Assembly: GCA_902801425.1 (NCBI GenBank)
Contig: CADCIQ010000010.1
Coordinates: 1 to 42,347, forward strand
Origin: an uncultured Bacteroidales bacterium
GTDB taxonomy: Bacteria > Bacteroidota > Bacteroidia > Bacteroidales > Bacteroidaceae
Length of the DNA: 42,347 nt
Reading direction: 5' to 3'
Shown here: positions 1 through 42,347 of the stretch, in pieces
Numbering within the stretch: position 1 is the first letter of the stretch
How the letters are laid out: each line of letters begins with the position of its first letter
Notes under the pieces: model-generated
Databases searched by the model: none
What the model saw: only the letters and a program-made list of their open reading frames with translations
Told to the model about the DNA's origin: nothing
Made by a program: the position numbers and the translations under genes

Positions 1-16
1 TAAAGGAGTCACAACA

Positions 17-1261
17 ATGAAGCACATAATCATTTTGGGCGATGGAATGGCAGATAAGGCCATTGAAAAGCTCGGCGGAAAGACTCCGCTGCAGTTCGCC
101 AAGACTCCATACATGGACATGCTGGCAAAGATGGGACGTACAGGTCGCCTCATCACCGTACCAGAGGGTTACAACCCAGGTTCGGAGGTTGCCAACACAG
201 CAATCCTCGGCTATGATCTCGACAAGGTTTACGAAGGTCGTGGACCTCTTGAGGCCGCTTCCATCGGCTATGAGATGGACTCATTGGATCTTGCACTTCG
301 CTGCAACATTATCTGCGTTCGCGAGGATGGCACTATAAAGACCCACAACGGCGGCAATCTCTCTACAGAGGATGCAGGTCCATTGATCGACCTTCTCAAC
401 GAGAAACTCGGCTCTGATCGTGTGAAATGGGTAAAAGGCATACAGTATCGCCATCTGCTCATCATCAACGGAGGTTCAAAGCATATCGTCTGCGCCCCAC
501 CCCATGATCATCCAAATGAGGCTTGGCGTCCGCTCCTTGTAAAGCCAGAAGCAGGCTGGGAGAATAAGCGTGAGGAAGGTCGTATGACCGCACAGGAAAC
601 CGCAGATCTGCTCAACGACCTTATCATCAAGTCGCAGGACATACTTCTCAACGCACCTCTCAACATCAAGCGTAAGGCAGAAGGCAAGGATCTCGCCAAT
701 ATCATCTGGCCTTGGAGCGGCGGCTATCGCCCTGCCATGCAGACTCTCAGCGAGATATATCCTTCGGTGAAATCGGGTGCTGTGGTATCTGCCGTTGACC
801 TCATTCGTGGTATCGGACACTATGCAGGTCTCGATATTATCGAGGTAGAAGGCGCTACAGGTCTTTGGGACACCAACTACGAGGGCAAGACAAAAGCTGC
901 ACTTGATGAACTCAAGAAGAAAGACTTCGTATTCCTCCATGTAGAGGCAAGTGACGAGGCAGGACACGATGGTGAGGTGGATTTGAAGGTAAAGACCATT
1001 GAGAACCTTGATTCACGCATGATAGGTCCTATCTACGAAGAGGTAAAGACATGGGACGAGCCTGTGTGCATCGCTATCCTACCCGACCATTTCACCCCTG
1101 TGGAGCTTCGCGTACATGTTGGCGAGCCAGTACCGTTCATCATCTACTATCCAGGCATAGAGCCTGACGATACACAGGTTTATGATGAGGTTTCCTGCGT
1201 GACAGGTAGCTACGGCATCCTGAAGCTTCAGGAGTTCATGCAAACAATAATGAAATACTAA
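17..1261 (+). CDS. ApgM-like phosphoglycerate mutase family protein, probable alternative homoserine kinase
   Basis: The 414-residue protein belongs to the archaeal-type cofactor-independent phosphoglycerate mutase (ApgM) group of the alkaline phosphatase superfamily. The metal-binding start HIIILGDGMAD, the segment NPGSEVANTAILG (about residues 55-67) and the late LPDHFTPVELRVH segment are visible. In Bacteroidetes this gene regularly lies between thrA and thrC while a classical thrB is missing, so comparative genomics has proposed it as a functional analogue of homoserine kinase. Here thrC starts 5 bases after its stop, which fits that proposal. A strong ribosome-binding site (AAAGGAG at 2-8) precedes the ATG. 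The TAA at 1-3 may be the stop of an upstream thrA, but that gene lies outside the window. Family membership is sure; the kinase role is inferred from context. Confidence 0.85.
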   Translation: MKHIIILGDGMADKAIEKLGGKTPLQFAKTPYMDMLAKMGRTGRLITVPEGYNPGSEVANTAILGYDLDKVYEGRGPLEAASIGYEMDSLDLALRCNIICVREDGTIKTHNGGNLSTEDAGPLIDLLNEKLGSDRVKWVKGIQYRHLLIINGGSKHIVCAPPHDHPNEAWRPLLVKPEAGWENKREEGRMTAQETADLLNDLIIKSQDILLNAPLNIKRKAEGKDLANIIWPWSGGYRPAMQTLSEIYPSVKSGAVVSAVDLIRGIGHYAGLDIIEVEGATGLWDTNYEGKTKAALDELKKKDFVFLHVEASDEAGHDGEVDLKVKTIENLDSRMIGPIYEEVKTWDEPVCIAILPDHFTPVELRVHVGEPVPFIIYYPGIEPDDTQVYDEVSCVTGSYGILKLQEFMQTIMKY

Positions 1262-1266
1262 ACAAG

Positions 1267-2598
1267 ATGAAATATTACAGCACCAATAAGAAAGCACCCG
1301 TTGCAACGCTTGAAAAGGCTGTTGTAAAGGGTTTGGCAGAGGATCGTGGCCTCTACATGCCAGAGAACATCAAAGCGCTCCCAAAGGAGTTCTTTGACAA
1401 CATCGACAAGATGTCGTTTCAGGAGATTGCATACACAGTTGCTGATGCATTCTTCGGTGAGGATGTTGACGCAGAGTCATTGAAGCAGATTGTGTATGAT
1501 ACTCTGCAGTTCGACTGTCCAATCGTTCCTGTTACGGAGAACATCTACACTCTCGAGCTTTTCCACGGCCCTACACTCGCATTCAAGGATGTAGGCGCAC
1601 GTTTCATGGCTCGTCTGCTCCAGTATTTCCTCAAGAAGGGCGGTGAATACGTAAGTTCTGCCTCTGCATCAGCAAAGGCTGGCGTAAACGTACTAGTTGC
1701 AACTTCTGGCGATACAGGTAGTGCCGTAGCCAACGGTTTCCTCGGTGTTGACGGCATCCATGTATATGTGCTCTATCCAAAGGGTAAGGTAAGTCCTATT
1801 CAGGAATGCCAGTTCACTACCCTCGGCAAGAACATAACAGCCGTTGAGGTTGACGGTGTATTCGACGATTGTCAGGCTCTCGTAAAGTCTGCTTTCATGG
1901 ACGCAGAGCTTAACGCTCACATGAAGCTGACATCGGCCAACTCAATCAATGTGGCTCGTTTCCTTCCACAGGCATTCTACTATTTCAATGCATATGCTCG
2001 CCTCAAGGCTCTCGGTAAGGCTGACCAGATGGTAGTATGCGTGCCTTCTGGAAACTTCGGTAACATCTGCGCTGCCCTCTTCGGACACAGGATGGGACTC
2101 CCTGTTAAGCGCTTCATAGCAGCAAACAATGCCAACGATATTTTCTTCAAGTATCTCCAGACAGGCAAGTACGAGCCAAAGGCTTCACTCGCAACATTGG
2201 CAAATGCAATGGACGTGGGCGATCCTTCAAACTTCGCTCGTATCTACGACCTTTACGAAGGCAAGCACGAGACTATCACAAGCCTCATCAGCGGTGCAAC
2301 TTACAAGGACGAGCAGATTGCAGCTACTATGAAGCAATGCTTTAACGAGACAGACTATATTCTTGATCCTCATGGAGCTTGCGGTTATCAGGCTCTCAAG
2401 GAACAGCTTCAAGATGGTGAGGTTGGCGTATTCTGCGAGACTGCCCATCCTGCCAAGTTCAAGGAGAAGGTTGACGCTATCCTCGGAAGCGACATCGAGA
2501 TACCTGCCCGCCTTCAGGAGTTCATGAAGGGCACTAAGCAGAGTGTCAGCATGACAAAGGATTTCGAGTCATTCAAGGCATTCCTTCTTAACGAATAA
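1267..2598 (+). CDS. thrC: Threonine synthase
   Basis: The 443-residue PLP enzyme converts O-phosphohomoserine to threonine, the last step of the pathway. The N-terminal YYSTNKKAPVATLEKAVVKG is typical of the long threonine synthases of the E. coli/yeast type. The PLP lysine lies in LAFKDVGARF (about K107), and ATSGDTGSAVANGF is the phosphate-binding loop. Length is usual for the family. It follows the ApgM-like gene by 5 bases and is clearly co-transcribed with it. A heptad-type inverted repeat follows the stop. Confidence 0.97.
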   Translation: MKYYSTNKKAPVATLEKAVVKGLAEDRGLYMPENIKALPKEFFDNIDKMSFQEIAYTVADAFFGEDVDAESLKQIVYDTLQFDCPIVPVTENIYTLELFHGPTLAFKDVGARFMARLLQYFLKKGGEYVSSASASAKAGVNVLVATSGDTGSAVANGFLGVDGIHVYVLYPKGKVSPIQECQFTTLGKNITAVEVDGVFDDCQALVKSAFMDAELNAHMKLTSANSINVARFLPQAFYYFNAYARLKALGKADQMVVCVPSGNFGNICAALFGHRMGLPVKRFIAANNANDIFFKYLQTGKYEPKASLATLANAMDVGDPSNFARIYDLYEGKHETITSLISGATYKDEQIAATMKQCFNETDYILDPHGACGYQALKEQLQDGEVGVFCETAHPAKFKEKVDAILGSDIEIPARLQEFMKGTKQSVSMTKDFESFKAFLLNE

Positions 2599-2606
2599 AT
2601 CAATAA

Positions 2607-2680
2607 ATGAACAATGAAAAATGAAAAATTAGAAATGCAAATTACATTTTATGATTTTTCATTTTTCATTTTTAAATTTT
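2607..2680. repeat. 7-bp-period inverted repeat between thrC and addA
   Basis: The left arm has heptads ATGAACA, ATGAAAA, ATGAAAA. The right arm has TTTTTCA repeats that are its reverse complement. About 25 bases lie between them. It starts 9 bases after the thrC stop. It is AT-only, so it is a weak candidate for a transcription terminator or a 3'-end stabilising hairpin. Confidence 0.8.
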
Positions 2681-2695
2681 AATCCTCACTAACCT

Positions 2696-5600
2696 ATGCA
2701 ACCCTTAACAGTCTATAAGGCCAGTGCCGGCAGCGGTAAGACATTCACACTTGCCGTAGAATTTATCAAACTGCTCATTCTGAACCCTCGTAAATACGAG
2801 AATATCCTAGCCGTGACCTTCACCAACAAGGCAACGGAAGAGATGAAACATCGTATAGTAAGCCAGCTATACGGACTTTCACATGGCCTTAAAAGCAGCG
2901 ATTCATATCTGAAGAAGATAACGACGGAACTCGATGTTTCCGAGGATTTCGTGCGCAAGAATGCAGATATAGCACTCCATAACCTCCTGCACAACTACAA
3001 CCAGTTCCGTGTCCAGACCATCGATGCCTTCTTCCAGAGCATACTCCGCAATATGGTGAAGGAACTCGGTCTTGGTAATAACCTCCGTATATCCCTCAAC
3101 GATAGTCAGGTTATTTCCGAGGCTGTTGACTCCATCATGGAGACTCTCGACAAGGACAAGGCGCTTATGTCGTGGATCATCGAGTATGTAAACGAGCGCA
3201 TGGATGATCAGAAGTCATGGGATATTACAGGAGAGGTAAAGTCATTCGGAATGAACCTCAGTAAGGAGTTCTTCAAAAGTAATGAGCACCTGCTAAAGTC
3301 TATCGCGAATGACAAAGACTTCTTCTCGCGCTATAAAAAGGCAATGACAGCCATTATAAGGGGCGCAGAGGCTCATTTCAAGGAGTGTGGTGAGTATTTC
3401 CTCACGATGCTATCAAACGCAGGCTACAGCGCCACAGATCTCGCCTTTGGCAAAACTGGCGTTGCGGGCTATTTCCTCAAGCTCAAAGATGGTGATTTCG
3501 TCAAAGACAATATCGTAGGTGCACGTGTTCTGGCTGCAATGAACGATCCGATGAAATGGGGAACAAAGAAGAACGCAAGCGAAATAGCACCTTTGGCAGA
3601 AAGTCTGCTAATCCCCTACCTCATCGGAATTGAGAAGGAACGTCAGGCTGAAGTTCCGAAAGTACGCTCTGCCATCATCACCTTGAAGAACATCAATAAG
3701 ATGCGCCTGTTGTTCAGCATCCGCGAGGAAATGGATAGGCTGAACAAGGAAAATGCGCGTTTCATGCTCTCCAACACCCAGATGGTGCTTAGTCAGATGA
3801 TACAGGAGGACACCAATATCGCTCCGTTCATCTATGAAAAGATCGGGGCATACCTCCAGCATATCATGATTGACGAGTTCCAGGACACGAGTACCGTGCA
3901 GTGGAAGAACTTCAAGGTGCTGCTCGAAAACTGCATGGCAGGAAACGAAGACAATCCTCAGAACGAGGGTGCGATAAACAACCTTATCGTGGGCGATGTG
4001 AAGCAGAGCATATACCGTTTCCGTTCTGGAGACTGGCGATTGCTCAATGGTATTGAGCATGAATTCGGAGATGGAATGATAAAGATTCAGCCACTTGCAA
4101 CAAACTGGCGTTCAGAGCGTAATATCATTTCGTTCAACAATCACTTCTTTAAGCAAGTATGCAATATAGAGGCTGATAATATTATGCCACAGGATGCAAT
4201 GGCGCAGCAGGAATTCATTGAAGCAAACAACCTCTCTGCCGAGGCTGCACAGCGGATGAACACCTACGCAGAGGCTCTGCGCCATGCATACGATGATGTG
4301 GCACAGGATATCCCCGACTTCAAGCCAAATCGTGGTCTTGTGCGTGTAGAAATGCTCCCAGAAGAACGTGGTGCTTTCGTAGAGGCGGCAAAGATACGCA
4401 CACTCGACTACATCCAAAGCCTTATAACGCAGGGAGTCAAGCCAAGCGAGATTGCGATACTCGTCCGTTTCAACCATGAGGCATCAGATATCGCCCAGTA
4501 TTTCGCAGAAAACGCACCAGAACTGAGCATCGTCTCTGAACAGGCATTCACACTTGAGGCTTCCCCATTGGTTACAATGATTATATCAATGCTGCGCCTT
4601 CTTCGCAATGCCAACGATAAACAGGCGGAAATAACCCTCGTGAAGCTCTACATCGCCTATATCCTTCGTGAAGACCTTACGGACGGTAGCATACTCACAT
4701 CCGAAAATGCTTTCCAGACCTATCTTCCAAAGGAGACATCAAGCGAGGAGGCAATGGAACAGATGCGCTCTATGTCGCTCTATGAACTTTCCGAGTACAT
4801 CTACCGTATGCTCTGCCTCTCCAAGCTTGAAGGTCAGGCTCCATACGCCACGGCTTTCTTCGATGGTTTGAAGAAATACATGGAGGACAACATTGCTACA
4901 ATCGAGGAATTCCTTGACTACTGGGATAGCGAACTCCATAGCAAGGCAATATCCGTTGGAAGCGGCGACAGCATACGCATCATCACCATACACAAGAGTA
5001 AGGGACTTGAGTTCAGACACCTCGTAATGCCTTTCTGTAACTGGAATATGGCATCACGACATACAGAGACGCTTTGGTGCACTATCAACGAGCAACCGTT
5101 CTCCGACCTTCCTTTCATCCCTGTTGACTACACAAGCCGTACAAGTCTCCAGAACTCTATCTACGAGCCTTACGGCATAGAGGAATGGATGCAGGGAATC
5201 GTTGACAACCTCAATCTTCTCTATGTGGCATTCACACGCGCAGGACGCTCTCTCTTCGTTATTGGCAGTGAATATGCCAAGGAAGACAATCGTTCATACG
5301 CCCTTATCGATGCATTGCGCAGAATTGCCGATTCCAACGAACTTGAAGGCTGTTCTTTCGAGGATAACACATCCGATAAAGATCAAGAGAATGCCTCTCC
5401 TTCCATCTTCACCTTCGGAGAGCACTATTTCGAAGACAAGGAGGAAAAGGGCAAGGAATCCGACAACGTATTCGAGTGCACCCCAACGGCAATCCCTGTA
5501 AGCATTGAAAGCTACGACTCTGAGAACATCTCTTTCCGTCAGAGTAACAAGAGTCGTGAGTTTGCAGCAGATACCCTTAATGATGATGACAGCAAGCGAT

Positions 5601-6037
5601 ACACAACTATGGGCTCTATCATGCACATGCTCTTCTCTCGCATCCACACCACTGCCGACATCGACAAGGAACTGCGCCAGTTCGAGTTTGACGGTGTGAT
5701 TTACGATGAAACCATAACCGCTGAGGAACTACGCAGAGAGTTAAAGCAGAAGTTCAGCAACGCAATCGTATCTTCTTGGTTTTCCGATAAATGGACGGTA
5801 TTCAACGAGTGTAACATCATGCAGCTCAAGGATGGAAAGATAGTGGAAGACCGTCCTGACCGCGTAATAACCGACGACAACGAGACAATAGTCATCGACT
5901 ATAAGTTCGGACATAAGAATGCCGCCTATAACAAGCAGGTACAGCGTTATATGAACCTCATGCAGCAAATGGGCTACCCTAACGTAAAGGGCTATCTCTG
6001 GTACGTCAATCTTGACGAAATCGAGAGTGTGGTTTAG
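2696..6037 (+). CDS. addA: UvrD/RecB-type helicase-nuclease (AddA-like)
   Basis: The 1113-residue protein is a superfamily 1A helicase fused to a C-terminal PD-(D/E)XK nuclease, the AddA subunit of the Bacteroidetes AddAB complex that resects double-strand ends for RecA-dependent repair. The Walker A KASAGSGKT is at residues 8-16, Walker B MIDEFQDTS at about 391-399, motif V/VI regions IHKSKGLEF (about 763) and LLYVAFTRAG (about 841), and the nuclease motif IVIDYKFG near 1063. It is followed by addB on the same strand. The last two codons and the stop TAG lie inside a 14-bp repeat array (6032-6073), so the C-terminus may have been reset by the repeat. No clear promoter was seen in the 97-base upstream gap. 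Confidence 0.92.
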   Translation: MQPLTVYKASAGSGKTFTLAVEFIKLLILNPRKYENILAVTFTNKATEEMKHRIVSQLYGLSHGLKSSDSYLKKITTELDVSEDFVRKNADIALHNLLHNYNQFRVQTIDAFFQSILRNMVKELGLGNNLRISLNDSQVISEAVDSIMETLDKDKALMSWIIEYVNERMDDQKSWDITGEVKSFGMNLSKEFFKSNEHLLKSIANDKDFFSRYKKAMTAIIRGAEAHFKECGEYFLTMLSNAGYSATDLAFGKTGVAGYFLKLKDGDFVKDNIVGARVLAAMNDPMKWGTKKNASEIAPLAESLLIPYLIGIEKERQAEVPKVRSAIITLKNINKMRLLFSIREEMDRLNKENARFMLSNTQMVLSQMIQEDTNIAPFIYEKIGAYLQHIMIDEFQDTSTVQWKNFKVLLENCMAGNEDNPQNEGAINNLIVGDVKQSIYRFRSGDWRLLNGIEHEFGDGMIKIQPLATNWRSERNIISFNNHFFKQVCNIEADNIMPQDAMAQQEFIEANNLSAEAAQRMNTYAEALRHAYDDVAQDIPDFKPNRGLVRVEMLPEERGAFVEAAKIRTLDYIQSLITQGVKPSEIAILVRFNHEASDIAQYFAENAPELSIVSEQAFTLEASPLVTMIISMLRLLRNANDKQAEITLVKLYIAYILREDLTDGSILTSENAFQTYLPKETSSEEAMEQMRSMSLYELSEYIYRMLCLSKLEGQAPYATAFFDGLKKYMEDNIATIEEFLDYWDSELHSKAISVGSGDSIRIITIHKSKGLEFRHLVMPFCNWNMASRHTETLWCTINEQPFSDLPFIPVDYTSRTSLQNSIYEPYGIEEWMQGIVDNLNLLYVAFTRAGRSLFVIGSEYAKEDNRSYALIDALRRIADSNELEGCSFEDNTSDKDQENASPSIFTFGEHYFEDKEEKGKESDNVFECTPTAIPVSIESYDSENISFRQSNKSREFAADTLNDDDSKRYTTMGSIMHMLFSRIHTTADIDKELRQFEFDGVIYDETITAEELRRELKQKFSNAIVSSWFSDKWTVFNECNIMQLKDGKIVEDRPDRVITDDNETIVIDYKFGHKNAAYNKQVQRYMNLMQQMGYPNVKGYLWYVNLDEIESVV

Positions 6038-6073
6038 AGTTTAGTGTTTAGAGTTTAGTGTTTAGAGTTTAGT
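6032..6073. repeat. 14-bp repeat, three perfect copies (six 7-bp units), overlapping the addA stop
   Basis: GTTTAGAGTTTAGT occurs three times without a gap (6032-6045, 6046-6059, 6060-6073). Each copy is two heptads, GTTTAGA and GTTTAGT. The addA stop TAG (6035-6037) lies in the first copy, and every unit brings further TAG triplets. Confidence 0.95.
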
Positions 6074-6105
6074 AAATAGGGGCTAAGCCCTTTCGCGTCA
6101 GGCAT

Positions 6106-6135
6106 GTTAATTATTAATTATTTAATTGTTAATTT
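6106..6135. repeat. TTAATTA heptad run upstream of addB
   Basis: About four units of the TTAATTA/TTAATTG/TTAATTT kind end 6 bases before the addB ATG. There is no Shine-Dalgarno-like sequence, so this AT-rich run forms the addB leader. Confidence 0.7.
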
Positions 6136-6141
6136 CCCACT

Positions 6142-9066
6142 ATGAAGTCCTTCCTGAACATAGTAGCACAAGATATACTCGCTAAGTACGGCACAAACCT
6201 ATCCGAAGTGGTTGTTGTATTCCCGAACAAGCGAGCATCCCTTTTCCTCAATGAGGAACTAATAAAGCTCTCCGACGGCAAGCCTGTCTGGAGTCCTAAG
6301 TACATGACCATTAGCGAGCTATTCCGTTCGCAGAGCCAGCTCGTCGTTGCCGACCAGATAAAACTCGTATGCGAACTTTACAAGCATTACGCGGAAAAGA
6401 CCGGAACCACCGAGACTCTCGATGATTTCTACGGCTGGGGCGAACTCATGCTTTCCGATTTCGACGACCTCGACAAGAACATGGGCGATGCTGAGCATAT
6501 CTTCGAAAACACCGATGAGATTCACTCGTATGACAGCGCCGACTATCTATCCGAAGACCAGAAAGAAGCCCTGAAGCGTTTCTTCTCCAACTTCAGCGAT
6601 GATGACTCTAAGGTGAAGCAGAACTTCGCACAGCTATGGAACAACCTCGGAAACATCTACACATCCTTCCGCGATAGTCTCCGTGCCCAAGGCATCGCAT
6701 ACGAGGGTATGCTATACCGCGATGTAGCCGAGGAATTAAAGTTATCCACCACCACCCACACCCCATCACCCACTACCCACTACCTGTTCGTAGGCTTCAA
6801 CCTTATCCAGCCTGTTGAACAAGAGCTTATGGCATACATGAAGCGTGAGGGCAAGGCTGCATTCTACTGGGATTACGACAACTACTATATGAAAGACGGC
6901 AATGAGGCTGGTCGCTATATCAAGTCCTATCTCTCTGCCTTCCCTAATGAGATAACGCTTCCAGAGGCTTTCAATAACTTCACTAACAAGCCAAACATCA
7001 CATATATCTCTGCATCTACGGAAGATATTCAGGCACGATATGTAAGCCAATGGCTAACGGAAGAGCGCATAAAGGCAGGCAAACGCACGGCAATCGTACT
7101 TTGCGACGAGAAACTGCTCCCTACCGTCCTCCATGCCCTTCCTGATAGCGTAAAGGACATCAACATAACTTCGGGCTACCCACTCCAACAGACTCTCATC
7201 GCAACGCTCGTAAAGCAGATTTTCATCCTCAAGCAGCGCGGCTCTTCTCGCATCAAGGGTGCTTTGCGACTGCATCAGGTGAACACAGTCCTGCATCATC
7301 CGTACATGAAATATATTTCTGATAATGCAGAAAGACTGATCACAGAGCTTAACGACGAGAAAAAGAAGGTGTTCTACCCTACTATCGAGGAACTGTCCCT
7401 TGACGAGCACCTTGCAAATATCTTCACTCCCATAAGCCATCACGACGAGGCTGCAACTCCACTCGAAGCACAACGTCTGCGTTGTCTCGACATCATAACG
7501 TGCATCTCGAAGGCAATACATCGCATAGCAACCTACTGTGCCGAGCCTGATCCTCTGATGCAGGAATCGCTATACCGTATGTATCAGATAATGAATCGCG
7601 TCAGCACGCTCATCGAATCCGAGGAACTCATCGTAAGCGATTCTTCCCTTCAAGGCATCCTCAACCAGATTATCCGCTCCACATCCGTGCCTTTCCACGG
7701 AGAGCCTATCATCGGTATTCAGGTAATGGGCGTACTCGAAACCCGTAACCTCGATTTCGACCACATGCTCATCCTCTCTGCCAACGAGGGTAACATACCG
7801 AAGAGCGTAAACGACTCTTCATTCATACCGCACGTAATACGCCGCGCATACGGTCTCACAACTATAGAGAACAAGATTGCTATCTATGCGTATTACTTCC
7901 ACCGAATGATGCAGAGAGCTACTGATGTATCAATCACCTACAACAACTCCACAAACGACACCAAGACCAACGAAATGTCGCGCTTCATGATGCAGCTCAT
8001 CGCAGAATCCAACCTAAAGATAAACATTGCCGAGATGACATCATCACTTCTCGTTGGCAAGACGGAGCGATGCGATGTACAGAAAAACAAAGAAGTCATC
8101 GAGAAGATGGAGCAGGAAAGTTCCATTTCACCGACAGCCGTAAACACCTACCTGCGCTGTCAGTTGCAGTATTTCTACAGGTTCGTGTGCGGAATCAACG
8201 ACAACACCGAAAGCGACGAGGAGGAAATGGACAACCGCGTATTCGGTCTTGTTTTCCATAAGGCTGCCGAAATCCTCTATACTCCCTTCAAGGGTAAGAG
8301 CGTAACCGAATCCACTATAGACGGTATGCTCAAGGATCCATCTATAATAGAACGTGCAATAGATGAAGGTTTCAAGGAGGAGCTGTTCTCTCTAAAGGAT
8401 GAAGAGGCAAAGAAGCGTCCGATGCCGACGCTCGACGGCACCCAGCTCATTCATCGTGAGATAATAAGGAAAATGCTGCGACAGCTTCTTGAATACGACA
8501 AGAAGAACTGTCCGATAACTATTGTAGATGTTGAGAAGAATATCTACGACTCTATCACCTTCGATACCGATCGTGGCCCTCGCACTCTGAAAATCAAAGG
8601 AATCATCGACCGTCTCGACATTGTGAAGAACGATAACGGACACCTCCAGATGCGTGTCGTTGACTACAAGACTGGTTCTCGCGAGCCTGGCAACGTGAAG
8701 TCGGTTAGTGATATTTTCACTCCTGAGGGTGCCAATTCAAATGCGCACACCGACTATTATCTCCAGACTCTTCTCTACTCTCGCATCCTTGCCCTCCCTA
8801 TGCAGGGCACACCACAGAACGGCACCAATCCTGTCGTTCCTGCCCTTCTCTACCCTCACCGCTCACAGGCGGAAAACTACGACCCTGTATTGAAGATTAA
8901 CAAGGAGAAAATCACGGATATCAAAGAATTTGCCACCGAATACAACGATGGCTTCATCCGTGTCCTGAAGGATATCTATGATTATTCCCGTCCTTTCGCT
9001 GCTACGCAGAATGCCGACCAATGCCCAAGATGTTTCTATAAGAACATTTGCGGAGTGCGGAAATAA
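6142..9066 (+). CDS. addB: AddB-like exonuclease subunit with PD-(D/E)XK domain and Fe-S cysteines
   Basis: The 974-residue protein is the partner of AddA. The C-terminal RecB-family nuclease carries VVDYKTGS (D about 841). Four cysteines fit the AddB iron-sulfur staple: one in YLRCQLQYF (about C673) and three in CPRCFYKNIC (about C961, C964, C970). The N-terminus (VVVVFPNKRASLFL) sits where Bacillus AddB has a Walker A motif, but no GxGKT is present, as in other Bacteroidetes homologues. Residues 202-214 (Ser-Thr-Thr-Thr-His and onward) are encoded by a 7-bp-period array inserted in frame. It starts 104 bases after addA and is followed by a bidirectional repeat shared with prmA. Confidence 0.9.
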   Translation: MKSFLNIVAQDILAKYGTNLSEVVVVFPNKRASLFLNEELIKLSDGKPVWSPKYMTISELFRSQSQLVVADQIKLVCELYKHYAEKTGTTETLDDFYGWGELMLSDFDDLDKNMGDAEHIFENTDEIHSYDSADYLSEDQKEALKRFFSNFSDDDSKVKQNFAQLWNNLGNIYTSFRDSLRAQGIAYEGMLYRDVAEELKLSTTTHTPSPTTHYLFVGFNLIQPVEQELMAYMKREGKAAFYWDYDNYYMKDGNEAGRYIKSYLSAFPNEITLPEAFNNFTNKPNITYISASTEDIQARYVSQWLTEERIKAGKRTAIVLCDEKLLPTVLHALPDSVKDINITSGYPLQQTLIATLVKQIFILKQRGSSRIKGALRLHQVNTVLHHPYMKYISDNAERLITELNDEKKKVFYPTIEELSLDEHLANIFTPISHHDEAATPLEAQRLRCLDIITCISKAIHRIATYCAEPDPLMQESLYRMYQIMNRVSTLIESEELIVSDSSLQGILNQIIRSTSVPFHGEPIIGIQVMGVLETRNLDFDHMLILSANEGNIPKSVNDSSFIPHVIRRAYGLTTIENKIAIYAYYFHRMMQRATDVSITYNNSTNDTKTNEMSRFMMQLIAESNLKINIAEMTSSLLVGKTERCDVQKNKEVIEKMEQESSISPTAVNTYLRCQLQYFYRFVCGINDNTESDEEEMDNRVFGLVFHKAAEILYTPFKGKSVTESTIDGMLKDPSIIERAIDEGFKEELFSLKDEEAKKRPMPTLDGTQLIHREIIRKMLRQLLEYDKKNCPITIVDVEKNIYDSITFDTDRGPRTLKIKGIIDRLDIVKNDNGHLQMRVVDYKTGSREPGNVKSVSDIFTPEGANSNAHTDYYLQTLLYSRILALPMQGTPQNGTNPVVPALLYPHRSQAENYDPVLKINKEKITDIKEFATEYNDGFIRVLKDIYDYSRPFAATQNADQCPRCFYKNICGVRK
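6746..6787 (+). repeat. In-frame 7-bp-period array inside addB
   Basis: Six heptads follow without a gap: CCACCAC, CACCCAC, ACCCCAT, CACCCAC, TACCCAC, TACCTGT. They encode a Ser/Thr/His/Pro-rich stretch (residues about 202-214). The unit resembles the CCAACAC array at 26900-26955 and, on the other strand, the array in miaA. Confidence 0.85.
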
Positions 9067-9067
9067 G

Positions 9068-9194
9068 TGAATAGTGAAAAGTGAATAATACTTAATACTG
9101 GTGGACACCGATATGAGTTTTTTACGATGATTTCCAATCGCGACAGCAGTATTTTTAACTAAGTATTATTCACTATTCACTTTTCACTATTCAT
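9068..9194. repeat. Heptad inverted repeat between convergent addB and prmA
   Basis: The left arm (9068-9101) has GTGAATA, GTGAAAA, GTGAATA, then ATACTTAATACTG. The right arm (9147-9194) is its reverse complement with one extra heptad. The right arm ends at the base before the prmA stop codon. It could terminate both genes, but it lacks the GC-rich stem and T-run of a classical terminator. Confidence 0.85.
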
Positions 9195-10079
9195 TTAAAG
9201 TATAACCATCCTCCACTCCCCATTCTCTTTCTTCTCCTTGAGGCTGAGTCCGAGGCTTTCAGCCTTTTCCAGGAGTAGAGGCACATCCTCCTCATAGAAA
9301 CCGCTGAGGATTAAAGTACCACCATGCGCCATTACCTCCTTGAAGGCTGGCATGTCATTTAAGAGAATGTTACGGTTGATATTGGCGAGAACCACGTCGA
9401 ACACACCGCTTATATGCGAGAGCACATGAGCATTACCCTCAAACACCTCTATCCTATCCGCAACACCGTTTATTTCGGCATTGTGGCGAGTATTATCCGC
9501 ACTCCATTCGTCAATGTCATATGCCACGGCATCAGCAGCACCGCATTTCAGGGCTGTAATGGCAAGAATACCAGTACCACAACCGCAATCCAGCACTCTC
9601 TTATCCTTGAGATCCATATCAAGCAACGTACCCACAATCATCTGGGTAGTCTCATGCGTGCCTGTCCCGAAGGCATTTCGCGCTTGGATTCCTATCTTAA
9701 TAGGCGACTGCACATTTACGTTCTCATTTCCGCTATCATGCCCTTCCGGATGCAAAACATCATAGATCACGAGCCTGTCATCTATATTAATAGGAGCAAA
9801 GCCCTCCTCCTGTTCCCAAGTCTCATTCCAGTCCTTATCCTCTATTTCTTCGGTCTCGAAGGTCACAGTTACGCCCTCCATAGGGAAGTCTGCCAATGCC
9901 TCCCTTATCACGGGTTCATCGTAAAAATCCACCTGAACATACCCGTCAACACCGTTGTCTGTGTCGAGGAAAGTCTCATAACCACATTCGCCGGCAATGG
10001 CAGCGGTTATCTCACGTGCAGGCTGCATAAATTCACCATCAGCACATTGAATTGTGAAATGCGATACAAAATATTTCAT
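9195..10079 (-). CDS. prmA: Ribosomal protein L11 methyltransferase
   Basis: The 294-residue SAM-dependent enzyme methylates ribosomal protein L11. The SAM motif VLDCGCGTGILAI lies near residues 160-172 and the NPF-like catalytic segment is ANINRNILL. The ATG at 10079 (MKYFVSHFTIQC) was chosen over the upstream start at 10163 because the family begins there and a TAATTTTG promoter element (10100-10107, minus strand) lies just upstream. It is convergent with addB and divergent from the next gene. Confidence 0.93.
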   Translation of the reverse strand: MKYFVSHFTIQCADGEFMQPAREITAAIAGECGYETFLDTDNGVDGYVQVDFYDEPVIREALADFPMEGVTVTFETEEIEDKDWNETWEQEEGFAPINIDDRLVIYDVLHPEGHDSGNENVNVQSPIKIGIQARNAFGTGTHETTQMIVGTLLDMDLKDKRVLDCGCGTGILAITALKCGAADAVAYDIDEWSADNTRHNAEINGVADRIEVFEGNAHVLSHISGVFDVVLANINRNILLNDMPAFKEVMAHGGTLILSGFYEEDVPLLLEKAESLGLSLKEKKENGEWRMVIL

Positions 10080-10099
10080 AATAAAGTTAATTTTCTCTG

Positions 10100-10107
10100 C
10101 AAAATTA
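10100..10107 (-). promoter_or_regulatory. Bacteroidetes -7 element (TAATTTTG) for prmA
   Basis: On the minus strand it matches TAnnTTTG, 20 bases before the prmA ATG. No convincing -33 TTTG was found, so the call rests on one box and its position. Confidence 0.5.
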
Positions 10108-10149
10108 ATAAAATTAGGGAAAAACTCCTCATTTGATAGGGATTTTCCG

Positions 10150-10157
10150 TAACTTTG
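10150..10157 (+). promoter_or_regulatory. Candidate -7 element (TAACTTTG) for the aromatic-rich secreted protein
   Basis: It matches TAnnTTTG 77 bases before the chosen ATG. A second match (TAAATTTG) lies at 10173-10180. Neither has a TTTG at the normal 19-21 base distance, so the exact start is open. Confidence 0.4.
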
Positions 10158-10234
10158 TAACAAAAGTTAAAGTAAATTTGCACCATAAACCAAAAGAAAC
10201 AAGAAAATTCATCTTTAATTGGGAGGATACGACA

Positions 10235-11359
10235 ATGAAAAGAATATTAACTCTTCTCGCAATAGCAACATTTGCTTCCTGCTCTATCTTTGCACAGGAT
10301 GACATGTACTTCACACCGAAGTCAAAGGCTGTCAAGGACAAGGAAAAGGCTGAGGCCAAGGCTGCCGAGGAAAAAAGGGCTGCCGAGGAAGAAGCAAGGG
10401 TTCTTCAGGCCAAGAAGGAATGGCTACGTAAGAACAGACAGCATATATCCCAGACAGAGGACGGCCAATGGGTCTATCACGCAGGTCGTGATATCAGCGA
10501 CGACGAATACAACCGCCGTGGCAAATTTGCGTCAACCTACGCCATCGTATCCGACTCCGTGGGTAATGACATCATAGAGTTCACAGCCGGAGATGGGAAG
10601 TACCCTGACAGCCTCGTTGCATATATCGACACAATATCAGGCACCCTAAACATAAAGAAGAAGTCAACTGACAGATACGATGATGATGAAGACTACTACT
10701 ATTCACGTCGTATGAACCGTTTTGACGGCTTCTACGGTTCTCGCCGCGCATGGTTGCTATACAACGATCCTTGGTACTCATACTGGGCTTACGATCCATT
10801 CTTCTGGAACGACCCTTGGTACTGGAACAGATCATGGGTTTATGATCCTTGGTACTGGAATGACCCATGGTACTACGGTGGCTACTACGGATGGTATTCA
10901 CCTTATTATAGAGGATATTATGACAGTTACTATGGCAGATACTATGGTTGGGGACACAGCTTCCACCACTACACGCCTGTAACACTCGGTGGAACCGTAA
11001 ACGGAAGAACTGACCGAACCATCCGACCTACTCACGGAACGCACGCCGCTCGCGCCGACTATCGTGGAGTATCATCCAACATAGCTTCCCAAAACCGTGC
11101 TGAGACTGACGCATTCCGCAGAAGAGCAATAAGATCACAGCGTAACATGGCTGATAGAGCAGAAAGAGCAACAAGAAGAAGCGATCCTTCATACAGCAGT
11201 CCATCCAATAATTCATATAGCTCATCATCAACACGCAGCTATAGCAACTCTTCATCTTCAAGTAGCTCATCAAGCAGTTCTTCAAGCAATCGCAGCAGCG
11301 GTTCAAGCTTCGGAGGTTCACGTGGTGGCGGTGGTGGCCATTTCGGAGGCAGAAGATAA
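10235..11359 (+). CDS. Secreted protein with coiled coil, Tyr/Trp-rich and Ser/Gly-rich regions
   Basis: No family was recognised. The 374-residue protein has a signal peptide (MKRILTLLAIATFASCSIFA) that may be cut after A20; FASC at 13-16 is a weak lipobox alternative. Then come an Ala/Lys/Glu segment likely to form a coiled coil (about 30-65), a mixed domain (about 70-145), a very aromatic region (about 154-247) with repeated DPWYW/NDPWY and YYGxYY motifs, an Arg-rich region (about 258-315), and a Ser-rich then Gly-rich tail (about 317-374) with a run of about 13 serines. ATG at 10235 was chosen because GGGAGG lies upstream and the signal peptide begins there. The makeup suggests a surface or matrix protein, which is inference only. 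Confidence 0.8.
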   Translation: MKRILTLLAIATFASCSIFAQDDMYFTPKSKAVKDKEKAEAKAAEEKRAAEEEARVLQAKKEWLRKNRQHISQTEDGQWVYHAGRDISDDEYNRRGKFASTYAIVSDSVGNDIIEFTAGDGKYPDSLVAYIDTISGTLNIKKKSTDRYDDDEDYYYSRRMNRFDGFYGSRRAWLLYNDPWYSYWAYDPFFWNDPWYWNRSWVYDPWYWNDPWYYGGYYGWYSPYYRGYYDSYYGRYYGWGHSFHHYTPVTLGGTVNGRTDRTIRPTHGTHAARADYRGVSSNIASQNRAETDAFRRRAIRSQRNMADRAERATRRSDPSYSSPSNNSYSSSSTRSYSNSSSSSSSSSSSSSNRSSGSSFGGSRGGGGGHFGGRR

Positions 11360-11438
11360 GTTCAATATTAAGAAATTAATTTTTCCCCGCAAAAGCTCAA
11401 CAAGCTAAAGCAAGTCAACTTTTCAAATATCATTTCTC

Positions 11439-13082
11439 ATGAAACATTACATTCTATATACAGCAGCCCTCACAGCCCTTGCCATCCCAGCAATGGCACA
11501 AGAGACCTACGAGAGCGCAAATATCGCAACCGAAGACCTTAACGGTACGGCACGCTACGTGGGCATGGGCGGAGCAATGGAAGCACTTGGTGCCGATATC
11601 TCCACCATCTCTACCAATCCAGCAGGCATAGGACTCTTCCGCAAGAGTGGCATAAGCTTCTCCATGGGCGCAACATCTGTCAAGGGCGATGACACAAGTG
11701 TAGCCGACAAGCTCAATATCACAGGAAAGAAGACTCCGATGAGTTTTGACCAAATCGGTTTTGTCTATGCCAACGAGACATCCCGAGGCAACTTCGTAAA
11801 CTGCGCATTCAACTATCACAAATCGCGCAATTTCAACCAGATTCTATCCCACATGTCATCTTTGAACGGTGCATCGCTCAACAAACTCGCTTACCAAAAG
11901 GGAATGATAGGTGATGCAAGGAATGGCGGTTTCTATGTTGATTTCAACGAAGATGATGACTTAATTGGCTATTACTCTGAGCTAGCCCCAGTCACATCAC
12001 AATGCTTCTCACAGGTGGACTACTTGATGTGGAACGCTTTCCTCGTTGACCCGAAAGATGGAAATGCCTACTACTACGACGGCTATGACTACCTCTTCGC
12101 ACGCAATCAGAAAGGCTACATCAGCAACTACGACTTCAACGTAAGCGGCAACCACAACGACCGTATCTACTGGGGCATCACATTCGGTATCAAAGACGTA
12201 AAATACAAGCACAACCAAGTATATAGCGAGGACATCAACGACATTAAAGGCAATGCTGCCGGCTATATCGACATGGTGGACAAGCGCGAAATCACAGGTC
12301 AGGGATACGACATCAAGGCAGGTATAATCTTTCGCCCTATCGATGCAAGTCCGCTGCGTATCGGTCTTAGCGTCTCCACTCCTACATGGTATGAGCTGAA
12401 GTCATACAACGACACAAAGATTCTGAACAATGGCTACGACGAGAATCTCAAACAGAATATCGGTTTTGAAGGCGATTACTACACTAGCGACGAATACAAG
12501 TACAAGGTCTTCACCCCTTGGAAGTTCGGTGCAAGCATAGGCTATACCATTGGTAAGGAGATAGCCCTCGGAGCAAGCTATGAATATGCAGACTACTCTT
12601 CACTTGACAATCGTAACATCACAGGCGTGGACTACAATTATGACGGAAGTACAACATCCGCATCAAAATCTGATATGAAAATGAACAGTCACACAGAGAA
12701 GTCCCTCTGCGGAGTATCTACTCTGAAGCTCGGTGCCGAGTACAAGCCTATGCCAGAACTCTCTATCCGAGCAGGCTACAACTACGTATCACAGATGTAT
12801 GAGGACAAGGCTGAGCGAACCACAATGATAAATGTTGACGGTTGCTATTTCAGCTCAACAACTGATTTCGTAAACTGGAAGGCAACCAACCGTTTCACTC
12901 TCGGTGTAGGCTTCAACATCGACGACTTCAATATCGACGTAGCCTACCAGCGCTCAATGCAGAAAGGTGACTTCCACCCATTCGAGGCTATCTCTGTAGA
13001 TGGAAGCCTTAACAAAGCACCTGTCGTAGAGGTTAACAACAACCGCGACCAGTTCCTCATCACATTAGGATATAAATTCTAA
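11439..13082 (+). CDS. FadL/OmpP1-family outer-membrane beta-barrel protein
   Basis: The 547-residue protein has a signal peptide (MKHYILYTAALTALAIPAMA). The mature start ends in STNPAGIGLFRKSG, a hallmark of the OmpP1/FadL transport family of Bacteroidetes. Many alternating strands and a terminal phenylalanine (LITLGYKF) fit an outer-membrane barrel. Family members import hydrophobic compounds; the substrate here is unknown. It lies 79 bases after the aromatic-rich protein on the same strand. A strong terminator follows the stop. Confidence 0.88.
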   Translation: MKHYILYTAALTALAIPAMAQETYESANIATEDLNGTARYVGMGGAMEALGADISTISTNPAGIGLFRKSGISFSMGATSVKGDDTSVADKLNITGKKTPMSFDQIGFVYANETSRGNFVNCAFNYHKSRNFNQILSHMSSLNGASLNKLAYQKGMIGDARNGGFYVDFNEDDDLIGYYSELAPVTSQCFSQVDYLMWNAFLVDPKDGNAYYYDGYDYLFARNQKGYISNYDFNVSGNHNDRIYWGITFGIKDVKYKHNQVYSEDINDIKGNAAGYIDMVDKREITGQGYDIKAGIIFRPIDASPLRIGLSVSTPTWYELKSYNDTKILNNGYDENLKQNIGFEGDYYTSDEYKYKVFTPWKFGASIGYTIGKEIALGASYEYADYSSLDNRNITGVDYNYDGSTTSASKSDMKMNSHTEKSLCGVSTLKLGAEYKPMPELSIRAGYNYVSQMYEDKAERTTMINVDGCYFSSTTDFVNWKATNRFTLGVGFNIDDFNIDVAYQRSMQKGDFHPFEAISVDGSLNKAPVVEVNNNRDQFLITLGYKF

Positions 13083-13108
13083 ATACCATCATAAATTAAA
13101 TTAACTCC

Positions 13109-13146
13109 AAATGCATAGCATTCTTCGGAATGCTATGCATTTTTTG
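13109..13146 (+). terminator. Rho-independent terminator with UUCG loop after the FadL-like gene
   Basis: A perfect 15-bp stem (13109-13123 with 13128-13142) closes on the very stable tetraloop TTCG (13124-13127). A short T-run (to 13145) follows on the plus strand. Confidence 0.92.
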
Positions 13147-13222
13147 TATCCCTATAAATTCGTCGAACCCACGTTTAATACACTTCCTGATGGGGGTACT
13201 ATGTCAGATATGAGATACGCTG

Positions 13223-13258
13223 ACACTAATTTCCTTATTGTTACCTGTTACTTGTTAC
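13223..13258 (-). repeat. Iteron-type repeat R1 (perfect partner of R4)
   Basis: This 36-base repeat begins ACACTAATTTCC and continues with GTTAC-type heptads. Its reverse complement is identical over all 36 bases to 13981-14016. Together they bound a 794-base unit like terminal inverted repeats. No target-site duplication was seen. Confidence 0.9.
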
Positions 13259-13263
13259 TGTCT

Positions 13264-13429
13264 CCCTTCTACCTCCCTTCTACCTCCCTTGCTACTCCCA
13301 TTTTTCTCTCATTCTAAGGAACGGACTTGAAACGGATTAGAAGCGAAGGAGAAACGGACCTGAAACGGACCTGGAACGGAGGTACAACGGACTTACATCG
13401 GATTTACAACGGATTTACAACGGAACGGC
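13264..13429 (+). repeat. 11-bp-phased array: five CCC units, one G, ten AACGG units
   Basis: Units of exactly 11 bases run from 13264. Five begin CCC or a variant (CCCTTCTACCT twice, CCCTTGCTACT, CCCATTTTTCT, CTCATTCTAAG). A single G follows at 13319. Ten units then begin AACGG or a close variant (for example AACGGACTTGA, AACGGACCTGA, AACGGATTTAC) up to 13429. The first 3-5 bases of each unit are conserved and the rest vary. An inverted homologue lies at 39728-39849. Confidence 0.9.
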
Positions 13430-13618
13430 ATCAAAAGGGAAGCCCAAGCATTTTTCGCGTATTTTCATCGGTTTTCAAGCATTCAGAACAAGGCGAATCA
13501 GCCCGAAATTAATGCTTATTGAGACTTTCAGCCTCCTACGCCCCACCCTCCTGTTTTATATAACAGCCTCATTATCTTCTTCTTAGACAATTTTGGCAAG
13601 CAAGCGCAATCACGACCA

Positions 13619-13645
13619 GTAACAAGTAACAGGTAACAATAAGGA
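13619..13645 (+). repeat. Iteron-type repeat R2
   Basis: GTAACAA, GTAACAG, GTAACAA, TAAGG heptads face right, toward an AT-rich core (13687-13722). It matches the first 27 bases of R4 and then diverges. Confidence 0.88.
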
Positions 13646-13686
13646 TTTTTGTGCGCCCAAATTTTACGGAAATCTTCTAAGGAGTT

Positions 13687-13722
13687 TATATACCTTATTA
13701 TATATAGAAATAATAAAATAGG
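13687..13722. other. AT-rich core between R2 and R3
   Basis: An almost pure A/T segment with TATATA runs and an imperfect palindrome (CCTTATTAT against ATAATAAAATAGG) lies between the inward-facing iteron repeats R2 and R3. The layout resembles the cores at 27229-27267 and 39931-39965. Confidence 0.6.
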
Positions 13723-13732
13723 CAGCAGCACT

Positions 13733-13769
13733 ACACTAATTTTCTTATTGTTACTTGTTACCTGTTACC
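13733..13769 (-). repeat. Iteron-type repeat R3
   Basis: It begins ACACTAATTTTC, like R1, and carries the heptads GTTACTT, GTTACCT, GTTACC, so the heptad order is swapped relative to R1/R4. It faces R2 across the AT-rich core. Confidence 0.88.
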
Positions 13770-13833
13770 GACCGTGTTTCTGTGTCTTTTCCTGATTTTG
13801 GTTTACAGTAATGATTATTATTAAACTGCGTTT

Positions 13834-13952
13834 GTTGACATCGTTCTGAAATAGTTGTCGTATTCCTGAAAAGGTTCACACATTCCTGATTTCGTAGACA
13901 TCGTACTGAATATGTTTACTTGGCATGGAAACTATGTCTTATACTGAAATAC
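13834..13952 (+). repeat. Degenerate 20-bp tandem repeat, six units
   Basis: Units start at 13834, 13854, 13874, 13894, 13914 and 13934. The period is strictly 20 bases (the last is 19). A core like GTnGACATCGTnCTGAA is best kept in units 1 and 4. The units are contiguous without unique spacers, so this is not a CRISPR array. Confidence 0.75.
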
Positions 13953-13980
13953 AAGAAGCGAAAGTCGAAACCCACTCTCG

Positions 13981-14016
13981 GTAACAAGTAACAGGTAACA
14001 ATAAGGAAATTAGTGT
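13981..14016 (+). repeat. Iteron-type repeat R4 (perfect partner of R1)
   Basis: GTAACAA, GTAACAG, GTAACAA, then TAAGGAAATTAGTGT. All 36 bases equal the reverse complement of R1 at 13223-13258. Confidence 0.9.
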
Positions 14017-14169
14017 TTGTATAGCTTACGAACAAGCAACTACCCCCAACTGATTATGTTCAATTGAGGGTAGGTATGTGATAAACCCTTATTTCGACTG
14101 AAAATCAGAGTTGGGAAATGCAAGAAAACTACTTGTTTTTCTTCAAAAGATTAAAGTTGACATTTTATC

Positions 14170-14231
14170 AAACGCGAAGACGCAAAGGCGCAAAGGATTA
14201 TATACTCTGTGTCTTTGCGCCTCTGTGTTTA
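14170..14231. repeat. CGCAAAG-type inverted repeat
   Basis: The left arm has ACGCGAAG, ACGCAAAG, GCGCAAAG (8-bp period). The right arm (CTGTGTCTTTGCGCCTCTG) is its approximate reverse complement. It lies just after the stop of the minus-strand lipoprotein gene. Repeats of this sequence type are widespread in Bacteroidetes. Confidence 0.8.
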
Positions 14232-14239
14232 AATATAGA

Positions 14240-14707
14240 TTACTTAGAATGAAGGTAATGGTAATATGATGAATCCTCTTCTTCTGGATCAGGAACTTTC
14301 AAACCTTTTACTAAATAATGACTTTTATCCTTTGTATATAAATACTCTTCTTCTTTACAAATCAATTTCAAGGAAGAACCATCCTTGTAATGCAGAATTA
14401 CACTTCCGTCTTTGTATTCATAAGTTCCTTCTCGTACAACCGTTCTCCCCTTTTCGTCACAATCATTGAATACAAATGAAGCATCTGGATTTAATTTAAT
14501 ATTAACAAACGCGGCATGAGGAGTTCCCCAAACATCAAAGAGGAATTCGGGGAGTGAATCTTTTGCTTCCTTACTGATTACCTCAGCAGGCTTGTCAATT
14601 AATGAATCACTCGTATTTACTGCTACATCAGCATTCTTGACAGAGTTGTTATCCATACAAGATAACAATAGCATAGCCGAACATATTATCCAACAATACT
14701 GTTTCAT
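14240..14707 (-). CDS. Hypothetical lipoprotein
   Basis: The 155-residue protein has a short signal peptide and lipobox LLSC (cysteine at 17), so it should be membrane-anchored. A Ser/Asp/Lys-rich linker is followed by a small beta-rich domain (about 50-135) with alternating strands such as TYEYKDGSVILHYKDGSSLKL, and an acidic Tyr-rich tail. No family was recognised. It is the only gene between the repeat-rich gap and the symporter gene, and no promoter with both boxes was seen upstream. Confidence 0.75.
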   Translation of the reverse strand: MKQYCWIICSAMLLLSCMDNNSVKNADVAVNTSDSLIDKPAEVISKEAKDSLPEFLFDVWGTPHAAFVNIKLNPDASFVFNDCDEKGRTVVREGTYEYKDGSVILHYKDGSSLKLICKEEEYLYTKDKSHYLVKGLKVPDPEEEDSSYYHYLHSK

Positions 14708-14772
14708 ATCTTTATATTAAAAACAGACAAAAGGTTAAAGTTAAAGTTTAACTAAAAACATACACACCCTAA

Positions 14773-15720
14773 CTATCTTTTATTGAACCTTCGGAACACC
14801 TGCGCAGCGATGCTTCCAGAGAAGTTATGCCACACGGAGAAGATTGCACCGGGGACTGTTGCCATAGGGAACATGGCGAAATGGGTGGCAGCAAGCGAGG
14901 TGGCAAGTCCAGAGTTCTGCATACCAACCTCGATGGCTATCGCCGTGCGCTTCGGGAAGTCGATGCCAAGCGCCTTCCCCACCCCATATCCAAGGGCTAA
15001 ACCAAGCACATTGTGCAGGATTACGACTACTGCGACCACCAGACTGCACGAGATGATGCTCTGCGCATTATGGCTTACTATGATTCCGATGATAAAAGCG
15101 ATGGCTAAGGTTGAGACCATTGGCAGCATGGGCGTTATCTTCGCCGTGAACTTTGCGAAATAATGGTTTATGACGAAGCCAAGAATGATAGGCACGATTA
15201 CTACCTGCACTATGCTCAGGAACATCCCCATGACATCTACGTTGACTTCCTTTCCTGCAAGGAGGAGCACAAGGGCGGGCGTTACTATCGGGGCAAGGAG
15301 CGTGGAGACGCCCGTCATAGCTACGCTCAGAGCGATGTCGCCTTTGGCAAGATAGCATATCACATTGCTTGCCGTTCCTCCCGGACAGCATCCTACAAGT
15401 ATCACGCCGAGGGCGAGTTCTGAGGGCAGATTGAGCAGTCGGCACAGGCACCATGCCACAGAGGGCATGACGACGAACTGTGCAAGCTCGCCTACGAGGA
15501 TATCCTTCGGGTGCATCATTACAGGCTTGAAATCGGATGGCTTCAGGGTTAGTCCCATGCCAAACATCACGACGCCAAGCATAGGTGTGACCGCAGAGGT
15601 TGATACCCATAAGAATGACGTCGGCATGAACAATGCCAATGCCGCTACACCGACAACGAGCAGCGTGATATGTGCTGCCATCCATGCCGAAAGATTGTAT
15701 AGTCTGTTTAGTAGATTCAT
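14773..15720 (-). CDS. Bile acid:sodium symporter (BASS) family transporter
   Basis: The 315-residue membrane protein has about nine to ten hydrophobic segments. The family signatures CCPGGTASNV (about residue 107) and EVGMQNSGLA (about residue 260) are present. Members couple sodium to uptake of bile acids or other organic anions; the bacterial YocS-like branch has varied substrates such as pantoate, so the substrate is not predicted. ATG at 15720 (MNLLNRLYNLSAW) was chosen over an upstream start at 15792 because the upstream extension is translated from a CGCAGAG repeat. AGAAAAG precedes the ATG. Confidence 0.88.
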   Translation of the reverse strand: MNLLNRLYNLSAWMAAHITLLVVGVAALALFMPTSFLWVSTSAVTPMLGVVMFGMGLTLKPSDFKPVMMHPKDILVGELAQFVVMPSVAWCLCRLLNLPSELALGVILVGCCPGGTASNVICYLAKGDIALSVAMTGVSTLLAPIVTPALVLLLAGKEVNVDVMGMFLSIVQVVIVPIILGFVINHYFAKFTAKITPMLPMVSTLAIAFIIGIIVSHNAQSIISCSLVVAVVVILHNVLGLALGYGVGKALGIDFPKRTAIAIEVGMQNSGLATSLAATHFAMFPMATVPGAIFSVWHNFSGSIAAQVFRRFNKR

Positions 15721-15737
15721 GTTTATTTCTTTTCTTA

Positions 15738-15873
15738 AAACGCAGAGTCGCAGAGACGCGAAGATAATTTTTATTGAACACGGAATGAGCAAAAAGAACG
15801 AAAGCTTTCGTTTGTTCTGTGTTTTCGGTGTTCAGAATTAAATCTTTGCGTCTTCGCGCCTTTGCGTTGAATT
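15738..15873. repeat. Large nested palindrome with CGCAGAG/CGCAAAG arms
   Basis: The outer arms are ACGCAGAG, TCGCAGAG, ACGCGAAG (left) and CTTTGCGTCTTCGCGCCTTTG (right), in 8-bp period. Inside is a second inverted repeat, TGAACACGGAA against TTCGGTGTTCA, closing on CGAAAGCTTTCG near 15808. It lies between divergent genes. Confidence 0.85.
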
Positions 15874-15941
15874 AATAATTCTGTCTTACGAATGGCAAAA
15901 TTACTCAAAATATTCAAAAACGCCAAGTACTTCGACAGAAA

Positions 15942-15973
15942 TTTTGAGGTTTAGCAAATTATTATTATCTTTG
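15942..15973 (+). promoter_or_regulatory. Bacteroidetes promoter (TTTG, 19 bases, TATCTTTG)
   Basis: TTTG at 15943-15946 and TATCTTTG at 15966-15973 are 19 bases apart, matching the sigma-ABfr consensus. It lies about 40 bases before the ATG at 16012. Confidence 0.85.
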
Positions 15974-16011
15974 CGATTAAATTACAAATTTATTAATAAA
16001 AATAGCTAAAA

Positions 16012-16650
16012 ATGATTGAGGAACCAAGCAGATTAAACTGGACTGACTATGGAAGCAACCCGCCAAGACCAGATGATTTTATAAGTAAGCATATTATTAA
16101 CAAGATATTGCCGACGAATGGTGGATGCCTGTCATTTATCATTTCAGAATTATTATTAATAGTATTTTTCGCAGTTCTTGGTGGAATCACATTCTTTGGA
16201 TTTTATTGGGCAGAAAGAACCGTACTGCCATTTGACTTTATCACGATTAAGACCATATCAGCAATTCTTATCGTGTCGGCTATTAGTCCGATACTCATAT
16301 TCCCATTTGTGGAAAATAAGTCAAAGGGCGTGAAAGACTTGCTCAAGGGCTATTTTACGGCTTTTTATAACTGGTTTTATGTTTTGTATCTGATTTGCGG
16401 ATACTCCCTGTTGCTATTCTTCGGAGCTAACAAATATATCGGTGGGAGCGAACCGCAATATATTGATGGCAAGGTAACAGATGTCAGCTATAATAGCAAG
16501 AGCGACTCATTTAGCATGGAGGTTGAGGTGCCGGAATTTCACACCCATTATAGTGTTCCGTTGATTTATACATACACTATAGGTGATATTTGCAAAGTGA
16601 GATACCACAAAGGGCTGTTCGGCTTATATTCTGTTGACGAAATAGAATAG
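16012..16650 (+). CDS. Hypothetical membrane protein
   Basis: No family was recognised. The 212-residue protein has three hydrophobic segments (about 42-68, 80-102 and 120-142) and a C-terminal soluble beta-rich domain (about 150-212) with strands such as GKVTDVSYNSKSDSFSMEVE and VRYHKGLFGLYSVDEIE. A stand-alone promoter precedes it and mgsA follows with its own promoter, so it is probably monocistronic. Base composition is more AT-rich than the housekeeping genes. Confidence 0.75.
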   Translation: MIEEPSRLNWTDYGSNPPRPDDFISKHIINKILPTNGGCLSFIISELLLIVFFAVLGGITFFGFYWAERTVLPFDFITIKTISAILIVSAISPILIFPFVENKSKGVKDLLKGYFTAFYNWFYVLYLICGYSLLLFFGANKYIGGSEPQYIDGKVTDVSYNSKSDSFSMEVEVPEFHTHYSVPLIYTYTIGDICKVRYHKGLFGLYSVDEIE

Positions 16651-16733
16651 ATAGAGCAAGTCATCAAACATAAGATTCAAACTTGACATAAGCCAAGAAA
16701 TATCTATTTCAGGCGAGAAATGGGGGGATTTTG

Positions 16734-16765
16734 TTCGTCTTACACATCAGAAAATCCTATCTTTG
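16734..16765 (+). promoter_or_regulatory. Promoter for mgsA (TTCG, 20 bases, TATCTTTG)
   Basis: TATCTTTG at 16758-16765 is a perfect -7 element. TTCG at 16734-16737 is a near match to TTTG at 20 bases. A run of six G (16722-16727) lies just upstream. The ATG follows at 16837. Confidence 0.65.
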
Positions 16766-16836
16766 CAGCGGATAACACACCGAAAAGGTATTATACTTTA
16801 GTAAAAGATTGTTTAATTTAAAAGAAAGGATTGACT

Positions 16837-17310
16837 ATGAAAGCGACATTAAACATTGCACTTGTTGCGCACGATTCAAGAAAGAATGAGTTGTTGGATT
16901 GGGTAAGATTCAATGCCACACTGCTTTCAAAGCATCAACTTTACGCTACTGGTACTACAGGAAGACTGATTAGCGAGCTTGCAATCGAAACTGATGAGGA
17001 GACTGAATACCCGTTTAAGGACAAGGTGACACGATTGCTTAGCGGTCCGTTGGGAGGTGACCAGCAGATTGGTGCCATGCTGGCAGAAGGTAAGATTGAC
17101 ATGCTGATTTTCTTCTGCGACAACCTTGCCGTACAAGGTCATCAGAACGATGTGTCTGCCCTTAGCCGTCTGGCTTCACTCTACAACATAGCTTTCGCCA
17201 CCAACCGCACTACGGCAGATATGCTGCTTACCTCTACCCTACTTGGAGATGAGGAATACACCCGCATAGTTCCTGACTGCATACAACATTATGCCAACAG
17301 GAAACTTTAG
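16837..17310 (+). CDS. mgsA: Methylglyoxal synthase
   Basis: The 157-residue enzyme converts dihydroxyacetone phosphate to methylglyoxal and phosphate, a bypass relieving phosphosugar stress. The phosphate-binding ATGTTGRLI, the catalytic LSGPLGGDQQIGAM and the histidine-bearing VQGHQNDVSAL segment are all present, and length matches the family (E. coli 152). The ATG at 16837 was chosen over TTG at 16831 because the family starts there and AAAGAAAGGA is properly spaced. It has its own promoter and terminator. Confidence 0.96.
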   Translation: MKATLNIALVAHDSRKNELLDWVRFNATLLSKHQLYATGTTGRLISELAIETDEETEYPFKDKVTRLLSGPLGGDQQIGAMLAEGKIDMLIFFCDNLAVQGHQNDVSALSRLASLYNIAFATNRTTADMLLTSTLLGDEEYTRIVPDCIQHYANRKL

Positions 17311-17321
17311 GATATAAATAT

Positions 17322-17353
17322 AACGCAATTCACTTATGTGGATTGCGTTTTTC
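17322..17353 (+). terminator. Rho-independent terminator of mgsA
   Basis: A 12-bp stem (17322-17333 with 17338-17349, one G-T wobble) and the loop TTAT lead into a T-rich tail. It starts 11 bases after the mgsA stop. Confidence 0.9.
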
Positions 17354-17380
17354 TTTTGAGAAGCAGGAATTAAGTAAAAC

Positions 17381-17410
17381 AAAAAATCCACCAGTTTACA
17401 AACTGATGGA
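17381..17410 (-). terminator. Terminator of the tRNA-Pro pair
   Basis: On the minus strand a stem (17400-17410 with 17387-17397, one or two wobbles) is followed by a T-run (17381-17386). It lies 6 bases after the second tRNA. Confidence 0.88.
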
Positions 17411-17416
17411 CTTTTG

Positions 17417-17489
17417 TCGGGGTGACAGGACTCGAACCTGCGACAGCCTGGTCCCAAACCAGGAACGCTACCAACTGCGCTACACCCCG
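17417..17489 (-). tRNA. tRNA-Pro (anticodon TGG), copy 2
   Basis: The acceptor stem CGGGGTG pairs with CACCCCG, and the anticodon loop is TTTGGGA with anticodon TGG. The T-loop GGTTCGAGTCC is intact. No CCA is encoded (CAA follows the discriminator A). The 73 bases are identical to the copy at 17522-17594. Confidence 0.96.
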
Positions 17490-17521
17490 GAAGTATGTGG
17501 GTATGTATGTTCAAATGAAAG

Positions 17522-17594
17522 TCGGGGTGACAGGACTCGAACCTGCGACAGCCTGGTCCCAAACCAGGAACGCTACCAACTGCGCTACACCCCG
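17522..17594 (-). tRNA. tRNA-Pro (anticodon TGG), copy 1
   Basis: It is identical to the copy at 17417-17489 and lies 32 bases upstream of it on the same strand. Both are served by the promoter at 17637-17668. CCA is not encoded. Confidence 0.96.
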
Positions 17595-17636
17595 GAAAAC
17601 TTTGGTTAGAAACCTCCGTTCTTCTCAAATGCGGTG

Positions 17637-17668
17637 CAAAGGTACGCATTATTTTTGAACTATCCAAA
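17637..17668 (-). promoter_or_regulatory. Promoter of the tRNA-Pro pair
   Basis: On the minus strand TTTG (17665-17668), 20 bases, then TACCTTTG (17637-17644), an exact match to the Bacteroidetes consensus. The first tRNA base lies about 43 bases downstream. Confidence 0.88.
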
Positions 17669-17746
17669 TTTTTTCAGAACTTTTTACCTCTTTTCGTTAA
17701 ATTCTCTTGTTTTTTGCACAAAAGAGTACGTTTTCAGCCTCTTTTC

Positions 17747-19480
17747 CTACTTTTCGAGCAATTTCTTGATTTTTTCAATTCTAATCTGAGGATCCTTGGC
17801 GTCAGGATAGAGGTCGAGAGCTTTCTTGTAGTTTGCAATAGCTGCCTCGTACATCTTTTCACGCTCACATTCCTTCCCCATGAGGGTATATTCCACGGAA
17901 AGTTGGAGTAATCTCTGCTTCTGCGCCTCTGCCTCCCTCTTCAGTCGCTCGATGTCGTCCATAAGAAGATTTATGATATTGAGTTTACGACGTATCAAAC
18001 GCTTTGGAGCAGGGTTTTCTATGTCGTAACGACTATGTATGGCAAGGAAGAACTGTTTAAGAGCCTCGCCAATGTCTCCTCTATCGAATGCCTTCACCGC
18101 ATCATGATATTGCTTATCGGCTGCCGTTTCCTTTAATGCCTGATTGATAAGACGCTGGTCATTATATCCAGCAGCAAAGCGTTTCACCTCATCGCGTACA
18201 AAGACATCAGAATGACGGATAGGTTGATTAAGTTCGATACCCTCAAGCGAAGTGCATCGGGAAAGTGCGACGTATGTCTGACCTCCAGCAAAGACGCCAT
18301 GCCCGAAGTCTATCTTCACGTTATTGAACGTAAGACCTTGAGATTTATGTACGGTGATAGCCCACGCAAGACGCACAGGGAACTGGATATACGAACCTAT
18401 CTCTTCCTCCTCAATACGCTTCTCAACCTCATTGAAAGTATAGCGCACATTAGACCAACGGTCTCGCTCCACATCAACCTCTTCGCCCGATTCCTTTCTT
18501 ATGTATATACGAGAACCGTCCTCATCAAGTCCAATGATGATGCCAAGAGTTCCGTTTACCCAACGATGATCCATATCGTTCTTGATAAATATGACCTGCG
18601 CCCCGACCTTGAGTTCAAGCTGAATTGGCGTAGGCATCATAGATTCTGGGAAATCACCATTTACAGCACCATTGAAGACAACGGGATCACCCGGCAATTC
18701 CTCAAGATGCTGGGTGTTGATATAATCCACCGTATCGCGTGTGGTGGAAAGGGTTATGGCAAGGCTATCATCTTTAGCAGCCTTGAACTGAGTGGAAGTA
18801 ACCCTCGCATTTAGCAGAGTAAGGTCACGATCAGTTGCCTGCGAGGTTCGAATATTGTCAAGAATCCCGATAAAGACAGGATCGGACTGACGATACACCT
18901 TTCGTAACTCGATGCTCACCACCTGCTTCTCGCGGAATACGTGCGCATCGAAAAAGAAACTTGACGGATAGAAAGGTTGCAGGAGTTGTCGGTCTTCATC
19001 ACGCACGACAGGCTCAAGCTGATACACATCCCCCACCATCATGAGTTGCTTGCCTCCGAAAGGTTGTGACATATTGCGAGAGTAGATGCGCAGTACCTTA
19101 TCTATAAAGTCGATGATATCAGCACGCACCATTGAAATCTCGTCGATGATGATAAGCTCAAGTTCACGAATCATCTTCACTTTCTCGCCATTATATTTCA
19201 ATGTGCTGCGAATGTTACGGGCAGAATAGCGAGAATCGTTAGGAAGAAGCGGATGAAAAGGAAGTTTGAAGAAACTATGAAGCGTAGAGCCTCCTGCATT
19301 TATAGCTGCAATACCCGTAGGTGCGAGTATTACGTGCTTTTTCTTGGTAGTAGATGCAATATGTCTCAGGAACGTAGATTTACCCGTACCCGCTTTTCCT
19401 GTAAGGAACACGGAACGGTTGGAAAACTCAATCAACTGAAGAGCTTTCTGGAGTTCGGGATTCTGGAGATCGAGAGACAA
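17747..19480 (-). CDS. PIF1/RecD-like helicase with C-terminal TPR-like region
   Basis: The 577-residue superfamily 1B helicase carries Walker A GKAGTGKST (28-36), Walker B IIIDEISMV (110-118), the late motif ITVHKSQGLTF (about 375) and YVALSRC (about 403). The last about 60 residues (EYTLMGKECEREKMYEAAIA) look like a TPR hairpin that could bind a partner. Members unwind DNA 5' to 3' and act at stalled forks or G-quadruplexes; the exact role in Bacteroidetes is unknown. The start is TTG at 19480: no in-frame ATG exists upstream before a stop at 19487-19489, and the heptad repeat abuts it. It follows mrcA on the same strand. Confidence 0.85.
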   Translation of the reverse strand: MSLDLQNPELQKALQLIEFSNRSVFLTGKAGTGKSTFLRHIASTTKKKHVILAPTGIAAINAGGSTLHSFFKLPFHPLLPNDSRYSARNIRSTLKYNGEKVKMIRELELIIIDEISMVRADIIDFIDKVLRIYSRNMSQPFGGKQLMMVGDVYQLEPVVRDEDRQLLQPFYPSSFFFDAHVFREKQVVSIELRKVYRQSDPVFIGILDNIRTSQATDRDLTLLNARVTSTQFKAAKDDSLAITLSTTRDTVDYINTQHLEELPGDPVVFNGAVNGDFPESMMPTPIQLELKVGAQVIFIKNDMDHRWVNGTLGIIIGLDEDGSRIYIRKESGEEVDVERDRWSNVRYTFNEVEKRIEEEEIGSYIQFPVRLAWAITVHKSQGLTFNNVKIDFGHGVFAGGQTYVALSRCTSLEGIELNQPIRHSDVFVRDEVKRFAAGYNDQRLINQALKETAADKQYHDAVKAFDRGDIGEALKQFFLAIHSRYDIENPAPKRLIRRKLNIINLLMDDIERLKREAEAQKQRLLQLSVEYTLMGKECEREKMYEAAIANYKKALDLYPDAKDPQIRIEKIKKLLEK

Positions 19481-19628
19481 AACTATTTACTATTTAACTA
19501 TTTACTATTTTTTGTTAAGAGTGAAAAATGAAGAGTGAAGAATTTAAGTTACATTGTTCTGGCAATGGATGCTTGAAACGGTAATACAAATTTAAATTCT
19601 TCACTCTTCACTTTTCACTCTTCACTTC
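19481..19628. repeat. Heptad arrays between mrcA and the helicase gene
   Basis: Two parts are present. TTTACTA-type heptads (about 19486-19511) end at the helicase start. An inverted repeat follows: GTGAAAA, ATGAAGA, GTGAAGA (about 19519-19545) against CTTCACT, CTTCACT, TTTCACT, CTTCACT (about 19597-19628). The outer arm ends 3 bases before the mrcA stop. Confidence 0.85.
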
Positions 19629-19631
19629 AGT

Positions 19632-22124
19632 CTATATATTCTTCAACGTAACCTGCTGTTGCGGTTCCTCCTGTGAATGCTGAAGTATAGGAGCAGCCGG
19701 AACGAGTTCACGCTTGATAGGCTCACCATTCTCGTCAAGGCGCTGTCCTTGCTCTCCAACCTCAATAGAGTCGACATCGAGAGTGTCCTTATGAGAACGA
19801 TAGAACGGACAATCGTACATAGACGCTGAGACATCGAGATCCTTCGGTTTCTCAAACTTTCCATGATACTTTTCAAAGGCAGGATCATTAAATACAGACT
19901 GAAGGAAATAGCCACAGATAGGGAGCGCAGTACGAGAACCTTGTCCGAGAGCACCTGTGCGGAAATGAATGCAACGATACTCGCCACCTACCCATGCACC
20001 AACTACAAGTTTAGGACTTACGCCCATAAACCAAGCATCGGAATGATTGTTTGAAGTACCAGTCTTACCGCCAAACTGAGTATCGCGAATGTCACGCACA
20101 TATCCCCAAAGACTCTGACCTGTACCACCAGCATCACGCATTACGGATTGCAACATCTGCTGCATATAATATGCAGACTTTACACTAATTGCCTGTTCTG
20201 TCTCGTTAGGAGCGACATAGACTTCATTACCGTCACGATCAAGGATGCGTGTTACGAGGATAGCCTCTGGGTGTGCCTTACCCTCGTTTGCTACTGTGCT
20301 ATAAGCATTTGCAAGTTCAAGAAGGTTTACATCACTTGCACCAAGAGAGAGCGAAGGAGCATCATCCAACGGACTCTTGATACCCATAGCCTTGGCTGTC
20401 TCGATTATATTCTTGATACCCATTTCCTGACCTACACGCACAGCAACTGAGTTGATTGACTGCGAGAAAGCAGAGCGCAAAGGCATAGAGTCACCAGAGA
20501 AATAGCCGTTAGCATTGGTTGGTGACCAAGTAACCTCCTTCTTCTCCTTCTCATCCCATACCTTCATTGAGAAGAACTCATCACGACGTTTGTCACAAGG
20601 AGTAAGTCCTTGTTCCATAGCCTCGGTATATACGAAGAGTTTGAAGGTGGAACCAGGCTGACGCTGTGCCGTTACCTTATCATATTTCCAATGATTGAAA
20701 TCTATATCGCCAACCCATGCCTTAACGTGGGCAGTCTGAGGCTCGATGGCAACAAAAGAACAATGCATGAAGCGCACCATATAGCGGATAGAGTCCATCG
20801 TTGACATCTCCTTCTCTATCTCTCCCTTCTCATAGTCGAATACCTTCACTTTATGAGGCTTGTTGAGATAGTAGTCGATAGAATCCTGATTGTCATTAAA
20901 CTTGTTCTTGAGAAACTTATAGTAGCTCTGACGCTTTGCTATATCCTCGATGAAGTTCTTGATTTCGTTATGATGCTCATCTTGCCAAGGATTTGTCTTT
21001 CCCCAATGTGAATTGAAGTTGCGCTGCACCTGCTTCATCTGCTTTATGGCAGCCTCCTCTGCATATTTCTGCATACGAGAGTCAACGGTAGTGTATATTT
21101 TCAAGCCGGCAGTATATAGGTTAAGTCCATTTTCGTCAAGCCATTTGTCTAAATACTTTGCTATAGCCTCACGGAAATACTTTGCCTGTCCGTCATAATT
21201 CTCTTCAGGCTTGAACTCAGAGCAGTCAATAGGCTTTGCCTTGAGCGTATCAAACTGAGTACGGTCTAGATAACCGTGTGTAAGCATATTCTCAAGCACC
21301 ACATTACGACGCTTCAATGAGTTCTCTGGATGAGAGATCGGATTATAGAATGTAGTAGCCTTGAGCATACCCACGAGCACCGCAGCCTGATCAGCAGTAA
21401 GCTTGTTAGGCGTGGTATTGAAGTATGTCTTTGAGGCAATCTTTATTCCGAATGCGTTATGTCCGAAATCCACGGTGTTGGCATACTGCACGAGAATCTC
21501 GTTCTTACCCTCCTTGCGTCCCTTTGTTGAAGCGAAATAAATCTCAAGCTTGAGAGCGGTAATCCATTCCTTGGTCTTCATGATGAGAATCTTTACACCA
21601 GGAATCTTACCCACAAGACCCGTGCTATACTGAGTACGCACGCGGAACATATTCTTTGCTAACTGCTGTGTGATTGTAGAAGCTCCACGACCACCACGAC
21701 CAGTAGCAGCATCCTTTGCAGCACCTACAAGTCCAAGCGGATCCACGCCCCAATGGTCATAGAAACGCTCATCCTCAGTACTGATGAGTGCCTGCCAGAA
21801 AACAGGTGCCACGTCCTTGTACTCTACAGGAATACGGTTCTCGTTGAAATACTTTCCGAGAAGCACGCCATCTGCGGAATATAGTTCAGAGGCCTGAGCA
21901 GTACGATGCTCCTTTATCTCAGACCAACCTGGTGACTTTCCAAAAAGCCAAAAGAGATTAAGGTCAACAGCTCCAAGATAGAGCATAAAGAGCACGACTA
22001 ATGTGCCGAGAACGCTGACGGTCTTGATGTACCAAGGACGTCCCTTGTAAATTGACTTATACCAAGCCCAGAAGGCAGAGGTCATCTTATAGATGAATTT
22101 CCAAGCACTACTGATTATTTTCAT
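19632..22124 (-). CDS. mrcA: Class A penicillin-binding protein (PBP1A-like)
   Basis: The 830-residue bifunctional enzyme polymerises and cross-links peptidoglycan. It has a cytoplasmic start, one transmembrane segment (about 35-55), a GT51 glycosyltransferase domain with EDERFYDHWGVDPLG and GRGGRGASTITQQLAKNMF, and a transpeptidase domain with the catalytic SxxK in PGSTFKLF (about S492), SxN in SQSINS and KTG in GGKTGTSNN (about 685). The C-terminal tail is acidic/Gln-rich. It lies 72 bases after miaA with a candidate promoter in the gap. Confidence 0.96.
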   Translation of the reverse strand: MKIISSAWKFIYKMTSAFWAWYKSIYKGRPWYIKTVSVLGTLVVLFMLYLGAVDLNLFWLFGKSPGWSEIKEHRTAQASELYSADGVLLGKYFNENRIPVEYKDVAPVFWQALISTEDERFYDHWGVDPLGLVGAAKDAATGRGGRGASTITQQLAKNMFRVRTQYSTGLVGKIPGVKILIMKTKEWITALKLEIYFASTKGRKEGKNEILVQYANTVDFGHNAFGIKIASKTYFNTTPNKLTADQAAVLVGMLKATTFYNPISHPENSLKRRNVVLENMLTHGYLDRTQFDTLKAKPIDCSEFKPEENYDGQAKYFREAIAKYLDKWLDENGLNLYTAGLKIYTTVDSRMQKYAEEAAIKQMKQVQRNFNSHWGKTNPWQDEHHNEIKNFIEDIAKRQSYYKFLKNKFNDNQDSIDYYLNKPHKVKVFDYEKGEIEKEMSTMDSIRYMVRFMHCSFVAIEPQTAHVKAWVGDIDFNHWKYDKVTAQRQPGSTFKLFVYTEAMEQGLTPCDKRRDEFFSMKVWDEKEKKEVTWSPTNANGYFSGDSMPLRSAFSQSINSVAVRVGQEMGIKNIIETAKAMGIKSPLDDAPSLSLGASDVNLLELANAYSTVANEGKAHPEAILVTRILDRDGNEVYVAPNETEQAISVKSAYYMQQMLQSVMRDAGGTGQSLWGYVRDIRDTQFGGKTGTSNNHSDAWFMGVSPKLVVGAWVGGEYRCIHFRTGALGQGSRTALPICGYFLQSVFNDPAFEKYHGKFEKPKDLDVSASMYDCPFYRSHKDTLDVDSIEVGEQGQRLDENGEPIKRELVPAAPILQHSQEEPQQQVTLKNI

Positions 22125-22172
22125 AATTCAAATTAAATTTATCTCCCAAAGAAGAATTTTTCTTTCCCGATG

Positions 22173-22180
22173 CAAAGGTA
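22173..22180 (-). promoter_or_regulatory. Candidate -7 element (TACCTTTG) for mrcA
   Basis: On the minus strand TACCTTTG lies 49 bases before the mrcA ATG. No good -33 TTTG was seen, so this could be an internal promoter of modest strength. Confidence 0.55.
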
Positions 22181-22196
22181 GCATTTTTTTATGAAA

Positions 22197-23138
22197 TCAG
22201 AGCCGAGAATCAATATAATTTGTTATTTCCGTGATGTTTTCCGGGTTAAACCATTGCATTTCGACATCACGCTTGTACCAAGTGAGTTGTTTTCGGGCAT
22301 AGCGACGACTGTTGCTCTGTATCTGTCGGATAGCCTCCTCCAACGGAATAACACCATCAAAATACTGGAACATTTCCTTATATCCCACGGTATTCAGAGC
22401 ATTAAGTTCACGATGTGGCAACATAGCTCTTGCCTCTTGCTCCAACCCTTGTTCCATCATGTCGAGAACTCTGTGATTTATCCTTTCATAAAGTTCATCA
22501 CGGTCTCGGTTGAGTCCAATCTTTATGATATTAAACGGGCGCTTACGCTTCTCTCCAGTACGGAAAGACGTGTATGTCTTGCCCGTCTGATGGCATATCT
22601 CAAGCGCATGTAGTATGCGGCGCGGATTCTTCCTGTCCACAATAGCATAGTGTTCAGGATCAAGACGAGACAATTCCTCAAGAAGAACATCGAGCCCTTC
22701 AACCTCCAGTCTTCGCTTCATCTCATTACGGATATCCTCACGTATGTTCGGAATATCGTCAATTCCATTACATACAGCATCTATATACATCATACTTCCC
22801 CCGGAAAGGAGGGCTATGGGGTGATGGGTGTTAGGTGTTAGGTGATGGATGGTAGAGGATTGACCTTCAACCTCCACGAGCCTACCAAGCAAATTCAAGA
22901 CATCTTGCTCATAGCTTGAAGCAGAGTAATAATCGCCAATGTGATGAGAGCCAACAAAATAATGCCGCACCCTCTGCATCTGCTCAGCAGAGGGAGCGGC
23001 AGTACCTATCGGTATTTCCGCGAATATCTGGCGAGAGTCTGCATTTATGATGTCAATACCATAATGCTCAGCTATCTGAAGGCAAAGTTCAGTCTTGCCC
23101 ACTCCCGTAGGACCAGTTATTACGATAAGAGAATTCAC
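22197..23138 (-). CDS. miaA: tRNA dimethylallyltransferase
   Basis: The 313-residue enzyme transfers a dimethylallyl group to A37 of tRNAs that read UNN codons. The P-loop GPTGVGKTEL (9-18), INADSRQIF, the SGGSMMYIDAV segment (the usual GGTGLYI) and RYARKQLTW are all present. Residues about 94-107 (SSTIHHLTPNTHHP) come from an in-frame 7-bp array and make an extra loop between a helix and the GGS strand where homologues are shorter. It lies 23 bases after lpxA on the same strand. Confidence 0.96.
   Translation of the reverse strand: MNSLIVITGPTGVGKTELCLQIAEHYGIDIINADSRQIFAEIPIGTAAPSAEQMQRVRHYFVGSHHIGDYYSASSYEQDVLNLLGRLVEVEGQSSTIHHLTPNTHHPIALLSGGSMMYIDAVCNGIDDIPNIREDIRNEMKRRLEVEGLDVLLEELSRLDPEHYAIVDRKNPRRILHALEICHQTGKTYTSFRTGEKRKRPFNIIKIGLNRDRDELYERINHRVLDMMEQGLEQEARAMLPHRELNALNTVGYKEMFQYFDGVIPLEEAIRQIQSNSRRYARKQLTWYKRDVEMQWFNPENITEITNYIDSRL
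22819..22860 (-). repeat. In-frame 7-bp-period array inside miaA
   Basis: Six contiguous plus-strand heptads: GGGTGAT, GGGTGTT, AGGTGTT, AGGTGAT, GGATGGT, AGAGGAT. 42 bases keep the frame and encode residues about 93-107. On the minus strand the units read like the CCAACAC/CACCCAC arrays elsewhere. Confidence 0.88.
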
Positions 23139-23161
23139 TAATGGAAATGCGTTTTCTAACC

Positions 23162-23932
23162 TTAGCGTATTACGCCACGCTGAGACTCCTCGAAGAACTT
23201 AATGACATACTCTATCTCCTTAGACATAGGAACATTAGCCTTAACTTCCTCTATACCCTCCTTTACGAGTCCATGAGAGTAAATGATACGATATGCCTGT
23301 CCGATATTGTCGATGATCTCATTACTAAAACCACGACGACGAAGACCTACGAGATTAAGTCCGCAATAACGGATTGGTTCTTTTCCTGCAATACAATATG
23401 GAGGAATGTCCCTTGAAGTGCGTGAACCTCCCTGAACCATCACAAAGCCTCCGATACGTGTAAACTGATGAACAAGCACACTACCAGATATGATTGCACA
23501 ATCATCAATAATCACCTCACCTGCAAACTTCGTAGAATTGCCGATGATGCAGTTATTACCTACAACACAATCATGTGCTATGTGCATACTCTCCATAAGG
23601 AGGTTATTATTACCAACCTTAGTAGTTCCCTTTGAGAAAGTACCGCGTGAAATAGTCACGTTCTCACGGATAGAGTTATTGTCACCAATCTCGCATGTCG
23701 TGATTTCGCCATGGAACTTAAGATCCTGAGGCTTAGTAGAGAGACTTGCACCTGGGAACACCTCATTATTTGATCCCATGCGCAATCCTTGATGAAGGGT
23801 CACGCTGTTCATAAGCACGTTGTTGTCACCAATAACAACATCAGCGTCTATGTAGCAGAATGGCCCGATTTTATTATTTTCGCCCAACTTAGCGTCAGGA
23901 TGGACAAATGCTAAAGGACTTATCTCATTCAT
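23162..23932 (-). CDS. lpxA: UDP-N-acetylglucosamine acyltransferase
   Basis: The 256-residue enzyme adds the first acyl chain to UDP-GlcNAc in lipid A synthesis. The N-terminus shows left-handed beta-helix hexapeptides (for example AKLGENNKIGPFCYID), the catalytic histidine lies in MHIAHDCVVGNN, and the alpha-helical C-terminus is typical. It is downstream of lpxC-fabZ, separated by a heptad inverted repeat. Confidence 0.97.
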   Translation of the reverse strand: MNEISPLAFVHPDAKLGENNKIGPFCYIDADVVIGDNNVLMNSVTLHQGLRMGSNNEVFPGASLSTKPQDLKFHGEITTCEIGDNNSIRENVTISRGTFSKGTTKVGNNNLLMESMHIAHDCVVGNNCIIGNSTKFAGEVIIDDCAIISGSVLVHQFTRIGGFVMVQGGSRTSRDIPPYCIAGKEPIRYCGLNLVGLRRRGFSNEIIDNIGQAYRIIYSHGLVKEGIEEVKANVPMSKEIEYVIKFFEESQRGVIR

Positions 23933-23947
23933 ATCTATATTCTTTTA

Positions 23948-24071
23948 AAAACAATTAACAATTAATAATTAACAATCAACATGCCTTTCGTTTCAAACGG
24001 AGAGCGTAAAGAAACCGCAATTCTGCGCCAGCCTATGTTAATTGTTAATTGTCAACATGTTAATTATTAAT
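23948..24071. repeat. Heptad inverted repeat between lpxC-fabZ and lpxA
   Basis: The left arm has AATTAAC-type units ending in CAACATG. The right arm (from about 24035) is the reverse complement (TTAATTG, TTAATTG, CAACATG, TTAATTA) and runs over the lpxC-fabZ stop codon (24067-24069). Confidence 0.82.
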
Positions 24072-25455
24072 CTCTATTCTTTATAATCTGACAAGCGTAT
24101 GTTGCCTCACATACCACATCATCACCTACAAAGGCATAGCCGTGGAGTGAAGAAATACCATGACGCACAGGACCAAGGAGGTTTACCTTGAACACGAGGG
24201 TATCACCCGGCACCACTTTCTTGCGGAACTTCACTCCGTCAATCTTGATGAAGTATGCTGTATATTTCTCAGGCTCTTCCATAGTGTTGAGCACTATGAG
24301 ACCACCACATTGCGCCATAGCCTCTACCATAAGCACACCCGGCATAACAGGCTCAGTAGGGAAATGCCCTTGGAAGAAAGGCTCATTACTCGTCACATTC
24401 TTGATTCCTACGATTGTAGTAGCACCAATAGATACCACCTTATCAACCAACTGGAATGGATAACGGTGTGGAAGAAGATCGCGAATGCGCCTGTTATCAA
24501 TTACAGGTGCTGCATTTGGATCATAAATAGGTGCCTGAATCTCATGCTTGCGGATAACCCTACGCATCTGACGCGCGAACTTATTATTAATGGTGTGTCC
24601 TGGGCGTGTAGCGATGATGCGTCCCTTGATTGGCTTTCCGATAAGTGCCATATCACCAATCACATCAAGCAACTTGTGACGTGTACACTCATTCTCCCAT
24701 ACGATAGGCTTGTGCTGGATATATCCGAGCTTACTTGCGTCAAGGCGTGGAACTCCGAGAAGGTCTGCAAGAGCATCGAGCTTGTCCTGTGGCTGCTCCA
24801 CCTCATAGATAATGATGGCATTGTCCATATCGCCACCCTTGATAAGGTTAGCCTGAAGCAACTGCATGATGTCACGCACAAACACGAAAGTACGTGCAGG
24901 AGCAATCTCTGTAGCAAAGTCACCAATGTTATCGATTGTAGCAAACTGAGAATTGATGAACTTTGACTCAAAAGAGCACATAGCAGTAATTGAGAACTGC
25001 TCATCTGGAAGAATCGTGATGCAAGAACCCGTTTTCTCGTCCTTCACCTCAATCTTATTACGGATAATGTAATAGTCCTTTGGTGCATTCTGCTCAACGG
25101 TACCAATTTCCTTGATCTTATCAACATACATCACAGCAGAACCGTCAAGAATTGGGAACTCAGGACCGTTTACCTGAATAAGACAGTTATCTATACCGAG
25201 CGCATAAAGAGCAGCAAGACCATGTTCTACGGTAGAAACGCGGACATCGCCCTTTGCAAGCACAGTACCACGTTGAGTATCAACCACATTCTCAGCGATA
25301 GCATCTATGATAGGCATACCATCAACATCTATACGCTGAATCTTATAACCTGTATTCTCTGGGGCAGGATTGAATGTAACGGTAAGACTGAGACCTGTGT
25401 GAAGTCCCTTACCACATAGTGAAAAACTGCCTTTTAGGGTTGTTTGCTTTAACAC
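24067..25455 (-). CDS. lpxC-fabZ: Bifunctional UDP-3-O-acyl-GlcNAc deacetylase / 3-hydroxyacyl-ACP dehydratase
   Basis: The 462-residue fusion has LpxC in residues 1 to about 305: zinc-binding VEHGLAALYALG (H about 78) and CTRHKLLDVIGDMALIG. FabZ follows from about 315 to the end with LPHRYPFQLVDKV and the active site GHFPTEPVMPGVLMVEAMAQ (about 360). The fusion is characteristic of Bacteroidetes/Chlorobi and joins the committed lipid A step to the dehydratase that sets the supply of acyl chains. It lies 55 bases after lpxD. The stop lies in a heptad repeat arm. Confidence 0.97.
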   Translation of the reverse strand: MLKQTTLKGSFSLCGKGLHTGLSLTVTFNPAPENTGYKIQRIDVDGMPIIDAIAENVVDTQRGTVLAKGDVRVSTVEHGLAALYALGIDNCLIQVNGPEFPILDGSAVMYVDKIKEIGTVEQNAPKDYYIIRNKIEVKDEKTGSCITILPDEQFSITAMCSFESKFINSQFATIDNIGDFATEIAPARTFVFVRDIMQLLQANLIKGGDMDNAIIIYEVEQPQDKLDALADLLGVPRLDASKLGYIQHKPIVWENECTRHKLLDVIGDMALIGKPIKGRIIATRPGHTINNKFARQMRRVIRKHEIQAPIYDPNAAPVIDNRRIRDLLPHRYPFQLVDKVVSIGATTIVGIKNVTSNEPFFQGHFPTEPVMPGVLMVEAMAQCGGLIVLNTMEEPEKYTAYFIKIDGVKFRKKVVPGDTLVFKVNLLGPVRHGISSLHGYAFVGDDVVCEATYACQIIKNRD

Positions 25456-25510
25456 GATTATTCTGTATTTGTATTATATACTATAAATAGGTGATAGCTG
25501 ATGACACCTT

Positions 25511-26557
25511 TCAACCAGCACCATTTAATTTTGCTTCAAGTTCCTCTATCTTCTTCTGCATGGCATCCATCTGACGATACATGTCAGGAAGACGGCGGAA
25601 TACTGCCTGTGAGCGAAAATACTGCTTCATAGGCATTGGAGGAGTACCTATAAGCTGCTCTCCATCCTTTATGCTTCCCGGAACACCACTCTGCGCTCCG
25701 AGCATCACCTTGTTACCGATCTGGATATGTCCTGCAAGACCTACCTGACCACCGAACATACACCACTCCCCAACTTTTGTACTTCCTGCAACACCTACCT
25801 GAGCAGACATCACGGTATTTGCACCTATGTCAGTATTGTGGGCAATCTGAACGAGGTTATCGAGCTTAACGCCCTTGCGCACGAATGTGCTACCCATTGT
25901 TGAGCGGTCAACGCAAGTGTTTGCACCAATCTCCACATCATCCTCAATCGTCACGATACCAATCTGAGGAATCTTGTCATAGCCGTTTGCAGAAGGAGCA
26001 AAGCCAAAGCCATCAGCACCTATGACACAACCTGCGTGAAGGATGCAATTATTACCAACCTTACAATGGTGATAAACCACGGCATTACTGTAAATCTCGG
26101 TATTGTTGCCAACGCTTGCCTTCTCGCCGATAGTAACGTGAGGATGCAGAACACAACCGTCACCAACAACCACACCAGGACCTATTGCCACGAAAGGACC
26201 GATGTAGCAATCCTTACCGATAGTTGCAGTTGGGTCAATGAATGCAAGAGAGTCGATTCCCTTCTTCTTTGGCTTCATAGAAGCGTAGAGTTGGAGCAAC
26301 TTAGCCACAGCCTCGTAAGCACTCTTCACGCGGATGAGCGTTGCAGATACCGGGCGTTCCAGTTTCAGACTCTCATCCACAAGCACAATACTCGACTTGG
26401 TATCGTAGATGTAGTGGGTGTATTTATGGTTGGAAAGGAAGGAAATGCATCCAGGACGCCCTTCCTCTATCTTGGCAAAGTCGTTGATGGTGGTATTCTC
26501 ATCACCTTCCACGCGACCTTGTATGAGTTCTGCTATTTGCTTTGCTGAAAAATCCAT
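25511..26557 (-). CDS. lpxD: UDP-3-O-(3-hydroxyacyl)glucosamine N-acyltransferase
   Basis: The 348-residue enzyme adds the second, N-linked acyl chain in lipid A synthesis. The N-terminal uridine-binding domain, hexapeptide repeats from about residue 105, and the catalytic segment [16 protein letters not shown] are present. A coiled-coil C-terminus ([17 protein letters not shown]) is usual. It is the first gene of the lpxD, lpxC-fabZ, lpxA, miaA, mrcA, helicase run. Confidence 0.97.
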
Positions 26558-26653
26558 ATTAACGAAATGAAATCCAACTATTTCCTTTAGCCATTCTCCC
26601 TTTCAGGGAATTCCGTCATAGCGTAAAACGGTCGGATAAAACCAAATTCGCTG

Positions 26654-26661
26654 CAAATGTA
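26654..26661 (-). promoter_or_regulatory. Candidate -7 element (TACATTTG) for lpxD
   Basis: On the minus strand TACATTTG lies about 97 bases before the lpxD ATG. A -33 TTTG was not seen at the right distance. Confidence 0.5.
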
Positions 26662-26899
26662 CTAAAAATAATCGAGAACACGAAAACTTTATATAACTTT
26701 TTGCGTTTTCAAAGTTTTTTTGGATAATTATAAGATAAAATAGTACAATTGAAACCGGGTTTCAGAGTCACATACGGCCGTTCATGTTTCTCTTTGCTCC
26801 CATTCACCCTCTGCTTTTTGTCTGCTTACCCTCTGCTCAAATAGCAGAGCCACAGCGGAGGCATAGCGAAAGCAGAACGGAGGTTTATCATACATCATC

Positions 26900-26955
26900 C
26901 CAACATCCAACACCCAACATTTAACACCCAACACCCAACACCTAACACCCAGCAC
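26900..26955 (-). repeat. CCAACAC heptad array, eight units
   Basis: CCAACAT, CCAACAC, CCAACAT, TTAACAC, CCAACAC, CCAACAC, CTAACAC and CCAGCAC follow without gaps (8 x 7 = 56 bases). A frame on the minus strand (Trp-Val-Leu-Gly type) is a translation of the repeat, not a gene. Confidence 0.93.
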
Positions 26956-26976
26956 GCCCTTCATCGATTCTGAGTG

Positions 26977-26984
26977 CAAAGGTA
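26977..26984 (-). promoter_or_regulatory. Orphan -7 element (TACCTTTG) facing the heptad array
   Basis: On the minus strand it would start a transcript about 15-20 bases before the CCAACAC array and about 410 bases before lpxD. The -33 position reads ATTG, a partial match. Confidence 0.45.
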
Positions 26985-27091
26985 CAAAGAAAATTTATTC
27001 CCTGCAATAGTTTTCCCACGACTCGTAACATCATTTCCCACGACTCGTGATTTGTCCCTAAAAGAAAGTGTTGAATGTAATTTGCCAATCG

Positions 27092-27402
27092 CATCGAGTT
27101 TACTCTTTACCTCTTTACCTTTCCCAGCCAGAAAAGGTAAAAAGGTAAAAGGTAAAGTGGTAAAGTCCTTAGAAAGTGAAAATACAAGTGTGTAGTCATT
27201 AGGGTTAAATTATTAATCTTATATAATCTATTTTATTAATTATATATAATATAATTAATAAAATAGAACTTAGAATATAGATATTTTTCTCTATTGACAA
27301 ATTCAATTTCATCGAGTTTACCTCTTTACCTTTTACCTTTTTTCGAGTAAGGGGTAGTAAAAAAGTAAAGAGTAAAGAGGTAAAGTCTATGAAAAGTGAA
27401 AT
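27092..27402. repeat. Composite iteron/AT-core element II
   Basis: Two similar blocks (27092-27168 and 27311-27392) each begin CATCGAGTTTAC, run through TTTACC-type units, turn over a short centre and return as GGTAAAG-type units ending AAAGTC. Each is followed by GAAAGTGAAA or a one-base variant. Between them lies an AT palindrome with perfect 16-base arms (27229-27244 with 27252-27267). The order is left-facing, right-facing, AT core, left-facing, right-facing, as with R1-R4. Confidence 0.85.
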
Positions 27403-27418
27403 GCTAAGTTATGGTTTG

Positions 27419-28132
27419 TTAGATAGTCTCAGAAACAGAGGCTTCGCCATTCTTCAGAATGAAATACAAACGATATATAACTTCCTCATTCTCATTGGTT
27501 ATATAGAACTCCAAGGTGTAGTCCGAATCTTTCGGAAGTGTCTGTTTCAGAGTGTCAAGCGATTCACGAAGTTGCTGCTTTGCCTCATCGGTTGTCTTGA
27601 CTGCCATATAGCTAATTTTGTTGAGTTCCTCGAACCCATCGAAAGTCAAATTCAACATTTCTACCTGTAAATCAGACAGAGTTCCTTTGTCATAGATACG
27701 CACATGCTTATGCAGATGCAAATCAGGCTCTTCTGGGGTCACAGGCTTCATCTCTATCTTGCGAGAATCCAGCGTCTTACCGCTCTTGTCGTAAAGCTGG
27801 AACTCCAGTTTGTAGGCATATTCTCTTGGGAGTTGGTAATCATCTCCTCCACCCAGATAGACGGCACCTTGACTCTCGGTATAGCCACTTGACATACCCA
27901 ACTGAGATGTCGCCATTTTAAGGTCAGAAAAGCTGCTTATTCTCTTCGATAATGCGTTCTGTACTTCCTTATAGATAGCATCAGGCAACGTACCTTTGTC
28001 GCATACAGAAGCCTTGATGAAATAATTTTCTGGTATTTCGTCATCATCATTACTGCCACATGAGCTGAAAGTGGTTAAAACAAGGAAACAAGTCATCATG
28101 GCTGTTAAGCCCATTAATAGAAACTTTTTCAT
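27419..28132 (-). CDS. Hypothetical lipoprotein
   Basis: The 237-residue protein starts with a signal peptide and lipobox FSSC (about C25), followed by an Asp-rich linker. The body has two similar parts: KASVCDKGTLPDAIYKEVQN (about 41-60) and HVRIYDKGTLSDLQVEMLN (about 139-157) each start a domain that ends in a Tyr-rich strand (YAYKLEFQLYDKSG and YTLEFYITNENEE). This suggests an internal duplication of a roughly 95-residue domain. No family was recognised. It lies downstream of pyrF, separated by an inverted repeat. Confidence 0.8.
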   Translation of the reverse strand: MKKFLLMGLTAMMTCFLVLTTFSSCGSNDDDEIPENYFIKASVCDKGTLPDAIYKEVQNALSKRISSFSDLKMATSQLGMSSGYTESQGAVYLGGGDDYQLPREYAYKLEFQLYDKSGKTLDSRKIEMKPVTPEEPDLHLHKHVRIYDKGTLSDLQVEMLNLTFDGFEELNKISYMAVKTTDEAKQQLRESLDTLKQTLPKDSDYTLEFYITNENEEVIYRLYFILKNGEASVSETI

Positions 28133-28252
28133 AAGTATTACTTTTTTTGTGTTTATAAATTAAGTATTTTTGGTTTTTCTGATAAATCCGAGGTACACGG
28201 AAATGCTCGTTTTTTGTGAGTTTTTTTGGGGAAATAGGTGAAAAATGCACGA

Positions 28253-28356
28253 AAATTAATGCGAATTTAATGTGTAATTCGTGATAATTAATGTAGATTT
28301 ACAAAGTTAAAAAAATGTAATTTTACATAAAAAACACATTAAAACCGCATTAATTT
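28253..28356. repeat. Inverted repeat between pyrF and the lipoprotein gene
   Basis: 22-base arms (28253-28274 and 28335-28356) match at 20 positions; the arm begins AAATTAATGCG. Degenerate TTAATG/AATTCGTG units and a TAACTTTG -7-like element (28302-28309, minus) lie inside. It may separate pyrF transcription from that of the lipoprotein gene. Confidence 0.75.
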
Positions 28357-28380
28357 CTTTATTTCATGGGAAAAATTTGC

Positions 28381-29205
28381 TTAGATTTTTGCAAGTTCCA
28401 GAGCCATTTCTGCCTGAAGTTCCTTTGCTTTCTGTCCTGCAACCTTTGCAAAATTCTCAGTATTGTCGGCATAAATGATACCACGTGAAGAGTTGACGAG
28501 GAGTCCACAATCCTTGATGATACCGTATTTGCACACATCCTGAAGACTACCGCCCTGTGCGCCTACGCCCGGTACAAGTAGGAAAGCATTTGGAGCAGCC
28601 TTACGGATGTCGGTGAACATCTCACCACGTGTAGCACCTACAACATACATCATGTTTTCATCATTACCCCACTCCTGTGACTTGCGGATAACCTTCTCAA
28701 AGAGGCGCTCACCATCCTTGTCCTCTGTGAGCTGGAAGTCAAATGAACCCTTGTTGCTTGTGAGGGCAAGAAGGATAACCCATTTGTTATCATATCCGTC
28801 AAGGAAAGGAGTTACGGAGTCCTCACCCATATAAGGTGCAACTGTCAGGGCATCAACATCATACTCACCAAAGAATGTGCGTGCGTACATCTTTGAAGTA
28901 TTGCCGATATCACCACGCTTTGCATCAGCTATGATGAACTGCTCAGGATAGTTCTCCTTGAGATACTTCACGGTCTTCTCAAATGCCATGAGTCCCTTTA
29001 CACCAAATGCCTCATAGAATGCAAGGTTTGGCTTGTATGCCACACAATAAGGTGCTGTTGCATCAATAATAGCCTTGTTGAATGCGAAGATTGGATCTTC
29101 TTCCTTGAGAAGGTGCTCTGGCACTTTCTTCAAATCCACATCAAGGCCTACGCAGAGAAAACTCTGCTTTTTCTTTATCTGTTCGAAAAGTTCTTTTCTA
29201 TTCAT
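28381..29205 (-). CDS. pyrF: Orotidine 5'-phosphate decarboxylase
   Basis: The 274-residue enzyme makes UMP from OMP. It belongs to the longer type 2 branch: [18 protein letters not shown] at the start, the catalytic [15 protein letters not shown] (about 93-107), and [12 protein letters not shown] near the end. A heptad run (TTACGAA type) sits directly upstream. It is the last gene of the purM, prfA, small ORF, pyrF run. Confidence 0.97.
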
Positions 29206-29216
29206 TGTAAAAAAAA

Positions 29217-29240
29217 TTACGAATTACGAATTACAAATTA
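29217..29240. repeat. TTACGAA heptad run upstream of pyrF
   Basis: TTACGAA, TTACGAA, TTACAAA, TTAG end one base before the small ORF stop (29242-29244) and lie 12 bases upstream of the pyrF ATG. Confidence 0.8.
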
Positions 29241-29241
29241 G

Positions 29242-29388
29242 CTATTTCGGCATTTCTGTCTTCGGAAGTTCTATATTCTGGTCAGGAACACGTTGGCTAC
29301 TCACCATACGATTGATGAACTCAGTAGCGCTGACGGTCTTTCCGTCATCCTCTTCCTTCTTCTTTGTTATAGTCGTGAATTGTCCCAT
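29242..29388 (-). CDS. Possible 48-residue protein between prfA and pyrF
   Basis: A short ORF begins MGQFTTITKKKEEDD and ends ELPKTEMPK. It is hydrophilic and rich in Lys, Glu and Asp, without a signal or membrane segment. It fills most of the space between two heptad repeats, which elsewhere in this window sit right at gene boundaries, and its stop lies one base from a repeat. No clear ribosome-binding site was seen, as is common here. No family was recognised. It could be a chance ORF. Confidence 0.5.
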   Translation of the reverse strand: MGQFTTITKKKEEDDGKTVSATEFINRMVSSQRVPDQNIELPKTEMPK

Positions 29389-29395
29389 GCTTTTA

Positions 29396-29500
29396 AATGA
29401 AAAATGAATAATGAAAAATCATAAAATACATTTTAGAATATGGCCATTAAGTGAAAAGTGTAATCTGTATTTTTCCATTTTTCACTTTTCATTTAATAAT
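29396..29500. repeat. Heptad inverted repeat after prfA
   Basis: The left arm has ATGAAAA, ATGAATA, ATGAAAA and ends in AAAATACA. The right arm has TGTATTTTTC, then TTTTTCA, CTTTTCA. It ends at the base before the prfA stop codon (29501). Confidence 0.82.
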
Positions 29501-30610
29501 TTACAATTCCGCTTCCTTCATGCGCTCTGCATTCTCCGCTACGGTAAGGGCATCAATCATTGGCTGGATGTCACCTCCGAGGAAACCGCTGAGATCATGA
29601 GTGGTATAGCCAATACGATGATCGGTAACACGTCCCTGTGGGAAGTTGTATGTACGGATCTTTGCAGAGCGGTCACCAGTAGAGACAAGCGACTTACGGC
29701 GGTTTGCAATATCGTCAACATACTTCTGATGCTCACGATCATATATATATGTACGCAGACGCGCAAGGGCACGCTCCTTGTTCTTTGGCTGGTCACGAGT
29801 CTCGGTACACTCGATGAGGATTTCCTCTGTCTCGCCTGTATTAGGGTTCTTCCACATATAGCGGGCACGGACACCAGACTCCACCTTGTTCACATTCTGA
29901 CCACCTGCACCAGATGAACGGAATGTATCCCACTTGATTTCACCCTCGTTGATAGAAACCTCGAATGGGTCTGCCTCTGGGAGCACAGCAACAGTAGCAG
30001 CTGATGTCTGCATACGACCGTTTGACTCCGTAACAGGCACACGCTGAACACGATGCACACCAGACTCATACTTCAACACACCATATACATCATCACCACT
30101 AACGGCAAAGTCTATTTCCTTGAATCCACCCACAGCACCTTCTGATACATCAGTAACGCTGAGCTGCCAGCCCTTAGTCTCGCAGAAGCGCTTGTACATC
30201 TGGAACAAGTCACCAGCGAAGAGACAAGCCTCATCACCACCTGTTCCTGCACGGATTTCCATCTGCACGTTCTTGGCATCCTCTGGATCCTTAGGAATAA
30301 GGGCAATCTTTACCTCTTCCTCAAGAGATGGCTGGAGAGCCTCATTCTCTGCAAGCTGTTCACGAGCCATCTCCTTCATATCTGGATCAGACTCGTTTAC
30401 GAGGATATCCTTCGCCTCTGCGATTGCCTCAAGACAATCAATATAGCGACGACGGATCTTCATGATATCCTCAAGATCCTTATATTCTTTTGTAAGTTTG
30501 ACGAACCTCTGCTGGTCGCTAATTACGTTAGGGTCGGTGATGAGCGTACTCACCTCCTCATAGCGGCTCTCAAGACCGTCAAGTTTCTGTAGAATGTTGT
30601 TATTATCCAT
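29501..30610 (-). CDS. prfA: Peptide chain release factor 1
   Basis: The 369-residue protein releases peptides at UAA and UAG. The GGQ loop (SSGAGGQNVNKVES) is near residue 235 and the codon-recognition region follows the N-terminal coiled coil. Its ATG shares one base with the purM stop (TAATG at 30608-30612 on the minus strand), so translation is probably coupled. Confidence 0.97.
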   Translation of the reverse strand: MDNNNILQKLDGLESRYEEVSTLITDPNVISDQQRFVKLTKEYKDLEDIMKIRRRYIDCLEAIAEAKDILVNESDPDMKEMAREQLAENEALQPSLEEEVKIALIPKDPEDAKNVQMEIRAGTGGDEACLFAGDLFQMYKRFCETKGWQLSVTDVSEGAVGGFKEIDFAVSGDDVYGVLKYESGVHRVQRVPVTESNGRMQTSAATVAVLPEADPFEVSINEGEIKWDTFRSSGAGGQNVNKVESGVRARYMWKNPNTGETEEILIECTETRDQPKNKERALARLRTYIYDREHQKYVDDIANRRKSLVSTGDRSAKIRTYNFPQGRVTDHRIGYTTHDLSGFLGGDIQPMIDALTVAENAERMKEAEL

Positions 30611-31773
30611 TAATAATTAAACTCTCCGAATTCGGATTTGATTGTTAATGATTTCTTTCCTTCCTCGATATGGCCAACAACCTGTGCATCGATATTGAAG
30701 CTCTTAGAGATAGCGATAACCTTCTCTGCAACCTCTGGACGAACATAGATCTCCATACGATGTCCCATGTTGAACACCTGATACATCTCCTTCCAATCGG
30801 TACCGCTCTCTTCGTGAATCATCTTGAAGAGTGGTGGAACAGGGAACATATTGTCCTTGACTACCTTGCAGTTGTCGTTTACAAAATGAAGAACCTTTGT
30901 CTGAGCACCACCAGTACAATGTACCATACCATGAATCTCAGGACGGAGTTCATCGAGCAGGCGCTTGATTACAGGAGCATAGGTACGTGTTGGAGAGAGA
31001 ACCATCTGACCAGCATTAACGCCCTCAACCTCAGTTGGATCTGTGAGTTTCTTTGTACCGCTATATACGAGTTCATCAGGAACAGCCTTGTCATAGCTCT
31101 CTGGATATTTCTCAGCAAGATACTTAGAGAAGACATCGTGACGTGCAGAAGTGAGTCCGTTAGAACCCATACCACCGTTATACTTCTTCTCGTATGTAGC
31201 CTGACCTGTAGAAGAGAGACCTACGATGACATCACCCGGACGAATGTTAGCATTGTCGATCACATCAGAACGCTTCATACGGCAGGTAACGGTAGAGTCA
31301 ACGATGATAGTACGTGTGAGGTCGCCCACATCAGCAGTCTCACCACCAGTTGGATAGATACCGATACCCATCTCACGCATCTCGGCAAGAAGTTCGTCTG
31401 TACCGTTGATGATAGCAGAGATAACCTCACCAGGCACAAGCATCTTATTGCGTCCGATGGTAGATGAAACGAGGATGTTATCCACAGCACCCACACAGAG
31501 CAGGTCGTCGGTATTCATCACGATGGCATCCTGCGCGATTCCCTTCCAAACGGAGAGGTCGCCAGTCTCCTTCCAGTACATATAAGCCAATGAAGACTTT
31601 GTACCAGCACCATCAGCGTGCATAATGTTACAATACTCAGGATCACCGCCAAGAATATCAGGGATAATCTTGCAGAATGCCTGTGGGAAAACACCTTTGT
31701 CAATGTTCTTGATAGCGTTGTGCACATCCTCCTTGGCTGCACTAACGCCTCGCATCATATATCTGTTGTTCAT
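30610..31773 (-). CDS. purM: Phosphoribosylformylglycinamidine cyclo-ligase
   Basis: The 387-residue enzyme makes AIR in purine synthesis. The Bacteroidetes-type form starts RYMMRGVSAAKEDVHNAIK. HADGAGTKSSLAYMYW, MNTDDLLCVGA and PTGGETADVGDL are the ATP/substrate segments. It lies downstream of aroE across a GC-rich palindrome and overlaps prfA by one base. Confidence 0.95.
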   Translation of the reverse strand: MNNRYMMRGVSAAKEDVHNAIKNIDKGVFPQAFCKIIPDILGGDPEYCNIMHADGAGTKSSLAYMYWKETGDLSVWKGIAQDAIVMNTDDLLCVGAVDNILVSSTIGRNKMLVPGEVISAIINGTDELLAEMREMGIGIYPTGGETADVGDLTRTIIVDSTVTCRMKRSDVIDNANIRPGDVIVGLSSTGQATYEKKYNGGMGSNGLTSARHDVFSKYLAEKYPESYDKAVPDELVYSGTKKLTDPTEVEGVNAGQMVLSPTRTYAPVIKRLLDELRPEIHGMVHCTGGAQTKVLHFVNDNCKVVKDNMFPVPPLFKMIHEESGTDWKEMYQVFNMGHRMEIYVRPEVAEKVIAISKSFNIDAQVVGHIEEGKKSLTIKSEFGEFNY

Positions 31774-31786
31774 AATTCAAAAAATC

Positions 31787-31925
31787 CAGCCCCTCACCTG
31801 CCCTGCGGGCATCCTCTCCCCAAGGGGCGAGGGGGATGTTACCTTTTATCGCTTATAAGGGATTGTTACTAACATTTCCCTCGCCCCTTGGGGAGAGGGT
31901 GTCACTTGGTGACGGGTGAGGGGCC
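31787..31925. repeat. GC-rich long inverted repeat between aroE and purM
   Basis: The left arm has GCCCCTCACC, then CTCTCCCCAAGGGGCGAGGG. The right arm is the reverse complement, with GTGACGGGTGAGGGGC at its end. About 50 bases per arm pair, and each arm also holds its own small palindrome (CCCCAAGGGG). This sequence type is widespread in bacteria. It ends 2 bases before the aroE stop codon. Confidence 0.88.
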
Positions 31926-31926
31926 A

Positions 31927-32667
31927 CTACCCATTCCAAATACTCCATCCAGCCTCAGCCTGAAGCAGGAGCATCTCAAGTCCATTCTTTGTTACTGCGC
32001 CTTGTTCCCTACCCTTGCGCAAGAAGAGCGTTTCCTCAGGATTATATATAAGGTCATAGAGGAGGAACGACTTATCCATAGCCTCGTAAGGCAATGGTGG
32101 GAACTCGTCAAAATGTGGAGACATGCCACAAGGAGTACAATTTACGATTACATTGTATTCCTTCAGCAGTTCCGGGGTAATCTGATCATACCGTATGGTA
32201 TCATCTACCATACGACGACTTACCTTTAATGTCTCAAGTCCGAGCTTACGAAGACCGTACTCCACAGCCTTTGATGCGCCTCCTGTTCCAAGAATGAGCG
32301 CTTTCTTATGCTCAGGACGAAGAAGTGGTTGTATGCTGTTCACGAAACCAACCACATCGGAGTTATAGCCGTGGAGAAGCACCTTGCCAGATCCACGCTC
32401 CACCTTTACCACGTTCACAGCACCAATCTCCGTAGCCTCTGGAGAAACCGTGTCGAGGTAGCTCATCACCTGTTCCTTGTAAGGAATGGTGACGTTGAAA
32501 CCAGAAAGCTCAGGATTAGCCTGTATCACCTCTGGGAGATTGGTGATAAGAGGTATCTCAAAGTTCTCATACGTGGCATTTACGCCCTCGTTTGTAAACT
32601 TCTCATTGAAATAGCCCATTGAGAAGGAATGGCCAAGTGGATAGCCTATAAGTCCGTATTTCTTCAT
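31927..32667 (-). CDS. aroE: Shikimate dehydrogenase
   Basis: The 246-residue enzyme reduces dehydroshikimate in aromatic amino acid synthesis. GYPLGHSFSMGYFNEKF binds shikimate, FNVTIPYKEQV holds the catalytic lysine, and LGTGGASKAVEYGL is the NADP-binding loop. It starts 6 bases after the menG/ubiE stop. Confidence 0.96.
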   Translation of the reverse strand: MKKYGLIGYPLGHSFSMGYFNEKFTNEGVNATYENFEIPLITNLPEVIQANPELSGFNVTIPYKEQVMSYLDTVSPEATEIGAVNVVKVERGSGKVLLHGYNSDVVGFVNSIQPLLRPEHKKALILGTGGASKAVEYGLRKLGLETLKVSRRMVDDTIRYDQITPELLKEYNVIVNCTPCGMSPHFDEFPPLPYEAMDKSFLLYDLIYNPEETLFLRKGREQGAVTKNGLEMLLLQAEAGWSIWNG

Positions 32668-32673
32668 TGATTT

Positions 32674-33408
32674 TTATTTTCTTGCAAAATACATTGTGCA
32701 GATGCCGAATGTGAGGCGCGTGAACGATGCCTCTGCAAATCCTACCCTTCTCAGAATCTCCACCATCGTCTCTCCCTGTGGGAATGCCGCAATAGTTTTG
32801 TTGAGATAGGAGTAGGCATTTGAGTCGTGCGAAATGAGTCTGCCGTAGAGTGGCAATACCGTACCGCTATAAATGGCGAAGAGCTGCTTCATTGGGAACC
32901 TAACGGGAGTGGTAAGCTCGATAATGCTCAATACTCCACCCTCTCGAAGCACACGGTACATCTCTCGAAGTCCGCACTCAAGATCCTGAAAATTTCGTAT
33001 TCCAAAAGCAGCCGTAACTGCATCAAAGGAATTATTGTCGAATGACAGATTCAGACAATCCTCCTTTGCGAAGGAGATAACATCTGAAAGTCCGAGACGA
33101 GCCACTTTCTCTCTGCCCACCTGCATCATTCCCTCGGAAATGTCCGCACCTATGAGAGTCTCAGGATGAAGCATCTGCGCCTGAAGGATGGCGAAGTCGC
33201 CTGTGCCTGTGGCTATGTCGAGTATCTTCTTCGGACTATATGGCACAAGAGCCTTGACGGCCTTCTTGCGCCAGTATTTATCAATGTCCCACGAAAGGCG
33301 GTGGTTTAAAGTATCGTAGGTAGGGGCTATGTTATCAAACATAGTCTCTACCAACTTACCTTTTTCACCCTCACCGTCGTAGGGTTTTATAGTTTCTTGT
33401 TCGTACAC
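32674..33408 (-). CDS. ubiE: Demethylmenaquinone methyltransferase
   Basis: The 244-residue SAM-dependent enzyme (MenG/UbiE family) makes menaquinone, the usual quinone of Bacteroidales. [19 protein letters not shown] and [12 protein letters not shown] are the family signatures, with [20 protein letters not shown] farther on. It lies 6 bases before aroE. Upstream is a nested heptad/ACCT inverted repeat and no clear promoter. Confidence 0.95.
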
Positions 33409-33418
33409 CTTTTTATAA

Positions 33419-33625
33419 GTAGGTTATAAGGTTGAATGGTTATAAGGTTAGAAGGTCAGTATCGCTTAGAAATTAAAAAGTAAAAATTAAGAAGTAAAAA
33501 GTATGGTTTGTATTTTCTCGACTACCTTTCGCTATACAAGGTAATCATACTTTTTAATTTTTCCTTTTTACTTTATACTTTTCAAAAACATTCCGACCTC
33601 AAAACCTGAAAACCTCTAAACCCTA
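33419..33625. repeat. Nested inverted repeat between purC and ubiE
   Basis: The outer arms are AGGTTATA/AGGTTAGA-type units (33420-33458) against GACCTCAAAACCTGAAAACC (about 33596 on). The inner arms are heptads AATTAAA, AAGTAAA, AATTAAG, AAGTAAA, AAGTATG (33471-33505) against ATACTTT, TTAATTT, TTCCTTT, TTACTTT, ATACTTT (33546-33580). It runs into the purC stop codon. Confidence 0.85.
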
Positions 33626-34573
33626 TTTTACATTAGCAAGGTATTCCGAAACATTCTTCTCAATACGAGCAGCGATGTCGCCTGTCTCCTTTGCACGATC
33701 GAACTTCTCGCCTACGATATGCTCGTAAAGCTCGATATAACGATCTGATACGCTCTCTGCATACTCGTCAGTAATCTCTGGCATTACCTGACCAGGCTCA
33801 TTCATGAAGTTGTGCTCGATAAGCCACTGGCGAACGAACTCCTTTGAGAGTTGCTTCTGAGGCTCACCCTTTGCAAACTTCTCCTCATAGCCGTCTGCAT
33901 AGAAATAGCGTGAAGAATCTGGTGTGTGAATCTCGTCGATGAGGTAAACCTTACCGTCGCGCTTGCCGAACTCATACTTTGTATCAACGAGGATAAGCCC
34001 CTGCTTTGCAGCTATTTCCTGACCACGAGCGAAGAGCTTACGAGTGTAGTCCTCCATTACGGCATAGTCCTCAGCGGAAACGATACCCTGAGCTATGATT
34101 TCCTCCTTTGAGATGTTAAGGTCGTGACCTTCGTCTGCCTTTGTAGTAGGAGTGATGATTGGCTCTGGGAAACGCTGGTTCTCCTTCATTCCCTCTGGGA
34201 GCTTAACGCCACAGATCTCACGGCAGCCGTTCTTGTAGTCGCGCCATGCAGAACCTGTAAGGATACCACGGATAATCATCTCAACACGGAATCCCTCGCA
34301 CTTCAGACCTACAGTAACCTGTGGATCAGGAGTAGCCAACTTCCAGTTAGGGCAGATGTCAGCAGTTGCATCAAGGAACTTAGCCGCAATCTGATTCAGA
34401 ACCTGTCCCTTGAAAGGAATACCCTTTGGCAGAATTACATCGAATGCAGAGATACGGTCTGTTGCAACCATTACCATCAAATCATCATTGATTGTGTACA
34501 CGTCACGAACCTTACCGTGATATACGGCGGTCTGACCCTTAAAGTTAAACTCAGTCTTTGTTAATGCGTTCAT
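33623..34573 (-). CDS. purC: Phosphoribosylaminoimidazole-succinocarboxamide synthase
   Basis: The 316-residue enzyme (SAICAR synthase) joins aspartate to CAIR in purine synthesis. [20 protein letters not shown] at the start, [15 protein letters not shown], and [15 protein letters not shown] are family segments. ATG at 34573 ([13 protein letters not shown]) was chosen over TTG at 34588. The start lies 23 bases inside the end of phoH, so translation may be coupled. Confidence 0.95.
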
Positions 34574-35504
34574 TGTTATATTTATCAAATGCGTTTACAA
34601 TTCTCGTTACAAGCTTATGGCGGACAATATCCTTATCACCCAACTGCACAATGGAAATGCCCTCAGTATTCTTCAGCACATCCATAGCAACGGCAAGACC
34701 ACTCTTTACAGAATGCGGTAAATCCACCTGTGTCATATCGCCCGTGATAATCATCTTCGTGTTCCAGCCCATACGGGTGAGGAACATCTTGATCTGTGCC
34801 GATGTAGTGTTCTGAGCCTCATCGAGTATCACCACGGCATCACTCAGGGTTCTTCCTCGCATAAAGGCAAGCGGAGCTATCTGAATGATTTTCTTCTCCA
34901 TCATGTCCTGAAGCTTCACCGCAGGAATCATATCCTCAAGGGCATCATACAGAGGCTGGAGATATGGATCTATCTTCTCTTTCATGTCGCCAGGAAGGAA
35001 ACCGAGCTTTTCACCAGCCTCCACGGCAGGACGCGAAAGAATTATTCTCTTCGCCGTCTTCTCCTTGAGAGCCTTCACGGCAAGCGCAATACCGAGGTAT
35101 GTCTTACCAGTTCCCGCAGGTCCCACGGCAAACACCATGTCATTCTCATTGAAAGCATCTACAATCTGTTGCTGATTGGCAGAGCGTGAACGGATAGGAC
35201 GACCAGAGATATTATATAGCAAAGCGTCATCACTTCCGTCACCCTTCATTGGGTTGCCCTTTATAATGTCAAGAATATCCTCATCGCTGATTGTGTTGTA
35301 TTTCAGCAGATGACGACGTATCTTCTCTATGTTCTCCTCAAAGCGACACATTTCCTCCTCGTCACCGAGAACACGGATCACATTGTCGCGTGCAACGATT
35401 CTCAACTTAGGATAGAGCGACTTGATAATTTGCAGGTGACAGTTGCCAACACCATACAGTTCAACGGGGTCGATATCCTCAATTATTAAATGCTTTTCTA
35501 TCAA
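34551..35504 (-). CDS. phoH: PhoH-family ATPase
   Basis: The 317-residue PhoH-like protein carries Walker [12 protein letters not shown] (about 128-138) and Walker [12 protein letters not shown] (about 222). The family links ATP hydrolysis to RNA metabolism; the cellular role is not settled. It overlaps purC by 23 bases and is first in this minus-strand run, divergent from the DUF5715 gene. Confidence 0.93.
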
Positions 35505-35532
35505 TTTTCTTTAATACTATAAAATTTTTCTG

Positions 35533-35540
35533 CAAAATTA
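35533..35540 (-). promoter_or_regulatory. Candidate -7 element (TAATTTTG) for phoH
   Basis: On the minus strand it lies 28 bases before the phoH ATG. The -33 box is not clear. Confidence 0.5.
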
Positions 35541-35573
35541 CAAAAAGGTTTTCATATTTCATCATTTTTTTCG

Positions 35574-35581
35574 TATCTTTG
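35574..35581 (+). promoter_or_regulatory. -7 element (TATCTTTG) for the DUF5715 gene
   Basis: TATCTTTG is a perfect match 24 bases before the ATG at 35606, so the leader is very short. The -33 box is poor. Confidence 0.65.
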
Positions 35582-35605
35582 TGCCACAAAACTAAAAAAA
35601 ATCGT

Positions 35606-36436
35606 ATGAAAGTCTCTAAAAAAGCATATTTACACGTTTTTACCATCATAGTTCTGGCTCTCGGGCTGCTCCGTCTGACCACAGACATCGACGAGCCTAA
35701 ATCTCCAGAAGAGATTGCAATGGCTGATTCGTTAGCCGTGGTAAATGAAGAGGCCGAAGCCTCGGAAGAAGCTGAATCTCCGGTCATTCCGGAATCCCCG
35801 GACAATCCGTCTAATCCAGATAATCCGGCATCTTCCCTCACCTCTCTCCCCCCCGACACGAGAAAGCATCACAAGATTTTCAGCGTGCCTGATTACGACA
35901 AGGCTTTCCCTGATTCTCAGAGCGTTCAGATTGTAGCTGCCCAGAAATATGGTGTGAAGCCAGTAAAGGACGACAAGGATGCTGAGAACCGCAAGGATGA
36001 ACTGGTGTATATCGGCTCTTCACCTTGGTATCATGTGGATAGGCTCAGCTCAAGCAGCCCTTATCTCGTACCTCGTGCAGCTGTATTGCTCCAAGACATC
36101 GGACGCGCCTTCTATGATTCTCTTGACGCCAAGGGTGTGCCTTTGCATAAGATTATCACTACCAGCGTTTTGCGCACCAAGGCTAACGTGCAGAAACTTC
36201 GCACCCACAACGGCAACGCTACCGAAAATTCATGCCACCTCTATGGCACTACCGTTGATATTTGCTACAACAGATACAAGACCGTTCAGGATCCAAAGGG
36301 TCCAAAGCGTCGCGAGGTGACGAACGACACCTTGAAATGGATTCTCTGTGAGGTACTTAGGGATATGCGTCAGCAAGGTCGTTGCTATATAAAATACGAA
36401 AAGAAACAAGGTTGTTTCCATCTCACTACAAGATAA
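35606..36436 (+). CDS. DUF5715-like protein with M15-peptidase-type motif
   Basis: The 276-residue protein has one N-terminal hydrophobic segment (about 6-27), an acidic linker with a Pro-x-x tripeptide array (about 59-76), then a domain ending in SCHLYGTTVDI (S209, H211, D218) and CFHLTTR (H272). SxHxxGxxxD plus a late histidine is the zinc-binding pattern of M15 D-Ala-D-Ala peptidases, so it may trim peptidoglycan outside the cytoplasmic membrane. The family name is from memory and the enzyme role is inference. The ATG at 35606 replaces TTG at 35579. The linker DNA holds a run of seven C (35848-35854). The stop overlaps the next start (TAATG). Confidence 0.78.
   Translation: MKVSKKAYLHVFTIIVLALGLLRLTTDIDEPKSPEEIAMADSLAVVNEEAEASEEAESPVIPESPDNPSNPDNPASSLTSLPPDTRKHHKIFSVPDYDKAFPDSQSVQIVAAQKYGVKPVKDDKDAENRKDELVYIGSSPWYHVDRLSSSSPYLVPRAAVLLQDIGRAFYDSLDAKGVPLHKIITTSVLRTKANVQKLRTHNGNATENSCHLYGTTVDICYNRYKTVQDPKGPKRREVTNDTLKWILCEVLRDMRQQGRCYIKYEKKQGCFHLTTR
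35780..35833 (+). repeat. 9-bp repeat in the linker of the DUF5715-like gene
   Basis: Six 9-base units of the CCGGnnAAT type (CCGGTCATT, CCGGAATCC, CCGGACAAT, CCGTCTAAT, CCAGATAAT, CCGGCATCT) encode a Pro-x-x array. In-frame gain or loss of units would change linker length. Confidence 0.85.
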
Positions 36437-36939
36437 TGTATTCCCTTGCCCTTACCTTTCCGCTATTATTCATCTTCCACGACCTGGAAGAAATCATCGG
36501 CATGAAGCGTTTTGTAAACCGTAACGCTGATATGCTGCAAGCTCGCTTTCCATTTCTTTACAAAAGGTTCAGCAACTTCACCACCGAAGGATTCGCCCTT
36601 GCAGTAATGGAAGAATTCATCGTGTTCACAGCCATATCCCTCCTCGCCATATACTTCGACAATTCCCTATTCTGGAACATCTGGTTTGGCGGTTTCCTTG
36701 GACTTACCGCCCATTATGTAATGCACATAGGGCAGGCATTAGTAATCCGCAGATACATTCCAGCATTAATCACAAGCATTACATGTCTGCCCATCAGCAT
36801 ATTTATACTATACCACAGCTATAGTTTGATTGAAATAAATGTATGGCATATCGTTATAGGAATAACAATCGTCGCACTAAACATGATACCAGCATTGAAA
36901 ATCGCAGGAAAAGGTCCTCAAAACGAGAATAAGCGATGA
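36436..36939 (+). CDS. HXXEE-domain membrane protein
   Basis: The 167-residue membrane protein has about five hydrophobic segments and the HDLEE motif at residues 15-19 that names the HXXEE family, with conserved HYVMHIGQ later. Function is unknown. ATG at 36436 was chosen because it overlaps the preceding stop by one base (TAATG). A bidirectional hairpin ends the gene. Confidence 0.85.
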   Translation: MYSLALTFPLLFIFHDLEEIIGMKRFVNRNADMLQARFPFLYKRFSNFTTEGFALAVMEEFIVFTAISLLAIYFDNSLFWNIWFGGFLGLTAHYVMHIGQALVIRRYIPALITSITCLPISIFILYHSYSLIEINVWHIVIGITIVALNMIPALKIAGKGPQNENKR

Positions 36940-36962
36940 TGAAAAGAAGCATTTTCATCATC
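36935..36962. terminator. Bidirectional hairpin between the HXXEE and BspA-like genes
   Basis: An 11-bp stem GATGATGAAAA (36935-36945) with TTTTCATCATC (36952-36962) has a loop of six. It lies between convergent genes and contains the HXXEE stop codon. Confidence 0.75.
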
Positions 36963-36971
36963 ACTTATCCA

Positions 36972-38171
36972 TTATTTCATTACTATCTTCTTACCATTAA
37001 CTATATACATGCCGTTGGGCTGCACCTCTGTAACCTTACGTCCTTGCAGATCGTAAATGGCAGTTTTCTTTTCAGATTGTTCTGAACCGACAGAACTTAT
37101 ACCAGTAGCTTGTTCCTTTGGCAAAATCTGATCTGCATGATCTTTCCAATATTTCGCATTGCGATAAGTTTCAAGCGCGTTTTCCGACACATAGATAGTG
37201 CAGAGAAAACCAAATGATTCTACATCATAAAGAGTTGGAGGAGTTTCTGATGTAAATTCTATTACTAAATCTTTGTCACCTGTTTGAGGAAACGCCTGAT
37301 AGCCTATTTCCGTTACATTTTTAGGGATTTTTACATATTTCAATTTTGTACACCCCTCGAAAGCAGCTTCTCCAATACTTGTCACGCTATTAGGGATTGT
37401 AATGCTTGTAAGTCCAGAGCATTCATAGAATGCATTTTCCCCAATGCTTGTCACGCTGTTAGGGATTGTAATGCTTGTAAGGCCAGAGCAACGCCAGAAT
37501 GCACCAGATACAATGCTTGTCACGCTGTTTGGAATAGTGATGTCTGTAAGTCCAGAGCAGTCACCGAAAGCATATTCTCCAATGCTTGTCACACTGTTAG
37601 GGATTGTAATACTTGTAAGTCCCGTGCATCCATTGAAAGCCATTTCTCCAATGCTTGTCACGCTGTTAGGGATTGTAATGCTTGTAAAGCCAGTACATCC
37701 ATCGAAAGCAAAAGAACCAATACTTGTCACGCTGTTTGGAATGGTTATATTTGTAAGTGCCGTACAATTATAGAAGGCACGATGTCCAATACTTTTAACA
37801 CTATTTGGTATTGTCACCTTAGTAAGTGGAGTACATTCATAGAAGGAATCTCCACCAATATGGGTGACACCATTCTCTATTACTACTGCTTTTATTTTTT
37901 TATATAGCTCAACACCCCACGGTGAATGAACAGGTTGGAGTGCATAATCGTCCATCGCGCCGTTTCCATAGATACGGAGAGTATAATCATCATACAATTC
38001 GTAATTGACATTCTTTCCGCAAGACCCAGAAGCGATAACTTTCCCCTTTGCTGCACCATTCAATGGAACATCTACATCTGATGACTGAAGTGTAGCAATT
38101 CCACCTACCTGTGCATATATCATAGGAGTTGCACAAACCAATACTGATATTATTCCCAATAATCTTTTCAT
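36972..38171 (-). CDS. Secreted BspA-like leucine-rich repeat protein (copy 2)
   Basis: The 399-residue protein has a signal peptide ([20 protein letters not shown]), a conserved N-domain ([20 protein letters not shown]), then about nine 23-residue LRR_5/BspA-like repeats of the form [18 protein letters not shown], and a YDLQGRKV...GMYIVNGKK tail as in many Prevotella exported proteins (possibly a sorting signal). BspA-type proteins bind host or bacterial surfaces. ATG at 38171 replaces GTG at 38195. The DNA of the middle repeats is nearly identical (69-base period), which points to recent expansion. Its promoter is probably that of the upstream paralogue, 20 bases away. Confidence 0.9.
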
Positions 38172-38191
38172 TGCTGTGTTATTTTTTTTTA

Positions 38192-39328
38192 TCACTTATT
38201 CACTACCTTCTTTCCATTTACGATATAAATTCTATCAGGCAGCATCTCTGTCACCCTATGTCCTTGCAGGTCATAAACAGCATCAGCTTTCATCGCAGAC
38301 TGTCCATCGCCTACAGACCTGATGCCTGTAGTAGAGCTATACCCGTAAAGTTGATCCTTATAACATGACCAATCTTCCGAATTGCGATAATCATCAAGCA
38401 TTGTTTCTGGTACACGAATAATGATGTTTTTAGGATCTTTATTGCTAAAGCCAAAAGCATCGCTGGTAGAAGGTTCATAATGGTCATAATAGTAAACCCT
38501 TCCATCAAGGAGCGTTATATGCGTTTCGGCAGCAATCTCTATTTCAATTTTTCTATTTGTGTAGTCATTAAAGAAGGCTCCATCATCAATAACAGTAACA
38601 CCCTTACCTATCTTTACGTATTCCAAATTGTCACACGAACCGAATGCCCACTCGCCTATTGATGTAACACCATCCGGAATGATTACCTCTGTAAGTGAAC
38701 ATCCTGAGAATGCAAATTCTCCAATGCTTGTAACACTATTAGGAATGTCTATATGTGCAAGTGAACTACATTCACAGAAAACATCTTTATCTATAGTTTC
38801 TAGACCATCCGGGATATTTACTTCAGCAAGTGAACTACAATGCGAAAAAGCACAAGCCCCTATGCTAGTCACGCTGTTAGGAATGTTTATCTTTTTTAGT
38901 GCCGTACAATGACTAAAGGCTTCACGACCAATACTCGTGACTGTATTGGATATGTTTACTTCAGTAAGTGAAGTAAAAGCAAAGAAGGAATCAGCACCGA
39001 TTCGAGTGACACCATCCTCAATAACCACTGATTTTATTTTCGAATCCCATGATGACCATGGTGTATCGGAATACATTCTATTGGGAGTATAGATATAATT
39101 ATAATTGTACATTGCTCCCTTTCCGAAAATACGGAGGGTATAGTCATCATACAATTCGTAATTAACATTCTTTCCACAAGAGCCGGAATACAAGACTCTT
39201 CCCCTTACTGCACCATTCGATCTCATCTCAACATCTGATGATTCGTGTGCAGCAATTCCATCTGCCTGTGCATAAATCATAGGAGTTGCACAAAGCATGA
39301 ACGATAATACGCCAAGTGTCTTTTTCAT
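38192..39328 (-). CDS. Secreted BspA-like leucine-rich repeat protein (copy 1)
   Basis: The 378-residue paralogue of the next gene shares its signal peptide pattern ([16 protein letters not shown]), the [20 protein letters not shown] domain and the [11 protein letters not shown] tail. It has about six more diverged 23-residue repeats and an acidic insertion (about 262-300) before the tail. It starts about 140 bases downstream of a good promoter and probably heads a two-gene unit. Confidence 0.9.
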
Positions 39329-39476
39329 TATCTGAAATGTTTATTTAAAAGAGTTTGTAAATAGACTTCCCTTAATCGCCAGTTTTCTTTGTCAAGGATA
39401 GCAGCGAGTTTTCTTAGTCTTGATGTTGTCACCTCTTCCTGTAAACGGACGAAAGGTTATAATCAACAATCGTTTG

Positions 39477-39508
39477 CAAAAGTAGTAAATATATTTTTAT
39501 TTTGCAAA
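39477..39508 (-). promoter_or_regulatory. Promoter of the BspA-like pair
   Basis: On the minus strand TTTG (39505-39508), 20 bases, then TACTTTTG (39477-39484). The leader to the ATG at 39328 is about 140 bases. Confidence 0.82.
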
Positions 39509-39727
39509 TTTTCACGAAAAAATATCAAATAATTCCTCAAAAAACACAGTATTGACATGTGAACTCCAAAATGCAGAGACATAACGGGGGATTTCATTGA
39601 AAACCAAGTAGAGCCTCCCCAAAAGGAACAAATCCAAACACGCAACAACCAAAGTGCTAAATAACATGATCTAATACAGGGTGTAATACTTTCAAGGGTA
39701 TTACACCAATCCCCAAACACCCTATTA
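39509..39727. other. Gene-free stretch with one hairpin
   Basis: No credible gene. A hairpin GGTGTAATAC against GTATTACACC lies around 39680-39708, flanked by further imperfect copies of ACACCCTATTAC. Nothing else was recognised. Confidence 0.6.
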
Positions 39728-39849
39728 CATCCTTCGTTCAGCCTTCGTCGTAAGTCCGTTATGCCTCCGTTGTGAAACCGTTGTAAATCCGTTCCTAAGA
39801 ATGGGAGAAAAATGGGATTTGGTAGGGATTTGCAAGGGAATCACATGGG
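39728..39849 (-). repeat. 11-bp-phased array, inverted homologue of 13264-13429
   Basis: Read on the minus strand: five CCC-type 11-base units (39849 to 39795), one G (39794), then six AACGG-type or related units (39793 to 39728: AACGGATTTAC, AACGGTTTCAC, AACGGAGGCAT, AACGGACTTAC, GACGAAGGCTG, AACGAAGGATG). The number of CCC units and the single-base phase break equal those of the other locus. Confidence 0.9.
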
Positions 39850-39872
39850 AATTGGAGAAATACCCATCCTGC

Positions 39873-40025
39873 GGTCATTTTGGTCATTTTGGTCATTTGG
39901 TCAAAATGATTTTGAGTTGTCAATATCTCCCACTATATATAAATATTCTATATTTATATATAGTGAGTAAATGACACAATCCGAAAATGAAAATGACCAT
40001 TTTGACCTTGACCACTTTGACCACA
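39873..40025. repeat. Composite iteron/AT-core element III
   Basis: Left iterons GGTCATTTT, GGTCATTTT, GGTCATTT, GGTCAAAAT (39873-39907) face an AT palindrome with perfect 15-base arms (39931-39945 with 39951-39965, CACTATATATAAATA and its complement). Right iterons of the TGACC type (39994-40025) face back. Confidence 0.88.
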
Positions 40026-40054
40026 TTTGATTCTCATACTTTTTTAGTGATTTC

Positions 40055-40086
40055 TTTGGTCGTATTGGAATTTTTGTTTACTTTTG
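40055..40086 (+). promoter_or_regulatory. Promoter of the GNAT gene
   Basis: TTTG (40055-40058), 20 bases, TACTTTTG (40079-40086). The ATG follows at 40111. Confidence 0.85.
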
Positions 40087-40110
40087 TGCTCAAATTTTAG
40101 AAACTCATTC

Positions 40111-40542
40111 ATGGAGATAATAAGAGCAACAAAGACGGCAGAACAAGCAGGAGCTTATTATGTTCGCATTCAGGCTATGGCACGTAAACATCAGATTCCT
40201 CTAAACGTGGAATTTGACGAGCATGACACACCCGAAACAAAGTACATCGTAGTGATTGACAACTACTTACCAATAGCCACTTGCCGTTTGTATGCCATAA
40301 ACTACGAACAAGTTATGCTTGGGCGTATTGTCGTTCTCCCAGAATATCGTCTTCAAGGACTTGGCACTCTCGTTGTAAAGGAAGCCGAGAAATGGGCTAA
40401 GGAACTTGGCTATCACACCGCCATAGTTGAAAGTCGAGATAACAAAGTTCATTTTTACGAGACTATGGGATATGTGGCAGACTATTCCCAAAAGATTATT
40501 GGAGAAACATTTACCTGCTTTAGAATGGAGAAGGAGTTATAA
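40111..40542 (+). CDS. GNAT-family N-acetyltransferase
   Basis: The 143-residue protein has the acetyl-CoA loop RLQGLGT (about 79-85) after the strand MLGRIVVLPEY, and the C-terminal AIVESRDNKVHFYETMGY typical of GNAT enzymes. The N-terminus resembles ElaA-like or YjcF-like small-molecule acetyltransferases; the substrate is unknown. ATG at 40111 was chosen over TTG at 40084 because the promoter -7 box covers the latter. It is monocistronic. Confidence 0.9.
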   Translation: MEIIRATKTAEQAGAYYVRIQAMARKHQIPLNVEFDEHDTPETKYIVVIDNYLPIATCRLYAINYEQVMLGRIVVLPEYRLQGLGTLVVKEAEKWAKELGYHTAIVESRDNKVHFYETMGYVADYSQKIIGETFTCFRMEKEL

Positions 40543-40570
40543 CAGAAAAAAACATATTCTTCTCTATTCC

Positions 40571-40602
40571 TTTGGCGATGTTGATTTTTTTGTTTATTTT
40601 TG
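40571..40602 (+). promoter_or_regulatory. Promoter of the AT-rich unknown gene
   Basis: TTTG (40571-40574), 20 bases, TATTTTTG (40595-40602). The ATG follows at 40660. Confidence 0.82.
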
Positions 40603-40659
40603 CACACAAAACGTAACCCTCGGTAAAATACCGATATATTTCTATTTCAAACAAATAAT

Positions 40660-41433
40660 ATGGAAAATATTATCAAAAAAAACATAGACACAGCTGTTAC
40701 TTATCAATGTCCTTTAGAAATTGTATATTCTAAAGATGGAAATGAACAGAAAATCTTTTACTTGAGATCTGTCAAATACTCATATGGAGGAAAATGCATT
40801 ACAGCAGATATCAAAACATCAGATATCAATAATGATAATACATATACAATAGCTCTAACATTTAGAATAGATAAAATTCTTCATGCAGATATTAAGTGGA
40901 TAAATATCTTCCCACAAAATTCATGTATTCCCCAAGAAGGATTATACCTTATTGCCTGTAGAGGTGATATGCAGATTGATTATGAAGTGATACAATACAA
41001 AAAAAGTGGAGAAAATATACTAGATCGCTACTCAACAGATGTATTTGCTTATCATTATATTCCATTTTACAACGGTCATGAAAACGAAATATGGAATCCC
41101 CTAAACAAAGATGTAACGATTCTAGATGACATTCATGAAGGAATCTATACCTACGCCTATATATTAAAAGACGAAACGAAAAATGCATGTATATATCGTG
41201 ATGCTTACGACACCCCTTGGGACGGAATGCAAATTTTTCCTTCTAAATATGAATACATGAACACAAAACGCGATGGCATTAAATACACGTCTCTATTTTC
41301 ACATGGCAAGATTTTTGACATAGGGTTTGATAATATAGTTATATTAGCATACAATTATTGTCCTCTATTTACAATGTATGAAGATTACATGATTTATTTG
41401 GACAAAGCAAAAGAATTTAATTGGCTTCCTTAA
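40660..41433 (+). CDS. Hypothetical protein, possible WYL-like N-terminal fold
   Basis: No family was firmly recognised. The 257-residue protein has no signal or membrane segment. Residues 1-78 (an N-terminal helix, then LEIVYSKDGNEQKIFYLRSV and ending YTIALTFRIDKILHADI) recall a WYL-type SH3-like barrel, which senses ligands in regulators, but key residues were not confirmed. The C-terminal half is rich in Tyr, Asp and Asn. The gene is much more AT-rich than its neighbours, has its own promoter and a shared terminator, and lies beside a repeat-rich gap, so recent acquisition is plausible. Confidence 0.7.
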   Translation: MENIIKKNIDTAVTYQCPLEIVYSKDGNEQKIFYLRSVKYSYGGKCITADIKTSDINNDNTYTIALTFRIDKILHADIKWINIFPQNSCIPQEGLYLIACRGDMQIDYEVIQYKKSGENILDRYSTDVFAYHYIPFYNGHENEIWNPLNKDVTILDDIHEGIYTYAYILKDETKNACIYRDAYDTPWDGMQIFPSKYEYMNTKRDGIKYTSLFSHGKIFDIGFDNIVILAYNYCPLFTMYEDYMIYLDKAKEFNWLP

Positions 41434-41461
41434 AATAAGAACTTTACAATATAACGTCAAA

Positions 41462-41505
41462 AGAGGATGACGTAGCATTTCGCTACATCATCCTCTCTTG
41501 TTTTT
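41462..41505 (+). terminator. Terminator between the unknown gene and rng
   Basis: A 15-base stem (41462-41476 with 41482-41496, one mismatch) with loop ATTTC is followed by CTTGTTTTT. Convergent genes on both sides may share it. Confidence 0.88.
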
Positions 41506-41522
41506 GAAAAGCATAATCTGCT

Positions 41523-42347
41523 TTAGATATTTGAGTCGGTCTCGTCCTTCATATCTATAAACTGTCCTTCGCTATCGTAGAACTCGTACTGAAGCATAGC
41601 GAGTTTCTGAGATGGAATAACGCTAACGCCAAGACCGTATTTCATCTGCCATTTACGCTTGATGGAGATAAGTCCCTTGGTGATATATGCCTCAACGTAT
41701 GGATGAACATAGAGAGTGAACTTATTGATTCCCACTTTGTTGACGAGAGTTGCAATCTTATTCTCAAGTACCTCGGTAAAGAGCATACTTGACTTGATAG
41801 TTCCTGTTCCCTGACAAGTAGGGCACACTTCCTCAACAGTCACATCCATAGCCGGACGAACACGCTGACGGGTAATCTGCATGAGACCGAACTTAGACAG
41901 AGGCAGGATGTTATGACGAGCCCTGTCCTTCTGCATATTCTTGCACATTCGCTCATAGAGCAACTGGCGATCCTCAGCAAGATTCATATCAATGAAGTCA
42001 ACGATAATGATACCGCCCATATCACGCAGACGAAGCTGACGGGCAAGTTCATCGGCAGCACCAAGATTCACGTCAAGGGCATTTGCTTCCTGTCCATTAA
42101 CGCCACGAGCACGATTACCGCTATTGACATCGACAACGTGCATAGCCTCTGTATGCTCGATGATGAGATAAGCACCATGAGCATAGTTTACGGTCTTGCC
42201 AAAGCCTGACTTCAACTGACGAGTGACATTAAAATTATCGAAGATTGGCACCTTACCAGTATATTGCTTTACAATACCAACCTTGTCGGGAGCTATGAGG
42301 GAGACATATTCACGCACCTCATTATAAACATCCTCATCGTTGACGTA
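41523..42347 (-). CDS. rng: Ribonuclease G/E, 3' part
   Basis: The reading frame runs off the window end, so the N-terminal S1 region is missing. What remains holds the catalytic domain: VVDVNSGNRARG and GGIIIVDFIDM carry the two metal-binding aspartates, and CPTCQGTG is the zinc-link that joins subunits. Rng processes 16S rRNA 5' ends and decays mRNA. The GTG at 42317 is internal: codons for YVNDEDVYNE precede it in frame to the edge. Confidence 0.95.
   Translation of the reverse strand, partial: YVNDEDVYNEVREYVSLIAPDKVGIVKQYTGKVPIFDNFNVTRQLKSGFGKTVNYAHGAYLIIEHTEAMHVVDVNSGNRARGVNGQEANALDVNLGAADELARQLRLRDMGGIIIVDFIDMNLAEDRQLLYERMCKNMQKDRARHNILPLSKFGLMQITRQRVRPAMDVTVEEVCPTCQGTGTIKSSMLFTEVLENKIATLVNKVGINKFTLYVHPYVEAYITKGLISIKRKWQMKYGLGVSVIPSQKLAMLQYEFYDSEGQFIDMKDETDSNI

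Follow-up and report, generated by a model that had tools for sequence, protein, structure and literature searches.

Short tandem units that lie between genes in many copies are known from the cyanobacterial STRR heptamers, which resemble the arrays described here in this respect and differ from them in unit length; they are not known to have inverted arms or a helical register. The closest described element that was found is BrickBuilt, a MITE of Porphyromonas gingivalis with a 23-nt minisatellite, for which the part of the source drawn on here gives 19 copies in ATCC 33277, a defined leader and tail, and inverted-repeat ends (PMC4596501). Like the present arrays, BrickBuilt belongs to the Bacteroidales, is intergenic and multi-copy, has a limited host range, and consists of short spacerless tandem units inside a non-autonomous element; its 23-nt unit corresponds to about two helical turns. 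From BrickBuilt as that part of the source describes it, the present arrays differ in their 11-bp units, the switch of strand between two arms, the varying words within one array, and the several different partner modules, and in that 69 arrays were read in one genome (PMC4596501).

Two systems of Escherichia coli and phage Mu are comparable at the DNA level. The BIMEs, or REP mosaics, of E. coli are also mosaic intergenic repeats, although REPs are palindromes, unlike the arrays. Strong gyrase sites such as the Mu SGS resemble the arrays in having two arms around a centre and a period of about 11 bp, in their case of G/C; the gyrase motif, as given in the portion of the paper used here, has 130 bp with a 36-bp centre, two 47-bp arms, and a 10.75-bp G/C period, and it is degenerate, whereas the arrays have fixed words and other arm distances (PMC6379681). 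According to the same portion, gyrase cleavage sites are over-represented in some BIME-2 repeats and downstream of operons with high transcription, and what draws E. coli gyrase to regions downstream of transcription was not hard-wired in the sequence (PMC6379681). At the RNA level, the rut sites of Rho, defined for RhoTermPredict in the excerpt used as 78 nt with C over G and cytosines every 11-13 nt, resemble the arrays in the C-run every 11 nt on the incoming strand and in that own arms are not selected to pair; the arrays differ from rut sites in keeping mostly one 11-bp register for both strands and in lying often after a terminator-like hairpin or between divergent genes (PMC6407284). 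No description of such arrays was found in the open-access literature searched by title and the beginning of the abstract.

The window, that is, the whole stretch of 42,347 nucleotides of an uncultured Bacteroidales bacterium that was analysed, has two arrays of this type, designated A and B (Table 1). On the minus strand, array B reads from 39849 as five CCC units (CCCATGTGATT CCCTTGCAAAT CCCTACCAAAT CCCATTTTTCT CCCATTCTTAGG), one extra base, and six AACG-type units down to 39728 (AACGGATTTAC AACGGTTTCAC AACGGAGGCAT AACGGACTTAC GACGAAGGCTG AACGAAGGATG), as an earlier note on this DNA had described, and array A has five and ten. The fifth unit of the CCC arm of A starts with CTCTC, not CTCCC, and the five units span 13262-13316. 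The same note had called the units beside the junction almost identical, which is true of CCCATTTTTCT, common to both arrays, and not of the first unit on the AACGG side, which is AACGGATTTAC in B and AACGGACTTGA in A. It had also placed GTTACC or TGACC iterons on the CCC side of both arrays in the same relative orientation. This is so for B, where the inverted TGACC pair (39873-39903 and 39994-40030) lies on the CCC side only; the GTTACC heptads of A flank the array on both sides, on the plus strand at 13238-13259 and inverted at 13618-13639. The GTTACC and TGACC iterons are different repeat families, and they are rather pieces of different neighbouring repeat modules than a fixed part of the array. 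The TGACC module also adjoins the arrays of L021, L038, L187, and L184, and a sequence resembling GGTGTAATAC...GTATTACACC borders arrays at other loci, e.g., L050, L065, and L072.

Table 1. Positions of arrays A and B and of the adjoining features in the window
Feature	Position	Strand
Array A, CCC arm (five units and AGG joint)	13262..13319	+
Array A, AACGG arm (ten units)	13320..13429	+
Multi-copy repeat enclosing array A, without ORFs of at least 80 aa	13185..14165	none
Array B, AACGG arm (six units: four AACGG, two RACGAAGG)	39728..39793	-
Array B, CCC arm (five 11-bp units and one extra base at the joint)	39794..39849	-
TGACC module (inverted iterons around an AT-rich palindrome)	39866..40030	none
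Inverted sequence GGTGTAATAC...GTATTACACC adjoining the AACGG arm of array B	39680..39707	none
Flanking gene, BspA-type leucine-rich repeat protein, reading away from array B	38192..39328	-
Flanking gene, GNAT acetyltransferase, reading away from array B	40111..40542	+

Are A and B a special pair? The local alignment of A with the reverse complement of B has a score of 65, while 2000 dinucleotide shuffles gave a mean of 16.5 (sd 2.5) and a maximum of 29, so that the likeness survives the comparison with shuffled sequence on which the earlier note had staked it. The match is not exclusive: among the 67 other own arrays, 16 resemble B and 12 resemble A as closely as A and B resemble each other, or more so. 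The nearest relatives of B are L187 (score 173) and L038 (155), not A, and 32 of the 54 arrays with a clear left arm have the register of A and B, most of them with the same kind of joint. A derivation of A and B from each other is thus not supported; what stands of the proposed common origin is one family with a common joint and gain or loss of whole units. A and B are two members of a large intergenic family of 11-bp-unit repeats.

Members of the family are numerous in the genome. The pattern AACGG-N6-AACGG-N6-AACGG has 140 exact matches in the genome of the window (G000) and 0 in the reversed control, or 205 against 0 with up to one mismatch. Almost all arrays are intergenic, and the first mechanical gene call (greedy longest ORFs) gave few ORFs overlapping them (2 own, 5 other). 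In the window, Rfam at the gathering threshold found nothing except two tRNAs; the window has a tandem pair of tRNA-Pro(TGG) genes with equal covariance scores at 17416-17594. Of the 398 genus genomes, only seven have more than three copies of the exact triple (G233 213, G181 161, G000 140, G256 95, G095 39, G365 18, and G153 10); since so few genomes carry arrays, their function would not be essential to the genus. The CCTTCG form of the unit, when one mismatch is allowed, brings in G015 (14), G277 (12), and G370 (8), of which G277 is unconfirmed as a carrier because the array rule held at 0 of 2 loci read. In a Rho tree of 30 rows, the bootstrap values of which are rough, six array genomes form one clade (100/100) and G153 and G015 another, and these two separate clades place the 11-bp design, as far as the Rho sequences indicate, in at least two lineages.

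In total, 126 distinct arrays were read, 69 from the own genome and 57 from five named MAGs among the matches listed. The public-genome carriers among these matches are uncultured Prevotellaceae or Bacteroidales MAGs (RUG14644, RUG14400, RUG12352, SRR12081301_bin.40, and SRR12081293_bin.68). Four of the five MAGs duplicate genus genomes, with the same Rho coordinates (G422=G233, G423=G181, G424=G256, and G426=G095), and the fifth is G425. The scan of the named collection, which may omit the window's own genome, gave at least 80 loci; 55 from the five MAGs were used and 25 were set aside. The latter are mostly single matches in unrelated genomes, with similar runs in L081, L105, L114, and L120; L114, from Bacteroides acidifaciens DSM 15896 outside the genus, has a single AACGGAGGTGAAACGGACTTGAAACGG-like 11-bp run at about 7868-7922 on the minus strand. 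Of 20 further loci read from G153, G015, G370, G277, and G365, 18 have arrays by the rule. The arrays were collected with AACGG patterns, so the constancy of AACGG is partly by construction, and the own stretches were chosen for arrays; arrays of the same centre have common ancestry, and their counts are therefore not independent events.

The arrays consist of two arms of opposite strand sense, made of 11-bp units, with a short centre; 11 bp is about one turn of the DNA double helix. The right arm is a run of AACGG plus a six-base word, with 99 different words in 493 units, of which the fourth base is T in 92% and the fifth base is A or G in 99%. The most common length is four units (74 of 126 arrays by strict AACGG and 61 of 126 with variant units), and 42 of 126 right arms are longer by the variant rule. 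As the variant count lengthens the right arms, it weakens both their fit to the 47-bp gyrase arm and the argument that they give against rut sites. Left arms have a core of CCCAT (outward ATGGG), CCTTCG (outward CGAAGG), or CTCTTAT, and ATCC in some G153 and G370 loci. These types share the 11-bp period, a fixed position for a C-run or CG, and, about half a turn off, a pyrimidine-purine step.

The two arms mostly keep one common register. Five in-phase CC at a lag of 11 occur 88 times in 454 kb of own stretches, which were chosen for arrays; no other lag between 8 and 16 gives more than 8, and 253 kb of relatives give 0. A clear left phase was found in 54 of the 123 arrays tested, and the CC residue of these is 10 in 32 arrays, 8 in 12 (CCTTCG type), 0 in five, 1 in three, and 9 in two. 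In 66 arrays to which the CC rule assigned no left arm, CG on the left of the centre is nonetheless most frequent at residue 1 (1.26 per array vs 0.15-0.20 at residues 3-7), but none of the 32 CCC-type left arms has CG at residue 1, and thus CG is not a universal mark. Of 196 distinct right-arm units, 82% have a pyrimidine-purine step at positions 8-9, roughly half a helical turn away from the CG. The G/C alternation is not clean, unit positions 6, 7, and 10 being G or C at 0.57-0.62, and the CGG block follows in part from the search pattern itself. The symmetry of the lattice has its dyad about 4 bp left of the AACGG arm.

The surroundings of the arrays are themselves mosaic. It was found that 60 of 138 own-array flanks fall in repeat clusters starting at the same offset from the array. 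Some repeat modules occur on either side of arrays, attached directly at the array ends, and some hold further 11-bp arrays of other words (CCTACACTAAA, ACACGTACATG, and AACATATACAC). I aligned 11 pairs of orthologous arrays (one duplicate having been removed from 12). Two gaps inside the arms are of exactly one 11-bp unit (L011/L091 and L045/L104), and the other in-arm gaps are a single base (L182/L123) and seven bases at an outer end (L009/L092). Another five gaps, located to the left of the arms or at the edges of the aligned stretches, have lengths that are not multiples of 11. In six of the 11 pairs (L011/L091, L018/L121, L048/L058, L184/L097, L188/L065, and L182/L123), the right flank is unrelated (54-59% mismatch) and the left flank alignable (2-23%). 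In L022/L100 it is the left flank that differs, and in L009/L092 both flanks differ. L184, the own-genome ortholog of L097, has a TGACC module where L097 has a palindromic module (363-900) of CCTACACTAAA-type 11-bp units in both orientations.

At locus B, the array and TGACC module of the window recur in G233. The TGACC module is missing there from G425, G095, and G256, which have a different 11-bp array with the AACGG arm on the opposite strand and nearly the same right boundary. CG occupies positions 3-4 of consecutive 11-bp cells in 12 of 13 cells (143 bp) in G256 and in 9 of 10 in both G095 and G425. An empty site had been expected from the search coordinates and was discarded when the alignment showed another array in the same slot; the states of locus B differ by replacement, not by clean insertion. 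All five genomes in which both flanks of locus B were found keep an array there; the GNAT side was absent among the listed matches of G181 and G365, which were thus not found with both flanks. That an array is kept in its slot while its sequence and direction have changed hints that the spacing itself may matter.

With the AACGG arm set on the plus strand and with mechanical gene calls, the gene pairs around the arrays are convergent in 38 cases, divergent in 11, plus-plus in 37, and minus-minus in 13. The excess of convergent over divergent pairs has a binomial P of 1.4e-4, and intervals of at least 150 bp without an array, taken from the same stretches, are 25 convergent to 36 divergent (odds ratio 5.0, Fisher P 1.9e-4). 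The 3′ end of the left neighbour faces the array in 90 of 120 cases. Plus-plus exceeds minus-minus with P 9e-4 overall, and at 20 to 10 (P 0.10) in the own genome alone. No convergent excess was seen in G153, G015, and G370, where 12 of the 16 loci have both neighbours (4 convergent, 3 divergent, 3 plus-plus, and 2 minus-minus) and several of the 16 are without a clear left arm. Array B, between the divergent BspA-type and GNAT genes, has a minority arrangement.

In 17 of 69 cases, the sequence from the left gene to the array contains a hairpin resembling an intrinsic terminator; the controls gave 0 of 69 inside the gene and 5 of 69 on the reverse strand. Of the 69 arrays without a clear left arm, 19 have on their right side a TAnCTTTGC-like promoter motif directed into the array, and none of the 54 with a clear left arm does (Fisher P 5e-6). 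A promoter pointing into the array was considered and dropped: the statistics are strong, yet the motif belongs to a repeated flank family, and its link to one array type may therefore be inherited. By its rule, this count leaves out L092, which has a left arm and the motif beyond a tRNA-like sequence; there (about 5312-5560), the tRNA-like sequence (tRNA-Asn by eye) and a terminator-like hairpin stand between the promoter-like motif and the array. In L028 and L096 (and L018), an ATG stands within a few bases of the motif and opens a short ORF that reaches or enters the CCGTT units. The next gene in L028 and L096 has the same direction as this ORF, so that the array may sit in a leader with a small upstream ORF.

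For the function of the arrays, I infer with reserve a role at the level of DNA: they may possibly be a MITE- or BIME-like mosaic intergenic repeat with, as its core, a putative helically phased site of DNA binding or wrapping, for which gyrase is the first candidate. As regards MITEs, the 126 arrays with their repeated flanks are multi-copy, intergenic, and non-coding, and the GTTACC module at A has inverted ends. The array would work as double-stranded DNA and would offer the same helix face at every turn to an enzyme that wraps DNA or to protomers bound in a row, and it would spread and be exchanged together with mobile non-coding modules. DNA gyrase would bind as it does at the Mu SGS or the BIMEs of E. 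coli and has perhaps half of the weight within this DNA-level role; a novel nucleoid protein would be the second candidate. The one unit per turn, the flexible step opposite CG, the two arms, the placement at 3′ ends, and the replaceable words would all fit a protein that wraps DNA or polymerises on it. The match to gyrase is not exact, as a four-unit arm ends about 48 bp from the dyad, whereas the gyrase arm extends from about 18 to 65 bp. Against a DNA-level role, inheritance may account for the register across the centre, as arrays of one type have this centre in common, and the register is inexact, 10 of 54 left arms lying at residues 9, 0, or 1; furthermore, AACGG is more constant than wrapping alone needs (partly by the construction of the sample), and locus B lies between divergent genes. 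A further proposal, which I regard as unlikely, is that the arrays are a hard-wired element of chromosome architecture, with at least 69 own-genome sites of about 100-145 bp. Such an element would offer gyrase or a novel Bacteroidales nucleoid protein one face at each turn on both sides of the dyad, mostly where transcription units end; selection would act only on phase and spacing, and the words and even the orientation of the array would turn over between species.

The main rival to a DNA-level role is a two-way Rho-dependent terminator, in which each arm would be a rut site, with a C-run every 11 nt, for the transcript arriving from its own side; it seems doubtful to me. It would agree with an incoming strand that is C-rich from both sides (C/G 1.75 left and 1.41 right) at lag 11, with the convergent placement, with own arms pairing less than swapped arms at variable positions, and with the promoter-like motif, although that motif may have come with its flank family. 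But a terminator-like hairpin often stands already before the array, locus B and 10 other arrays lie between divergent genes, and rut sites need no common helical register for arms acting on different transcripts. Also in favour of Rho, the protein of the main array clade (7 genomes) reads SPDDIFLT, with Phe in place of the Tyr of 26 others (7 vs 26) at the RNA-binding site, a residue that I take to be Tyr80 of the primary RNA site in E. coli, and its N-terminal region is rewritten (KKKRGRPSKADL) (L214, L206-L242). This change marks a single clade, and G153 and G015, which have CCTTCG arrays (G153 also AACGG), have Tyr and an ordinary Rho N-terminus. Loss of Rho_N as a partner of the arrays, suggested by where the Rho family match starts in ten genomes, was rejected with thirty more genomes: the array-free G240 and G150 also start late, with N-termini that look ordinary by eye, so that the match start is a poor marker. 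The remaining Rho signal is the rewritten N-terminus and the Tyr-to-Phe change in one clade, i.e., one event. A structured RNA, in which the two arms would form one long hairpin interrupted by a 2x2 internal loop at each helical turn, is attractive in single folds (several arrays fold so, e.g., L036, L037, and L022), but I consider it very improbable. Own arms have a mean of -28.4 kcal/mol and swapped arms -29.5 (P 0.96, 89 arrays), own arms are worse than swapped ones at variable positions (z -2.2, n=32; z -2.6, n=12), and the mean fold z is weaker than in flanking controls (-0.84 vs -1.39, 40 arrays). Covarying pairing between own arms was not seen in these comparisons, which largely refute the hairpin; arms that pair no better with their own partners than with strangers leave the recognition of single units in DNA, or of unpaired RNA.

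Do the arrays need a host function at all? They could be a minisatellite of non-autonomous mobile elements, the units of which are multiplied by slippage and homogenised between arrays by gene conversion, for which BrickBuilt offers a precedent in a MITE (PMC4596501, in the part used). The clustered flanks at a constant offset would fit this, as would the same right arm found beside different left arms (L036 and L037) and the array A repeat, which is about 1 kb long with many copies in related genomes. The end of the gene upstream of A matches loci in the four relatives checked (G425, G233, G095, and G365), and the repeat is absent from the 1.5 kb downstream of the matching gene in all four; in G233, one 50-bp match to the array units lies about 1 kb away. 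Nevertheless, an array without host function has a low probability in my estimate, as against it stand the 5 of 5 occupied slots at locus B with sequence and orientation replaced, the register that persists while the six-base words change, and the excess at convergent gene ends. It is also quite improbable that the units are iterons bound by a transposase or recombinase, with arms as ends of mobile modules and dyad arrays as joined ends. Modules do attach directly at either array end, one flank is unrelated beside an alignable other in orthologous pairs (the right one in six of 11, the reverse in L022/L100), and the palindrome of 11-bp iterons in L097 lies between an AACGG arm and a CCTTCG arm; but modules such as TGACC adjoin an array at only one of their sides, and 1 of 18 neighbour genes (beside L037) is transposase-like by eye, the others being mostly host-like.

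If spacing is selected, the arrays would be natural experiments on the placing of topological or termination machinery at gene ends, in a phylum little known in this respect and with dozens of sites, several species, and one array-swap locus. Even without function, the arrays form an unusual class of repeat, a minisatellite that switches strand and whose unit measures about one helical turn. For annotation, it should be borne in mind that iteron modules can make up a mosaic between the genes of these Prevotella-like genomes.

Arrays of 7-bp (also 8-9-bp) units are likewise numerous in the window; they often come in inverted pairs separated by tens to about 200 bp. They are found at 2605-2673, 6032-6072, 9066-9193, 19481-19626, 23950-24071, 26899-26955, 27132-27385, 29395-29494, and 33421-33622, and such arrays are frequent too in some relatives without 11-bp arrays (L160 of G009). 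Next to locus B, two adjoining BspA-type leucine-rich repeat genes occupy 36972-39328, with a 69-bp DNA repeat at 37358-37844.
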